A stretch of DNA of 60,539 bases. Origin: an uncultured Rhodospirillales bacterium (lineage in GTDB: Bacteria; Pseudomonadota; Alphaproteobacteria; Acetobacterales; Acetobacteraceae). The notes beneath the pieces were generated by a model. It had not been told where the DNA came from. It was given only the letters and a program-made list of their open reading frames with translations, and ran no database searches. The translations under genes and the position numbers were made by a program. The stretch lies in the NCBI GenBank assembly GCA_903843125.1, contig CAIMOR010000462.1, positions 1-60,539 of the forward strand, written 5' to 3'. Positions 1 to 60,539 of the stretch are shown one piece after another; the stretch's first letter is position 1; the number at the start of each line of letters is the position of its first letter.

Positions 1-1
1 G

Positions 2-685
2 ATGCGCGCGCTGCGCGAGGCGCCCTTCCCGGTGGTGGGCGCGCCGAGTGGCATGGCGCTGGGCGGTGGCTGCGAGGTGCTGCTGCATTGCGACGCGGTG
101 GAGGCACATGCCGAGACCTATATCGGCCTGGTGGAAGTGGGCGTGGGGCTGATCCCCGGCTGGGGCGGCTGCACCACCATGCTCCGCCGCTGGAGCGAGG
201 CGCCGAAGCTGCCGAAGGGGCCGATGCCGCCGGTGGCCAAGGCCTTCGAGATGATCAGCACGGCGCAGGTGGCCAAGTCCGCCGCCGAGGCAAAGGAGAT
301 GCTGATCCTGCGCCCGACCGATGGCGTGGTGATGAACCGCGACCGGCTGCTGGCCGCGGCCAAGGCACGGGCGCTGGCGATGCTAGACGGCTACGCACCG
401 CAGCAGGCCGCCAAGCTGCGGCTGCCCGGTGCAACGGGGCGTGCTGCGCTGACCATGGCGGTGCAGGCGCAGGTGGCCATGGGCCGCGCCACGCCGCATG
501 ACGCGGTGGTGTGCGAGCACCTGGCGAATACGCTGACGGGCGGCGACACCGACTTCCTGGACGAGACCACGGAAGACCAGGTGCTGAAGCTGGAGCGCCA
601 GGGCTTCATGGCGCTGTTGAAGACCAGGGGCACGCTGGCGCGCGTCGAGCACATGCTCGAAACCGGCCGGCCGCTGCGGAACTAG
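2..685 (+). CDS. 3-hydroxyacyl-CoA dehydrogenase / enoyl-CoA hydratase family protein, 5' truncated by window edge
   Basis: Crotonase-like GMALGGGCEVLLHCD and GLVEVGVGLIPGWGG motifs; ORF open at window start. Confidence 0.8.
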   Translation: MRALREAPFPVVGAPSGMALGGGCEVLLHCDAVEAHAETYIGLVEVGVGLIPGWGGCTTMLRRWSEAPKLPKGPMPPVAKAFEMISTAQVAKSAAEAKEMLILRPTDGVVMNRDRLLAAAKARALAMLDGYAPQQAAKLRLPGATGRAALTMAVQAQVAMGRATPHDAVVCEHLANTLTGGDTDFLDETTEDQVLKLERQGFMALLKTRGTLARVEHMLETGRPLRN

Positions 686-695
686 GAGAAGCATC

Positions 696-2477
696 ATGCC
701 GACCTACAAGGCGCCACTGCGCGACATGCGCTTCGTGCTGAACGAACTGGCCGACCCCGAGCGTTTGCGCGCGCTGCCGGGCTTCGAGGAGATGACCGCC
801 GACCTGATCGACCCGGTGCTGGAAGAAGCCGCGAAGATCTGCGAGGAAGTGCTGCTGCCGCTGAACCGCAGCGGCGACGAGGAAGGCTGCACGATCGAGA
901 ATGGCGTGGTCCGCACGCCGAAGGGTTTCAAGGAAGCCTACCAAGCGTTTTCCGAGGGCGGTTGGGGCGGGCTTTCGAGCGACTCCGAGGATGGCGGCCA
1001 GGGCCTGCCGCAGACCATCGGCATGGTGGTGGAGGAGATGATCTGCTCCGCCAACCTGGCCTTCGGCATGTATCCGGGGCTGACGCATGGCGCCTACGCC
1101 GCCATCAAGAAACACGGCAGCGCCGAGCAGAAGGCGCTGTACCTGCCGAAGATGGTCAACGGCGAATGGTCCGGCACGATGTGCCTGACCGAGCCGCAAT
1201 GCGGCACCGACCTGGGCCTGATCCGCACCAAGGCGGTGCCCGGCGACGACGGCAGCTACCGCATCACCGGCAACAAGATTTTTATTAGCGCCGGCGAGCA
1301 TGATCTCAGCGCGAACATCGTCCACCTGGTGCTGGCCAAGCTGCCGAATGCGCCGCCGGGGACGCGCGGTATCTCGCTCTTCATCGTGCCGAAATTCCTG
1401 CCGACCGAGGACGGCAAGCCCGGCCAGCGCAACGGCGCCGTCTGCACCGCGCTGGAACACAAGATGGGCATCAAGGCCAGCGCTACCTGCGCGATGAGCT
1501 TCGATGACGCCAAGGGCTGGCTGGTGGGCAAGCCGCACCAGGGCCTGCGCGCCATGTTCACCATGATGAACGCGGCACGCCTGGGCGTGGGCGTGCAGGG
1601 GCTGGGGCTGGCGGAGGTGAGCTACCAGAACGCGGTGGCCTATGCGCGCGACCGGCTGCAGGGCCGCGGCATTGATGGCGTGAAGGCGAAGGACAAGCCG
1701 GCCGACCCGATCCTGGTGCACCCCGACGTGCGCCGCATGCTGCTGACCATGCGCGCCCAGGCCGAGGGTTGCCGCGCCTTGTGTGCGATTACCGCCACCG
1801 AGCTAGACGTCGCCACGCGCCACCCTGATGCGCAGGTCAAGCAGGACGCGGACGACTTCGTGCAGCTGATGACGCCGATCATCAAGGCGATGTTCACCGA
1901 CTTCGGTTGGGATGCGACCGCGATGGGCATGCAGGTGTTCGGTGGCCACGGCTATATCCGCGACCACGGCATGGAGCAGTTCGTGCGCGATGCGCGGATT
2001 GCGCAGCTGTATGAGGGCACCAACGGCATCCAGGCGCTGGACCTGGTGGGGCGCAAGATGCCGCAGCATGCTGGGCGCTACCTGCGCAGCTTCTTCCACC
2101 CGGTGCTGGCGTACATCGAACAGCATGAGGAGAACGAGGCGATGGCCGAGTTCATCCTGCCGCTCTCAAAGGCGTTCGGGCGGTTGCAGCAGGCCACCGC
2201 GGAAGTGGCGCGGCGGGGCTTCAGCGACCCGTTCGAGGCCGGGGCCGCGGCCAGCGAATACCTGCGGCTGTTCGGGCTGACGGCGCTGGCCTGGATGTGG
2301 GCGCGCATGGCGGAAGCGGCGCTGAAGCATCCGGATGACGAGACCGGCTTCTACAAGGCCAAGCTTGCCACCGCCCGCTTCTACATGCAGCGTATGCTGC
2401 CGCAGACCAGCGCGCTGGTGGCCTGCATCATGGCCGGCGGCGAGACGCTCAAGCAGTTCGAGGACGCCGCCTTCTGA
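696..2477 (+). CDS. acyl-CoA dehydrogenase (long form with C-terminal domain)
   Basis: CLTEPQCGTDLGLIRTKA, QVFGGHGYIRDHGMEQFVRDARIAQLYEGTNGIQALDLVGRK motifs. Confidence 0.93.
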   Translation: MPTYKAPLRDMRFVLNELADPERLRALPGFEEMTADLIDPVLEEAAKICEEVLLPLNRSGDEEGCTIENGVVRTPKGFKEAYQAFSEGGWGGLSSDSEDGGQGLPQTIGMVVEEMICSANLAFGMYPGLTHGAYAAIKKHGSAEQKALYLPKMVNGEWSGTMCLTEPQCGTDLGLIRTKAVPGDDGSYRITGNKIFISAGEHDLSANIVHLVLAKLPNAPPGTRGISLFIVPKFLPTEDGKPGQRNGAVCTALEHKMGIKASATCAMSFDDAKGWLVGKPHQGLRAMFTMMNAARLGVGVQGLGLAEVSYQNAVAYARDRLQGRGIDGVKAKDKPADPILVHPDVRRMLLTMRAQAEGCRALCAITATELDVATRHPDAQVKQDADDFVQLMTPIIKAMFTDFGWDATAMGMQVFGGHGYIRDHGMEQFVRDARIAQLYEGTNGIQALDLVGRKMPQHAGRYLRSFFHPVLAYIEQHEENEAMAEFILPLSKAFGRLQQATAEVARRGFSDPFEAGAAASEYLRLFGLTALAWMWARMAEAALKHPDDETGFYKAKLATARFYMQRMLPQTSALVACIMAGGETLKQFEDAAF

Positions 2478-3664
2478 TGTCGCTGCCGCTCGCCGGATTG
2501 ACCGTCCTTGACCTGACGCAGATCTACAACGGCCCCTATGCCGCCTTCCTGCTGGCGCAGGCGGGGGCGGAGGTGGTGAAGGTGGAGCCGCCGGACGGTG
2601 AGCATCTGCGGCGGCGCGCGGCGGGCGGGTTTGCGCTGCCGTTTGCGTCGTTGAATGGCGGCAAGCGGTCGGTACGGCTCGACCTCAAGCAGCCGCGCGG
2701 GCGGGATGTGCTGCGCGAGCTGGCGATGCACGCGGACGTGTTGGTGGAGAACTTCGCACCAGGCGTGATGGACCGGTTGGGGCTGGGCGCGGCGGCGTTG
2801 CAGGCATTGAACCCGCGCCTGGTCTATGCCTGTTCCAGCGGGTTCGGCAGCGAAGGGCCGTACCGCGACTACCCCGCCATGGACCTGACGGTGCAGGCCA
2901 TGGCCGGCTACATGGGCATCACCGGCTTTGCCGATACGCCGCCGACCAAGTGCGGCCCGGCGGTGGCCGATTTCCTCGCCGGCGCGCATCTGTACGGCGC
3001 CGTCGTCACCGCGCTGCTGGAACGCGAACGCACGGGCGTGGCGCGGCGGGTCGAGGTCTCGATGCTGGAGACCGCGTATTTCCCGCTGCTGTCGGCGCTC
3101 AGCATGGTGAAGCCGGGGCAGGATGCGGACAGCGTGCGCGTCGGCAACCGGCACAGCGGCCTCTCGCTGGCGCCCTACAGCGTGTACCCCTGCGCGGACG
3201 GCCACATTGCCATCATCACCAGCAACGAGGCGCAGTGGCAGGGCCTCTGCCGCGCGCTTGCAATGACGGAGCTGCTGGACGACCCGCGCAGCCGCACGGT
3301 GAAGGACCGCTGCGCCAACATGGACTGGATGGACGCAACGGTGGCCGAGCGTACCATCCACGTCACCAAGCAGGCGCTGTTCGAGAAGCTGCTGGCGGAG
3401 CGCGTGCCGTGCGGGCCGGTGCGCACGCTGACGGAGGTGATGCACGACCCGCACCTCCACGCCACCGGCGGGCTGCGTTGGCAGGAGCATCCGGAATTCG
3501 GCCGGTTGCCGATCCCCTCGGGGCCGCTGCATTTCTCCGGCGTGGAACCGCCGCAGGCGCCGCCGACCGGGCCGCTGGGCGCCGAGACGCGCGACGTGCT
3601 GCGCGAGAAGCTGGGGCTTGATGACGCCGCGATGGATGCGCTGGCGGCGGATGGGGTGATCTAG
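2477..3664 (+). CDS. CaiB/BaiF family (class III) CoA-transferase
   Basis: LAGLTVLDLTQIYNGPYAAFLLAQAGAEVVKVEPPDGE N-terminus, NGGKRSVRLDLK. Confidence 0.93.
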   Translation: MSLPLAGLTVLDLTQIYNGPYAAFLLAQAGAEVVKVEPPDGEHLRRRAAGGFALPFASLNGGKRSVRLDLKQPRGRDVLRELAMHADVLVENFAPGVMDRLGLGAAALQALNPRLVYACSSGFGSEGPYRDYPAMDLTVQAMAGYMGITGFADTPPTKCGPAVADFLAGAHLYGAVVTALLERERTGVARRVEVSMLETAYFPLLSALSMVKPGQDADSVRVGNRHSGLSLAPYSVYPCADGHIAIITSNEAQWQGLCRALAMTELLDDPRSRTVKDRCANMDWMDATVAERTIHVTKQALFEKLLAERVPCGPVRTLTEVMHDPHLHATGGLRWQEHPEFGRLPIPSGPLHFSGVEPPQAPPTGPLGAETRDVLREKLGLDDAAMDALAADGVI

Positions 3665-4626
3665 TCTGCGGTGATCCTCGCCGCCGTCACCACCTGCTGC
3701 ATCGCCACCTGTTCGTCGCGGATCTTCTGCTGGAAGGCCTCGGGCGTCAGCGCGCCAGGCGTCGCCGCCTCCTGCGCGAGGATGCTGGTGAAGCCAGGTT
3801 CGGCCAGGGCGGAATTGGTGGCGTTGTTCAACACGGCGCGCACGTCCCGCGGAATGCCCTGCGGCGCGAACAACCCCCACCAGATGCCGCCGACATAATC
3901 CACGCCCTGCTCGCGCGCGGTCGGCGCTGCCGGCGTGCCGGGCGGCTGGGTTTCGCCGGCATGGGCCAGCACCTTCAGCAGGTTGCCGCGCAGCTGGCCG
4001 CCGGTGCTGGCGAAGGTGGTGAACATCACATCCACGCGCCCGGCCACCAGATCCGTCAGCGCGCCAGCGGTGCCCCGGTAGGGAATGTGCTGCATGCTCA
4101 CGCCGGCCTTCAGGCAGAACAGTTCCGTCATCAGATGCACCGTGCTGCCCGGGCCGCTGCTGGCATAGGTGACCTCACCGGGCTTGGCACGGGCTTCCGC
4201 CACCATGGCGCGCAGGCTGGCGAAGCGCGTGGTGACCGGCACGAAGGCGGCCAGCGGCGCGCTGGCGAGCAGCGCGATGCCGTCCAGGTCACGGGCTGCA
4301 TCGAAGGCGATGCGCTGCACCGGCGCGATGGCGGCGACTGAGGAGGTGGTGACGAGAAGCGTATGGCCATCGGGCGCTGCCTGGGCCGCGTATTGCACCC
4401 CCACTGCGCTTCCGGCGCCAGGTCGGTTCTCGATGACGAAGGGCTGGCCGAAATGCGCCTGCAGGCGCTCCGCCAGCGGCCGCGCCATGGCGTCGTTGGA
4501 GCCGCCGGGGGTGAAGGGCACCACGATGCGCACCGGGCGCGACGGCCAAGGGGAGCCTGCGCCCTGCGCCCGCGCCATCCCTGGCGCCAGCAGCGCCGCC
4601 GCCATCACTCCACGCCGAGCCAGCAT
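3661..4626 (-). CDS. Bug/TctC family tripartite tricarboxylate transporter substrate-binding protein
   Basis: Signal peptide then WPSRPVRIVVPFTPGGSNDAMARPLAERLQAHFGQPFVIENRPGAGSAVG; start set at internal Met 4626. Confidence 0.9.
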   Translation of the reverse strand: MLARRGVMAAALLAPGMARAQGAGSPWPSRPVRIVVPFTPGGSNDAMARPLAERLQAHFGQPFVIENRPGAGSAVGVQYAAQAAPDGHTLLVTTSSVAAIAPVQRIAFDAARDLDGIALLASAPLAAFVPVTTRFASLRAMVAEARAKPGEVTYASSGPGSTVHLMTELFCLKAGVSMQHIPYRGTAGALTDLVAGRVDVMFTTFASTGGQLRGNLLKVLAHAGETQPPGTPAAPTAREQGVDYVGGIWWGLFAPQGIPRDVRAVLNNATNSALAEPGFTSILAQEAATPGALTPEAFQQKIRDEQVAMQQVVTAARITAD

Positions 4627-4715
4627 GTGGTTTCCTCCGTTCCGCGCAGCCTGCACGTGGACGCCACGCGCGGCAACTGGCAGCATCCGGCGGAACAGCA
4701 GGGGGAACGCCGCGC

Positions 4716-5446
<731 letters not shown>

Positions 5447-5450
<4 letters not shown>

Positions 5451-6091
5451 GCGGAACGGAAAAGGGCTGGAACCGGCAGCAGATGGCCGACCGTCTCTCG
5501 GAGAAATTCGAGGATGGCTGGTTGGTCAACCTCGGCGTCGGCATCCCGACGCTGTGCAGCAATACCGATCTCGGCGGCCGCGAGATCACCTACCACTCCG
5601 AGAACGGGCTGATCGGCTATGGTCCGGTGCTGCCGGCGGGGCAGGAGGACCTGCACCTGGTCAATGCCGGTGGGCAGAACGTCTCGCTGAAGCCGGACAG
5701 CGTGACGGTGAACCACGCCGACAGCTTCGCCATCATCCGCAGCGGGCGCATCGATGTGACCGTGATGGGCGCCTATGAGGTGGCGGCCAATGGCGACTTC
5801 GCCAACTGGAAGGTGGCCGGGCAGAAGGGCGGCGGCATCGGCGGCGCCATGGACCTGGCGGCCTGCGCCAAGCGGGTCTTCATCATCCTGGAGCACGTGA
5901 CCCGCAAGGGCGCGCCGCGCCTGGTGCCGGCGTGCAGCCTGCCGGTGACGGCACGCGGCGTGGTAACGCTGGTGGCGACCAACTACGGCCTGTTCGCCCC
6001 CACCGGCCATGGTTTCCGCGTGGTGGAGCTGGCGCCGGGGATGAGCTTCGAGGAAGTCCGCGCCGCCACCGGCGCACCGCTGGAGAGCTGA
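5447..6091 (+). CDS. 3-oxoacid CoA-transferase subunit B
   Basis: GWLVNLGVGIPTL and SENGLIGYGP motifs; 4-nt overlap with subunit A. Confidence 0.9.
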
Positions 6092-6094
6092 GAC

Positions 6095-6694
6095 ATGCAC
6101 ATCGACTACTACGCCTCATTGAACTCGCCCTGGACCTACATGGGCGGCGCGCGGGTCGAGGCGCTGGCGGCGAAGTACCACGCCACGCTGCGGATCTGGC
6201 CGGTGGATTTCGGCACCATCTTCGCCGGCTCCGGCGGGCTGCCGCTGCCCAAGCGCAGCCCGCAGCGCCAGGCCTACCGCTTGCAGGAATTGGCGCGCTG
6301 GAAGGCGGAACTGGGCCTGCCCTTCCACATCCAGCCCAAGCACTTCCCGACCAGCGAGGCGCTGTCCTCCGCCTGCGTCATCGCGCTGCGGGAGACGGCC
6401 GGCGATGCGCCGGCCATCCGCCTGGCGCAGCGCGTGCTGAAGGCGCTGTGGGAGGAGGAGAAGAACCCCGGCGACGAGGCCACGCTGGCCGCGCTGGTCG
6501 GCGATTGCGGGCTGGACGCGCAGGCGGTGCTGGCACTCGGCCGCGACCCCCGCTGGGGCGAGATGCGCGAGCGCGACACCGCTGCCGCCCTGGCGCGCGG
6601 CGTCTTCGGCGCGCCGAGCTATGTCATCGGCGAAGACATCTTCTGGGGCCAAGACCGGCTGATGTTCGTCGAGAAGCGGCTGGCGCGGGGCTGA
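6095..6694 (+). CDS. 2-hydroxychromene-2-carboxylate isomerase/DsbA-family protein
   Basis: IDYYASLNSPWTYMGGARVEALAAKYHA; GVFGAPSYVIGEDIFWGQDRL. Confidence 0.85.
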   Translation: MHIDYYASLNSPWTYMGGARVEALAAKYHATLRIWPVDFGTIFAGSGGLPLPKRSPQRQAYRLQELARWKAELGLPFHIQPKHFPTSEALSSACVIALRETAGDAPAIRLAQRVLKALWEEEKNPGDEATLAALVGDCGLDAQAVLALGRDPRWGEMRERDTAAALARGVFGAPSYVIGEDIFWGQDRLMFVEKRLARG

Positions 6695-6765
6695 CGCCAT
6701 GGCCCCGGCAAAGGTAGCGAAAACAACATTTGACTCGGAGTCGCGGCCCGGCTGACGCTTGGGTC

Positions 6766-7563
6766 ATGGATACTGCCCCATCGGGCTTCGCCGTCGCCCA
6801 GGTTGCCTGCCCGGTGCTGGAAAGCGTCGCGGTGGGCCAGCGCTACCACCGCCTGGTGGTGGCGGCGCCGGGGCTGGCCGCGCGGACCAGGCCGGGCCAA
6901 TTCTGCCACCTGCTGTGCCGGGACGCCGGTGGCAGCGGCCCCTTCCTGCGTCGGCCGATGAGCGTGTGGCGCATCGGTGCCGATGGCACGCTGGGGTTCC
7001 TGCTGCACGTGAAGGGGCGCGGCACCGCGGCGCTGGCGCGGCTGCGTCCCGGCGATGCGCTGGACGTGGTCGGCCCGCTCGGCGTCGGCTTTGCGCTGCC
7101 GCCGACGGCGCGGCGCATTCTCGTACTGGCACGCGGCGTCGGGCTGGCGACGCTGGCGCCGCTGGTCGGCAGCGGCCCGCAGGTGCACGCGGTGCTCTCG
7201 GCCCGCGCACCCGGGGACCTGATGGCCGACGAGTTCGGCGCCAGCAGTTACGACGCGGTGTTCGACAGCGACGGCAGTTCGGCGCCCGCCGCGGTGGAAG
7301 CGCTGCTGCGCCGGCGCTTCGAGACCGAGCGACCGGACGCGGTGTTCACCTGCGGCTCCAACCGGTTGTTCCTGGTGCTGCAGCGGCTGGCGGCGGAATA
7401 CGGCATCCCCGGCCAGGTGGCGCTGGAACAGCAGATGGGCTGCGGCCTCGGCATGTGCTTCTGCTGCGTGCGCGACATCCGCGACGAGGCCGGCCACATC
7501 TCGCATCAGCGGGTTTGCCGCGAAGGCCCGGTCTTCGACCTGCAGCAGGCATTGGCATGGTGA
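6766..7563 (+). CDS. pyrK: dihydroorotate dehydrogenase electron transfer subunit (PyrK-like)
   Basis: FAD/NAD reductase fold plus C-terminal 2Fe-2S motif CGLGMCFCCVRD...RVC; immediately upstream of pyrD. Longer in-frame start possible at 6730. Confidence 0.82.
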   Translation: MDTAPSGFAVAQVACPVLESVAVGQRYHRLVVAAPGLAARTRPGQFCHLLCRDAGGSGPFLRRPMSVWRIGADGTLGFLLHVKGRGTAALARLRPGDALDVVGPLGVGFALPPTARRILVLARGVGLATLAPLVGSGPQVHAVLSARAPGDLMADEFGASSYDAVFDSDGSSAPAAVEALLRRRFETERPDAVFTCGSNRLFLVLQRLAAEYGIPGQVALEQQMGCGLGMCFCCVRDIRDEAGHISHQRVCREGPVFDLQQALAW

Positions 7564-8483
7564 GGCTGGCGACGCGCATTGGCCGCCTGACGCTGGCCAA
7601 CCCGGTGATGCCGGCCAGCGGCACCTTTGGCCCGGAGCTGGCCGAGGTGATGGACCTGGACCGGCTCGGCGCGCTGGTGACGAAGTCGGTCACGCCGGAA
7701 GCGCGGCTGGGCAATGCCCTGCCGCGCCTGGCCGAGACCGAGAACGGGCTGCTGAACAGCATCGGCATTCCCGGCAAGGGGCTGGACGCCTTCGTCGCCC
7801 AGGCCATGCCGGAATGGCGCCGGTTCCGCGCGCCGCTGGTGGTCAGCCTCTCGGCGCCGAGCGTGGCCGAGTTCGCCCACGCCGCGGCGGTGCTGGCGGC
7901 GACGCCGGGGGTGGCGGCGATTGAAGCGAACATCTCCTGCCCGAACCTGGAGGAGGATGGCCGCGCCTTCGCCATGCTGCCGGAAACCGCCGCTGCCGCC
8001 GTGGCCGCGGTGCGGGCGGCCTGCGCGCTGCCGCTCTGGGTCAAGCTCTCGCCCAACACCGCGGATATCGCCGCCGTGGCGCGGGCCTGCGAGGCGGCGG
8101 GCGCCGAGGCGCTGGTGGTGGCCAATACCATCCTCGGCCTGGCGATCGATATCGAGACCGCGCGGCCGAAGCTGGGCGCCGGCATGGGCGGGCTCAGCGG
8201 CCCGGCGTTCAAGCCCATCGCGCTGCGCCTGGTCTGGCAATGCGCGCAGGCGGTGGGCATTCCCATCATCGGCGTCGGCGGCATTTCCACCGCCGAGGAT
8301 GCGGTGGAATTCCTGATGGCTGGCGCGTCCGCGGTGCAGGTCGGCACCGCCAGCTTCGTGCAGCCGACCGCGATGCTGGACGTTCTCGACGGCCTGGTGG
8401 CGTTCTGCACGCGGCGCGGCATCGGCGATGTGGCGCAACTGGTCGGCGCGGCACTGCCGCGGGAGAGGTTGGCGGCGGAATGA
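7557..8483 (+). CDS. pyrD: dihydroorotate dehydrogenase, class 1B type
   Basis: ANPVMPASGTFGPELAEVMDLDRLGALVTKSVTPEARLGN; EANISCPNLEEDGR; GVGGISTAEDAVEFLMAGASAVQVGTA. Confidence 0.87.
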   Translation: MVRLATRIGRLTLANPVMPASGTFGPELAEVMDLDRLGALVTKSVTPEARLGNALPRLAETENGLLNSIGIPGKGLDAFVAQAMPEWRRFRAPLVVSLSAPSVAEFAHAAAVLAATPGVAAIEANISCPNLEEDGRAFAMLPETAAAAVAAVRAACALPLWVKLSPNTADIAAVARACEAAGAEALVVANTILGLAIDIETARPKLGAGMGGLSGPAFKPIALRLVWQCAQAVGIPIIGVGGISTAEDAVEFLMAGASAVQVGTASFVQPTAMLDVLDGLVAFCTRRGIGDVAQLVGAALPRERLAAE

Positions 8484-9736
8484 ACGTATTGTCCCAGCGT
8501 ATCGCGGTACCGGTTGACGAAACGGCGCTGGCGGCACGGCTGCTGGAAGGTTTCCGCGCGCTGTCGCTGGACCCGCTGGGCGGAGTGACGCGCCCGGCCT
8601 GGTCGGCGCTGGAGACCGCCTGCCACGCGCTATGGGCCGAGGCCGGCGAAGCGCAGGGGCTGGCGCGTCACGTGGATGCCGTGGGCAATACCTGGCTCGC
8701 CCCGCCCGGGCTGGGCGAGGCGCCGGCGATGGCGACGGGGTCCCACCTGGACAGCGTGCCGCAGGGCGGCAATTTCGACGGCGCGGCCGGCACCGTCGCC
8801 GCACTGCTCTGCGCCTTGCGGGCGGCGCGGGACGGCCTGCCGCTGCGGGCGGTGGCGCTGCGCGGCGAGGAATCGCCCTGGTTCGGCGCGCCCTATGTCG
8901 GCACCCGCGCCGCCTTCGGTGCGCTGGACGCCGCCGAGCTGGCAACGCCACGCCGCGACAGCGGGCTGACCCTGGCCCAACACATTGCCGAGCAGGGCGG
9001 CGACCCGATGGCCGCCGGCGCCGGCGTGCCACTGCATGAGATCGCGCTGACAACGATGTTCTGGGAGCTGCATATCGAGCAGGGGCCGGTGCTGCTGGAC
9101 CGCGACCTGCCGGCCGCCGCGGTCAGCGCCGTGCGCGGCCATATCCGCTTCCCCCGGGCCCGCTGCGTGGGCGAAGCCGGGCATTCCGGCGTGGTACCGC
9201 GCCACCTGCGGCGAGACCCGGCCATGGCGGTGGCGGAATTGCTGATGGATCTGGACGGCCTCTGGGCGCGCAGCCTGCAGGAGGGCAACGACCTGGTGGT
9301 GACCGCCGGGCTGGTGATGACCGAGGCCGAGGCCAGCACCGCCACGCGCATACCCGGCGAGGTGCGATTCGCGCTGGATATCCGCAGCGCGAGCGCCGAG
9401 GTGCTGGACGGCATGCGCGGCTTCCTCGCCCGGCGCTGCGCCGATATCGGCCGTTCGCGCGGCGTGGAATTCGTGCTGGGCACGCGGGTGGAGGCGGCAC
9501 CGATCAGGCTGGATGCCGCCGGGCATGACGCGATCCAAGCGGCGCTGGCCAGGCCGTACAGCACCGTCTCCGGCGCCGGGCACGACGCCGCCGAGTTTGC
9601 CCGGCGTGGCGTGCCGGCGGCCATGGTCTTCGTCCGCAACGCCCATGGCAGCCACAACCCGCGCGAGGCGATGGAGGTCGGTGACCTGATGGCGGGCGTG
9701 GAGGCGATGTACGCCGCGATCCAGGCTCGCGCCTGA
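8480..9736 (+). CDS. M20-family Zn-dependent hydrolase (N-carbamoyl amino acid hydrolase / allantoate amidohydrolase type)
   Basis: GSHLDSVPQGGNFDGAAGTVAAL, RGEESPWFGAPYVGTRA, LHIEQGPVL motifs; overlaps pyrD stop. Confidence 0.87.
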   Translation: MNVLSQRIAVPVDETALAARLLEGFRALSLDPLGGVTRPAWSALETACHALWAEAGEAQGLARHVDAVGNTWLAPPGLGEAPAMATGSHLDSVPQGGNFDGAAGTVAALLCALRAARDGLPLRAVALRGEESPWFGAPYVGTRAAFGALDAAELATPRRDSGLTLAQHIAEQGGDPMAAGAGVPLHEIALTTMFWELHIEQGPVLLDRDLPAAAVSAVRGHIRFPRARCVGEAGHSGVVPRHLRRDPAMAVAELLMDLDGLWARSLQEGNDLVVTAGLVMTEAEASTATRIPGEVRFALDIRSASAEVLDGMRGFLARRCADIGRSRGVEFVLGTRVEAAPIRLDAAGHDAIQAALARPYSTVSGAGHDAAEFARRGVPAAMVFVRNAHGSHNPREAMEVGDLMAGVEAMYAAIQARA

Positions 9737-10659
9737 TGCCGCGGATCCTGACCTTCACGCTGAACCCGACCATCGACCTGGCGGCCGAGGCCGACCAGGT
9801 GCAGCCGGTGCGCAAGGTGCGGACGCGGGGCGACAGCTTCGACCCCGGCGGCGGCGGGGTGAACGTCTCCCGCGTGCTGCGCGAGCTGGGTGGCGAGACG
9901 CTGGCGATCATCCTGGCCGGCGGCGTCAGCGGCACGCTGCTGGAGGAGCTGCTGCGCGAGGGCGAGGTGCCGCACCTGACCGTGCCGATCAGCGGCCGCA
10001 CCCGCATCAGCCATACCGTGCATGACCTGAAGGCCGGGCTGGAATACCGCTTCGTGCCGGAAGGCCCGACGCTCAGCGAGACCGAGTGGCGGGCCGGCTT
10101 GGCGGCGCTGGAGCAGACGCCGGGAGACTGGCTGGTGGCCAGCGGCAGCCTCTCGCCGGGCGTGCCGGCCGATTACTACGCGCGCTGCAAGGCCATCGCG
10201 GTGCGGCGCGGGATGCCCTTCGTGCTGGATACCTTGGGTGCGCCGTTGAAGGCGGCGCTGGGGCCGGGGCTGCGGCTGATCAAGCCGAGCCAGGGCGAGT
10301 TCGACACGCTGGTGGGCCGCAAGCTGGCGCCGGGCGAGTTGGCCGAGGCGGCGCAGGGCTTCGTGGCGCAGGGCGGAGCCGAACTTGTGGCGGTGACGCT
10401 GGGCGGCGATGGCGCGCTGCTGGCCAGCGCCGAGGGCGTGCTGCAGTTGCCGGCGCTGGACGTGCCGGCGCTCGGCGCGGTCGGCGCCGGCGACAGCTTC
10501 CTGGCCGCGATGGTGCTGCACCTGGCCGCCGGCGCCGCGCCGCGGGATGCCTTCGCCTGGGGCATCGCCGCCGGGGCGGCGGCGGTCATGCGCCCCGGCA
10601 CGGCCCACCCGAAGCGCGCGGACGTCGAAGCCCTGCGCGCGCGGATCGGGACGGTTTAG
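9736..10659 (+). CDS. pfkB: PfkB-family sugar kinase (6-phosphofructokinase II / 1-phosphofructokinase type)
   Basis: LTFTLNPTIDLAAEAD, FDPGGGGVNVSRVLRELGG, GAVGAGDSFLAAM motifs. Confidence 0.85.
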   Translation: MPRILTFTLNPTIDLAAEADQVQPVRKVRTRGDSFDPGGGGVNVSRVLRELGGETLAIILAGGVSGTLLEELLREGEVPHLTVPISGRTRISHTVHDLKAGLEYRFVPEGPTLSETEWRAGLAALEQTPGDWLVASGSLSPGVPADYYARCKAIAVRRGMPFVLDTLGAPLKAALGPGLRLIKPSQGEFDTLVGRKLAPGELAEAAQGFVAQGGAELVAVTLGGDGALLASAEGVLQLPALDVPALGAVGAGDSFLAAMVLHLAAGAAPRDAFAWGIAAGAAAVMRPGTAHPKRADVEALRARIGTV

Positions 10660-11523
10660 TCAGACCCCGTACTGCTTGAACCAGGCCAGCATCCGCCGCC
10701 AGCCATCCTCGGCGGCCTCTTTCCGATAGCTCGGCCGGTAGTCGGCGTGGAAGCCGTGCGGCGCGTCGGGGTAGACCACGATCTCCACGGTCTTGCCGGC
10801 GGCCTTGGCCTTGGCTTCCGCCGCATGCACGGCGTCAACCGGAATGCCGGTATCGGCGCCGCCGTAGAGGCCCAGCAGCGGGCAGTGCAGGTCGCCAGCC
10901 AGGTCGGTTGCGGTCTTGGGCTGAATGTCGCTGGTCGGGCCGCCGACCGGGCCGTACCAGGCCACCGCGGCCTTCACCTGCGGGTTGGTTGCGGCGGTCA
11001 GCCAGGTGTTGCGGCCGCCGCGGCAGAAGCCGGTCACCGCCAGCCGCGTACCGTCCGCCCGGCCGCTGGACCGCGCCCAGGCCACGGCGGAAGCGAAGTC
11101 GCTCATCAGCGTGGCATCCGGCGCCTTGCTGATGACGTCGCGGATGATGGCGCCGACGTCGGTCATCTTCGAGAGGTCGCCCAGCCGGGCATAGTATTCC
11201 GGCGCCACCGCCGTGTAGCCCAGCTTGGCCAGGCGGCGGCAGGTGTCCTTGATGTATTCGTGCACGCCGAAGATTTCCTCGTGCACCATCACCAGCGGAT
11301 GCGCGCCACCGCCGGCCGGGGACGCCGCATAGGCCGGGATATGGCCATCGGCGACGGGGATCTGCACCTCGCCGGCGGTCAGCCCGGTGCTGTCGGTGTG
11401 GATCGGTGCCGCCTGGCCATGCGCGGTCGCCATGGTGAAGCCCGCCATCAGCGTGCCCATCACGAAGCCGCGCCGTGCCGGTGGCGGCAGGTGCAGGCCA
11501 TCCAGTCCGAGCAATCCGTCCAT
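10660..11523 (-). CDS. dienelactone hydrolase family protein
   Basis: PLVMVHEEIFGVHEYIKDTCRRLAKLGYTAVAPEYYAR; VTGFCRGGRNTWL (C nucleophile) ; PHGFHADYRPSY. Confidence 0.88.
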   Translation of the reverse strand: MDGLLGLDGLHLPPPARRGFVMGTLMAGFTMATAHGQAAPIHTDSTGLTAGEVQIPVADGHIPAYAASPAGGGAHPLVMVHEEIFGVHEYIKDTCRRLAKLGYTAVAPEYYARLGDLSKMTDVGAIIRDVISKAPDATLMSDFASAVAWARSSGRADGTRLAVTGFCRGGRNTWLTAATNPQVKAAVAWYGPVGGPTSDIQPKTATDLAGDLHCPLLGLYGGADTGIPVDAVHAAEAKAKAAGKTVEIVVYPDAPHGFHADYRPSYRKEAAEDGWRRMLAWFKQYGV

Positions 11524-11606
11524 GGTGTCTTCTCCCGTTCCTGTTCCAGGGTTCGCCAAGGCGCCCCGCTGTGGTTACCTTGGCCGCGACCACGGAGGAA
11601 ACAAGG

Positions 11607-12680
11607 ATGCGGCCCATCGCCCCCGGCAGCCGGCCGGAATGGACCGCGGCGGAGCTGGCCGCGGACAACACCTGGACCTTCACCCTGCCCGAGGCCGGTG
11701 CGAGCGACCTGCTGGGTGCGACGCGGGCCGCCGGGCGAGAAGGCCGGCCGCTGCTGGACTACCGCCGCGACGAGTTCGACTTGGGCCGCGCGCTGCCGAC
11801 CCTGCGTGCCGCCTTCGAGGAGCAGCGCAGCGGCCGTGGCCTGGCGCTGGTACGCGGCATGCCGCGGGAAGGCGTTTCCCCGGCCGAGTTCGAGTTGATG
11901 ACCTGGGCGATCGGGCTGCATTTCGGCGTGGCGCGGCCGCAAGGCAAGCAGACCCACTACGTCAGCCGCGTGGAGAACGCGGGCAACGCCTACCGCACCG
12001 GCACCGGGCGCGGCTACAACAGCAACGCCGACCTGGATTTCCACACGGATACCGCGGATATCGTGCTGCTGGCCTGCTACAACGACGCGCTGGCCGGCGG
12101 CATGAGCATGGCCACCAGCACGCTCGCCGCGCACAACGCCATGGCGCGCGAACGCCCCGACCTGGCCGAGCGCCTGCACGACACCTACTGCTTCTCCCGC
12201 CAGGGGGAGCAGGCGGCGGACGAGGGCGCCTTCCTGACCTGCCCGGTGGTGGCGCAGCAGGATGGCCGGGTCTTCGGCCGCTGGAACCGCAACCGGCTGA
12301 AGCACGCCCAGGGCATGGACGGCGTGCCGGACCTGACCGCGGCCCAGGCCGAGGCGCTGGCGCTGCTGGACGCGCTGATGCGGCGGGAAGACCTGATGTT
12401 CAGCACCTGGCTGCGGCCGGGCGACCTGCAGCTGATGAACAACCACGCCTGCGTCCATAGCCGCACGGAATTCGAGGATCACGCCGACCCCGGGCGCCGC
12501 CGCCTGCTGTTCCGGCTGTGGCTGGCGCCACCGGACAGCTACCGCCTGCCCGATGGCTTCCGGGACGCCTTCAAGCGGGTAGAGCCGGGCACGGTCCGCG
12601 GCGGCTTCATCGGCCAGAACCACACCGAGGCCTGCCGCGCCTTCGAGGCCCGCGCGGCGGCCGACCTGGGCATGCGGTAG
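11607..12680 (+). CDS. TauD/TfdA family dioxygenase
   Basis: GLALVRGMP, DLDFHTDTADIVLLACYND (HxD), MNNHACVHSRTEF, RRRLLFRLWL. Confidence 0.88.
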   Translation: MRPIAPGSRPEWTAAELAADNTWTFTLPEAGASDLLGATRAAGREGRPLLDYRRDEFDLGRALPTLRAAFEEQRSGRGLALVRGMPREGVSPAEFELMTWAIGLHFGVARPQGKQTHYVSRVENAGNAYRTGTGRGYNSNADLDFHTDTADIVLLACYNDALAGGMSMATSTLAAHNAMARERPDLAERLHDTYCFSRQGEQAADEGAFLTCPVVAQQDGRVFGRWNRNRLKHAQGMDGVPDLTAAQAEALALLDALMRREDLMFSTWLRPGDLQLMNNHACVHSRTEFEDHADPGRRRLLFRLWLAPPDSYRLPDGFRDAFKRVEPGTVRGGFIGQNHTEACRAFEARAAADLGMR

Positions 12681-12683
12681 CGC

Positions 12684-12703
12684 GCCCCCGGCCCTGCGGG
12701 GGC
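12684..12703 (+). terminator. GC-rich stem-loop downstream of TauD-like gene
   Basis: gccccc-ggccctgc-gggggc inverted repeat right after stop codon; no clear T-tract. Confidence 0.4.
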
Positions 12704-12932
12704 TGGGCGGCGGCGGCCAGCCGCCCGTTGCTTGGGCATTCGGCGCAGAACCGGGCGGCACGGCCAAGCCGGCGCTGCCCCAGCCATGCGCCAGCGTCAA
12801 GGCCGCGGCGGCGAATGGCGTGGACTTGTTGCGCGCGCTGCCCTATCCGCCCGGCTTGGCTGCGGGTGTGCTTCTTGCTTGCCCGAGCTGCCCGCCTTCC
12901 TGCCCGCCCGACCGAACTGCATCCAGGCCCTC

Positions 12933-15900
12933 ATGTCCCTGCACGTCGCCCTGCATCACCGGACCTCCTACAAATACGAGCGCGCGGTGACGCTCGGCCC
13001 GCAGACCATCCGGCTGCGCCCGGCGCCGCATGCCCGGACGCCGATCATCAGCTACGCGCTGAAGGTGGAACCCAAGCCGCACTTCCTGAACTGGATGCAG
13101 GACCCGCAGGGCAACTTCCTCGCCCGCGTGGTCTTCCCGGAACGCGTGACGCATTTCGACGTGACGGTCGACCTGGTGGCCGACATGGCCACCATCAACC
13201 CGTTCGACTTCTTCCTGGAGCCGGAGGCGGAGAGCTTCCCCTTCACCTACGACCCGGTGCTGGAGGAGGAACTGGCACCCTTCCGCAAATGCGCGCCGGT
13301 GGGGCCATTGCTGAAGGGCTTCCTGGCCGGCATCCCACGCGAGCCGAAGCGCACGATCGACGTGCTGATCGAGCTGAACCGGCAGATTCAGGAGCGCACC
13401 GAATACGTCGTGCGGCTGGAACCCGGCGTGTGGACGCCCGAGGAGGTGCTGGGCAAGCGCCGCGGCAGTTGCCGCGACAGCGCCTGGCTGCTGGTGCAGG
13501 TGCTGCGCAACCTCGGCTTCGCCGCGCGCTTCGTCTCCGGCTACCTGATCCAGCTGGTGCCGGACGTGAAGCCGGTGCAGGGCGCCGAGGGGCCGAGCAG
13601 CGACTTCACCGACCTGCATGCCTGGGCCGAGGTCTACCTGCCCGGCGCCGGCTGGATCGGGTTGGATGCCACCAGCGGCCTGCTGGCCGGCGAGGGCCAT
13701 ATTCCGCTGGCTGCCAGCCCGGAGCCGGCCTCGGCCGCCGCGATCAGCGGCATGGCTGAACCGGCCGAGACCGAGTTCGACTTCGCCATGTCGGTTACGC
13801 GGGTGAAGGAAACGCCGCGCGTCACCAAGCCCTACACGGAACGGCAGTGGCAGGACATCCTGGCCGCCGGCCAGCGCTTGGACGTGGCGCTGAAGGCTGG
13901 CGACGTACGCCTGACGATGGGTGGCGAGCCGACCTTCATCGCCGCCGACGACATGGATGCGGCCGAGTGGAATACCGATGCGCTGGGCCCGACCAAGCGC
14001 GCCTATGCCGGCCGGCTGCTGCGCCGTCTGGTGCCGAAGTGGTCGCCGGGTGCGGCGCTGCAATACGCCATGGGCAAGCACTACCCCGGCGAGCAGCTGC
14101 CGCGCTGGGCGCTGTATTCCCACTGGCGCACGGATGGCGAGCCGGTGTGGCGCAACCCGGAGCTGCTGGCCAGCGACGACGACAAGGACAGCGCGACGGC
14201 GGCCGAGGCGGCGCGCTTCGCCGGCCTGCTGGCCGAACGGCTGCAGGTGGACCCGTCGCTGGTCAACCCGGCCTATGAGGACATCCACTACTACCTGTGG
14301 AAGGAGCATCGCCTTCCCGCCAACGTCGTCGTCGAGGACGCCAGGCTGCGCGACCCGCTGGAGCGCGAGCGGATGGCGAAGGTGTTCGCCCAGGGGCTGA
14401 ACGCGCCGGTCGGCAGCGTGCTGCCCCTGCAGCGGGTGATGCAGGACGGCGCCCGCCGCTGGCGCTCGGGAAAATGGTTCTTCCGGGGTGACCACATGTT
14501 CCTGATCCCCGGCGACAGCCCGGTGGGTCTGCGGCTGCCGCTGGAAAGCCTGCCCTGGGCCGACCCGGCAAGCATCCAGGCGGAATGGGAGCGCGACCCG
14601 TTCGAGACCCTGCCCGCCCTGCCGCCGCACCAGGCTTTCCGGCGCGTCGCGGTGCCGGGTGCCGAGGGCCAGAACCCCTATCAGCGCGCCCATGCGCTGC
14701 GCGGGCCCCAGGGGCAGTATCTTGGCCAGGGCGGCCCCGGTGGCGAGGGGCTGGACCCCTTCCGTCCCCGCGCGCAGGAGCTGCCCGTGGTTGGCCGCGG
14801 CGAGCCGGAGCTGGTGCGCACCGCGCTGGCGGTGGAGGCGCGCGGCGGGTTGCTGCATGTGTTCTACCCGCCGCTGATGCAGGCCGAGGACTGGCTTGAG
14901 CTGACCGCCGCGGTGGAGGACACCGCCGCCGAGATGGGCCGCAAGGTTATCCTGGAAGGCTACCTGCCGCCGCGCGACCCGCGCCTGACGCATTTCTCCG
15001 TCACGCCCGACCCTGGTGTCATCGAGGTCAACATCCACCCCTCGGCCAGCTGGGCCGAGCATGTGGAACGCACCGAGACGCTGTACGAGGAAGCCCGCCA
15101 GGTCGGCCTGGCCGCCGAGAAGTTCATGCTGGACGGCCGGCATGTCGGCACCGGCGGCGGCAACCACATCGTCATGGGCGCCAGCCAGCCGAGCGACAGC
15201 CCCTTCCTGCGCCGGCCGGACCTGCTGAAGAGCCTGCTGGGCTTCTGGCACAACCACCCGAGCATGAGCTACCTGTTCAGCGGGCTGTTCATCGGGCCCA
15301 GCAGCCAGCATCCGCGCATCGACGAGGCGCGGATGGACAGCGTGGGCGAGCTGGAATTCGCCTTCACCCAGATCAGGCGCGACCAGCCGAGCCCGCCCTG
15401 GCTGGTGGACCGGGTGTTCCGCAACATCCTGGCCGACGTGACCGGCAATACCCACCGCACCGAGTTCTGCATCGACAAGCTGTACTCGCCGGACAGCAGC
15501 AGTGGGCGGTTGGGCCTGGTGGAATACCGCGCGGCGGAAATGCCGCCGCACGCGCGGATGTCCGCCGCGCAGACGCTGCTGATGCGCGCCGCCGTCGCCG
15601 CCTTCTGGCAGCGGCCGTACGAGCGGAAGCTGGTGCGCTGGGGCACGCGCATCCACGACGACTTCCTGATGCCGTACTGGAACAACCAGGACTTCCAGGA
15701 CGTGTTGGCGGAACTCGGCGACCATGGCTTTGCCCTGGACCCCGCCTGGTTCGTGCCGCACCAAGAGTTCCGCTTCCCGATGATCGGCGAGACGACGTTG
15801 CGCGGCACCCATGTGGAACTGCGCCACGCGCTGGAGCCCTGGCACGTGCTGGGCGAGGAAGCCGCGGCCGGCGGCACCGCCCGCTACGTCGACAGCTCCT

Positions 15901-16322
15901 GCGAACGGGTCCAGGCCAAGGTCAGCGGCTGGGTGGATGAACGCTACGTGCTGGCCTGCAACGGCCAGGCGGTGCCGCTGGTGCGCACGGAGCGCGAGGG
16001 CGAGTTCGTCGGCGGCGTGCGCTTCAAGGCCTGGGCACCGCCCTCGGCCCTGCACCCCACCGTGCCGGCGCAGACCCCGCTGGTGTTCGATGTCTACGAC
16101 CGCTGGACCGGGCGCAGCCTGGGCGGGCTGACGCATCATGTCTCCCACCCCGGCGGGCGCAGCTACGAAACCCTGCCGGTCAACGCCAACGAGGCCGAGG
16201 CACGGCGGCGCACCCGATTCCAGGCCTTTGGCCATACCCCAGGGCCGATGGATCCACCGGCGCCGGCGGTTTCGCTGGAAACCCCGCGCACCCTTGACCT
16301 GCGCCGGGGTGCGATGGTCTAA
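12933..16322 (+). CDS. transglutaminase-like + DUF2126 large protein
   Basis: N-terminal HHRTSYKYERAVTLGPQTIRLRPAPHARTPI transglutaminase N-domain, RRGSCRDSAWLLVQVLRNLGFAARFVSGY (catalytic Cys), then DUF2126 region DVRLTMGGEPTFIAADDMDAAEWN. Confidence 0.9.
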   Translation: MSLHVALHHRTSYKYERAVTLGPQTIRLRPAPHARTPIISYALKVEPKPHFLNWMQDPQGNFLARVVFPERVTHFDVTVDLVADMATINPFDFFLEPEAESFPFTYDPVLEEELAPFRKCAPVGPLLKGFLAGIPREPKRTIDVLIELNRQIQERTEYVVRLEPGVWTPEEVLGKRRGSCRDSAWLLVQVLRNLGFAARFVSGYLIQLVPDVKPVQGAEGPSSDFTDLHAWAEVYLPGAGWIGLDATSGLLAGEGHIPLAASPEPASAAAISGMAEPAETEFDFAMSVTRVKETPRVTKPYTERQWQDILAAGQRLDVALKAGDVRLTMGGEPTFIAADDMDAAEWNTDALGPTKRAYAGRLLRRLVPKWSPGAALQYAMGKHYPGEQLPRWALYSHWRTDGEPVWRNPELLASDDDKDSATAAEAARFAGLLAERLQVDPSLVNPAYEDIHYYLWKEHRLPANVVVEDARLRDPLERERMAKVFAQGLNAPVGSVLPLQRVMQDGARRWRSGKWFFRGDHMFLIPGDSPVGLRLPLESLPWADPASIQAEWERDPFETLPALPPHQAFRRVAVPGAEGQNPYQRAHALRGPQGQYLGQGGPGGEGLDPFRPRAQELPVVGRGEPELVRTALAVEARGGLLHVFYPPLMQAEDWLELTAAVEDTAAEMGRKVILEGYLPPRDPRLTHFSVTPDPGVIEVNIHPSASWAEHVERTETLYEEARQVGLAAEKFMLDGRHVGTGGGNHIVMGASQPSDSPFLRRPDLLKSLLGFWHNHPSMSYLFSGLFIGPSSQHPRIDEARMDSVGELEFAFTQIRRDQPSPPWLVDRVFRNILADVTGNTHRTEFCIDKLYSPDSSSGRLGLVEYRAAEMPPHARMSAAQTLLMRAAVAAFWQRPYERKLVRWGTRIHDDFLMPYWNNQDFQDVLAELGDHGFALDPAWFVPHQEFRFPMIGETTLRGTHVELRHALEPWHVLGEEAAAGGTARYVDSSCERVQAKVSGWVDERYVLACNGQAVPLVRTEREGEFVGGVRFKAWAPPSALHPTVPAQTPLVFDVYDRWTGRSLGGLTHHVSHPGGRSYETLPVNANEAEARRRTRFQAFGHTPGPMDPPAPAVSLETPRTLDLRRGAMV

Positions 16323-16329
16323 GGCAACG

Positions 16330-16368
16330 CCCGCCTGGATGAAATCGTCCAGGCGGGTTTCTTGCTTT
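16330..16368 (+). terminator. Rho-independent terminator
   Basis: cccgcctgga-tgaaatcg-tccaggcggg perfect 10-bp stem followed by tttcttgcttt. Confidence 0.88.
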
Positions 16369-16446
16369 AGATTCAGTATGTTCCGGCGCGGGGCATCGGG
16401 TTGGGTGTTTCCACCCCAGCCGATATTGCGCTAGCATCAGGGTTCG

Positions 16447-18957
16447 ATGAACGAACCCCGGGATGAAATGGTGGATGGCAGCGGCGGGCTGCGGCCACCC
16501 TGGCGCCTGCTGCACGCGACGCTGACCGGGTTGGGTCGTGACGTGCTGGCGGAGCGTGGCCAGCAGCTGGACCGCATCTTCCAAGATGAGGGGCTGACCA
16601 GCCTGCTGCCCGGCGCCGCGCCGGTGGGCTGGCGGTGCGACCCGATTCCGCTGCCGCTTGGCGCCGCCGAATTCGCCGCGTTGGCCCAGGGCCTGGCGCA
16701 GCGGGCCCGGCTGCTCGCCGCCGTGCTGGACGACGTGTACGGGCCGCAGGCCCTGCTGGCCGAGGGCCTGCTGCCGCCGGCGCTGGTCTTCGCCAACCCG
16801 GCCTTCCTCAGGCCCTGCCGCCATACCGAGGGGCCCGCCCCCGGACCGCGGCTGCAACTCTATTCGGCCGAGCTGATCCGCGACGCCGAGGGCCACTGGC
16901 AGGTGCTGGCCGACCGCACCGCGGATGCCGCGGGCGTGGCCTATGCGCTGGAGAATCGCCGCGCCCTGGCCCGCGTGGTGCCGGAGCTGTTCCGCTCGGC
17001 CCAACTGCGCCGGCTGCGGCCGTTCTTCGAGACCTGGCAGGACGCGATGCAGCGCCTGGCGCCGCACCCCGGCAGCAATCCCGGCCTGGCCCTGCTGACC
17101 GCGGGGCCGAGCGACAAGCTGTGGTTCGAGCATGTCGTGCTGGCGCGCGAGCTCAGCTGCAGCCTGGTGGAGGGCGGCGACCTGACGGTGCGCGATGGCC
17201 TGCTGTTCCTGAAGACGCTGAAGGGGTTGCAGCGGGTGGACGTGCTGCTGCGCCGGCAGGATGGCCGCACGCTGGACCCGCTGGAGCTGGATTCCGGCGC
17301 CGCCGATGGCATTCCCGGCCTGCTGGACGCCATGCGCGAAGGCAATGTGCGCGTGGTCAACGACCCCGGCGCCGGCTTCGCCGAGGCGCCGGCGCTGGCC
17401 GCCTTCATGCCCGCCCTGGCGCAGCGCCTGCTGGGGGAGGAACTGCTGCTGCCCAGCCTGCCGGTGCGCTGGCTGGGCGATGCCGCGGCCCGCGATGCGG
17501 TGCTGGCGGACCTGCCGGCCTGGCGCATCCGCTCCGCCTTCGATGGCACCGAGAATCCGGTTGCGGTCAGCCAACTCGACCTGGCCGCCCGCGCCGAGCT
17601 GGCCACCCGCATTGCCGCGGCCGGCGAGGAGCATGTCGCCCTGCCGCCGATCGACCCCTCCGTCGCCCCGTGCATGGGGCCGGACGGCATGGTGCCGCGC
17701 CCGGTGGTGCTGCGGCTGTTCCTGGTGTTCGACGGCACGCGGTGGCAGGCCATGCCCGGCGGCCTGGCGCGGGTGCTGTCGGAGCAGGACGTGATCACCG
17801 GCCGGCTGCCGCTGCATGCGCTTTCCAAGGATGTCTGGGTGGCGGCGGAGGAGGAGACCGAGCTGCTCGGCCCCGCGCATCTCGGCGTGGCCGCGCTGCC
17901 GATCCGCCGGACCACGGGCGACCTGCCGAGCCGGGTCGGCGACAACTTCTTCTGGCTGGGGCGCTACCTGGAACGACTGGAAGGCTCGGCCCGGCTGCTG
18001 CGACTCGCCATCGCCTGGATCGAGCGGCCGACGCCGACGCCGCGCGAAGTGGCGGAGCTGCAGAGCCTGACCGCCTGCCTGGTGGTGGCGCGGCTGGTCA
18101 AGGCCGAGGCGGTGCAGGGCCTCGGCCCCGCCGCGCTGGCCGGCGAGCTGCGCCAGGTGGCGGCAGCCGAAGGCCCGCTGGCCGGGCTGCTGGAGGAGGT
18201 GCACCGGCTGGCCGAGCTGCTGCGCGACCGGCTGACCGGAGAGGTGCACGGCACGCTGCACCATTCGCTGCGCACGCTCTCGGCCTCGCTGCTGCGGGTG
18301 CGGGAGACGCGGGCCACGGCCAAGGGGCTGGAAACGCTGGCCCAGGCCATGACGGGCGTGCTGCAATTCAGCGCCACCGTCGCCGGGCTGGCGGCGGAGA
18401 ACATGGTGCGCGGCGGTGGCCGGCTGTTCCTGGACCTGGGCCGCCGGGTGGAGCGGGCACGGGCAATCGCCAACGAACTGGCCTGCGTGCTGGACCAGCC
18501 CGGCGCGCTGAGCCGGCCGAGCCGGCTGGAGCCGGGGCTGCGCCTGGCGCTGGAGCTGCGCGATTCGGTGATCACCTACCGCACCCGCTACCTTTCCGTG
18601 CTGCAGGCCGGCCCGGTGCTGGACCTGGTGATGGCCGACGAAGGCAATCCGCGTGGCCTGGCCTTCCAGCTGGCGGCGACGCGCGACCTGCTGGCCGAAC
18701 TCGGCGGCCGGGCCGACAGCCCGCTGGCCGGCATGGCCGCGGGGATGCTCGATGCGGTGCAGGCGATGACCCGCGACGTGCTGGCCGCGCCGCAGCAGGC
18801 CGGTGCCGCGGTGGCGCTGGCACCGCGGCTGAAGACGCTGGCCGAGGCGGTGGCCGACCTCTCGGACCGGATCACCCGGCGCTACTTCGCCCTGCTGCCG
18901 GCGGTGCGCAGCCTGGGGGTCGAGGCCGAAGGGCGGCGGCTCCGTGGCATGGCGTGA
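16447..18957 (+). CDS. fused circularly permuted ATP-grasp (DUF404/DUF407) and alpha-E (DUF403) protein
   Basis: LDDVYGPQALLAEGLLPPALVFANPAFLRPC, then C-terminal GDLPSRVGDNFFWLGRYLERLEGSARLLR alpha-E start. Confidence 0.87.
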   Translation: MNEPRDEMVDGSGGLRPPWRLLHATLTGLGRDVLAERGQQLDRIFQDEGLTSLLPGAAPVGWRCDPIPLPLGAAEFAALAQGLAQRARLLAAVLDDVYGPQALLAEGLLPPALVFANPAFLRPCRHTEGPAPGPRLQLYSAELIRDAEGHWQVLADRTADAAGVAYALENRRALARVVPELFRSAQLRRLRPFFETWQDAMQRLAPHPGSNPGLALLTAGPSDKLWFEHVVLARELSCSLVEGGDLTVRDGLLFLKTLKGLQRVDVLLRRQDGRTLDPLELDSGAADGIPGLLDAMREGNVRVVNDPGAGFAEAPALAAFMPALAQRLLGEELLLPSLPVRWLGDAAARDAVLADLPAWRIRSAFDGTENPVAVSQLDLAARAELATRIAAAGEEHVALPPIDPSVAPCMGPDGMVPRPVVLRLFLVFDGTRWQAMPGGLARVLSEQDVITGRLPLHALSKDVWVAAEEETELLGPAHLGVAALPIRRTTGDLPSRVGDNFFWLGRYLERLEGSARLLRLAIAWIERPTPTPREVAELQSLTACLVVARLVKAEAVQGLGPAALAGELRQVAAAEGPLAGLLEEVHRLAELLRDRLTGEVHGTLHHSLRTLSASLLRVRETRATAKGLETLAQAMTGVLQFSATVAGLAAENMVRGGGRLFLDLGRRVERARAIANELACVLDQPGALSRPSRLEPGLRLALELRDSVITYRTRYLSVLQAGPVLDLVMADEGNPRGLAFQLAATRDLLAELGGRADSPLAGMAAGMLDAVQAMTRDVLAAPQQAGAAVALAPRLKTLAEAVADLSDRITRRYFALLPAVRSLGVEAEGRRLRGMA

Positions 18958-18970
18958 AGGGCTCGGCCGG

Positions 18971-19852
18971 ATGATCTACAAGGTACGGCACACCACGCGG
19001 TACCGCTATGCCACGCCGGTGGACCTGGCGGCGCACATGGTCCACCTGCGTCCGCGTGCCCTGCCCTGGCAGCGGGTGCTGGCGGCCGGGCTGAGCGTGA
19101 CGCCGAAGGCGGCGCGGCGGCGCGACGGCGTCGACCATTTCGGCAATCTGGTGACCTGGCTGTTCCTCGACCTGCCGCACCCGGAATTCGAGGTGACGAC
19201 CGAGGCGGTGGTGGAGGTGCGCTTCCCCGACGCCCCCGAGCCGGCGGCGACGCCGGCCTGGGAGAAGGTGGCGGTGCAGGCCCGCCGCGGCGGGCCGGGC
19301 GCCTGGCAGGCGGCGGAATACTGCTTCGGCAGCCGCATGGCGCCGGCGCATGCCGGGGCCGGCGCCTATGCCGCCAAGAGCTTTCCGCCGGGGCGGCCGG
19401 TGCTGGCCGGGCTGCTGGACCTGAACCAGCGCATCCGCAGCGAATTCCGCTTCCGCGCCGGGGTGACCACGCTCAGCACGCCGATCTCGGAGGTGTTGGA
19501 GCGGCGCGAGGGCGTCTGCCAGGACTTCACCCACCTGATGATCGGGGCGCTGCGTTTCCTCGGGCTGCCGGCGCGCTACACCAGCGGCTATATCCGCACC
19601 CGGCCGCCACCGGGGCAGGAACGCCGCCGCGGGGCGGACCAGAGCCACGCCTGGGTCGGCTGCTGGATGGGCGCCGAGCATGGCTGGGTGGACCTGGACC
19701 CGACCAACGGGATTGTGGTGAAGGACGAGCATGTCGTGCTCGGCTGGGGGCGGGACTATGCCGATGTCAGCCCGGTGCTGGGGGTGATCCTGGGCGGTGG
19801 GGCGCATCGGCTGGAAGTGGGCGTGGACCTTGAGCCGCAGGGCGAGGGGTAG
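18971..19852 (+). CDS. transglutaminase family protein
   Basis: YKVRHTTRYRYATPVDLAAHMVHLRPR; REGVCQDFTHLMIGALRFLGLPARYTSGYI; DQSHAWVGCWMGAEHGWVDLDPTNG. Confidence 0.92.
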   Translation: MIYKVRHTTRYRYATPVDLAAHMVHLRPRALPWQRVLAAGLSVTPKAARRRDGVDHFGNLVTWLFLDLPHPEFEVTTEAVVEVRFPDAPEPAATPAWEKVAVQARRGGPGAWQAAEYCFGSRMAPAHAGAGAYAAKSFPPGRPVLAGLLDLNQRIRSEFRFRAGVTTLSTPISEVLERREGVCQDFTHLMIGALRFLGLPARYTSGYIRTRPPPGQERRRGADQSHAWVGCWMGAEHGWVDLDPTNGIVVKDEHVVLGWGRDYADVSPVLGVILGGGAHRLEVGVDLEPQGEG

Positions 19853-19880
19853 CAGGTGCGGCGGGGCATGCGGTAGCGCT

Positions 19881-19895
19881 CCCCGCAAGGCGGGG
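19881..19895 (+). terminator. short GC-rich stem-loop downstream of transglutaminase gene
   Basis: ccccgc-aag-gcgggg; no T-tract. Confidence 0.35.
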
Positions 19896-19980
19896 GCGGC
19901 CGCCGCCGCAGGGCGGGGCGCAGGCTTTTGCTGACGCTCTTGTGTCTCAGCCGCCGGCGCGGCGCGGCGTTGCCCCGGGC

Positions 19981-21078
19981 ATGAAGCTCTTCCGCTGCCA
20001 GGCCTGTGGCCAGATCCTCTACTTCGAGAACACCGTCTGCGAGCGGTGCCGGCATGTGCTCGGCTATCGCGCCGATATCGGAAGGCTCTGCGCGCTGGAG
20101 CCGGAGGGCGAGGCGTTCCGCACCCTGGGCCATGCGGGCCAATGGCGGTTCTGCGAGAACGCGACCCACGAGGCCTGCAATTGGCTGGTGCCGGCCGAGA
20201 GCGACAGCCGGTTCTGCCAGGCCTGCAGCCACAACCACCTGGTGCCGGACCTGACCGTGCCGGCCAACCTGCCGCCCTGGCGGCTGATCGAGGTGGCCAA
20301 GCGCCGGCTGATGTATTCGCTGCTGCGGCTGAAGCTGCCGGTGCCGACACGGGCGGAAGACCCGGAGACCGGCCTGGCCTTCGACATCCTGGCCGACCCG
20401 CCGGTGACCGGCGGCCCCAAGGTGATGACCGGGCACGACAACGGGCTGATCACCATCGCGCTGGCCGAGGCCGACGATGCCGAGCGCGAGCAGCGCCGCG
20501 CGGCGATGGGCGAGCCGTACCGCACCCTGCTCGGGCACTTCCGGCATGAAAGCGGGCATTACTACTGGGACCGCCTGGTGCGCGATGCCGGCCGGCTGGA
20601 GGCATGCCGGGCGATGTTCGGCGACGAGACCGCGGACTATGGCGCCGCGCTGCAGATGCACTACGCCAATGGCGCGCCGGCGGATTGGCAGGAGAACTTC
20701 GTCTCCAGCTACGCCACCTCCCATCCGTGGGAGGATTTCGCCGAGACCTGGGCGCACTACCTGCACATTGTCGATACGCTGGAGATGGCGGCCGCCTTCG
20801 GGATCAGCCTGCAGCCGCAACTGGACCGGCGCGACGAGATGTCCGCCGAGATCGACTTCGACAGCTATGCCGCGCCGGATATCGAGACGCTGATGGCGGC
20901 CTGGCTGCCGCTGACCTCCGCGATGAATGCGCTGAGCCGGAGCATAGGCGCGCGGGACCTGTACCCGTTCATCCTGAGCCCGGCGGTGATTGCCAAGCTG
21001 GGCTTCATCCATGCCCTGGTGCGAGAGGCGCTGCCGGTTTCGGACAAATTGCCGGCGGCGGCGCAGGTGACGAGCTGA
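19981..21078 (+). CDS. zinc-ribbon putative zinc-binding metallopeptidase
   Basis: MKLFRCQACGQILYFENTVCERC zinc ribbon; LLGHFRHESGHYYWDRLV HExxH-like motif (HESGH). Confidence 0.85.
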   Translation: MKLFRCQACGQILYFENTVCERCRHVLGYRADIGRLCALEPEGEAFRTLGHAGQWRFCENATHEACNWLVPAESDSRFCQACSHNHLVPDLTVPANLPPWRLIEVAKRRLMYSLLRLKLPVPTRAEDPETGLAFDILADPPVTGGPKVMTGHDNGLITIALAEADDAEREQRRAAMGEPYRTLLGHFRHESGHYYWDRLVRDAGRLEACRAMFGDETADYGAALQMHYANGAPADWQENFVSSYATSHPWEDFAETWAHYLHIVDTLEMAAAFGISLQPQLDRRDEMSAEIDFDSYAAPDIETLMAAWLPLTSAMNALSRSIGARDLYPFILSPAVIAKLGFIHALVREALPVSDKLPAAAQVTS

Positions 21079-21103
21079 ACTTAACGAAATCAGCAGGTTA
21101 AGT
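21079..21103. terminator. stem-loop between convergent genes
   Basis: acttaac-gaaatcagcag-gttaagt perfect 7-bp inverted repeat between the convergent stop codons. Confidence 0.5.
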
Positions 21104-21723
21104 CAAGATTTGCGCGGCGGCCGGGCAGGGTTGCCGAGGACGGTCGCGCCGGCGGGGACGCTGCGGGTGACCACGGCGCCGGCGCCGACCACGGCGTCCT
21201 CGCCGATGGTGACGCCGGGCAGGATCAGCGCGCCGCCACCAACCCAGACATGCGGACCGATGGTGATCGGACGGCCGAACTCGCCGCCCGCGCGGCGGGC
21301 GGCGGCGTCGCGCGGGTGGTCGGCGGCGAGCAGTTGCACGCCGGGGCCGATGCGGGTGCCGTCGCCGATGCTGATGGCGACAACATCCAGGATGATGCAG
21401 TTGAAGTTGATGAAGACGCCGGTGCCCAGCGTGATGTTGACACCGTAATCGCAGTGGAAGGGCGGGCGGACCACGCTGTGGTCGCCGACGGCGCCGAGGC
21501 CCTGGCGCAGCAGCGCCAGGCGTTCGGCAGGCGAGGCCGGCAGGCCGGCATTGTAGCGCGCCATCCAGCGTTCAGCCGTGGCCGCCATGGCCTGCAACTC
21601 CGGGTCGGAGGGCAGGTAGGGCAGGCCGGCGAGCATCTTCTCCCGCTCGGTGCGAAGGGCGGGCGCGCGGCGCCGGCGCGGCGCCGGCTTCGGCTTGGCG
21701 GGGGGCGCGGCCGGTCGCTTCAT
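21103..21723 (-). CDS. sugar O-acetyltransferase (maltose acetyltransferase/LbH family)
   Basis: PPFHCDYGVNITLGTGVFINFNCIILDVVAISIGDGTRIGPGVQLLAADHP hexapeptide repeats. Confidence 0.9.
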   Translation of the reverse strand: MKRPAAPPAKPKPAPRRRRAPALRTEREKMLAGLPYLPSDPELQAMAATAERWMARYNAGLPASPAERLALLRQGLGAVGDHSVVRPPFHCDYGVNITLGTGVFINFNCIILDVVAISIGDGTRIGPGVQLLAADHPRDAAARRAGGEFGRPITIGPHVWVGGGALILPGVTIGEDAVVGAGAVVTRSVPAGATVLGNPARPPRKS

Positions 21724-21797
21724 GGGGTTGGCATCCTGGGTCGGGTGGTCGGCCGCTCAGGCTAACGCGGGCGCCGAGGCGGCTCCAGCCTGGCCGC

Positions 21798-22955
21798 TCA
21801 GCCGGCGCGGCGGTCCAGGTGCAGGCCCTTGTACTGGGCAATGCGGCTGAAATCCGGTGTGAAGCCGAGGCCGGGGCCGGTCGGGAGTGCCACCTTGCCG
21901 TCCACCAGGGCCAGCACGTCGTCCAGCAAGGCCTCGCGCAGCGGGTTGGGGTTGGCGTCCCATTCCAGCATGCCGGGTCCGCGCACGGCGGCCAGCAGGT
22001 GCAGGCTGTGCATCAGGCCGACGGCGCCGCCGAGGAAGTGCGGGCAGTACACCTTGCCGGCGCCGATGATGGCGCGGGCCACCGGCAGCGTGGCGGTGTG
22101 GCCGCCCCATTTGGCGCAATCCGGCTGCATGACGCCGAAATGGCCATCCGCGATGGCCTGGGCGAAGGCGAGGGAGCCGCGGATGTTCTCACCGCCGGCC
22201 AGCGGGCTGCGGGCCGCGGCACGCACGGCGGCCCATTCCCAGGCCGGGCGGTCGCAGGTCAGCGGCTCCTCGATCCAGGCCAGCGGGAACTGGCGCAGCA
22301 CCTCCACCATGCGGACGGCACGATCGAAATCCCAGCCCTGGTTGATGTCGACCATGCAGCGCTCGCCGGGGTGCAGGCCGGCGAAGACCGGGGCCAGGGT
22401 GGCGACGTCGCGCTGCTCGCCGAAGCCGATCTTGATCTTGAAGGCGCGGTAGCCTTTTCCGCGGGCGGCCGTGACCTGGGCCAGGGCCTGCTCGTCCGGG
22501 TTCAGGCCGCTGGCGTAGCAGGGCAGGGGGGAGGCGTCGGTGCCGCCGAGGGTGCGCCACAGCGGCAGGCCGGCCTTGCGGGCGGCCAGGTCGTGCAGCG
22601 CCAAGTCGGCGCCGGCCAGGGCCGCGGCGTAGGGGCCGGGTTCGCCGGCCTGCAGGCCCCAGACGTGCAGCTTGCGGTCCATCTCGTGCCAGAAGGCGTT
22701 GATGTCCGTGATCGGCCCGGCCAGCAGGCGGGGGGCGATGAAGGCGTCGAACAGCCGGGCGCGGTGGTCCGCGGTGATGGTGGGGAAGTTGCCCCAGACC
22801 TCGGCATAGCCCTCGGTGCCATCGGCGTCGGTCAGCTTCAGGTAGAGGGCGACGCGCTCGGTCATGGCGCCGAAGGCGTTGACCACGGGGACCGCGATGG
22901 GGGCGCGGAAGACCAGGGCTTCCGCCCGGACGACGTTGATGGCCATGCGGCTCAT
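21798..22955 (-). CDS. mandelate racemase/muconate lactonizing enzyme family protein
   Basis: KIKIGFGEQRDVATLAPVF, MVDINQGWDFDRAVRMVEVLRQFPLAWIEEPLTCD, GGENIRGSLAFAQAI, VMQPDCAKWGG. Confidence 0.9.
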   Translation of the reverse strand: MSRMAINVVRAEALVFRAPIAVPVVNAFGAMTERVALYLKLTDADGTEGYAEVWGNFPTITADHRARLFDAFIAPRLLAGPITDINAFWHEMDRKLHVWGLQAGEPGPYAAALAGADLALHDLAARKAGLPLWRTLGGTDASPLPCYASGLNPDEQALAQVTAARGKGYRAFKIKIGFGEQRDVATLAPVFAGLHPGERCMVDINQGWDFDRAVRMVEVLRQFPLAWIEEPLTCDRPAWEWAAVRAAARSPLAGGENIRGSLAFAQAIADGHFGVMQPDCAKWGGHTATLPVARAIIGAGKVYCPHFLGGAVGLMHSLHLLAAVRGPGMLEWDANPNPLREALLDDVLALVDGKVALPTGPGLGFTPDFSRIAQYKGLHLDRRAG

Positions 22956-23929
22956 TCCTTCCACGGGTGCTGCGCCCAGAGCCGCCCGTAGTTGGCGCGC
23001 AGGGCCTGCAGTTCGGCGGTGTATGCCTCGGGGCCGAGGAAGCGCAGCGGCAGCAATTGCTGCTGGGCGCCGGCGAGGAATTCCGGCGTGGCGACGGCGC
23101 GCCGGGTGGCTTCCGCCAGCCGGGCCAGCACCTCCGGCGGCAGGCCGGCCGGGGCGGCCAGGCCGCGCATGCTGCCCTCCACCACGTCGTGACCCAATTC
23201 GCGCAGCGTCGGCACCTCGGCCGCGGCGTCCCACCGTCGCGTGGCAAGCTGGCCGAGCGGGCGAACGACGCCCTGGCGCCAGTCGGTGATGCCCTCGCCC
23301 ATGTTCACCACGGCCAGCTCGATGGTGCGGCCGAACAGCGCGGTGCGGACCTGGGAGGAACCGGCGAAGGGGACGTGCAGGAAGCTGGTGCCGGTGGCGC
23401 GTTCCAGCGCCAGCATGGCCAGGTGGTCGTCGCTGCCGATGCCGGTGGTGCCGTAGCTGACCTCGCCGGGGCGGCGGCGCGCTTCGGCGAGCAGGTCCTC
23501 CAGGGACTTGATCGGGCTGGCGGTGAGCACCCAGAGGCCGCCGGGGTCGTCGACGATGTTGGCGATGAAGCTGAAGCTCTCCAGCGTGAAGCGGGCCGGG
23601 CGTTCGATCGGCACCGTGACGATGGCCGGGGTGTTGACGAAGCCGATGGTCAGGCCGTCCGGCCTGGCGCGGGCCAGTTCGGTGAAGCCGATCTCGCCGC
23701 CGGCGCCGGCGCGATTGACCACGACGACCGGCTGGCCGAGTTGCTTTTCCAGCACGCGGGCCAGCAGGCGGGCCGCGGTATCGGTGCCGCCGCCGGCAGC
23801 GTAGGCGACGATCATGCTGAGCGGGCGGTCGGGTTCCCAGGCGCGGGCCGGGCGGCTGGCCAGAACGGCCAGCGGCGCCAGGGCCAGGGGCGAATAGGCG
23901 GCGGCCAGCAGGGCGCGGCGCGAGAGCAT
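22952..23929 (-). CDS. Bug/TctC family substrate-binding protein
   Basis: Signal peptide, PDRPLSMIVAYAAGGGTDTAARLLARVLEKQLGQPVVVVNRAGAGGEIGF. Confidence 0.9.
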   Translation of the reverse strand: MLSRRALLAAAYSPLALAPLAVLASRPARAWEPDRPLSMIVAYAAGGGTDTAARLLARVLEKQLGQPVVVVNRAGAGGEIGFTELARARPDGLTIGFVNTPAIVTVPIERPARFTLESFSFIANIVDDPGGLWVLTASPIKSLEDLLAEARRRPGEVSYGTTGIGSDDHLAMLALERATGTSFLHVPFAGSSQVRTALFGRTIELAVVNMGEGITDWRQGVVRPLGQLATRRWDAAAEVPTLRELGHDVVEGSMRGLAAPAGLPPEVLARLAEATRRAVATPEFLAGAQQQLLPLRFLGPEAYTAELQALRANYGRLWAQHPWKE

Positions 23930-24003
23930 GGACGGTTCCCCCGGTGTTGGCGCGCAGACCAGCACGCCGGCCGGCCGTGAACAAGGCTCAGGCCCGCGGG
24001 CGC

Positions 24004-26391
24004 TCAGCCCAGCGCGAGCAGCGCGCTGATCTCGGCGGCCGGGCAGGGGCGGCTGAACAGGTAGCCCTGGGCCTCGGTGCAGCCGAGGCGGCGCAGCGCC
24101 TGCCACTGCGATTCGGTCTCCACCCCCTCGGCGATGGTGGCCATGCCGAGGGCGGCGCACAGCTCGGTCACCGCGCGGACGATGGCGACGCTGACCTGGG
24201 AGTGTTCGAGGTTGCGGATGAAGCCGCCATCGATCTTCACCGTGTCGAACGGGAAGCGCTGCAGGTAGCTGAGCGAGGAATAGCCGGTGCCGAAGTCGTC
24301 CAGCGCGATGGAGACGCCGAGCGCCTTGAGCCGGTGCAGCGTCGCCAGCGTGGCCTCGGTGTTCTGCAGCATGACGGTCTCGGTGATTTCCAGCTCCAGC
24401 CGGGCCGGGTCCAGGCCGGAGGCGGCCAGCGCGCCGGCGACGGCGCCGACCAGCCGGCTGGAGGCGAATTGCACCGGCGAGAGGTTGACCGCGACCTTCC
24501 ACGGCCCCGGCCAGGCCGCGGCGGTGCGGCAGGCCTCCTGCAGCACCCATTCGCCGAGCGGGACGATCAGGCCGATCTCCTCGGCCTGCGGGATGAAGCG
24601 GTCCGGCGGCACCAGCCCGCGTTCGGGGTGGCGCCAGCGCAGCAGCGCCTCGAAGCCGGTCAGCCGCCGGCTCGCGGTATCGACCTGGGACTGGTAGAAT
24701 ACCTCGAACTCGCCGGCGTCCAGCGCGCGCTGCAGGTCCAGCTGCAGGCTGCGGCGCATCAGGGCGCGGGCGTTCATCTCGGGCTCAAAGAAGCGCAGGC
24801 AGCCGCGGCCATCGGCCTTGGCGCGGTACAGCGCCAGGTCGGCGTTGCGCAGCAGCTGGTCGGCATCCATGCCGTCGTCCGGGGCGACCGAGATGCCGAT
24901 GCTGGTGCCGATGCTGATGCGGTGGCCTTCCAGGCAGTAGGCGGTGCCAAGCGCCTCGACCAGGCGCTGGGCGAGGAAGCCGGCGTCCGACGGCCAGGTG
25001 ACGCTGGTCTGGATGACGGCGAACTCGTCGCCGCCCAGCCGGGCGATGGTGTCGGTCTCCCGCACGTTGGCGCGCAGGCGTTCGGTGACCGCCTGCAGCA
25101 GCTGGTCGCCGATGGGGTGGCCCAGGCTGTCGTTGACGTCCTTGAAGTGGTCGAGGTCGAGGCAGAGCACCGCGAAACCCTCGCCGCGGCGGGCGCGGGC
25201 CACCGCGTCGTCCAGCCGGGTGCGGAACAGGGTGCGGTTGGCCAGGCCGGTCAGCGCGTCGTGATGCGCCAGGTGGGCGATGCGCGCGGCGGCGCGGTGC
25301 TGTTCCGCCAGCACGCGCATTTCGGTATGGGAGCGGTCCAGTGCCGCGCGGTGCTGCATCTGGCGGATGCCGAGGATGACCGCGCCGAGCACGATGACCG
25401 AGAGCAGCGCGACGCCGATGGCGGCGTAGCTGGCCTGCTGGCGCCACAGTTTCAGGATGTCGTCGGTGCGGCGGGTGACGACGATGGCGGCGGGGTAGCC
25501 GGCCAGGGCGCGGACCGCGAAGCGGCGGTTCAGCCCGTCCACGGCGCTTGCGGTCTGGCCGGTGCCGGCCTCCGCGTGGTGGAGGACTTCCTGGAACGGC
25601 AGCAGCGGGCCCTGCAGCCGGCGACCGATGGCCTCCGTGGCATGCGGGAAGCGGGCCATCAGGATGCCGTCGCTGCGCCACAGGCCGATGGAGCTGCCGC
25701 CGCCAAGGGCGATGCGGGACAGAAACTCCTCGAAGTAGCTCTGGCTGAGCGCCACGCCGACAATGCCGAGGAAGTGGCCTTCGGCCGTGGTCAGGCGCCG
25801 GCTGAGGTAGATGTTCCAGGTGCCGGTCAGCACGTTGCGCGCCGGCGGCGCCAGGTACACATCCAGCGTCGGGTCTCTGCGTAGCGCGGCGAAGTGCGGC
25901 CGGTCGGCGATGGAGAAGGCGCGCAGGGGCCAGCTGCGGCTGCTGTTGATGGTGATGCCGTCCGCATTGGTCAGGAACACCGCTTCCACCTGCGGCACGG
26001 CGGCGATGCGGCCGACCAGTTCGCGGTTGACCGATTGGTTGGCGAGGCGGTCGTTGAACTCCTCGACCGAGGTCAGGTGCATCGAGGCGATCAGGTCGAT
26101 GATGCCGGACTGCAGCAGCTCCACCGCGTGGAAGCTGTTCTGCACGTCGCTGGCCAGCACCAGGGTCAGGTTGGACAGCTCACGCTCGGCATTGCTGAGC
26201 GATTGGCGGTGCAGCTGTGCCATCAAGAGGCTGACCACGACGATGACCAGCGCGGTGAAGCCGGCGCCGGCCAGGATCAGCCCGCGCTCGGCCCGCCCGA
26301 ACTGCCCCGGCAGCAGGTGCAGCCATGCCGGCAGCGAGGACGGCAGGGCGGCAGGAGGGGCGGTGATGTCCCGGGTGTTCTTCGCGGCCAT
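24004..26391 (-). CDS. membrane-bound GGDEF-EAL diguanylate cyclase/phosphodiesterase with extracytoplasmic sensor
   Basis: TM, periplasmic region, RLGGDEFAV, FEALLRW, DDFGTGYSSLSYLQRFPFDTVKIDGGFI. Confidence 0.93.
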   Translation of the reverse strand: MAAKNTRDITAPPAALPSSLPAWLHLLPGQFGRAERGLILAGAGFTALVIVVVSLLMAQLHRQSLSNAERELSNLTLVLASDVQNSFHAVELLQSGIIDLIASMHLTSVEEFNDRLANQSVNRELVGRIAAVPQVEAVFLTNADGITINSSRSWPLRAFSIADRPHFAALRRDPTLDVYLAPPARNVLTGTWNIYLSRRLTTAEGHFLGIVGVALSQSYFEEFLSRIALGGGSSIGLWRSDGILMARFPHATEAIGRRLQGPLLPFQEVLHHAEAGTGQTASAVDGLNRRFAVRALAGYPAAIVVTRRTDDILKLWRQQASYAAIGVALLSVIVLGAVILGIRQMQHRAALDRSHTEMRVLAEQHRAAARIAHLAHHDALTGLANRTLFRTRLDDAVARARRGEGFAVLCLDLDHFKDVNDSLGHPIGDQLLQAVTERLRANVRETDTIARLGGDEFAVIQTSVTWPSDAGFLAQRLVEALGTAYCLEGHRISIGTSIGISVAPDDGMDADQLLRNADLALYRAKADGRGCLRFFEPEMNARALMRRSLQLDLQRALDAGEFEVFYQSQVDTASRRLTGFEALLRWRHPERGLVPPDRFIPQAEEIGLIVPLGEWVLQEACRTAAAWPGPWKVAVNLSPVQFASSRLVGAVAGALAASGLDPARLELEITETVMLQNTEATLATLHRLKALGVSIALDDFGTGYSSLSYLQRFPFDTVKIDGGFIRNLEHSQVSVAIVRAVTELCAALGMATIAEGVETESQWQALRRLGCTEAQGYLFSRPCPAAEISALLALG

Positions 26392-26500
26392 GGCACCAAG
26401 CTGCTGGGGGTCAGCCGCTGGTTAAAGCGCAAAGAAGCTAACCATCCCCTGCGAGCAAGGTCGGTTCGCCGGCGGCGGGGCGGAAAAGCGTGCCGGGCAA

Positions 26501-26534
26501 GAAAAAGGGGCGGCGGAGTTGCCCCCGCCGCCCC
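26501..26534 (-). terminator. Rho-independent terminator of the minus-strand hydrolase gene
   Basis: On minus strand ggggcggcgg-gggcaact-ccgccgcccc followed by tttttc. Confidence 0.85.
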
Positions 26535-26560
26535 GGCATGGTTCGGCCGCGACGCGCGGT

Positions 26561-27229
26561 TCAGTCGGCGGCCAGGGCCATGCGGCTGCCGTTCAGCTTG
26601 GTCATGACGTGGTCCTCGGCGGCGTCGACCACGCGCTCGGTCTCCTCCGGGGTGAAGACATGGCCGGCGCCCGGCATCACCCGGTAGTCGATGGTGATGC
26701 CCTTCTGGGTGTTCAGCTTGTCCACCAGCTTGCGGACGCTGCCTTCGGGGACCAGCTCGTCCTCGGCGCCGTGCAGGATCAGGCCATTGCACGGGCAGGG
26801 GGCGAGGAAGCCGAAGTCATAGTGGCTGGCCGGCGCGCTGATGGAGACGAAGCCGCCCATTTCGGGACGGCGCATCAGCACCTGCATGCCGACATAGCTG
26901 CCGAAGGAATAGCCGGCAGCCCAGAGGCTATGGGCGTTGGGGTTGACCGCCTGGAGGAAATCCAGCGCCGAACAGGCGTCGGAGATTTCGCCGATGCCGC
27001 CATCGTAGCGGCCCTGGCTGCGGCCCACGCCGCGGAAGTTGAACCGAAGGACGGAAAAACCCAGCGACTGGAATCGCTGATAAAGCGAATATACCACGCG
27101 GTTGTTCATGGTGCCGCCGTGCAGCGGATGGGGATGCAGCAGCAGCATCACCGGCGCGTTGGCCTTTTTGGAATGGTGGTAGCGACCCTCAAGCCGGCCG
27201 TCGGGGCCGGCAAACATGACCTCAGGCAT
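26561..27229 (-). CDS. alpha/beta hydrolase
   Basis: NAPVMLLLHPHPLHGGTMNNRVVYSLYQRFQSLGFSVLRFNFRGVGRSQG; AAGYSFGSYVGMQ. Confidence 0.9.
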   Translation of the reverse strand: MPEVMFAGPDGRLEGRYHHSKKANAPVMLLLHPHPLHGGTMNNRVVYSLYQRFQSLGFSVLRFNFRGVGRSQGRYDGGIGEISDACSALDFLQAVNPNAHSLWAAGYSFGSYVGMQVLMRRPEMGGFVSISAPASHYDFGFLAPCPCNGLILHGAEDELVPEGSVRKLVDKLNTQKGITIDYRVMPGAGHVFTPEETERVVDAAEDHVMTKLNGSRMALAAD

Positions 27230-27415
27230 CTTCCCGTGGGTCCAATTCGTGTTGTGCCGTGCACGCCAGGCTTGCCGGGGAACTGCCTTGCGGGCGGTTC
27301 TGCCGACACGCCAAGCGCGCACTGTCGCCTGGTGGGGGTGTCCTGTGAGCGGTCCTTGGCACGTCCAGGGATCGCCGTGGCTCAGGTCAGCATCGTATAC
27401 ACGTTTTCCCAATGG

Positions 27416-27439
27416 TTGACTGGGAAAGTCGGGTAAAAT
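27416..27439 (+). promoter_or_regulatory. putative IscR/Rrf2 operator overlapping a -35 element
   Basis: TTGACTGGGAAAGTCGGGTAAAAT with GACT-N5-AGTC dyad, resembling type 1 IscR sites; upstream of the Rrf2 gene. Confidence 0.45.
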
Positions 27440-27511
27440 AGCCTTGTCCCGTCGACGCCCGCTGCCGGGGCTGCCTGTCGTCGGTCCTTGACTTCGATCC
27501 TGCTCTGGGCG

Positions 27512-27539
27512 CCCCCGGACGGGCTCCCGGTTCCGGGGG
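27512..27539. other. stem-loop in the leader of the Rrf2 gene
   Basis: cccccgga-cgggctcccggt-tccggggg perfect 8-bp inverted repeat. Confidence 0.45.
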
Positions 27540-27680
27540 TCTCCGAATATAGGCACTTGGCCCTGGGTTTTCATAACGGATTCACGGTTCGCGCCCCATG
27601 TCCCCAGGTATGATCCGCCATGCTGACCCCGCGGGGCACTCGCCGCCGAAACACTTGCGATCAGCGTTGGGTCGCGCCGC

Positions 27681-28169
27681 ATGAGGCTTTCAACCCGTGG
27701 GCGCTATGCCGTGATGGCCATGGTGGAAATGGCCGTGCGGCAGCGTGGCGGGGACCTGCCCTGCGAGCGGGAGCGGCCGGTCAGCCTGGCCGACATCGCC
27801 AGTGCCCAGCAATTGTCCCTGGCCTATCTGGAACAATTGTTCGGCCGCTTGCGGCGGGCCGGCCTGGTGGCCTCGGCACGCGGCCCCGGGGGCGGCTACC
27901 GGCTGGCCCGGGCGCCGGAGTTGATCGCGGTGGCCGAGATCGTCGACGCGGTGGACGAGCCGATCCGGGCGACCCGCTGCGAGGAGGGTTCGCCGGGGTG
28001 CCTGGCGGCCGGCGGCAAGTGCCTGACGCATGACCTGTGGAGCGAACTGGGCGAGCAGATCCGGCTGTTCCTGGCGCACATGACGCTGGCCGATATCGTC
28101 GGCGGCCAGGTGCTGGGGCGGGCGGCGGCGCCGGTGGCGCGGCCCGGGGTGAAGCAGGCGGCGGAATGA
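27681..28169 (+). CDS. iscR: Rrf2 family transcriptional regulator, IscR-like
   Basis: MRLSTRGRYAVMAMVEMA...QLSLAYLEQLFGRLRRAGLVASARGPGGGYRLAR; three Cys (RC...GC...KC) Fe-S ligand region. Confidence 0.87.
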   Translation: MRLSTRGRYAVMAMVEMAVRQRGGDLPCERERPVSLADIASAQQLSLAYLEQLFGRLRRAGLVASARGPGGGYRLARAPELIAVAEIVDAVDEPIRATRCEEGSPGCLAAGGKCLTHDLWSELGEQIRLFLAHMTLADIVGGQVLGRAAAPVARPGVKQAAE

Positions 28170-29260
28170 ACACCGGCTTGTACCTGGACGCCAACGCCAC
28201 CGAGCCGTTGCGCCCGGCGGCGCGGGCGGCGGCGCTGGCCGCGATGGAGGTGGGCGGCAACCCCTCCAGCGTGCATGCCGCCGGCCGGGCGGCGCGCCGG
28301 ATACTGGAGGACGCGCGCGAGGTGGTGGCGGCGCGCTTCGGGGCGCAGCCGCAGCAGGTGGTGTTCACCGGCGGCGGTACCGAGGCGAATGCCCTGGCGC
28401 TGCGCGGTCTGGCGACAGGGCGGCGGGTACTGGTCGGCGCCACCGAGCACCCGGCCGTGCTGGCCGCGGCGCCAGGGGCCGCGGTGCTGCCGGTGCTGGC
28501 GGACGGCACGTTGGACCTGGCGGCCCTGGAGGCTGCCTTGGCCGCGGGCGGGCCGGCCCTGGTGGCGCTGATGGCGGCGAACAACGAAACCGGCGTGCTG
28601 CATCCGCTGGCGGCCGCGGCCGAGCTGTGCCGGCGCCATGGCGCGCTGCTGCACGTGGATGCGGTGCAGGCGGCCGGGCGCGTGGCGGTGCCGTCAGCGG
28701 ATGGGGCGGTTTGGGACTCAATGGCACTCTCGGGCCACAAGCTGGGCGGGCCGTGCGGCGCGGGCGCCCTGCTGCTGCGGCCCGGGCTGGACCTGGTGCC
28801 ACTGATCGCCGGCGGCGGGCAGGAACGCGGCCGGCGCGGCGGCACCGAGCCCTTGCCGGCCATCGCCGGCCTGGCGGCGGCGCTGGCCGAGGCGACCCCC
28901 ACCACGGCGGTGCGGTTGGCCGTGCTGCGGGATGCGATCGAGGCGGGCGCCGGTGGTGCCGTGGTGGCGGGGGCCGGGGCGGCGCGGCTGCCGAACACCA
29001 CCTGCCTGGTGCTGCCGGGGGTGGCGGCCGAGACGCAGGTGATCGCGCTGGACCTGGCCGGCCTGCGGGTCAGCGCCGGGGCGGCATGTTCGTCGGGCAA
29101 GGTGGCGCGCAGCCCAGTGCTGCAGGCCATGGGCTTCGGCGAGGCTGCCGGCTGCGGCATCCGCATTTCGCTGCCGTGGAATGCGCCCGAGGATGCGGCG
29201 GAGCGTTTCGTGGTGGCCTGGGCTGCCATGCGGGATCGGCTCTCGCGCCGGGCGGCCTGA
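28166..29260 (+). CDS. cysteine desulfurase (paralog 1)
   Basis: YLDANATEPLRPAARAA, NNETGVLHPL, ALSGHKLGGPCGAG (PLP Lys), SAGAACSSGKV. Confidence 0.9.
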   Translation: MNTGLYLDANATEPLRPAARAAALAAMEVGGNPSSVHAAGRAARRILEDAREVVAARFGAQPQQVVFTGGGTEANALALRGLATGRRVLVGATEHPAVLAAAPGAAVLPVLADGTLDLAALEAALAAGGPALVALMAANNETGVLHPLAAAAELCRRHGALLHVDAVQAAGRVAVPSADGAVWDSMALSGHKLGGPCGAGALLLRPGLDLVPLIAGGGQERGRRGGTEPLPAIAGLAAALAEATPTTAVRLAVLRDAIEAGAGGAVVAGAGAARLPNTTCLVLPGVAAETQVIALDLAGLRVSAGAACSSGKVARSPVLQAMGFGEAAGCGIRISLPWNAPEDAAERFVVAWAAMRDRLSRRAA

Positions 29261-29278
29261 CGCCCCATCTTCGGCGGG

Positions 29279-30442
29279 ATGCGCCCGAACCGACCGATCT
29301 ACCTCGACAACCATGCCACCACGCCGGTGGACCCGCGCGTGCTGGCGGCGATGCGGCCGTGGTGGGAGGAGAACTTCGCCAACCCGCACAGCGTGGAGCA
29401 CGCCATGGGCCGCGCCGCCGAGGCGGCGGTGGAGATGGCCCGCGGGCATGTCGCTGACCTGATCGGGGCCAGTGCTTCCGAGATCATCCTGACCAGCGGC
29501 GCGACCGAGGCGAACAACATCGCCATCAAGGGCGCCGCGCGCTTCGCCGGGGCCGGGGAGCGGCGGCGGGTGATCACGCTGGCGACCGAGCATAAATGCG
29601 TGCTGGAAAGCGTGCGCGACCTGGCCGCCGAAGGGTTCGAGCCGGTGGTGCTGCCGGTGCGGCCCGATGGGCTGCTGGAGCTGGACGTGCTGCGCGAGGC
29701 GCTGGAGGTGCCGACGCTTCTGGTTTCCGTAATGGCGGTGAACAACGAGATCGGCGTGGTGCAGCCGCTCGCGGAAATCGGCGCGCTGGTGAAGGCGGCG
29801 GGCGCCTTGTTCCATTCCGATGCGGCGCAGGGTTGTGGGCGGATACCGCTGGATGTGGCGGAGCTGGGGGTCGATCTGCTGAGTATCTCCGGCCACAAGA
29901 TCTATGGGCCGAAAGGCATCGGTGCGCTGTACGTGCGCCGGCGGCCGCGCGTCAGGCTGGCGCCGCTGTTCTCCGGTGGCGGGCAGGAGCGCGGCCTGCG
30001 CAGCGGCACGCTGGCCACGCCGCTGGTGGTCGGCCTGGGCGAAGCGGCGCGGATTGCCGCCATCGAAGGCATGCTGGATGCCGGGCGGATCGCCGGCCAG
30101 CGCGAGGTGTTCCTGGGCCGGCTGCGCGCGGAGGTGCCGGGGCTGCGGGTGAATGCCAGCCAGGAGCATCGGGTGGCGGGGAACACCAACATCACCTTCC
30201 CCGGTGGCGTCGATGCCCAGGCGCTGATGGCCGCAGCGCCGGAGGTGTGCGTCTCCACCGGGTCGGCCTGTTCCTCGGCGGCGGTGGAGCCTTCCTATGT
30301 GCTGGCGGCGCTGGGCATGCCGGAGGCGGAGGCGCGATCCAGCTTGCGCGTGGGGATTGGGCGCTTTACCTCCCCGGCCGAAGCCGAACAGGGGGCCGCC
30401 TTGCTGGCCGCCGCCTGGCGTAGCCTTGTGGAACAGGATTGA
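29279..30442 (+). CDS. iscS: cysteine desulfurase IscS/NifS (paralog 2)
   Basis: IYLDNHATTPVDPRV, ILTSGATEANN, VNNEIGVVQPL, ISGHKIYGPKGIGALY, STGSACSSAAVEPSYVLAALG. Confidence 0.92.
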   Translation: MRPNRPIYLDNHATTPVDPRVLAAMRPWWEENFANPHSVEHAMGRAAEAAVEMARGHVADLIGASASEIILTSGATEANNIAIKGAARFAGAGERRRVITLATEHKCVLESVRDLAAEGFEPVVLPVRPDGLLELDVLREALEVPTLLVSVMAVNNEIGVVQPLAEIGALVKAAGALFHSDAAQGCGRIPLDVAELGVDLLSISGHKIYGPKGIGALYVRRRPRVRLAPLFSGGGQERGLRSGTLATPLVVGLGEAARIAAIEGMLDAGRIAGQREVFLGRLRAEVPGLRVNASQEHRVAGNTNITFPGGVDAQALMAAAPEVCVSTGSACSSAAVEPSYVLAALGMPEAEARSSLRVGIGRFTSPAEAEQGAALLAAAWRSLVEQD

Positions 30443-30445
30443 GCG

Positions 30446-30775
30446 ATGCCCAGCATGACCTTCATCGAGCGCAATGGCACCCGCCGGACGGTGGACGCGC
30501 CGCTCGGCCTTTCCGTGCTGGAGATTGCGCACAAGCATGGCGTGGATATCGAGGGCGCCTGCGAGGGCTCGCTGGCGTGCTCGACCTGCCATGTGATCGT
30601 GGATGGCGGCTGGTTCGAGAAGCTGAGCGCGCCGACCGAGGATGAGGAGGACATGCTGGACCTGGCCTTCGACCTGCAGGAGACCAGCCGGCTGGGCTGC
30701 CAGCTGATCATGACCGAGGCGCTCGACGGGCTGGTGGTGAAGCTGCCCGCGGGCAGCCGGAACGCCGGCGGCTGA
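30446..30775 (+). CDS. fdx: 2Fe-2S ferredoxin (Isc-type)
   Basis: [16 protein letters not shown] Cys motif; [21 protein letters not shown]. Confidence 0.92.
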
Positions 30776-30776
30776 G

Positions 30777-31475
30777 ATGGCCGAGCGCTGGGAAACCGAT
30801 TTCGGCGCCGAGGGCGGGCTGTTCCGCCGGCTGCGGGCGGCCTGCGCGCAGGATTGGGCCGACTATACCTGGCATGAGTTCTGCCGGCGGATCAGCGATG
30901 GCTCGCTGCCGCTGGCGGCATTCAGGCGCTACCTGATCCAGGACTACCTGTTCCTGATCCACTTCGCCCGGGCCAAGGCCTTGGCGGTGTTCAAGGCCGA
31001 GAGCATCCAGGCGATGGTGGACAAGACCAACGCGATCTCGGCGATATTGGCCGAGACCTCGATGCACCTGAAGTACTGCGAAACCTGGGGGCTGAGCCAG
31101 GCGCAGGTGCTTGGCACGGCCGAGAGCGCGGAGACGGTCAGCTATACGCGCTACGTCATCGATCGCGGGCTGGCCGGCGACATCCTGGATTTGGAAGTGG
31201 CGCTGGTGCCGTGCAGCGTGGGCTATGCCGAGGTGGCGCTGCGGGTGCTGGCCGACCCGGCCCGCATGGTGGCAGGCAACCCGTACCAGAGCTGGATAGA
31301 TACCTACGGCGCCGAGGGCTACCAGAAGTTGGCCCGGGCGGCGGCGGAGCGGATCGACGCGCTGGGCGTCTCCCACGGCGGCGAGGCGCGGTTCGCCATG
31401 CTGAGCGCGACCTTCAGCGAGGCGGCGCGGCTGGAACAGCGGTTCTGGCAGCAGGGGCTGGACGGGGCGCGATGA
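30777..31475 (+). CDS. TenA family protein (thiaminase II/aminopyrimidine hydrolase-like)
   Basis: FRRYLIQDYLFLIHFARAKALAVFKA; HLKYCETWGL; ALVPCSVGYAEVA; NPYQSWIDTYGAEGYQ. Confidence 0.88.
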   Translation: MAERWETDFGAEGGLFRRLRAACAQDWADYTWHEFCRRISDGSLPLAAFRRYLIQDYLFLIHFARAKALAVFKAESIQAMVDKTNAISAILAETSMHLKYCETWGLSQAQVLGTAESAETVSYTRYVIDRGLAGDILDLEVALVPCSVGYAEVALRVLADPARMVAGNPYQSWIDTYGAEGYQKLARAAAERIDALGVSHGGEARFAMLSATFSEAARLEQRFWQQGLDGAR

Positions 31476-32572
31476 TGCGCATCCTCGTGGCCATGTCGGG
31501 CGGCGTCGACAGCTCCGTGGTGGCGGGGCTGCTGGCCGAGCAGGGCCATGAGGTGATCGGCGCCACGCTGCAGTTGTACGACCACGGCACCGCCATTCAG
31601 AAGAAGGGCGCCTGCTGCGCCGGGCAGGACATTCTGGATGCGCGGCGTGTGGCCGACCGGCTGGGCATTCCGCATTACGTGCTGGACCGCGAGCAGCGGT
31701 TCCGCAGCGCCGTCATCGACGATTTTGCCAGCCAGTACGCCGCCGGCGAGACGCCGGTGCCCTGCGTGCGCTGCAACCAGACCGTGAAGTTCCACGACCT
31801 GGTGGAGTTGGCGCGCGACCTGGGCTGCGAGGCGATGGCCACCGGGCATTACGTGCAGCGGGTGGAGGGGCCGGACGGGCCGGAACTGCATCGGGCGGCG
31901 GACCCGCAGCGGGACCAGAGCTGGTTCCTGTTCGCCACCACGCGGGCGCAGTTGGCGTTCAGCCGGTTTCCGTTGGGTGGCTACCCGGACAAGGCGGCGG
32001 TGCGGGCCGAGGCCGCAAGGCTGGGCCTGGCGGTGGCGGAGAAGCCGGACAGCCAGGACATCTGCTTTGTGCCCGAGGGGCAGTATCACCAGCTGGTGGC
32101 CAAGCTGCGGCCGGAAGCCGCAGAACCGGGCGAGATTGTCGATGCCGCGGGGCGCGTGCTGGGGCAGCACCAGGGCATCGGGCGGTACACCATTGGCCAG
32201 GGGCGCGGGCTTGGGCTGGCGCTGCGGGAGGGCGAGCAGCAGATGTACGTGGCCGCGCTGGATGCGCCGCGGCGGCGGGTGGTGGTGGCGCACAAGGCCG
32301 CGCTGCCGCAGGCGGAGGTGGTGGCCGGCGAGGTGAACTGGCTGTGGACGCCGCCCGAGGGTCGGTTCAGCGCCGAGGTGAAGCTGCGCGCGCGTGAACA
32401 GCCGCAGCCTTGCACGGCCGAATGGGATGCGGTGGCGGGGCTGCTGCGGGTGCGGCCCGAGGCGCCGGCGATTGCGGCGCCGGGGCAGGGGTGCGTGCTG
32501 TACGCGGGCAATCGGCTGCTGGGTGGCGGGTTCATCCGTCGGGCGGTTGACTTGAGCGTCGCCGCGGCTTAA
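31472..32572 (+). CDS. mnmA: tRNA-specific 2-thiouridylase MnmA
   Basis: ILVAMSGGVDSSVVAGLLAEQGHEVIGATLQLYDHG; CVRCNQTVKF; DSQDICFVPEGQY. Confidence 0.95.
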   Translation: MMRILVAMSGGVDSSVVAGLLAEQGHEVIGATLQLYDHGTAIQKKGACCAGQDILDARRVADRLGIPHYVLDREQRFRSAVIDDFASQYAAGETPVPCVRCNQTVKFHDLVELARDLGCEAMATGHYVQRVEGPDGPELHRAADPQRDQSWFLFATTRAQLAFSRFPLGGYPDKAAVRAEAARLGLAVAEKPDSQDICFVPEGQYHQLVAKLRPEAAEPGEIVDAAGRVLGQHQGIGRYTIGQGRGLGLALREGEQQMYVAALDAPRRRVVVAHKAALPQAEVVAGEVNWLWTPPEGRFSAEVKLRAREQPQPCTAEWDAVAGLLRVRPEAPAIAAPGQGCVLYAGNRLLGGGFIRRAVDLSVAAA

Positions 32573-32616
32573 TCCCGCGCCCTCTCGGGTGCGCCCAAGG
32601 GTATGCCCGTTGGTAT

Positions 32617-32693
32617 GGCGGTGTAGCTCAGCTGGTTAGAGCACGGCACTCATAATGCCGGGGTCGGCGGTTCAAGTCCGCCCGCCGCTACCA
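32617..32693 (+). tRNA. tRNA-Met (anticodon CAT, elongator-like)
   Basis: 77-nt cloverleaf ggcggtgtagctcagctggttagagcacggcactCATaatgccggggtcggcggttcaagtccgcccgccgctacca; encoded CCA; anticodon stem-loop CACTCATAATG as in elongator Met tRNAs. Confidence 0.92.
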
Positions 32694-32699
32694 TTCCCC

Positions 32700-33443
32700 T
32701 CAAACTGCCATCAATCCGCCATCCACCGGCAGGATGTGCCCGGTCACCGCCGCGGCCTCCGGCCCGGCCAGGTAGCGGATCGCCGCGGCGATGTCCTCCG
32801 CGGTTGGGAAACGGCCCTGTGGCAGGCGGTTCAGCATCATCTCCAGCCGCGCCGGCTCGGCGGTCAGGCTGGCGTGGCGAGAGGGCGTCAGCACAGTCGC
32901 CGGCGCCACCGCATTCACGCGGATGCCCTGGCGCGCCCATTCCACCGCCAGCATGCGCGTCATCTGGATGATGCCGCCCTTGGCGATGCCGTAGACGCTC
33001 TGCATCGGCAGGCCGGTCAGGCCGTGGGTGGAGGCGGTGCTGACGATGCTGCCGGGCTTGCCGTTGGCGATGCACCAGCGGCCATAGGCGGTGGACATGA
33101 AGTAGTGGCCCTTCAGGTTCACGCTCATCAGCCCGTCCCATTCGGCCCAGGTCACCTCGGTGGCCAGGCGGCGCAACGTGGTGGCGGCGTTGTTCACCAG
33201 CACGTCCATCGCGCCGAAGGCCTCGGCGACCGTGGCGACGCAGGCGTGGATGCTGGCTTCCTCGCGCAGGTCGAGTTCCACCGGCAGCATGCGGCGGCCG
33301 GCGGCGTCCGGGTGGTTGGCGACTTCCGCCACCGAGACGCCGGGCAGGTCGCATAGCGCGATGTTGTAGCCATGGCGGGCCAGGTCCAGCGCGGTGGCAC
33401 GGCCGATGCCGGTGGAGGCACCGGTGACGATGGCGACGGGCAT
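32700..33443 (-). CDS. SDR family oxidoreductase
   Basis: AIVTGASTGIGRATALDLARHGYNIAL; LVNNAAT; YGIAKGGIIQMTRMLAVEWARQGIRVNAVAP. Confidence 0.92.
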   Translation of the reverse strand: MPVAIVTGASTGIGRATALDLARHGYNIALCDLPGVSVAEVANHPDAAGRRMLPVELDLREEASIHACVATVAEAFGAMDVLVNNAATTLRRLATEVTWAEWDGLMSVNLKGHYFMSTAYGRWCIANGKPGSIVSTASTHGLTGLPMQSVYGIAKGGIIQMTRMLAVEWARQGIRVNAVAPATVLTPSRHASLTAEPARLEMMLNRLPQGRFPTAEDIAAAIRYLAGPEAAAVTGHILPVDGGLMAV

Positions 33444-33571
33444 GTAGGCTCCTGCGGGCTGGTCGGGGCCGGACTGTTTTCCCGCGCCGCAGGGGTGTCA
33501 ACCCGCGGTGCTGGAATGAGCGGGGGCGGAACGGCTATCGTGCCGGCGGCCTGCAGGCCGGGGGGCGAAGG

Positions 33572-35740
33572 ATGCGCGCGGTTCTGGTGATGCTGGGCGT
33601 GATGGTGCTGGCGCTGCCGGCCTGGGCGGAGAAGCGGGTGGCGCTGGTGGTCGGCGCCTCGGCGTACCAGCAGGCGCCGGCGCTGCCCAACCCGGTGAAC
33701 GATGCGGTGGACATGGCGGCGGCGCTGGTCGCCACCGGGTTCACCGTGGTGGACGCCTACGACCCGGACTTCGCCGGCCTGCAGCGCGCGGTGCGGGACT
33801 TTGGCCGGGCGCTGGAAGGCGCCGACGTGGCGGTGGTGTTCTACGCCGGGCACGGGGTGCAGGTGGATGGCCGCAACTACCTGCTGCCGGTGGACGTGGC
33901 GCTGGCCGATGACGGCGCGGTGCAGCGGGAGGCGCTGGACGTGGCGCAGCTGCTGGCGCTGCTGGGCAATGTGCCGCGTGTCTCCCTGGTGTTCCTGGAT
34001 GCCTGCCGCGACAATCCGCTGGCGGCCAACCTGGCCAGGCGGGCCGGGGCGGCCAGGTCGCTGGCGGTGACGCAGGGGCTGGCGCAGATCGGCGCGACGG
34101 CGGCGAATACCTTGATCGCCTATTCGACCCAGCCAGGGAACACCGCCAGCGACGGGAGCGGCCGCAACAGCCCGTTCAGCGCCGCGCTGCTGCGCAATAT
34201 CGGCACGCCCGGCCTGGACGTGCAGGAGATGATGCGCCGGGTGCGGGCCGCGGTGGTGCAGGGCAGCCATGGCGTGCAGGTGCCGTGGGACAACTCCTCG
34301 CTGACCCAGGGCTTCAGCTTCGTCGCCGCGCCGGCCGGCAGCGCGGTGCCGAGCGCCGACGCCTGGGTGCCGCCGGCGCGGGAGCCGACGCCGCGGCAGT
34401 TGGACGTGGCGCTGTGGGACAGCGTGAAGGCGGGCCAGGCGGAGGAGGTGCAGAACTACCTTCGCCAATATCCGCAGGGCATCTTTGCCGAGGCGGCGCG
34501 GGCGCGGCTGGCGGCGCTGACCCGCCAGGCCGGGGCGCAGCGGGAACAGGCGCGGGACATGGCGCAGGTGATCGCGCAGGAATTCGCGCGGCTTGCCGGC
34601 AGCGGCGCGGTGATCGCGGACCCGAAGGAGCCGCACGAGTTCTACGCCAACGCGCGGCTGTACGAACAGCGCGGCGACTTCGGCAATGCGCGGCGGGCCT
34701 ATCTGCGCTTCTTCCAGTTCGGCACGGCGTATGTGGACCCGCACTACCGCTTCCAGGCCTTCCTGCGGGTGCAGGAGGGTCGGGCCGGCGCGCGCGAGAT
34801 CTATGCCGACATGCTGGCGGCACGGCGCGGCGACGAGACGCTGCAATACGCCGCGGCGCTGCTGCAGGAGCCGGCGGCGCGCAAGGCGCAGTTGGAAGCG
34901 GTGATAGGCAATCGGCCGGAATTCACCCCGGCCTACTACGAGCTGGCGCGCAACTTCTCGGAAGCGGTGCTGGGCACCCAGACCAATGCGGACAAGGAGC
35001 GCGAGCGGGCGCTGCTGGCGCGCTTCGTCGAGTTGGCGGAGCGCGGGCGCTACCTCGGCTGGTTCATCGACCAGCAGGTGGCGGCCGAACAGCTGGAGGA
35101 TGCCCGGCGGCGGCTGGCCGCGCTGAGCGCGCGGGCGGTGGTGGCGAACGTGGCGCTGCGCACCATGCATACCAACCAGGGCTGGGTGCTGATCTTCGTG
35201 GTCACCGAGCCGACGCAGGAAATTCTGGTGGCGCAGCAGGGTCAGGCGCCGGTCGGGCTGGGGATGAGCGCCAACATCAATATCCAGACCGGGCGGCCGA
35301 TGGCCAACAGCGTGCTGAACCTGCCGGAAGCGACGCCGAAGCAGGTGCTGCAGGTCAGCTACCGGGATGCCAGCGGCGCGCTGCGCGGCCCTTTCCCCAT
35401 CGCCTTCGACCCCGAGGCGGCGCTGTACGCCGCGAACAAGGAGATGCTGGAAGCAACGGCGACGAGCTGGCTGAGCTTTCGGGAATATGAGGGGCGGCGG
35501 CTGCTGTATTGGTCGCAGCTGGCCAGCAACCGCTGCGGCCTGGCCGAGGTGCGCTACGGGTTGAACGCCGCGGCGCCGGACCGGGTGCTGGCGATGCCGG
35601 CCTGCGACCCGGCGGCGCCCGGCGAGATCAACGGGTTCCAGCCGATGCTGGAGGTGCCGCGCGAGACCCGCTTCGCCACCGTGCAGCTGCGCTACCGCGA
35701 TGGCACGCAGAGCCGGGTGGTGCGGTTCGAGGCGCCGTAG
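33572..35740 (+). CDS. secreted caspase/metacaspase (C14) family protein
   Basis: Signal peptide; RVALVVGASAYQQAPALPNPVNDA; FYAGHGVQVDGRNYLLPVD (catalytic His); LVFLDACRDNPLA (catalytic Cys). Confidence 0.9.
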   Translation: MRAVLVMLGVMVLALPAWAEKRVALVVGASAYQQAPALPNPVNDAVDMAAALVATGFTVVDAYDPDFAGLQRAVRDFGRALEGADVAVVFYAGHGVQVDGRNYLLPVDVALADDGAVQREALDVAQLLALLGNVPRVSLVFLDACRDNPLAANLARRAGAARSLAVTQGLAQIGATAANTLIAYSTQPGNTASDGSGRNSPFSAALLRNIGTPGLDVQEMMRRVRAAVVQGSHGVQVPWDNSSLTQGFSFVAAPAGSAVPSADAWVPPAREPTPRQLDVALWDSVKAGQAEEVQNYLRQYPQGIFAEAARARLAALTRQAGAQREQARDMAQVIAQEFARLAGSGAVIADPKEPHEFYANARLYEQRGDFGNARRAYLRFFQFGTAYVDPHYRFQAFLRVQEGRAGAREIYADMLAARRGDETLQYAAALLQEPAARKAQLEAVIGNRPEFTPAYYELARNFSEAVLGTQTNADKERERALLARFVELAERGRYLGWFIDQQVAAEQLEDARRRLAALSARAVVANVALRTMHTNQGWVLIFVVTEPTQEILVAQQGQAPVGLGMSANINIQTGRPMANSVLNLPEATPKQVLQVSYRDASGALRGPFPIAFDPEAALYAANKEMLEATATSWLSFREYEGRRLLYWSQLASNRCGLAEVRYGLNAAAPDRVLAMPACDPAAPGEINGFQPMLEVPRETRFATVQLRYRDGTQSRVVRFEAP

Positions 35741-35743
35741 CGC

Positions 35744-36400
35744 CTACTTCCGCTCGCTGGTCGGGCGGCCTTCCAGCCCCAGGCTGAGGCTGCCGGCGCC
35801 GCTGCCATGCGGCGGCATGGTGAAGACCTCGGTCACGCTGGTGTAGTCCATGTAGCCCATGCGGGCGAGCGGGCGCATCTTCAGTACGTCCAGCCGCCCA
35901 TCGGCGGTGATGAACTCGTCCTTGATGTGGATGCCGACGACTTCCCCGACCACGACGCAGTTGGTGTCGCCGGGTTCGCGGCCGGGCAGCACCAGGGTGC
36001 AGTGGTAGCGGCATTCCATCTGCACCGGGCTGGCGGCGACGCGGGGCGGGGCGACGATGTGGCTGGGGATCATCTCCAGCCCGGCGAGCTCGGCCTCGTT
36101 GACGCCGGGGGCGACGGTCTGCGCGGTGATGTTGACCGCCTCGCGCAAATCATAGGTGGCCATGTTGACGACGAAGGCGCCGGTGTCCTGCGCGTTGCGC
36201 GGGCTGTCGGCGCGGCCGGCGGCGGCGAACATGACATAGGGCGGGTCGAAGCCGAGATTCTGGAATTGGCTGAAGGGCGCCAGGTTGAGGCGACCCTGCA
36301 CATCCAGCGTGGACACCCAGCCGATCGGGCGCGGCACGGTAATGGACTTGAACGGGTTGAACGGCAGGCCGTGGTTGCCCTTGCGGGGTTCGTAGAACAT
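35744..36400 (-). CDS. flavin reductase family protein
   Basis: MFYEPRKGNHGLPFNPFKSITVPRPIGWVSTLDVQGRLNLAPFSQFQNLGFDPPYVMFA. Confidence 0.88.
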   Translation of the reverse strand: MFYEPRKGNHGLPFNPFKSITVPRPIGWVSTLDVQGRLNLAPFSQFQNLGFDPPYVMFAAAGRADSPRNAQDTGAFVVNMATYDLREAVNITAQTVAPGVNEAELAGLEMIPSHIVAPPRVAASPVQMECRYHCTLVLPGREPGDTNCVVVGEVVGIHIKDEFITADGRLDVLKMRPLARMGYMDYTSVTEVFTMPPHGSGAGSLSLGLEGRPTSERK

Positions 36401-36415
36401 GCGGATTTCTTGCCT

Positions 36416-37384
36416 TCAGCCGGCCGAGGCGCCGGATTGGTTGACGATGGGGCGCCAGCGCGCGGTTTCCGCCGCGACATAACCCGGCGGCAGTCGGTGG
36501 AACGGCAGCGGCGCAGGCAGGAAGGAAAGCTGCTCGATGCGGTCGCGGCCGGCGGGTGTGTCCGCCACCGCCATGGCTTCGGCGGAAAGTCGCTCGGCGA
36601 TGGCAGCCGGCAGATGGGCGGGCGCCATCAGGCCGATCCAGCTTGGGGTGGCGAAGCCGTCATGGCCCAGTTCCCCCAGTGTCGGCGTGGCCGGCAGCGT
36701 GGCGATGCGCCGGCTGGAGGCGACGGCCAGCGCGCGCAGCCGGCCATCCTGCAGCAGGCCGACCGCCGGGCCGAGCGTGCTGAACACGCTGGTGACGCGG
36801 CCACCGGCCAGGTCCGCCAGTGCCGGGCCGGCGCCGCGATAGGGCACGTGGACTGCCTCCACGCCTGCCTGCTGCGCCAGCAGCGCACCGCACAGGTGAT
36901 GCGGCGAGCCCATGCCGGCGGAGCCGAAGCTCCATTGCCCGCCGCGCCGGGCCAGGGCGAACAACTCCGCCAGGTTGGCCGGGCCTTGCGCGTTGACCAG
37001 CAGCACCAGCGGGCTTTCCACCAGGCGGCAGACCAGGGTGAAGTCCTGTTCGCCATCGTAGCCGACCGCGGGGTTCAATAGCGGCGCGATGCACAGCGTG
37101 GAGGCGCCCCCGAGCATGATGGTCAGCCCATCGGCTGGGGCGCGCTTCAGCGCCAGCGCGGCGACGCTGGTGCCGCCGCCAGGCATGTTCTCCACCACCA
37201 CCGGCTGGCCGAGGCGCGGGCGCAGCAGCTCCGCCAGGGCGCGGCCGAGCACGTCGGGGCCGTCGCCGCCGGGGTAGGGCACCAGCAGCTTCACCGGGCG
37301 GTCCGGGTATGGCTCGGCGCGTGCGGCGCCGCTGAGCAGGCTGGCTGCCGCCAGCAGGGTCGCGCGTCTGCCTGGCTGGCGCAT
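36416..37384 (-). CDS. Bug/TctC family substrate-binding protein
   Basis: PYPDRPVKLLVPYPGGDGPDVLGRALAELLRPRLGQPVVVENMPGGGTSVAA. Confidence 0.9.
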   Translation of the reverse strand: MRQPGRRATLLAAASLLSGAARAEPYPDRPVKLLVPYPGGDGPDVLGRALAELLRPRLGQPVVVENMPGGGTSVAALALKRAPADGLTIMLGGASTLCIAPLLNPAVGYDGEQDFTLVCRLVESPLVLLVNAQGPANLAELFALARRGGQWSFGSAGMGSPHHLCGALLAQQAGVEAVHVPYRGAGPALADLAGGRVTSVFSTLGPAVGLLQDGRLRALAVASSRRIATLPATPTLGELGHDGFATPSWIGLMAPAHLPAAIAERLSAEAMAVADTPAGRDRIEQLSFLPAPLPFHRLPPGYVAAETARWRPIVNQSGASAG

Positions 37385-37474
37385 GCCGCTTGCCTCCCGT
37401 GATTGCGGCGATGGTTGCGCATCGGCGCGGCGGCGGCAATGGCCCGGTGGCCAGGGGTGTGCGACATAGCGCCG

Positions 37475-38650
37475 ATGGAACAGCCCGATGTCATCATCCT
37501 CGGCGCCGGCGCGGCCGGGCTGATGTGCGCGATCAGCGCCGGCCGGCGCGGCCGGCGGGTGCTGCTGCTGGACCATATGGCGCAGCCGGGCGGAAAGATC
37601 CTGATCAGCGGCGGCGGGCGCTGCAACTTCACCAACCTGGAATGCCGGGCGGACCGCTTCCTCAGTGGCAATCCGCACTTCGCCAAGTCGGCGCTGGCGG
37701 CCTACCGGCCGGCGGATTTCGTCGCCCTGGTGGAGCAGCACGGCATTGCCTACCACGAGAAGACGCTGGGGCAGTTGTTCTGCGATGGCTCGGCGCGGCA
37801 GGTGCTGGCCATGCTGCTGGCGGAGGCCGAGGCGGTGGGCGTGGACCTGCGGCTGGGTTGCCGGGTGGCGGAGGTTTCCCGCGACACGGCGTTTCGGGTG
37901 GAGACCAGCCAAGGCAGCTTTGCCGCGCCGGCGCTGGTGCTGGCAACCGGCGGGCTTTCGATCCCGAAACTCGGGGCGACCGGGATGGCGCACGATATCG
38001 CCCGGCATTTCGGCCTGGCGGTGGTGCCGCCGCGGCCGGGCCTGGTGCCGCTGACCTTCGGCGGCGAGGACCTGGCGCTGATGCAGCCGCTGGCCGGCGT
38101 GGCGCTGGAGGTGCAGGCGCAAGCCGGCAAGCGCGGCTTCCGCGAGGGGATGCTGTTCACGCATCGTGGGCTGTCCGGACCGGCGGTGCTGCAGGCTTCG
38201 TCCTACTGGCAACCGGGCGAGGCGGTGGTGGTGAACCTGTTGCCTGGGCAGGATGCGCGGAGCCTGCTGCTGGAACGCAAGCGGGCGCGGCCGAAGGCGG
38301 AGGGCCGGACGGCGCTGGCGGAGCTGCTGCCGAGCCGGCTGGCGGCGGCGCTGGCGGAGCGGCATTTGCCACCGCGGATCATGGCCGAGGTGCCCGACCG
38401 CGCGCTGAACACGCTGGGCGCGATGCTGAACCACTGGGCACTGGTGCCCGATGGCACCGAGGGCTTCTTCAAGGCCGAGGTGACGCTGGGCGGCGTGGAT
38501 ACCGACGGCTTGCAGCAGAAGGACCTGCAGGCCAAGGCGGTGCCGGGGTTGTTCGTCATCGGCGAGGCGGTGGATGTGACGGGCTGGCTGGGTGGGTATA
38601 ATTTCCAGTGGGCCTGGTCTTCCGGCTGGGTTGCGGGGCAGGCGGTCTAG
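37475..38650 (+). CDS. HI0933/BaiN-type NAD(P)/FAD-dependent oxidoreductase
   Basis: DVIILGAGAAGLMCAISAGRRGRRVLLLD; KILISGGGRCNFTNLE; GEAVDVTGWLGGYNFQWAWSSGWVAG. Confidence 0.92.
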   Translation: MEQPDVIILGAGAAGLMCAISAGRRGRRVLLLDHMAQPGGKILISGGGRCNFTNLECRADRFLSGNPHFAKSALAAYRPADFVALVEQHGIAYHEKTLGQLFCDGSARQVLAMLLAEAEAVGVDLRLGCRVAEVSRDTAFRVETSQGSFAAPALVLATGGLSIPKLGATGMAHDIARHFGLAVVPPRPGLVPLTFGGEDLALMQPLAGVALEVQAQAGKRGFREGMLFTHRGLSGPAVLQASSYWQPGEAVVVNLLPGQDARSLLLERKRARPKAEGRTALAELLPSRLAAALAERHLPPRIMAEVPDRALNTLGAMLNHWALVPDGTEGFFKAEVTLGGVDTDGLQQKDLQAKAVPGLFVIGEAVDVTGWLGGYNFQWAWSSGWVAGQAV

Positions 38651-39870
38651 GCTGGCTTCAGGCGCCGCAGCGACCAGAAGGCGCTGGAGCCGGCGGCATA
38701 GGCGATGATGGACAGCCAGAAGGCGGTCTTGTAGCTGCCGGAAAAATCGAAGATCCAGCCGGCGGCCCAGCTGCCGATGGCGGCACCGAGGCCGGAGCCG
38801 ATGGTGATGACGCCGAGGATGGTGCCGAGCCGAGGGCCTGGGAACAGGTCGGCCGTCTTCGCGGTGATGGCCGGCCCGCGGGCACCCCAGGTGAGGCCGA
38901 AGAACAGCGCATGCGCCCACAGCAGCAGGTGCTGGTCGGGGCTGGTGATGAACAGCGCGAAGACCACGCCGATGATGGAGACGCCGTAGGTCAGCACCGC
39001 CGCGCGTTCCCGCCCGATGTGGTCCGACAGCGTGCCGGTCAGGATCACGCCGGGCAGCGCCAGGAAGGCACCCATGCCGAGCACGCCGGCGGCGTAGAGC
39101 GGGTCGAAGCCGACATCGACGGCGAAGGCGATCTGGTGCAGCGAGACCAGGAAGCTGCCGATGCTGGTGAGCATGTAGACCAGCCCGAGCAGCCAGAACT
39201 GCCGGGTGCGGATGGCGTCGTGCAGCGTCCAGTCGCGCGGTGGCAGCGTGCCGGCGATGGGCGCCGTGGTGGCTTCCGGCTTGCGGCGGAACACCGCGGC
39301 CAGCGGCAGCACCACCACGGCCATGGCGGCGGCCTCCACCAGGTAGGCGCTGCGCCAGCCGACGCCGCTGATCAGCAACTGGCTGATGGGGGCCGAGAGC
39401 GCGCGGCCGAAGGCGTTGCCCGATTGCAGCACGGCGATGGCGGTGCCGCGGCGGCGGGAGAACAGGCCGGACAGCAATGGCACGAAGACCAGCAGGCCGA
39501 TGCAGTTGGCGCCGAGCGTGATGATCAGGCCGTAGAGGATCACCATCTGCCACAGCTGGGTGGCGAGCGAGCTGCCGATGAGCCCGAGGATCAGCAGGCC
39601 GCCGCCCAGCAGCACCATGCGCATCGGCCCCAGCCGGTCCACCATGGCGCCGACCAGTGGCGAGCTGAGGCCGCCGACCAGCTGACCGACCGAATAGGCC
39701 AGCGAGGCCTGGGCGCGGGTCCAGGCAAACTCGGCGATGAAGGCCAGCAGGAACACGGTGTAGGCGTGCATCAGGCTGGCGCCGAGGGTGAAGGTCAGGA
39801 AGGCGCCGCCCAGCATGATCCAGGCCTGGCGGGACACGGTGGGGCTCGGCCCGACAGGGGAGATGGACAT
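38647..39870 (-). CDS. MFS transporter
   Basis: Multiple hydrophobic helices; LSSPLVGAMVDRLGPMRMVLLGG, GTLSDHIGRERA. Confidence 0.9.
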   Translation of the reverse strand: MSISPVGPSPTVSRQAWIMLGGAFLTFTLGASLMHAYTVFLLAFIAEFAWTRAQASLAYSVGQLVGGLSSPLVGAMVDRLGPMRMVLLGGGLLILGLIGSSLATQLWQMVILYGLIITLGANCIGLLVFVPLLSGLFSRRRGTAIAVLQSGNAFGRALSAPISQLLISGVGWRSAYLVEAAAMAVVVLPLAAVFRRKPEATTAPIAGTLPPRDWTLHDAIRTRQFWLLGLVYMLTSIGSFLVSLHQIAFAVDVGFDPLYAAGVLGMGAFLALPGVILTGTLSDHIGRERAAVLTYGVSIIGVVFALFITSPDQHLLLWAHALFFGLTWGARGPAITAKTADLFPGPRLGTILGVITIGSGLGAAIGSWAAGWIFDFSGSYKTAFWLSIIAYAAGSSAFWSLRRLKPA

Positions 39871-40155
39871 GCCGGCGATGCTACCGGGGCGGCGCCGCGT
39901 CGGGCAAATCGGCGGCGGCAGGGCGCTGCCTCGGCAGTTGCGGCAGGCCGCGCCGGCGCGGAGCGGCACGCTGTTGGTGCAGACCAGGCCGGTTGCCGGC
40001 CATCACCAGCTCGATCTGCGCCGCGACGACGTCCCAGATTCTGGCCCCAGCACCCCCGTGCGCGCTGGCTGGGGGCGGCGGGGAGGCGCGGGGCGGCGCG
40101 TCGGGGCGTTCAGCATGATCTGCCGGGGCTCGATACGCCAAGCCGCGTCGCGGGT

Positions 40156-41118
40156 TCAGTCGATCCGCTGCACCTTGCCGCGCCGCACGAGGTCGGCCCA
40201 CAGCGCGGCATTGGCCTGGAAGTAGTGGGCGAAGCCGGCGGCGTCCTCAGGGATGGGCTGCGCCGCGGCCTGGCGCAGGCGGTCCTGCACCTGGGGCGCG
40301 TGCAGCGCATGCCGATGCGCCGCTTCAAGCTTGGCCAGCACCTCGGGCGGCGTGCCGCTGCGGACGAAGTAGCCGAGCCAGAGCGAGAACGCGTAGCCGG
40401 GCACGCCCTGCTCGGCGATTGTCGGCACGTCCGGCAGGATGTCGCTGCGCGCAGTGGCGGAAATGCCGATGGCGCGGACCGCGCCGGACTGGACCTGGCC
40501 GATGGCGCTGCCCATGCCATCCAGCAGCAGGCTGATGCGCTGGGCCATCAGGTCCGGGTAGACCGCACCTGAACCGCGATAGGGCACGTGCAGCAGCTCG
40601 ACCCCGGCGGTCGCGGCCAGCAGCTCCCCGGCCAGGTGGCTGCCGGTGCCGAGGCCGGAGGAGCCGTAGCTGACCGTGCCGGGGCGGGCGCGGGCGGCGG
40701 CCAGCAGGTCGGCCATGGAGTGGAACGGCGAGGCGACCGAGACCACCGCCAGGTTGGGCACCGCGCCGATGCCGCCCATCGGCACCAGGTCGTGCAGCGG
40801 GTCGAAGGTCAGCGTCGAGAGTGCCGGGCCGGTGGCGAGCGAGACCGAGCCGAGCAGGAAGGTGTAGCCATCGGCGCGGGCGGACTGCGCGACATGCGCG
40901 GCGCCGATGTTGCCGCCGGCCCCCGGGCGCAGCTCCACCACCACGGACTGGCCGAGCACGCTGGCCATCTCCGGCGCCATGACCCGGGCGAGCACATCGG
41001 CGGAGCCGCCGGGGGCATAGGGCACCACCATGGTGATCGGGCGGTCCGGCCAGGCGGCGTGGGCGACCTGCGCGACCAATACGCAGGCGAGGCTGAGGAG
41101 CAGGCGACGACACTTCAT
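40156..41118 (-). CDS. Bug/TctC family substrate-binding protein
   Basis: Signal peptide, WPDRPITMVVPYAPGGSADVLARVMAPEMASVLGQSVVVELRPGAGGNIGA. Confidence 0.9.
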   Translation of the reverse strand: MKCRRLLLSLACVLVAQVAHAAWPDRPITMVVPYAPGGSADVLARVMAPEMASVLGQSVVVELRPGAGGNIGAAHVAQSARADGYTFLLGSVSLATGPALSTLTFDPLHDLVPMGGIGAVPNLAVVSVASPFHSMADLLAAARARPGTVSYGSSGLGTGSHLAGELLAATAGVELLHVPYRGSGAVYPDLMAQRISLLLDGMGSAIGQVQSGAVRAIGISATARSDILPDVPTIAEQGVPGYAFSLWLGYFVRSGTPPEVLAKLEAAHRHALHAPQVQDRLRQAAAQPIPEDAAGFAHYFQANAALWADLVRRGKVQRID

Positions 41119-41208
41119 GCAGATACTTCCCGGGCAGCGCGGCATCAGGTGAGGCCCGATCCCGCTGGCTGCAAGGGCTAGCAAGCGGCGGGCCGCCCGC
41201 GCCGCGGC

Positions 41209-41949
41209 CTATCCCAGGTTGCGGCGGTACAGCGCGATCAGCCGTTCCCAATGGCGTTCGGCGGCGGGCTGGTCGTAGCACCAGCGCTGCGGGAAGGCGA
41301 AGCCGTGGTGGACGCCGGGGCTGATCTCCAGTTCCCCACGGTTGCCGGAAGCGGCGAACAGCGCCTGCAATTCGGCCACCATCGGCAACGGCGCCAACTC
41401 GTCGTGCTCGGCGCAGGAGATGTAGAGTTCGGCGCGGGCCTTGGCGAGCGAGAGGTGCGGGCTTTCCACCGCGTCGCTGACCAGCCAGGTGCCGTAGAAC
41501 GAGGCGGCGGCGGCGATGCGGCCGGGGAAGCGGGCGGCGGCGGCCAGCGAATAGGGGCCGCTCATGCAATAGCCATGGGTGCCGACGGGGCCGGGCTTCA
41601 CCTCGGGCTGGGTGTCGAGGAAGCCGAGCATGTCGGCAACGTCCTGCATCACCGGCGGGATGGTCATCCTGGTGCGGATCGCGCGCATGCGGTCGCGCTC
41701 GGGGTCGTCCTTCACCAGCACGCCGGGGCCGAACATGCTGTCTCGCCCGGCGCGGTAGTACAGGTTCGGCAGCATGACGTAGTAGCCGATGCTGGCCAGT
41801 CGGCGGGCCATGTCGCGCAGTTCCTCGCGGATGCCCGGCGCGTCCATCAGCATCAGCACTGCCGGGTGCGGGCCGTGGCGTTCCGGGCGAACGATGAAGG
41901 TCTCCATCGCACCGTCGCGGGTGATGATGTCCCGGGTGGTTTCCAGCAT
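41209..41949 (-). CDS. dienelactone hydrolase family protein
   Basis: HPAVLMLMDAPGIREELRDMARRLASIGYYVMLPNLYYR; GTHGYCMSGPYSLAAAARFPGRIAAAASFYG. Confidence 0.9.
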   Translation of the reverse strand: MLETTRDIITRDGAMETFIVRPERHGPHPAVLMLMDAPGIREELRDMARRLASIGYYVMLPNLYYRAGRDSMFGPGVLVKDDPERDRMRAIRTRMTIPPVMQDVADMLGFLDTQPEVKPGPVGTHGYCMSGPYSLAAAARFPGRIAAAASFYGTWLVSDAVESPHLSLAKARAELYISCAEHDELAPLPMVAELQALFAASGNRGELEISPGVHHGFAFPQRWCYDQPAAERHWERLIALYRRNLG

Positions 41950-42084
41950 GGCGTTACTCCCTCTCGGCCCAGCCTAGCAGCGCGAGCGCCGTGGCGCCAA
42001 ACCGAGCGGCCGATTTCGCGCAGCGTCGGGAACCCGACCCCTGGCGGCGCTGTTGGTCGGCCAACACAGAACGGAAAGCCTGGC

Positions 42085-42687
42085 ATGCCTGGACCCGCAC
42101 GAGGCAGCGGTCTGGAACGTCGGTCCCTGCTTGGTGGCGGTGCGATGCTGCCGTTGCTCACCGGGACCGCCGCCGCCCAGCCCGCCCCCGCAACCCCGCC
42201 GACCGAGAGCCGCACGATGGACATGACGATGGAGGTGAACGGGCAGGTGCATCGCCTGGCGCTGGACCCGCGGACCACGCTGCTGGACGCGCTGCGCGAA
42301 CATATCGGGCTGACCGGCAGCAAGAAGGGCTGCGACCAGGGGCAGTGCGGTGCCTGCACCGTCCTGCTGGATGGCAGGCGGGTGCTGGGCTGCCTGACGC
42401 TGGCGGCCAGCGTCGGCGGGCGCCAGGTCACCACCATCGAGGGGCTGAGCCGGCCGGAGGGCGCGCTGCATCCCATGCAGCAGGCCTTCCTGGACCACGA
42501 TGCCTTCCAATGCGGCTACTGCACGCCGGGGCAGATCCTCTCCGCCGTTGCCTGCGTGCGGGAGGGCCACGCCGGCAGCGCCGAGGATATCCGCGAATAC
42601 ATGTCCGGCAACCTTTGTCGCTGCGCCGCCTACCCGCAGATCGTCGCCGCCGTGCAGCAGGCGGCACCCCAGGTGGAGCGCAGCTGA
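42085..42687 (+). CDS. paoA: aldehyde oxidoreductase 2Fe-2S subunit, Tat leader (PaoA-like)
   Basis: LERRSLLGGG twin-Arg leader; GSKKGCDQGQCGACTVLLDGRRVLGCL; CGYCTPGQ...GNLCRCAAY. Confidence 0.87.
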   Translation: MPGPARGSGLERRSLLGGGAMLPLLTGTAAAQPAPATPPTESRTMDMTMEVNGQVHRLALDPRTTLLDALREHIGLTGSKKGCDQGQCGACTVLLDGRRVLGCLTLAASVGGRQVTTIEGLSRPEGALHPMQQAFLDHDAFQCGYCTPGQILSAVACVREGHAGSAEDIREYMSGNLCRCAAYPQIVAAVQQAAPQVERS

Positions 42688-43655
42688 TGCGGCCATTCAG
42701 CTATATGCGCGCCGACGCGCCGAAGGCGGACGCGGCGGCGAGCTTCCTGGCCGGCGGCACCACGCTGCTGGACCTGATGAAGCTGGACGTGCTGCGACCG
42801 GAGCGCGTGGCCGACATCAACGGGCTGGCGCTGAGCGGCGTGCGGCTGGATGCGCATGGCCTGCACCTGGGCGCGTTGGCGCGGATGAGCGAGGTGGCCG
42901 ACCATGCCGAGGTGAAGCGGCATTACCCGGTGGTGGCGCAGAGCCTGATGCTGGCGGCCAGCCCGCAGATCCGCAACATGGCGAGCCTGGGCGGCAACGT
43001 ATTGCAGCGGACGCGCTGCCCATATTTCCGCGACACCAGCTACACCGCCTGCAACAAGCGCAACCCGGGCAGCGGCTGCAGCGCCATCGGCGGGGTGAAC
43101 CGCCTGCAGGCGGTGCTGGGCACCAGCGAGGCCTGCATCGCCGCCTATCCCGGCGACTTCGCGCAGGCGCTGGTGGTCCTGGACGCCGAGGTTGAGGTGC
43201 AGGGCGCCCAGGGCAGGCGGCGCATGCGGTTCGCCGAGTTGCATGTGGCGCCGGGCCAGGCGCCGCAGCGCGAGACGACGCTGCAGCCGGGCGACCTCAT
43301 CACCGGCTTCAGCGTACCGGCCGGGGCTTGGACCGCGCGGTCGTTGTACCTGAAGGTGCGTGACCGTGAGAGCTACGCCTTCGCCCTGGCCTCGGCCGCC
43401 GTGGCGCTGCAGTTGGAAGGCGAGACCGTGCGCGAGGTGCGGATTGCGCTCGGCGGCGTCGCGACGGTGCCGTGGCGTGCGCACGACGCCGAGGCGGAAT
43501 TGCGCGGCAAGCGGTTGGACGAGGCCAGCGCGACGCGCGCCGCGGCGGCGGCCTTCGCGTCAGCGCAAACGCATGGCGAGAACGCATTCAAGCCGGAGCT
43601 GGGTCGCCGCACGCTGGTGCGCGCGCTGCTCCAGGCCAAGCAGATGGAGGCCTGA
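42687..43655 (+). CDS. paoB: aldehyde oxidoreductase FAD-binding subunit (PaoB-like)
   Basis: FLAGGTTLLDLMKLDVLRPERVADIN; CPYFRDTSYTACNKRNPGSGCSAIGG 4Fe-4S insertion characteristic of PaoB. Confidence 0.87.
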   Translation: MRPFSYMRADAPKADAAASFLAGGTTLLDLMKLDVLRPERVADINGLALSGVRLDAHGLHLGALARMSEVADHAEVKRHYPVVAQSLMLAASPQIRNMASLGGNVLQRTRCPYFRDTSYTACNKRNPGSGCSAIGGVNRLQAVLGTSEACIAAYPGDFAQALVVLDAEVEVQGAQGRRRMRFAELHVAPGQAPQRETTLQPGDLITGFSVPAGAWTARSLYLKVRDRESYAFALASAAVALQLEGETVREVRIALGGVATVPWRAHDAEAELRGKRLDEASATRAAAAAFASAQTHGENAFKPELGRRTLVRALLQAKQMEA

Positions 43656-43657
43656 CC

Positions 43658-45799
43658 ATGCCCGACGGGATCGGCACCGACCACCAGCGGATCGACGGCC
43701 GCGCCAAGGTGACGGGCGGGGCGCGCTACGCCTCGGATGTGATGCTGGGCAATGTTGCGCATGCCTGGCTGGTGACCAGCGCCATTGCGCGCGGGCACAT
43801 CACCGGCATGGACGAGGCGGCCGCGCGGGCGGTGCCGGGCGTGCTGGAGGTGTTCAGCCATCGCAACATGCACGGCGCGGTGGCGGAGACCGAGTTCTTC
43901 GCCAAGGGCGGTTATGTCGGCAGCACCATCCGGCCGCTGGAGAGTGACCGGATTTGGCATGACGGGCAGATCGTGGCGATGGTGGTGGCGGATACGCTCG
44001 AAGCCGCGCGGGAGGCGGCGTTCAGGCTGCAGGTCGAGTATCGGGAGGAGCAGCCGGCGGCAGGCTTCGATGCCGCTGGTGTTGAGGTGAAGGCGGCCAG
44101 CGAGGGCGGCTTCGAGGACCCTGAGGTTGGCGATGCCGACCGCGCCTATGGCAACGCCGAGGTGAAGATCGAGGCCGAGTACAGCACGCCGACGCAGCAT
44201 CACAACCCCATCGAGCTGTTCACCACCACGGCGCATTGGGTCGGCGGCAAGCTGGAGCTGCATGAGGGCAGCCAGTTCGTGCATGGCCTGAAGAATGGCG
44301 TTGCGGCGCAACTCGGGATCGACCCAGCCGATGTCCATGTGGTCTCGCCCTTCGTCGGAGGGGCATTCGGTTCGCGCGGCAGCCTGACACAGCGGACGGC
44401 GCTGGTGGCGGAGGCGGCGCGGCGGCTCGGGCGCCCGGTGAAGCTGGTGCCGACGCGCGACCAGGGCTTCACCATTGCCACCTATCGGGCGGAGACGCGG
44501 CAGAAGGTGAAGCTGGCGGCCGGTCGCGACGGCAAGCTGCAGGCGCTGGTGCACGAGGGCTGGGAAGTAACCAGCCGGCCGGACCCCTACAAGGTGGGTG
44601 GCACGGCGACGACGGCGCGGATCTACGCCTGCCCGAACGTGCGCACCAAGGTCAACCTGGTGCATGCCGACCGCAACACACCGGGCTTCATGCGCAGCCC
44701 GCCGGAACTGCCGTACATGTTCGCGCTGGAAAGTGCGATGGACGAGCTGGCCGTTGCGCTGAATATGGACCCGGTCGAGTTGCGCCGGGTCAACGATACG
44801 CAGCGCGAGCCGATCAAGGGCCTGCCCTACAGCAGCCGCAACCTGGTGGGATGCCTGGATGCCGGCGCCAAGGCGTTCGGCTGGGAGCGGCGCAATCCGG
44901 CGCCGCGCAGCATGCGGCAGGGCGAGTGGCTGGTCGGCTGGGGGATGGCGACCAGCATCTATCCCACGCATATCGGTGCGGCGACCGCCCGCGTCACGTT
45001 GCTGCCGAGCGGCCACGCCAGGGTACAGACCGCGGCGCATGACGTCGGCACCGGCGCCTATACCGCGATTGGCCTGGCGGCGGCGGAAGGGCTGGGGGTG
45101 TCGCTCGACAAGGTGGCGGTGGAACTGGGCGACAGCGACCTGCCGCCAGCGCCGGTGGCCGGTGGCAGCAACACCACCGCCAGCGTGTGCAACGTGGTGA
45201 TGAAGGCCTGCGACGAGATCCGGGCCCGGCGCGCACAGGGCCAGCAGGGCGCCATCGAGGTCTATGCCGAGAACGTTCCCGAAGGCCTGCCGCCGGAGGC
45301 GATCGGCAAGCTGTATCAGGGCCGCAACGCGCTGGGAGGGGGACTTGAGGGCGGCAAGCAGGCGATGGCGGCATTCGGTGCCATCTTCGTCGAGGTGCGC
45401 GTGCACGAGCGCACGCGGGAGGTGCGGGTGCCGCGCGCGGTCGGCGCCTTCGCTGCCGGGCGCATCGTCAGCCCGCGCCAGGCACACAGCCAACTGACCG
45501 GCGGGATGATCTGGGGGATCGGAGCGGCGCTGCACGAGACGACCGAGATCGACCATCGCACGGCGCGCTACATGAACGACAACCTCTCGGAATACCTGGT
45601 GCCGGTGAACGCGGACATCCAGCAGCTGGACGTCATCATGCTGGATGAGCGGGATAGCCAAGCCAATCCGCTGGGCATCAAGGGCATCGGTGAGTTGGGC
45701 AATGTCGGCACCAATGCGGCGGTGGCCAATGCGGTGTTTCACGCCACCGGAACCAGGCCGCGGCACCTGCCGGTGCGGATAGAACAGCTTCTCGGATAA
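43658..45799 (+). CDS. paoC: aldehyde oxidoreductase molybdenum-binding subunit (PaoC-like)
   Basis: Xanthine oxidase-family motifs GGAFGSRG, APGFMRSPPE-like, GIKGIGELG (catalytic Glu). Confidence 0.9.
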   Translation: MPDGIGTDHQRIDGRAKVTGGARYASDVMLGNVAHAWLVTSAIARGHITGMDEAAARAVPGVLEVFSHRNMHGAVAETEFFAKGGYVGSTIRPLESDRIWHDGQIVAMVVADTLEAAREAAFRLQVEYREEQPAAGFDAAGVEVKAASEGGFEDPEVGDADRAYGNAEVKIEAEYSTPTQHHNPIELFTTTAHWVGGKLELHEGSQFVHGLKNGVAAQLGIDPADVHVVSPFVGGAFGSRGSLTQRTALVAEAARRLGRPVKLVPTRDQGFTIATYRAETRQKVKLAAGRDGKLQALVHEGWEVTSRPDPYKVGGTATTARIYACPNVRTKVNLVHADRNTPGFMRSPPELPYMFALESAMDELAVALNMDPVELRRVNDTQREPIKGLPYSSRNLVGCLDAGAKAFGWERRNPAPRSMRQGEWLVGWGMATSIYPTHIGAATARVTLLPSGHARVQTAAHDVGTGAYTAIGLAAAEGLGVSLDKVAVELGDSDLPPAPVAGGSNTTASVCNVVMKACDEIRARRAQGQQGAIEVYAENVPEGLPPEAIGKLYQGRNALGGGLEGGKQAMAAFGAIFVEVRVHERTREVRVPRAVGAFAAGRIVSPRQAHSQLTGGMIWGIGAALHETTEIDHRTARYMNDNLSEYLVPVNADIQQLDVIMLDERDSQANPLGIKGIGELGNVGTNAAVANAVFHATGTRPRHLPVRIEQLLG

Positions 45800-45814
45800 T
45801 CCTGATGGAAGCAC

Positions 45815-45838
45815 CGCAGAGGTCTTTTGCCCTCTGCG
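45815..45838. terminator. stem-loop just downstream of paoC
   Basis: cgcagagg-tcttttgc-cctctgcg perfect 8-bp stem; no strong T-tract. Confidence 0.5.
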
Positions 45839-45857
45839 CGAATTGGCGGAAAATTAG

Positions 45858-45889
45858 TCGTAAATCCGGCAAACATCCGGAATTTACGA
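45858..45889. promoter_or_regulatory. AT-rich imperfect palindrome upstream of the Calx-beta/CBM gene
   Basis: tcgtaaatccgg-caaacat-ccggaatttacga (one extra A); flanked by ggcggaaaa / ttttcccg that extend the dyad. Confidence 0.45.
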
Positions 45890-45977
45890 TCAAGTTTTCC
45901 CGATTTATCGGAATAGTCGCTTTGCCACCTCTGCGACTCGCGAGATAATTTTCAGCGAAGCAGGGAGCGATCCAGAT

Positions 45978-48900
45978 ATGGCGGTGAACAGTAGTATATT
46001 CGTGGAGAATACCGAACTCTCGGTTGATGAGACGGCAGGTCAGGTAGTTGAGACTGTCGAGCGTACGGGGTCGCTGAGCGGCGACGTTAGCATCACCTAC
46101 AATGTCACCGGGGATACGGCCACCGCTGGGTTGGACTTCAAGGGCGGCTTCGGCACCGTGGTGATGCCGGATGGCGCCAGCGAGGTATCGATCCCGATCC
46201 AGATCTACGACGACACGATCCCCGAGCCGACCGAGACCTTCGCGTTCTCCATCGTCGACGTGTCGAACGGCACGCTCTGGGCGCCACGGACCTCGCGGAT
46301 CAGTATCCTCGACAATGAGACACCGGCCCCGCCGCCGGCGCCGGAGCCGCCGCTGACCTCGAACTACGTGGTCAACCCGGTGACGATCGCGAGCGGGCTG
46401 GACCAGCCGATCCGCATGGTGCCGTCGCCGATCGACGCCAACAAGATGTACGTCGCGGAAAAGTCCGGTGTGATCCTGCTGACCGACATCAACACCGGCC
46501 AGCACAGCACGGTGCTGGATATCAGCAGCATGGTGAACGACTACGGCGACCGCGGCCTGCTCAGCATCGCGCTTCATCCGGACTTCGCCAACAACCCGTA
46601 TATCTACGCCTATGTGGTGGTGGACCCGCCGGATGGGGCCGGGCTGACCGCGAATGCCGGGCCGGATGGCGGCGGCAACCGGTATGCGCAACTGCTGCGG
46701 TTCACGGCCGACGCCGCAACCAACTTCACCACCATCGTGCCGGGCAGCGAGAAGGTGCTGCTGGGCGGCGCCGGGCAGTCGCTGAACGATATCAGCGGCG
46801 GTGGCTGGCTCGACTTCACCGAACCAGGCCAGTCCGGGCAGCCTGCCTCGGACCACGTCATCAACAGCGCCGCGGCCACCCCGCCCGTGGTGGTGAACGG
46901 GATCAAGCAGGACTACCTGAAGGTCGACAGTTCCTCCCATGCCGGGGGCGCGCTGGCGTTCGGGCCGGATGGGGCGCTGTATGTCTCCACCGGGGATGGC
47001 ACCTCCTTCGATTTCGCCGACCCGCGCACGGTGGACGTGCAGTCGCTGGACAGCCTTTCGGGCAAGATCCTGCGGATCGACCCGATGACCGGGCAGGGCC
47101 TGGCGACCAATCCCTTCGTCACCGACGGGCTCTCGCTGGACAGCGATCGGGCCAAGGTCTTCCAGTACGGATTGCGCAACCCCTTCAGCATCACCTTCGA
47201 CCAGGAAGGCAAGCTGATGATCACCGATACCGGCTGGAACAGCTGGGAGGAGCTGAACAACGGCGGGCCCGGGGCGAATTTCGGCTGGCCGTTCTACGAA
47301 GGGCAGGACGGCGGGGTCTCGCGTCCGGCGCCGGGCTACCAGGACACGCCGGCGGCGCAGGCCTTCTACACCGCGGTGGCGAACGGCACGGTTAAGGTGA
47401 TGGCGCCGTTCCGCAGCTTCTCCCACGACAGCGCCGACCCGGGCTTCCAGGTGCAGGCGGTGACCGGCAGCGAGGTCGTCTACAACGGCACGGTCTACCC
47501 GGCCAGCTTCGACAATCAGTGGATCTTCGAGGATTTCGCCGAGGGGCACATCTTCGCGGTCAACGTCGACGACCGCACCCAGGTGCAATACCTGTACAGC
47601 GCGCCCAGCGGCTATGCGCCGGTGGATTTCGTGCAGGCGGCGAATGGCTACATCTACGCGGCCGACATCGCGCTGGGGCAGATCGAGCGGCTCGATATCA
47701 GTGCTGCGCCAGCTGGCGGCAGCGGTGGCGGCTTTCCGCCGGCGACGGTGACGTTGGGCAGCGGCGCGCATGCGCTGGTGCTGAGCATCAGCCAGGACGC
47801 CTACCGAGGCAGCGCGCAATATTCCATCGCGGTGGATGGCGTGGCGGTGGGTGCGACGCAGACCGCCTCGGCGCTGCATGGCAGCGGGCAGGACGACCAG
47901 GTGACCGTGCTCGGCAACTGGGGCGCCGGCAGCCACACCGTGACGGTCACCTTCCTGAATGACGCCTATGGCGGTTCGGCAGCGGCGGACCGCAACCTGT
48001 ATGTCGATGGCATCACCTACGACGGCGCCGCGCTGGCGAATGCGACGGCGGCGTTGATGGGGCCGGTGAGCCAGGGCTTCGGCTTCACCGGCAGCGCGCC
48101 GCAGGTGCCGGCGCCGGCGAACATCTCGCTCGGCAGCGGCGCCCATGCGCTGGTGCTGCAGCTCAGCCAGGACGCCTACCAGGGCGCGGCGCAGTACACC
48201 GTCAGCGTGGATGGCGTGCAGCAGGGTGGCACGCAATCCGCGGTGGCGTTGCATGGCAGCGGCCAGGAGGACACGGTGACGGTGCACGGCGACTGGGGGG
48301 CCGGCACCCACACGGTGACGGTGACCTTCCTGAACGACGCCTATGGCGGCACGCCCGACACCGACCGCAACCTCTACGTGGATGGCGTCAGCTACGACGG
48401 CGCGGCGCTGGCGAATGGCACGGCGGCGCTGCTCTCGGCCGGTGCGCAGGGCTTCGGCTTCAGTGGCGGCAGCGCGGCACCGTCGGCGAGCCTGACGCTG
48501 GGCAGTGGCGCCCATGCGCTGGTCCTGAGCATCAGCCAGGATGCCTGGCAGGGCAGCGCGCAGTACACCGTCAGCGTCGATGGCGTGCAGGTGGGCGGCA
48601 CGCAAACCGCTGCCGCCTTGCACGGCAGCGGCCAGGACGACAGTGTGACGGTCAAGGGTGACTGGGCCGCCGGCGCGCATGTGGTCGCCATCAGCTTCCT
48701 GAACGATGCCTATGGCGGCACGCCGGCGACCGATCGCAACCTGTACGTGGATGGCATCACCGCCGACGGCACGGCGGTTGCGGGTGGCACTGCGGCGCTG
48801 CTCTCGGCGGGAACGCAGCCCTTCGGCTTCAGCATCGCCGGTGGTTCGGGCGGCGGCACGGGCGGCGGGGCGGGGAGCGGCACGGTGATCGGCACCGGTC

Positions 48901-49583
48901 CGCATGCCCTGGCGCTGCGGATCAGCCAGGACGCCTACCAGGGCAATGCGCAGTACACGCTCAGCGTGGACGGCGTGCAGATGGGCGGGACGCAGACGGC
49001 AACGTCGCTGCATGGCTCCGGCAGCAGCGACGTGGTTACGCTGCGGGGTGATTGGGGCGCCGGACCACATGCGCTGACCGTGAACTTCCTGAACGACCTG
49101 TACGACGGCACGCCGAGCACCGACCGCAACCTGTACGTCGACGGCGCCAGCTACGACGGCGTGGCGCTGCCCGGCGCGGCGAAGCCACTGCTTTCGGCCG
49201 GGCCGCAGGCGGTGACGTTCAGCGGCGGCGGCACCAGCACCACGCTTGGCAGCGGGCCGCACAGCCTGGTGCTGCAGCTGAGCCAGGATGCCTGGCAGGG
49301 CAGCGCGCAGTACACGGTGAAGGTGGACAGCACGCAGCTGGGCGGCACGCTGACCGCGGCGGCGTTGCACGGCTTCGGCCAGGAGGACCAGTTGACCCTG
49401 CAGGGCAACTGGGCCACCGGGCCGCATACGGTCACCGTCTCCTTCCTGAACGACGCCTACAACAACAGCCCCGACACCGACCGCAACCTTTATGTCGACG
49501 GCCTCAGCTACGATGGCGTGGCGCAGGCCGGCGGCAGCGCCGCGCTGCTCAGCACCGGGGCGCACGACTTTGCCTTCGCCTGA
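45978..49583 (+). CDS. Calx-beta domain + PQQ-dependent sugar dehydrogenase-like domain + five CBM60-like xylan-binding repeats
   Basis: FVENTELSVDETAGQVVETVERTGSLSGDVSITYNV...DDTIPEPTETFAFSI (Calx-beta); VTIASGLDQPIRMVPSPIDANKMYVAEKSG...GDRGLLSIALHPDFANNPYIY (GSDH); five LGSGAHALVLxxSQDAYQGxAQYTVSVDG...FLNDAYGGTPxTDRNLYVDG repeats. Confidence 0.85.
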   Translation: MAVNSSIFVENTELSVDETAGQVVETVERTGSLSGDVSITYNVTGDTATAGLDFKGGFGTVVMPDGASEVSIPIQIYDDTIPEPTETFAFSIVDVSNGTLWAPRTSRISILDNETPAPPPAPEPPLTSNYVVNPVTIASGLDQPIRMVPSPIDANKMYVAEKSGVILLTDINTGQHSTVLDISSMVNDYGDRGLLSIALHPDFANNPYIYAYVVVDPPDGAGLTANAGPDGGGNRYAQLLRFTADAATNFTTIVPGSEKVLLGGAGQSLNDISGGGWLDFTEPGQSGQPASDHVINSAAATPPVVVNGIKQDYLKVDSSSHAGGALAFGPDGALYVSTGDGTSFDFADPRTVDVQSLDSLSGKILRIDPMTGQGLATNPFVTDGLSLDSDRAKVFQYGLRNPFSITFDQEGKLMITDTGWNSWEELNNGGPGANFGWPFYEGQDGGVSRPAPGYQDTPAAQAFYTAVANGTVKVMAPFRSFSHDSADPGFQVQAVTGSEVVYNGTVYPASFDNQWIFEDFAEGHIFAVNVDDRTQVQYLYSAPSGYAPVDFVQAANGYIYAADIALGQIERLDISAAPAGGSGGGFPPATVTLGSGAHALVLSISQDAYRGSAQYSIAVDGVAVGATQTASALHGSGQDDQVTVLGNWGAGSHTVTVTFLNDAYGGSAAADRNLYVDGITYDGAALANATAALMGPVSQGFGFTGSAPQVPAPANISLGSGAHALVLQLSQDAYQGAAQYTVSVDGVQQGGTQSAVALHGSGQEDTVTVHGDWGAGTHTVTVTFLNDAYGGTPDTDRNLYVDGVSYDGAALANGTAALLSAGAQGFGFSGGSAAPSASLTLGSGAHALVLSISQDAWQGSAQYTVSVDGVQVGGTQTAAALHGSGQDDSVTVKGDWAAGAHVVAISFLNDAYGGTPATDRNLYVDGITADGTAVAGGTAALLSAGTQPFGFSIAGGSGGGTGGGAGSGTVIGTGPHALALRISQDAYQGNAQYTLSVDGVQMGGTQTATSLHGSGSSDVVTLRGDWGAGPHALTVNFLNDLYDGTPSTDRNLYVDGASYDGVALPGAAKPLLSAGPQAVTFSGGGTSTTLGSGPHSLVLQLSQDAWQGSAQYTVKVDSTQLGGTLTAAALHGFGQEDQLTLQGNWATGPHTVTVSFLNDAYNNSPDTDRNLYVDGLSYDGVAQAGGSAALLSTGAHDFAFA
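47754..49580 (+). repeat. Five tandem in-frame CBM60-like domain repeats of about 356-390 bp
   Basis: Repeat starts (LGSGAHAL-type) at about 47754, 48129, 48498, 48888, 49244. Confidence 0.9.
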
Positions 49584-49717
49584 GCGACGGCCGGAGACGG
49601 GACGCCGCGGCGGCCGCTGCGGATTGCCGCGGTCCGGGCCTGCCACCAGCAACCCCTGATTGCGGCTGCGCGCCGCTGCCGTTACATGCTGGTGCGGCAG
49701 TGGCGAGGATCGGCGGC

Positions 49718-51811
49718 ATGGATGGCAGCGCGGGCCAGGTGGTGACGCCTGCCGGGGGCAGCAGGCAGCGGCGTGCCGGGCAGTGGCTGGCGGCCCTGCT
49801 GCGGCGGCGGCTGGTCAAGGCGCTGATGGTCGCCAACCTGGTGGCACTGGTGCTGTTGCCGGCGCGGGAGGCCGGCTGGCTGCAGGGGCTGGAGCTTTCG
49901 GCTTACGATACGCTGCTGACCGCCACCGCCGGCACCGAGCCGAGCGACCGCGTGGTGCTGGTGGTGACGACGGAAGCGGACATCAACCGCTTCGGCTACC
50001 CGATCCGGGATGCCGACCTGGCGGCGGTGCTGGCGCGGGTTTTTACCGGCGAGCCGAAGGCGGTGGGCGTTGACCTCTACCGCGACCTGCCGATGCCTCC
50101 CGGCAACGCGGCGCTGCAGGCGATCCAGCGGGAGCAGGACAACCTGTACTGGGTGTTCAAGCTGCCGGATGCCGGGAACATCGGCATTCCCGCGCCGCCG
50201 GTGCTGCGCGAGACCGGCCGCGAGGTGCTGGCCGACAACGTCACCGATGCCGGCGGCGTGGTGCGCCGCGCCCTGTTGCTGGCGGCCGACGAGCGCACCG
50301 GGCGCAACTGGCGCACCATGGGCGTGACGCTGGCGGAGCGCTACACCGGGCAGCGGCTGCGGCCGGACGAGGACGACCTGGCGATCGGGCGCGGACGCAT
50401 CCCGCTGATCGACCAGCCTTATGGCCCCTATGCGCGGGTGGACGCCGCCGGCTACCAGATGCTGTTCGATTTCCGCGGCGGCCACCGGCGGTTCCGCGAG
50501 ATCAGCTTCGCCGACATACTGGACAAGCCTGAACTGGCGGAGACGCTGCGCGGGCGTATCGTGCTGGTGGGCACCGCGGCGCTGTCGATCAAGGACAACT
50601 TCGCCACGCCGTTCAGCACCGGCTGGGGCGGTGAGGGACCGCTGATCGGGATTGCGCTGCACGCGCAGATCGCCGACCAGTTGATTCGCCTCGCCGAAGC
50701 CGAGACGCGCAACCCGGTGCCGCTGCCGCGCTGGGTGGACCATGCGGCGATCTGGGCCGCGGCCATGGCTGGGGCGGTGCTGGCCTTCCTGGCCAGCCGC
50801 GTGCTGCTGGTGCTGGCCGGTCTGCTGCTCGGGCTCGGCGTGGTGGGCGGCGCGACGGCGCTGGGGTTTTCCACCGCCGGGCTGCTGCTGCCGGGGGTGC
50901 CGGTGGCGCTGGCCTGGGTGGTCAGCGCCGCCGGCTGCAACTTCATGATGAACGCCGCGGGCGCCAAGGAACGGATGCAACTGCGCCGCAGCTTCGAGAG
51001 CTATCTGGACCCGCGCATCATCAGCCAGATGATGCAGGGCGACACACTGCCGAGCTTCGGCGGCGAACACCGCGAGATCACCGCGATCTTCACCGATATC
51101 GCCGGCTTCACCACCACGGCGGAAACGATGGACGCGGCGACCGTGGCCGGCCTGCTGGGCGAGTATTTCGGCGTGCTGACCGATGCGGTCGTTTCCCATG
51201 GCGGGCTGGTGAACGATTTCATCGGCGATGGGCTGCTGGTGCTGTTCGGCGCGCCGATGCACCAGCCGGACCATGCCGACCGCGCCGTGGCGGCGGCGCT
51301 GGCGATGGATGATGCGGCCCAGGCGTTCAACGCCGATCTCGCGCTGCGCGGGATCAAGTGGGGGCATACGCGGATTGGCGTGCATACCGGCATGGCGCTG
51401 GTGGGCAATATCGGCACCCGCGGCAAGCTGAAGTACGGCGCGCTGGGCGATACGCTGAACACCGCGTCCCGGGTCGAGGGGCTGAACAAATACCTGGGCA
51501 CCCGCGTCGCGGTAACCGGCGAAACCGCGGCGCAATGCCGGCGGCTGGCGTTCCGGCCGATTGGTGACGTGATCGTGAAGGGGCGCAAGAACGCCATGCC
51601 CATGCTGGCGCCGGTGGCCGCCAGCGACCCGCCGGCGCTGCTGGCGGGCTACGCCGCGGCCTATGCTGCGCTGGCCGAGGCGAAACCGGGGGTTGTCGAG
51701 ATGTTTGCCGCGCTGCAGCGGGAATTTCCCGCTGACGCGCTGGTGGCGTTCCATGTTGGGCGGTTGGCGGCGGGCGAAACTGGCGTGCTGGTGGTCATGC
51801 AGGAGAAATGA
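49718..51811 (+). CDS. CHASE2-domain adenylate/guanylate cyclase
   Basis: N-terminal TM + CHASE2 (VVLVVTTEADINRFGYPIRDADLAAVL), TM cluster, class III cyclase EITAIFTDIAGFTTTAETMD...NDFIGDGLLVLFGAPM...GVHTGMALVGNIGTRGKLKYGALGDTLNTASRVEGLNK. Confidence 0.93.
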   Translation: MDGSAGQVVTPAGGSRQRRAGQWLAALLRRRLVKALMVANLVALVLLPAREAGWLQGLELSAYDTLLTATAGTEPSDRVVLVVTTEADINRFGYPIRDADLAAVLARVFTGEPKAVGVDLYRDLPMPPGNAALQAIQREQDNLYWVFKLPDAGNIGIPAPPVLRETGREVLADNVTDAGGVVRRALLLAADERTGRNWRTMGVTLAERYTGQRLRPDEDDLAIGRGRIPLIDQPYGPYARVDAAGYQMLFDFRGGHRRFREISFADILDKPELAETLRGRIVLVGTAALSIKDNFATPFSTGWGGEGPLIGIALHAQIADQLIRLAEAETRNPVPLPRWVDHAAIWAAAMAGAVLAFLASRVLLVLAGLLLGLGVVGGATALGFSTAGLLLPGVPVALAWVVSAAGCNFMMNAAGAKERMQLRRSFESYLDPRIISQMMQGDTLPSFGGEHREITAIFTDIAGFTTTAETMDAATVAGLLGEYFGVLTDAVVSHGGLVNDFIGDGLLVLFGAPMHQPDHADRAVAAALAMDDAAQAFNADLALRGIKWGHTRIGVHTGMALVGNIGTRGKLKYGALGDTLNTASRVEGLNKYLGTRVAVTGETAAQCRRLAFRPIGDVIVKGRKNAMPMLAPVAASDPPALLAGYAAAYAALAEAKPGVVEMFAALQREFPADALVAFHVGRLAAGETGVLVVMQEK

Positions 51812-51853
51812 TACGGTGCCTTCTTCTCAACCCTGACGCAGGGAGTTCGCGCC

Positions 51854-52114
51854 ATGCTGTCCACCCGTCGATTCCTGGCCACCGCCCTGTTCGGCGCTGC
51901 TGGCTTGGTTCCCGCGGTTGCCCGCGCCCAGTCCGATGCCGGCGCTGACGACCTGATGAAGCGCCTGCGCGGCGCGCCCGGCAGCCGGGTGGGCGGGGCG
52001 ACCCGTGGCATCAGGCGTGACCGTCCGGCCGCCGCGGCCATCCCGGCGGCACCGACCGCGAGCCAGCCGGCGGCCGTTGCGCCGACCGGCGTGGCCGGCG
52101 TCTCCGGCGGCTGA
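51854..52114 (+). CDS. small secreted Ala/Pro-rich hypothetical protein (86 aa)
   Basis: MLSTRRFLATALFGAAGLVPAVARAQ signal peptide; stop overlaps next ATG by 1 nt. Confidence 0.65.
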   Translation: MLSTRRFLATALFGAAGLVPAVARAQSDAGADDLMKRLRGAPGSRVGGATRGIRRDRPAAAAIPAAPTASQPAAVAPTGVAGVSGG

Positions 52115-52953
52115 TGCAGGACGGCACCGCGGGGGCGATGCGCCTGCGTTTCTGGGGTGTCCGCGGCAGCTTGCCGTCACCCGGTGCCGGAACCCAGATC
52201 TTCGGAGGCAATACCTGTTGCGTTGAACTCTGCTGCGGCCCGCATCTGCTGATGCTGGACGCCGGCACCGGCGCGCGCGGCCTGGGCGACGCGCTGGTGG
52301 CTGGCGGCGGCCCCGTGAGCGTCGACCTGCTGCTCAGCCACTCCCACCTGGACCACATCGCCGGCCTGCCGTTCTTCGCGCCGATCTACCAGAACGGCAC
52401 CAGGCTGCGGATCTGGGGGGGCCATCTCGGTCGCGGCGGGCTGGAGGCGGCGCTGGACCGCAGCTGGAGCGCGCCGCTGATGCCGGACCTGCGGCGGATG
52501 TTCCGTGCCGAGCTGCGCTTCGAGGAGTTCCGCCAGGGCAGCGTGCTGCAGGTGCAGCCTGGGTTGAGGGTGACCACGGCGGCGTTGCGCCACCCTGGCG
52601 GCTGCACCGGCTACCGGGTGGAGTGGCAGGACAAGGTGGTGGCCTATGCCACCGATACCGAGCACAAGCCGGGCGACCTGGACCCGAACGTGCTGCACCT
52701 GGCGCGGGACGCCGACGTGCTGGTGTATGACGCCAGCTACGAGGAAGCGGAGTTCGCCTCGCACCTCGGCTGGGGCCATTCGACCTGGCAGCACGCCGTG
52801 CGGCTGGCCGAGGTGGCCGGCGTGCGGCGCCTGGTGCTGTTCCACCACGAGCCGGGCCGGGACGACATGGCCCTGGCGAAGATCGAGCAACAGGCAGCGG
52901 CGCGCCGGCCCGGGACGCTGGCGGCGCGCGAAGGGATGATGATCGAGCTGTAG
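52114..52953 (+). CDS. MBL-fold metallo-hydrolase (PhnP/class II cyclic-nucleotide PDE-like)
   Basis: RFWGVRGSLPSPGAGTQIFGGNTCCVEL; LLLSHSHLDHIAGLPFF (HxHxDH-type); YATDTEHKPGD; start could be 52138. Confidence 0.88.
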   Translation: MQDGTAGAMRLRFWGVRGSLPSPGAGTQIFGGNTCCVELCCGPHLLMLDAGTGARGLGDALVAGGGPVSVDLLLSHSHLDHIAGLPFFAPIYQNGTRLRIWGGHLGRGGLEAALDRSWSAPLMPDLRRMFRAELRFEEFRQGSVLQVQPGLRVTTAALRHPGGCTGYRVEWQDKVVAYATDTEHKPGDLDPNVLHLARDADVLVYDASYEEAEFASHLGWGHSTWQHAVRLAEVAGVRRLVLFHHEPGRDDMALAKIEQQAAARRPGTLAAREGMMIEL

Positions 52954-53021
52954 CGTGGCCGTCGCGGCGCCGCCGCGCGTTTGGTGCCGGTGGCGCTGCC
53001 GCGCGTTGCGTTACCTGCGGT

Positions 53022-53567
53022 TCAGCCGCGCGCCTCAGCCAGCGTGCGCAGCAGGCGGTCGAAGCGGTCTCCGGCCAGGGAGACGGTGTCGAGCAGCATG
53101 TCGTCCAACTCGTCGGCCTGGGCCTTGTCACCGGCCTGCAGCGTGACCTTGCCGCCACTGGCCTTGCGCTGCTGCGCGGTGCGCAGGCGGTCCGCCAGGA
53201 ACAGCGCGATGGCGCGGTAGAAGCGCATGCCGAAGCCGGCATCCTCGGCGATCTTCTCGTTCAGCGCGTCCTTCGGCACCTCCAGCACCAGGGCCGGACC
53301 TTCGGCCAGCACGGTGGCGGAGGGCGGCGCGCTGTCGACGAAGCTCATCTCGCCCAGCATTTCCCCCTGCTGCAGCAAGGCGACGCGGCCGATGCCGGCG
53401 ACCTCCACGGCCAGGTTGCCCTCGATCAGGATGAACAGGTAGGGGCTGCGCTCGTCCTGGCGGATGATCGCCTCGCCGGGGGCGACGCGGCGCTTGCTGC
53501 CGACGCGGGACAGCCACTGCACGTCCAGGTCGTCCAACTGGGCGAGCATGTAGAGTACCTTGCGCAT
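53022..53567 (-). CDS. cyclic nucleotide-binding (cNMP) domain protein
   Basis: VAPGEAIIRQDERSPYLFILIEGNLAVEVAGIGRVALLQQGEMLGEMSFVDSAPPSATVLAEGPALVLEVPKDAL; gagggg SD upstream of ATG at 53567. Confidence 0.88.
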   Translation of the reverse strand: MRKVLYMLAQLDDLDVQWLSRVGSKRRVAPGEAIIRQDERSPYLFILIEGNLAVEVAGIGRVALLQQGEMLGEMSFVDSAPPSATVLAEGPALVLEVPKDALNEKIAEDAGFGMRFYRAIALFLADRLRTAQQRKASGGKVTLQAGDKAQADELDDMLLDTVSLAGDRFDRLLRTLAEARG

Positions 53568-53577
53568 GGATGTCCCC

Positions 53578-54125
53578 TCAGGCCATTCGGCGGCGGGCCA
53601 GGTTCTGGAACAGGCCCGGCCTTTTGGATAATTCGCTGACGCTGCCTTCCTGCACGAGGCGGCCTCGGTCAAGCACCAGCACGCGGTCGACGCGTTTGAT
53701 GGTGGAGAGCCGATGGGCGATGATGACCGCAACCCCTCACGGCCGCGCAACTGCACCATCAGGCGGGCCAGGCGCTCTCGGGTCAGCGTGATGACCTTGC
53801 CATGGGCGCGGCGGCGCCCCTCGGTATTGGTGGCCATCGCGCTGTCCTGCTCGGCGATGTCGGCCATGCGGCGCGCGAGCTCGGCGCGCCGTTCCTCGGC
53901 CGCGGCCTCGGCGTTCTTCAGCTTCAGCTCGGCCTCGTCCTGGGTCAGGATGGATCCGAAGAAGCCCCCGGCCAGGAAGGCGGCCAGCACGATGCCGAGG
54001 CCGAGGGCGACCAGCCAGCCCTGCACGTTGGCGACGGTGACGAACTCGTCGAGTTGCTCCGGTGAAGCCAGCTTGTCGAGCGCGGTCGGGCGGTAGAGGC
54101 CGGGGGCCTCGGCGGGGGCGCTCAT
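53578..54125 (-). pseudogene. collapsed NHLM-type HlyD secretion protein / ABC exporter remnant
   Basis: In-frame N-terminus MSAPAEAPGLYRPTALDKLASPEQLDEFVTVANVQGWLVALGLGIVLAAFLAGGFFGSI (NHLM HlyD-like) joined to coiled-coil fragment, then after a reading-frame change the minus strand encodes VAVIIAHRLSTIKRVDRVLVLDRGRLVQEGSVSELSKRPGLFQNLARRRMA*, an ABC ATPase H-loop/C-terminus. Confidence 0.75.
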
Positions 54126-54199
54126 GCAGGGGCGCCCGGCATGCTGGAGCACCGCGCACCCTGTCGGGCGCATTTCGTGCCCTATAACTGATTGAAATC

Positions 54200-54245
54200 A
54201 GAGCAATATCCGTTCTGATAATTCCACCGGAACGGGTATTGCTCT
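54200..54245. repeat. 16-bp near-perfect palindrome abutting the ATP-grasp stop codon
   Basis: agagcaatatccgttc-N14-gaacgggtattgctct, one mismatch. Confidence 0.7.
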
Positions 54246-55356
54246 AGCGGCCGGCGGTGCGGGCCAGGGCATCCCGCACGTACATCGCCTTCATGCGGTG
54301 ATAGAACTCCTGCGGGTCCATCGCGCCGCTGTCTATCACGACATTGGCGAAGAACTGATACTCGAAGAACACGAGTTGCCGCCGCAGCGCCTGGTAGTCG
54401 TACGGCCGCGCCAGCAGGTCCATCTCCGTGGCGCCCAGGTCGACGCAGAAGAAACTGAACTCGCGCCCGCATTGCGCGGCCATCTCGGCCCGCACCCGCG
54501 TCATGAAGCGATCCAGGTTGGTGGTCTCGGTCGGGGTCAACTCGACGTATTCGGCGCCCTGGGCCATGTTGCCGCTGAGCGCCACGAACAGCTTGTCGCC
54601 GGCGGGCACCGCCTCGAAGCTGCGGTGGCGGTAGCGGTCACGCAGCGCGGCCAGGCCGCTTGGCCCGAGCTCCGCCTTGCGGTCCATGACCTGCAGGTAC
54701 AACGGCCGGCCATCCGAGACGAAGAACGGGCAGCGCTTGTCGTAGACGCTGCGCCACTGCCGCCCGGCCAGGTCGGTGTAGACCATGTAGCGGAAGTCCC
54801 GCACGATCGGCAGGCTGCGCTGCACCAGGTAGTCCTGCGGCGTGAACAGCAGGTGCTCCAGCACCTCCTCCACCTTGGTGGTGCGCAGCAGCCCCTTGCC
54901 CTTGGAGCCGTCCTTCGGCTTCAGCAGCCAGGCGCCGGTACCCAGCTTCAGCAGCTTCTCGCGCAGCGCCAGCGGGTCGAACGGCGCCGCCGGGACATGG
55001 ATGGTCTCCGGCGCGTTGTAGCCAAGGCCGCGCATGACGCCGACGAAGGCCACCTTGTCGTTCAGGTGGGCCACCCGCGGGTCCGACCACAGGTCCAGCA
55101 CGCGGGCGAAGCGCAGCATCAGCCGCAGGGTCAGCGGGTGCCAGTCGCGCCAGTTGGTGGAACCGGTGCCGGCCTCGGCCCGGGCAACCTGGCGGCTGCC
55201 GAGCCGGCGCATGGCGGCGACCAGGGCATCGACCTCGGCTTCGTTCACCGGTGCCCGCGGCAGCAGATGGGCGTGCTGATGCGGGGTCAGCAGCGGGCCG
55301 GCCGCGGTCATGGCCGGCAGCCGGTGCGGGGCGTGGCTATCCGCGGCATCGGGCAC
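54244..55356 (-). CDS. ATP-grasp enzyme, putative RiPP-modifying ligase
   Basis: GTGAWLLKPKDGSKGKGLLRTTKVEEVLEHLLFTPQDYLVQRSLPIVRDFRYMVYTDLAGRQWRSVYDKR ATP-grasp signature; GTG start at 55356 or ATG at 55311; directly downstream of the precursor-like peptide. Confidence 0.72.
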   Translation of the reverse strand: MPDAADSHAPHRLPAMTAAGPLLTPHQHAHLLPRAPVNEAEVDALVAAMRRLGSRQVARAEAGTGSTNWRDWHPLTLRLMLRFARVLDLWSDPRVAHLNDKVAFVGVMRGLGYNAPETIHVPAAPFDPLALREKLLKLGTGAWLLKPKDGSKGKGLLRTTKVEEVLEHLLFTPQDYLVQRSLPIVRDFRYMVYTDLAGRQWRSVYDKRCPFFVSDGRPLYLQVMDRKAELGPSGLAALRDRYRHRSFEAVPAGDKLFVALSGNMAQGAEYVELTPTETTNLDRFMTRVRAEMAAQCGREFSFFCVDLGATEMDLLARPYDYQALRRQLVFFEYQFFANVVIDSGAMDPQEFYHRMKAMYVRDALARTAGR

Positions 55357-55434
55357 CTGTCTGGCCTGGTCGTCGGCGGGGTCGGCAACCGCAGGTTGAG
55401 CCCCAGGGCATGGGGCGTCGCTTGGCGAGTTGGC

Positions 55435-55626
55435 CTATTCGAAGATGCTGGTGGGGTCGAAAGCCGGCACGATGGGCTGGTACTCGACCTGCTCGGCTTT
55501 GTCGTTGGTGGTCTTCCTGCCGCCGGAAACCTGATCCAGGATGCTGTCGTCGATCTGGTCGAGTTCATTCTCGGACTTGATCTTGCGGATCTGGGTGTTG
55601 TCTTCGGTGGTGCTGGCGTCGGACAT
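55435..55626 (-). CDS. 63-aa putative RiPP/bacteriocin precursor with double-glycine leader
   Basis: MSDASTTEDNTQIRKIKSENELDQIDDSILDQVSGG|RKTTNDKAEQVEYQPIVPAFDPTSIFE; good SD gaggag 6 nt upstream; same strand, upstream of ATP-grasp. Confidence 0.75.
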   Translation of the reverse strand: MSDASTTEDNTQIRKIKSENELDQIDDSILDQVSGGRKTTNDKAEQVEYQPIVPAFDPTSIFE

Positions 55627-55730
55627 GCTGCTCTCCTCAAGCCGGGCGGCTGGCATTCGCTGGGGCTGCAGGGCGGTCATGATGGCACGTTCCGGGACGG
55701 CAGATGCGGGTGATGCGGCGCACCCGGCCC

Positions 55731-55764
55731 ATTACTATTACGTAGGCCAGGGCGCGCCAGTCAA
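55731..55764 (-). promoter_or_regulatory. putative promoter for precursor peptide gene
   Basis: Minus strand TTGACT followed by AT-rich gtaatagtaat in otherwise GC-rich intergenic DNA. Confidence 0.3.
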
Positions 55765-55986
55765 TCCGCCGCGCCGCCGTACGCAACATATTCTGTTCCA
55801 ACGCCTGTGTCTGGACCTGATGCCGGACGCCGGCATGCGCCGTGCAGGTGGCGAGTACGAGCACGCGGGATGTTCCGGGCTTCTGGTCGGGGCGCCGCCG
55901 CCGGGCGTGCCGGGGCCATGGCGAGCGGGCCTCGGCGTTCGACCTGGCCGGCGGAGGATTCGCGCAGGGGTCCTACCGTCGGCGGC

Positions 55987-56643
55987 TCAGGCCGGCTCCT
56001 GCTCGCGCTCCGCCATCATGCGCTGGAACGCCGGGCGGGCGTGGCATGCGGCGAGCCAGGCGCGCAACGCCGGCAGGCCGGCGAAAAGCTCCGGCGCCGG
56101 CAGGGCATAGCGGATGATCTCGGAGGTGTTGATGTCGGCTACGGTGAAGCGGCCACCGACCAGCCAGCCGGTGGCGGCCAACGCCTGGTCAAGTACCGCG
56201 AAGGGGGCATGCAGCGCGGCGATGGCGGCTTCGGCCACGGCCGGATCGCGCTCGGCGGGCGGCTTGCCGACGCGGTGGTACAATACCTGGATGGCGTGCG
56301 GCTCGGCCTCGGTGGCGGCCCAGAGCGCCCACATGCCGAACAACCCGTCCTCGGCGGCGCTGGCCGGGCCGAGCGTGCCGCCGTATTGCCGGGCGAGGTA
56401 GAGGTTGATGGCCAGGCTTTCGTGCAGCACCAACTCGCCATCCACCAGGCTGGGGATGTGGCCGTTCGGGTTCACTGCTCGGAAGGCCGGGGAGCGGGTG
56501 TGCAGCGGCGCGTCGGCGGCATCCGGATCGGCCAGGCGATAGGCCTGGATGACCGGAATGCGCTGCATCGGCAGGCCGAGTTCATAGCCCAGCCAGGCAT
56601 TGCGCGAGGCACGGCTGCGCAGCACGCCGTAGAGGGTAAGCAT
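55987..56643 (-). CDS. glutathione S-transferase family protein
   Basis: AFRAVNPNGHIPSLVDGELVLHESLAINLYLARQYG; FTVADINTSEIIRYAL. Confidence 0.9.
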   Translation of the reverse strand: MLTLYGVLRSRASRNAWLGYELGLPMQRIPVIQAYRLADPDAADAPLHTRSPAFRAVNPNGHIPSLVDGELVLHESLAINLYLARQYGGTLGPASAAEDGLFGMWALWAATEAEPHAIQVLYHRVGKPPAERDPAVAEAAIAALHAPFAVLDQALAATGWLVGGRFTVADINTSEIIRYALPAPELFAGLPALRAWLAACHARPAFQRMMAEREQEPA

Positions 56644-56705
56644 CGCGGGTTCCCTTCGCGCGGTCCGTCATGGTTATCCGCGATGCCGGGCCAAGCTGGA
56701 AGGGG

Positions 56706-57983
56706 TCAGGGCGCGGCGGCGACGTCGGTGGTGGCCAGCATCGGTTCTGCGGCGGCGATCTCGCGTTCCAGCAGGGCATAGAAGCGGTGGTAGGTGGTGG
56801 CAAAGCGCTCACGGTCGGCAATGCCGGGCTGCGCCAGCCACCAGGCCAGCGGATGGCGGCGGGCCAGCGCCAGCCGCTGCTGCGCGATGGCCCAGGCCAG
56901 GTTGCGGCGCGGGTCGTACTGCGTCGGGTCGGCCTGGATGGCGTCGAACCAGCCCTGGTAGGGGCCGATGAAGTCGGCGTCGTAGAAGATCAGCTTCAGG
57001 TCGGTCTCATAGACCTCGTTCGGGGTTTGCGGCGGTCGGCTGGTCATCAGGCCGCCGGCGCGGAGCGGCAACTGGTTGAACTCCAGCAGGGCACGGCGGG
57101 CGGCGGGGTCGGCGTCGATCTCGAAGGGGTCGAGCAGGCCGGCGTCGCCGACGCGCTGCATCAGGTTCACGAACTCGTTGCGCGGCACCGGAAAGTCCAG
57201 CACCGAGACCAGGAAGGGCCGGTTGGTGGGCCATTCGCGCCACAGACCGGCGGCGGCCAGCGCGTTGTGGGCCAGGTGGATGCAGTTGTCCTTGAACAGG
57301 TTCCACCGGAAGGTCGCGCCGCCGTCGCGATAGGGCGCATTCTCGTCGTTGAGGAACTGCACCATGGCGCTCATCTGCGCGCGGTTGACCGGCACCGTGG
57401 CGCAGAACCGGCCGCGGCCGAGGCTGATGCCATAGTCGGTGGCGACCGAGATTTCCTGGATCCAATCCTCCCGGCTGATGCCGGCAGGCATGTCGGCGAA
57501 GACTTCCGGATGGAAGGTGACGCCTTCATAAAGCCGCAGCCGCTTGGCTTCCGCCATGACGGCGGCATGGCCGGCGCGGGTCAGCGGGGCGCCCGCCGGC
57601 AGGTTGCCGTTCAGGAAGAAGTCGCGACCCGGCGTCGCCACCCATTTCGTGCTGGCGAAATGCGCGTTCATGCTGAGTCCGACGCCGTCAGCGGGTTCGG
57701 CGCCGGGTTCGTCACACAGTTGGATGCGGGCTTGGCCGTGCGGGCCGGCACGGCAGGCGCCATGCAGGAAGAACACCGAATGGCCGCCGATGTCGCCGCG
57801 TATCTGCGCGAGGGAGCCTGGCTTCTGCAGGATCTGCGACACCGCGCAGAATTCGGCGAAGTAGCTCTCAAGCGGCGCAAGCCGGCCTTGCGGCGTGCCG
57901 GGCCGGCTGAAATCCACCATGGCGCAGCCGGTAAGCCACAATCCCAGCCAAGGCGCCACCAGGCGGCCAAAACGCATGCACAA
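56706..57983 (-). CDS. lipoprotein of unknown function with possible papain-like/NlpC-like Cys-His motif
   Basis: Lipobox LWLTGCA; FRWNLFKDNCIHLAHNALAAAGLW conserved-looking Cys/His motif. Confidence 0.7.
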   Translation of the reverse strand: MCMRFGRLVAPWLGLWLTGCAMVDFSRPGTPQGRLAPLESYFAEFCAVSQILQKPGSLAQIRGDIGGHSVFFLHGACRAGPHGQARIQLCDEPGAEPADGVGLSMNAHFASTKWVATPGRDFFLNGNLPAGAPLTRAGHAAVMAEAKRLRLYEGVTFHPEVFADMPAGISREDWIQEISVATDYGISLGRGRFCATVPVNRAQMSAMVQFLNDENAPYRDGGATFRWNLFKDNCIHLAHNALAAAGLWREWPTNRPFLVSVLDFPVPRNEFVNLMQRVGDAGLLDPFEIDADPAARRALLEFNQLPLRAGGLMTSRPPQTPNEVYETDLKLIFYDADFIGPYQGWFDAIQADPTQYDPRRNLAWAIAQQRLALARRHPLAWWLAQPGIADRERFATTYHRFYALLEREIAAAEPMLATTDVAAAP

Positions 57984-58073
57984 CCCCTTCGTCGCCGGCG
58001 CAAGGTTGCCGGCAGGGCATAGGTGGGGTTTTTCCCCGATCCCGCCAGGGGCGAGCGCGGCGGGCGGCCAGGT

Positions 58074-59042
58074 TCAATCCAGGTTTGCGCCGGCGGCGCG
58101 GATGATCGGCCCCCATTTGGCCAGTTCGGCCTGCAGCAGCGCGCGGAAGCCGGCGGGGTCCAGGCGCGGCATCGGCTCGAATCCCTGGCGCACCAGGCGG
58201 GCCCAGGTGGGCGCGTCGTCCAACGCAAGGTTGGTTTCGGCCGCCATGCGGCGAAGGATGGGCTCGGGCGTCCGGGCTGGGGCGGCCAGGCCCATCCAGG
58301 TGGTCAGCTCATAGCCGCTGAAGCCGAGTTCCTGCAGGCTGGGGGTTTCCGGCAGGAACTCGCTGCGGCCGGCACTGGTGACCGCGAGCGCGCGGAGTTC
58401 GCCGGCGCGGACCTGTTCGAGCACGGTCGGGATGTTGTAGCAGCCGACGCCGACCTCGTTGGTCATGGCGGCGGTGATGCCGGCCGGGGCGCCGCGGTAG
58501 GGCACATGGACCAGTTCGGTGCCGGTCAGCTGGGCGAACAGGGCCATGGAAATGTGGTGGGAGGTGCCGTTGCCGCCGGAGGAGAAGGTGACGGTACCGG
58601 GCCGCGCCCTGGCCGCGGCGACGATATCGGCCGGGCTGTGGAAGGCGCTGTGCTTGCTGACCACCATGGCGTTGGTGACGGTGGCGAAGGGCGCCACCAG
58701 CGCGAAGTCGGCCACTGGGTCGTAGCGCTGCTGGCGGTAGAGGAAGTGGTTGAACACCAGCGTGCCCTGGCTGACCAGGCCGAGGGTGGTGCCGTCCGGC
58801 GCGGCGTTCTTCAGCGCCTCGGTGGCGACGACGCCACCGCCGGCCGGGCGATTGTCCACCGTGACCGGCTGGCCGAGCCGCGGCGACCAGGTTTCCGCCA
58901 TGGTGCGGGCCAGCATGTCCGCCGTGCTGCCGGGAGCCAGCGGCACGATGAGGTTGACGGCGTGGGCAGGCGCCCAGTCGGCACGGGCCTGCCGGGCCGC
59001 CAGCAGCGCTGGTGTGGCGAGAAGCAGCTGTCTGCGTCGCAT
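58074..59042 (-). CDS. Bug/TctC family substrate-binding protein
   Basis: Signal peptide, VNLIVPLAPGSTADMLARTMAETWSPRLGQPVTVDNRPAGGGVVATEALKNAAPDG. Confidence 0.9.
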   Translation of the reverse strand: MRRRQLLLATPALLAARQARADWAPAHAVNLIVPLAPGSTADMLARTMAETWSPRLGQPVTVDNRPAGGGVVATEALKNAAPDGTTLGLVSQGTLVFNHFLYRQQRYDPVADFALVAPFATVTNAMVVSKHSAFHSPADIVAAARARPGTVTFSSGGNGTSHHISMALFAQLTGTELVHVPYRGAPAGITAAMTNEVGVGCYNIPTVLEQVRAGELRALAVTSAGRSEFLPETPSLQELGFSGYELTTWMGLAAPARTPEPILRRMAAETNLALDDAPTWARLVRQGFEPMPRLDPAGFRALLQAELAKWGPIIRAAGANLD

Positions 59043-59077
59043 GCTCGGTATCCTTTGCGGTGCGACGTTTCCGGTCC

Positions 59078-60538
59078 CTATTTTCGTATCAGGTAGATCG
59101 GGCTGGACCAGAGCACGTTGCCGTCCTCCAGCGTAGCGCGGATGTAGAGCGCATTGTCCTCGCCATGGCGAAGCGCCACACGACGGGTCTGGCGGATGGC
59201 GAGGTGCGGGTTGCGGTCCGGCAGGCGGAAGGCGCGGATGCGGCGGCCGAGGCCACCGGCCTCGAAGCAGCGGTCTTCCAGGCCGATCTCGGCGATGGGC
59301 AGGCTGGCGGTGATCAGGTTGGTGGCGATCTCCAGCGTACCGGCGCTGGCGTCCTCCAGCATGGCGTCGATGCCCATGAAGCCGCCGGTGGTGACGCCGT
59401 CGAATGCCAGGCCATCCGGCCGGGGCTGGAACTTGCGGTCCAGGTTGAAGCGGTTGACCGGCGTGGCACCGGACCAGGTGTTGCCATCCAGGCGGAGCTC
59501 GCCGGACCATAGGGTTTCACGCCCGCGGCCGCGGTATTCGCTGCCTTCCCATAATACGCGGATGCGGCGGCCGAGTTCGGCGGTGGCGAAGGGGCGCCAG
59601 GTTTCCAGCAACTCGCGGCGGTTGCGGATGTCGATGCGCTCGATCGGGCTGCCGGCGGCGAGCTCGAAGCTGAATTCGGCGCTGTCGTCGGTGACGTCGC
59701 TGAGGATGGCGCCGAGCCCGGCGGCGCTGACCTGGCCGACCGCGGCGCCGCCGAGCGCGGGGTCGTCGCGGTGCAGGCTGGCGGGATGGTGCAGCGTGAC
59801 GCCGGCATTGAGGTGGGCGCGGACGGCGCCGGTGGCGGCGTATTGCCGGCGCCAGAGCATGGCGTCCCAGATCGCGTCGCGCGACAGGTCCTTGGCCAGG
59901 TAGCAGGTCAGCCCGCCATAGGCGCCGAACAGGCTGGCGCCGGGGTGGGAGGCGCCCTGGCGGCCCTTGTGGCCATCCGAATTCGCGGCGATGCCGACGC
60001 GGCCACCGGCGGCGAAGGCGTCCTCCAAAATCCAGTCGAAGGTGCCCCAGTCGCTGTGGACCTCCACGCTGCGCTCCAGCGCCTTGTCATGGGCGTAGAG
60101 CAGGTTGGCGTAGCGGCCACCGACATGCGGCAGGCAGATGGCACCGCCCTCGGCGTTCAGCGTGGCGTGCAGCGCCTTGACGTCCAACGCGTCGGTCGCG
60201 GCGTCCGACAGGTCCTCCACCAGGGCGTGGCAGCTCCGGTGCAGCGTGCCGCCCTCGCCCTTCAGCACCACGTTGCGGTCGCCGCCGAGCGCAGTGTTGC
60301 CGGACCATTCCCAGCCCGGGAAGAACACGAAGCGGCCGGGTTGGGTGAACTCGGCCGTCATGGCATTGAGGTCCTGCCAGAAGCCGGCGGTGATCTGGAA
60401 GTCGTTGCCCTGGTGGCACATCGCGTCGATGCCGGCGAGGTCGCGGGCATATTCGGCCAGGCGGCGGGCGCTGTTGGTGCCGATGGTCTCGTCCGATTGG
60501 CCGTGCATGTCGCACCAGAACGGCAGGTGCTCGGCCTG
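59078..60538 (-). CDS. DUF3604 family (PHP-like) protein, 5' truncated by window edge
   Basis: FWCDMHGQSDETIGTNSARRLAEYARDLAGIDAMCHQGNDFQIT; EVHSDWGTFDW; GIAANSDGHKGRQGASHPGASLFGAYGGLTC; ORF open to window end. Confidence 0.85.
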   Translation of the reverse strand, partial: QAEHLPFWCDMHGQSDETIGTNSARRLAEYARDLAGIDAMCHQGNDFQITAGFWQDLNAMTAEFTQPGRFVFFPGWEWSGNTALGGDRNVVLKGEGGTLHRSCHALVEDLSDAATDALDVKALHATLNAEGGAICLPHVGGRYANLLYAHDKALERSVEVHSDWGTFDWILEDAFAAGGRVGIAANSDGHKGRQGASHPGASLFGAYGGLTCYLAKDLSRDAIWDAMLWRRQYAATGAVRAHLNAGVTLHHPASLHRDDPALGGAAVGQVSAAGLGAILSDVTDDSAEFSFELAAGSPIERIDIRNRRELLETWRPFATAELGRRIRVLWEGSEYRGRGRETLWSGELRLDGNTWSGATPVNRFNLDRKFQPRPDGLAFDGVTTGGFMGIDAMLEDASAGTLEIATNLITASLPIAEIGLEDRCFEAGGLGRRIRAFRLPDRNPHLAIRQTRRVALRHGEDNALYIRATLEDGNVLWSSPIYLIRK

Positions 60539-60539
60539 C

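Follow-up and report, generated by a model that had tools for sequence, protein, structure and literature searches.

The window, by which we mean the whole stretch of 60,539 nt analysed here, carries on its minus strand a gene for a RiPP-type precursor of 63 aa (55435..55626). The coordinates, strand, and sequence given for this double-glycine-leader peptide in the original prediction were rechecked on the window and proved exact. The ORF starts with an ATG behind a strong ribosome-binding site (TTGAGGAGAGCAGC), and four relatives have orthologues with 64–75% identity in the corresponding position. The complete peptide consists of the leader MSDASTTEDNTQIRKIKSENELDQIDDSILDQVSGG (residues 1–36, with the terminal GG) and the core RKTTNDKAEQVEYQPIVPAFDPTSIFE of 27 aa. 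The end of the leader, ELDQIDDSILDQVSGG, shows hydrophobic residues at positions −4, −7, −8, −12, and −15, a spacing before GG that is typical of double-glycine leaders. Searches of Pfam and NCBIfam with the precursor returned no match at E ≤ 0.1. Thus, it does not possess a recognised leader of the nitrile-hydratase or Nif11 type.

The reading frame may extend further upstream. An in-frame ATG at 55680, 18 codons before the peptide start, is present in all five copies, and the 54 nt between the two ATGs are free of indels in each of them (pN/pS 0.76). Thus, the precursor might comprise 81 aa. Translation of the possible N-terminal extension, MTALQPQRMPAARLEESS (55627..55680, minus strand), is uncertain, and no clear ribosome-binding site was found ahead of the upstream ATG. 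Further upstream, a sigma-70-like promoter on the same strand (TTGACT, 18-nt spacer, TAATAG; 55735..55764) is kept in all five copies with the consensus TTGAC[GT]-N18-[TA]A[AT][AT]A[GC] and identical spacing, while the surrounding upstream DNA otherwise aligns poorly. The element scores below the threshold of a general promoter scan. A hairpin 3′ of the peptide gene, GCCCCATGCCCTGGGGC, was considered as a conserved attenuator and rejected, as the intergenic sequences of the other four copies showed no sign of it.

The next gene on the minus strand (54244..55311) encodes a protein of 355 aa, a putative peptide-modifying ligase with 80–84% identity to the copies of the four relatives. Its start codon is the ATG at 55311 or possibly, in a longer version, the GTG at 55356. 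Six genomes of the genus, which belongs to the Acetobacteraceae, were examined. Five of them carry the peptide gene or the enzyme gene, and each of these five has both, side by side and in an unchanged order; the peptide profile had matches in the same five at E 1e-36 or better. In the relatives, the peptide gene lies 115–220 nt upstream of the enzyme gene. No full-length enzyme match outside the genus was obtained among 300 genomes of the family, 397 of the order, and 399 of the phylum, three samples that may overlap. A further scan, in which each GTDB species was represented by a single genome and which detects close relatives only, yielded four enzyme loci, all of them in metagenome assemblies titled Acetobacteraceae or Rhodospirillales. 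Searches of viral contigs with the enzyme gave no relatives, and a tblastn search of plasmids with the peptide gave two matches at chance level. Weak peptide matches outside the genus (E 0.0085–0.097) covered short stretches, mostly the leader end, and were not counted. None of the sampled genomes had the precursor without the enzyme or the enzyme without the precursor. An ATP-grasp gene without precursor had been named beforehand as counter-evidence and was looked for; neither this nor any other result listed there against the proposal turned up.

Genome G238 is the only one of the six genus members without peptide and enzyme. It could not be used as a clean empty site, as its GST copy is located at a contig end and its cNMP gene has no ABC2 beside it; the absence at this locus is suggestive only. 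The cNMP-binding gene of this genome (contig C214, 6113–6646) is more diverged and adjoins a partial MBL gene. The gene on its other side was read by eye as TupA-like and not as ABC2.

The five copies revealed strong purifying selection on the leader, as expected from the original prediction, with a pN/pS of 0.076 for codons 9–36 (all pairs). The middle of the core is nearly unconstrained (0.88, summed over all pairs), and the core end shows an intermediate value (0.56); the enzyme gene gave 0.32 for comparison. Residues K38, E48, P54, F56, D57, P58, and T59 of the core are invariant in the five sequences, position 60 is S or T, and the last residue is D or E in every copy. The core closes with a conserved FDPT[ST] motif. 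Thus, of the nucleophiles and acids proposed earlier for cross-linking, K38, E48, D57, T59, and S/T60 are conserved, whereas T39 and T40, the first threonines of the core, are not. Five sequences are too small a set for covariation, and the nucleophilic and acidic residues kept in them follow no known spacing motif. A conserved leader combined with a variable core that has a conserved end is the mode of evolution of RiPP precursors. A chance ORF is ruled out by this selection pattern and the co-conservation with the enzyme gene.

Operon structure and the fate of the linked exporter

The four relatives share the gene order peptide, ATP-grasp enzyme, HlyD, C39-peptidase ABC transporter (ABC1), second ABC transporter (ABC2), and cNMP-binding protein. 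The genes for the ATP-grasp enzyme and HlyD, as well as those for ABC1 and ABC2, overlap or lie within a few bases of each other, which is the packing of an operon. Judged by profile scores, this operon includes a complete NHLM exporter: the L018 proteins reached 260, 931, and 791 bits against TIGR03794, TIGR03796, and TIGR03797, whose curated cut-offs are 156, 853, and 709 bits. The C39 peptidase of the exporter is predicted to supply the protease for the GG site. For the cNMP-binding protein of the relatives, the match to TIGR03896 covers the C-terminal part of the model and stays below the cut-off. An exporter with a double-glycine peptidase lay beyond the single sequence on which the original prediction was based.

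In the window, the exporter is damaged. Only the N-terminal part of the NHLM HlyD is left (53727..54127, minus strand; TIGR03794 profile positions 1–44 and DNA alignment), followed by the 3′ end of ABC2 (53581..53727, minus strand; protein match and a DNA junction at 53727). The segment 53581–53754 is 72% identical to residues 904–961 of a relative's ABC2. The cNMP-binding bacteriocin-transport-associated protein is intact (53022..53567, minus strand), with matches to PF00027 and, at E 2.6e-35 and under the curated cut-off, to the C-terminal part of TIGR03896; its gene shows a dN/dS of 0.06–0.18 across the copies. All three pieces lie in one fused ORF (53022–54173), which joins the HlyD N-terminus, the out-of-frame ABC2 end, and the cNMP-binding protein with its own ATG. 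According to DNA alignments with the relatives, this ORF arose by two deletions, one of 141 bp and in frame within HlyD, the other of ~5.7 kb, which fuses HlyD to the ABC2 end at 53727. ABC1 is absent, and the window contains no intact HlyD, ABC1, or ABC2 in cis. The genome is a draft of 572 contigs, and an assembly error may be behind the two deletions. Where the ATP-grasp gene ends, we observed a near-perfect palindrome of 44 bp (54201..54244, minus strand), possibly a mobile repeat element, which occurs once in the window and is absent from the other loci retrieved.

We consider it possible, at somewhat less than even odds, that the window cluster is a decaying remnant without a product, a reading compatible with either of the chemistries discussed below for the relatives. 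The two deletions, which left little of HlyD and of the two ABC transporters, and the palindrome at the ATP-grasp/HlyD junction of this copy alone are in line with decay. The peptide and enzyme genes, however, are intact and show no sign of relaxed selection, with dN/dS values of 0.21–0.31 for pairs that include the window and 0.19–0.33 for the others. Furthermore, the same genome harbors two complete NHLM exporters elsewhere, on contigs C563 (L028, 406–7329) and C10 (L029, 2620–9536), and the possible assembly error likewise speaks against decay. The C563 exporter has an ABC2 with 69% identity, and neither a GG-leader peptide nor an ATP-grasp gene was seen beside it; the C10 exporter adjoins a gene for an outer-membrane efflux protein. 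Since the linked exporter is broken, export in the window genome would need one of these two systems, or it is lost.

Two further observations concern the surroundings of such exporters. In the window (49052–53567), the cNMP-binding gene lies together with genes for a metallo-beta-lactamase (MBL)-fold protein, weakly similar to a cyclic-nucleotide phosphodiesterase model, and a CHASE2-cyclase, all adjoining the peptide operon. The MBL-fold and CHASE2-cyclase genes also occur in L017 (17490–21054) and L018, and cyclic nucleotides might conceivably control export. Other NHLM loci of the Acetobacteraceae have large GG-leader proteins as neighbors, namely an RTX-like one of 222 aa (L068, 7733–8401) and two of 427 and 449 aa (L069, 4211–7054).

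The ATP-grasp enzyme and its possible chemistry

The window enzyme had no match at E ≤ 0.1 in Pfam or NCBIfam and reached no family cut-off; graspetide-synthetase and RimK models of these databases did not match it. With all five members, NCBIfam gave only PRK12767 and PRK06849 (E 0.12–0.14), and one member matched Pfam TTL (PF03133) at E 0.17, which is below significance. The sole PDB sequence match of the enzyme profile was 5vlq (E 0.22), presumably a tubulin-tyrosine-ligase-like protein, at the motif KPxxGSKGKG.

The structural model was not taken from a single sequence, as that version was discarded at pLDDT 40, but from AlphaFold2 on the five-sequence alignment, which gave moderate quality (pLDDT 59, pTM 0.57). 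Foldseek returned 44 PDB matches at E ≤ 0.001 (7e-5 to 1e-3), all of them ATP-grasp entries or tubulin complexes. The ATP-grasp entries comprised D-Ala ligases, PsnB, MdnB, MdnC, RimK, PurK-type and biotin-carboxylase entries, and others; in the tubulin complexes, titles such as 'tubulin-RB3-TTL' and 'T2R-TTL' indicate that the matched chain F is the tubulin tyrosine ligase (TTL). Furthermore, hhalign aligned the enzyme with A3, another ATP-grasp-like family of the Acetobacteraceae, at 93.9% probability over 176 columns. The model-based matches and the A3 profile match together support an ATP-grasp fold for the gene that follows the peptide, in agreement with the original prediction. Weak ATP-grasp matches elsewhere in the bacterial family (E 1e-3 to 1e-7) belong to A3, which is separate from the enzyme and serves as fold support only. 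The A3 proteins (e.g., L009, 1195–2259) share a conserved KPDIGCNGTG and have weak ATP-grasp matches themselves.

The TM-scores are low, about 0.2–0.4 from a moderate model, with no subfamily ahead. D-Ala ligases, the graspetide enzymes PsnB, MdnB, and MdnC, TTL, and RimK all score similarly, and thus the fold search does not decide the chemistry. We regard it as unlikely, though worth weighing, that the enzyme represents a separate lineage of peptide-modifying ATP-grasp proteins, unrelated to graspetide synthetases and with another reaction such as C-terminal amino-acid addition. Similarly unlikely, though the main rival to cross-linking, is an intermolecular TTL/RimK-type ligase that, rather than closing rings, extends the acidic C-terminus or a Glu/Asp side chain of the peptide by one or more amino acids. 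The match to 5vlq, the weak Pfam TTL match, and the TTL-containing complexes in the fold search point this way, as does the E or D at the end of every peptide copy. These sequence matches are below significance, however, graspetide synthetases did equally well in the fold search, and the conserved K38, T59, and S/T60 would be superfluous for chain extension. A literature search found no paper that links tubulin-tyrosine-ligase, RiPP, and ATP-grasp together.

Proposed pathway and relation to known systems

The conserved leader, the variable core with its conserved end, the adjacent ATP-grasp gene, and the C39 exporter of the relatives are best read together as a RiPP system, in which the peptide is probably modified by the ATP-grasp enzyme and exported. 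That it is instead an unmodified double-glycine bacteriocin or signal, with the enzyme acting elsewhere (e.g., in immunity or on the cell envelope), is improbable: L068 and L069 do combine NHLM exporters with GG-leader proteins and no ATP-grasp gene was seen there, but here precursor and enzyme always occur together in the sampled genomes, and the packed operon has the ATP-grasp gene flanked by the genes for precursor and exporter. Given a RiPP system of this kind, intramolecular cross-linking is the likely reaction. C39 ABC transporters and HlyD are among the families most often tied to graspetide ATP-grasp genes (PMC8939145), and graspetide groups 2, 8, 14, 16, 18, 20, 21, and 23 co-occur with NHLM-type transporters (PMC13097080). 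Because of these links, graspetide-like cross-linking is the likeliest chemistry, and a RiPP operon with this chemistry is the best overall explanation, with a probability of roughly 0.55.

In the pathway and biological role that we infer for such an operon, the helical leader (residues 9–36, ending in GG) would serve as the handle for both the modifying enzyme and the exporter. The enzyme would use ATP to activate a core carboxylate and join this to a nucleophile, most likely as an intramolecular side-chain ester or amide. Candidate nucleophiles are K38, T59, and S/T60; candidate acids are E48, D57, and the C-terminal D/E. The C39 peptidase of the NHLM exporter would then cut after GG, and a product of 27–28 aa would be secreted.

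The conserved small operon, carried by a group of Acetobacteraceae genomes of which at least four were assembled from metagenomes, would encode a secreted and probably enzyme-modified peptide. The system pairs an orphan ATP-grasp enzyme with a single conserved peptide as candidate substrate and, in the relatives, with a complete exporter, and it provides a small, clean test case for RiPP enzymes that current models miss. If cross-linking is true, the enzyme would define a graspetide-like group that the catalogued synthetase families do not include; if amino-acid ligation is true, it would stand for a different type of ATP-grasp RiPP reaction. The genus further illustrates how the exporter of such a cluster can be lost with precursor and enzyme left intact.

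With TTL/RimK ligases, the enzyme shares the ATP-grasp fold and a weak similarity in motif and fold; unlike them, it has no significant sequence match and sits in a peptide-export operon. Compared to NHLM (NHLP) export systems, the window exporter is truncated and the precursor matches no NCBIfam or Pfam model, whereas HlyD, ABC1, and ABC2 of the relatives exceed the curated cut-offs and come with the cNMP-binding partner (TIGR03896). We know of no recognised graspetide core motif in the peptide. Its FDPT[ST] is not among the core motifs met in PMC8939145 and PMC13097080, and the enzyme differs from graspetide synthetases in matching none of their models. The leader signatures PFFARFL and Phhx(1,2)h, which bind the graspetide enzyme, occur in about half of the precursors (PMC8939145); by inspection, they are absent from all five leaders here, as can be the case in graspetides, where they are not universal. 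We therefore speak of graspetide-like chemistry and do not claim membership. The original prediction is supported in part, namely for the RiPP-type precursor beside a co-conserved ATP-grasp gene; the comparison with synthetase models and leader motifs gave no support for a graspetide. As in graspetides, a leader–GG–core precursor lies next to an ATP-grasp enzyme and, in the relatives, is joined by HlyD and a C39 ABC exporter.
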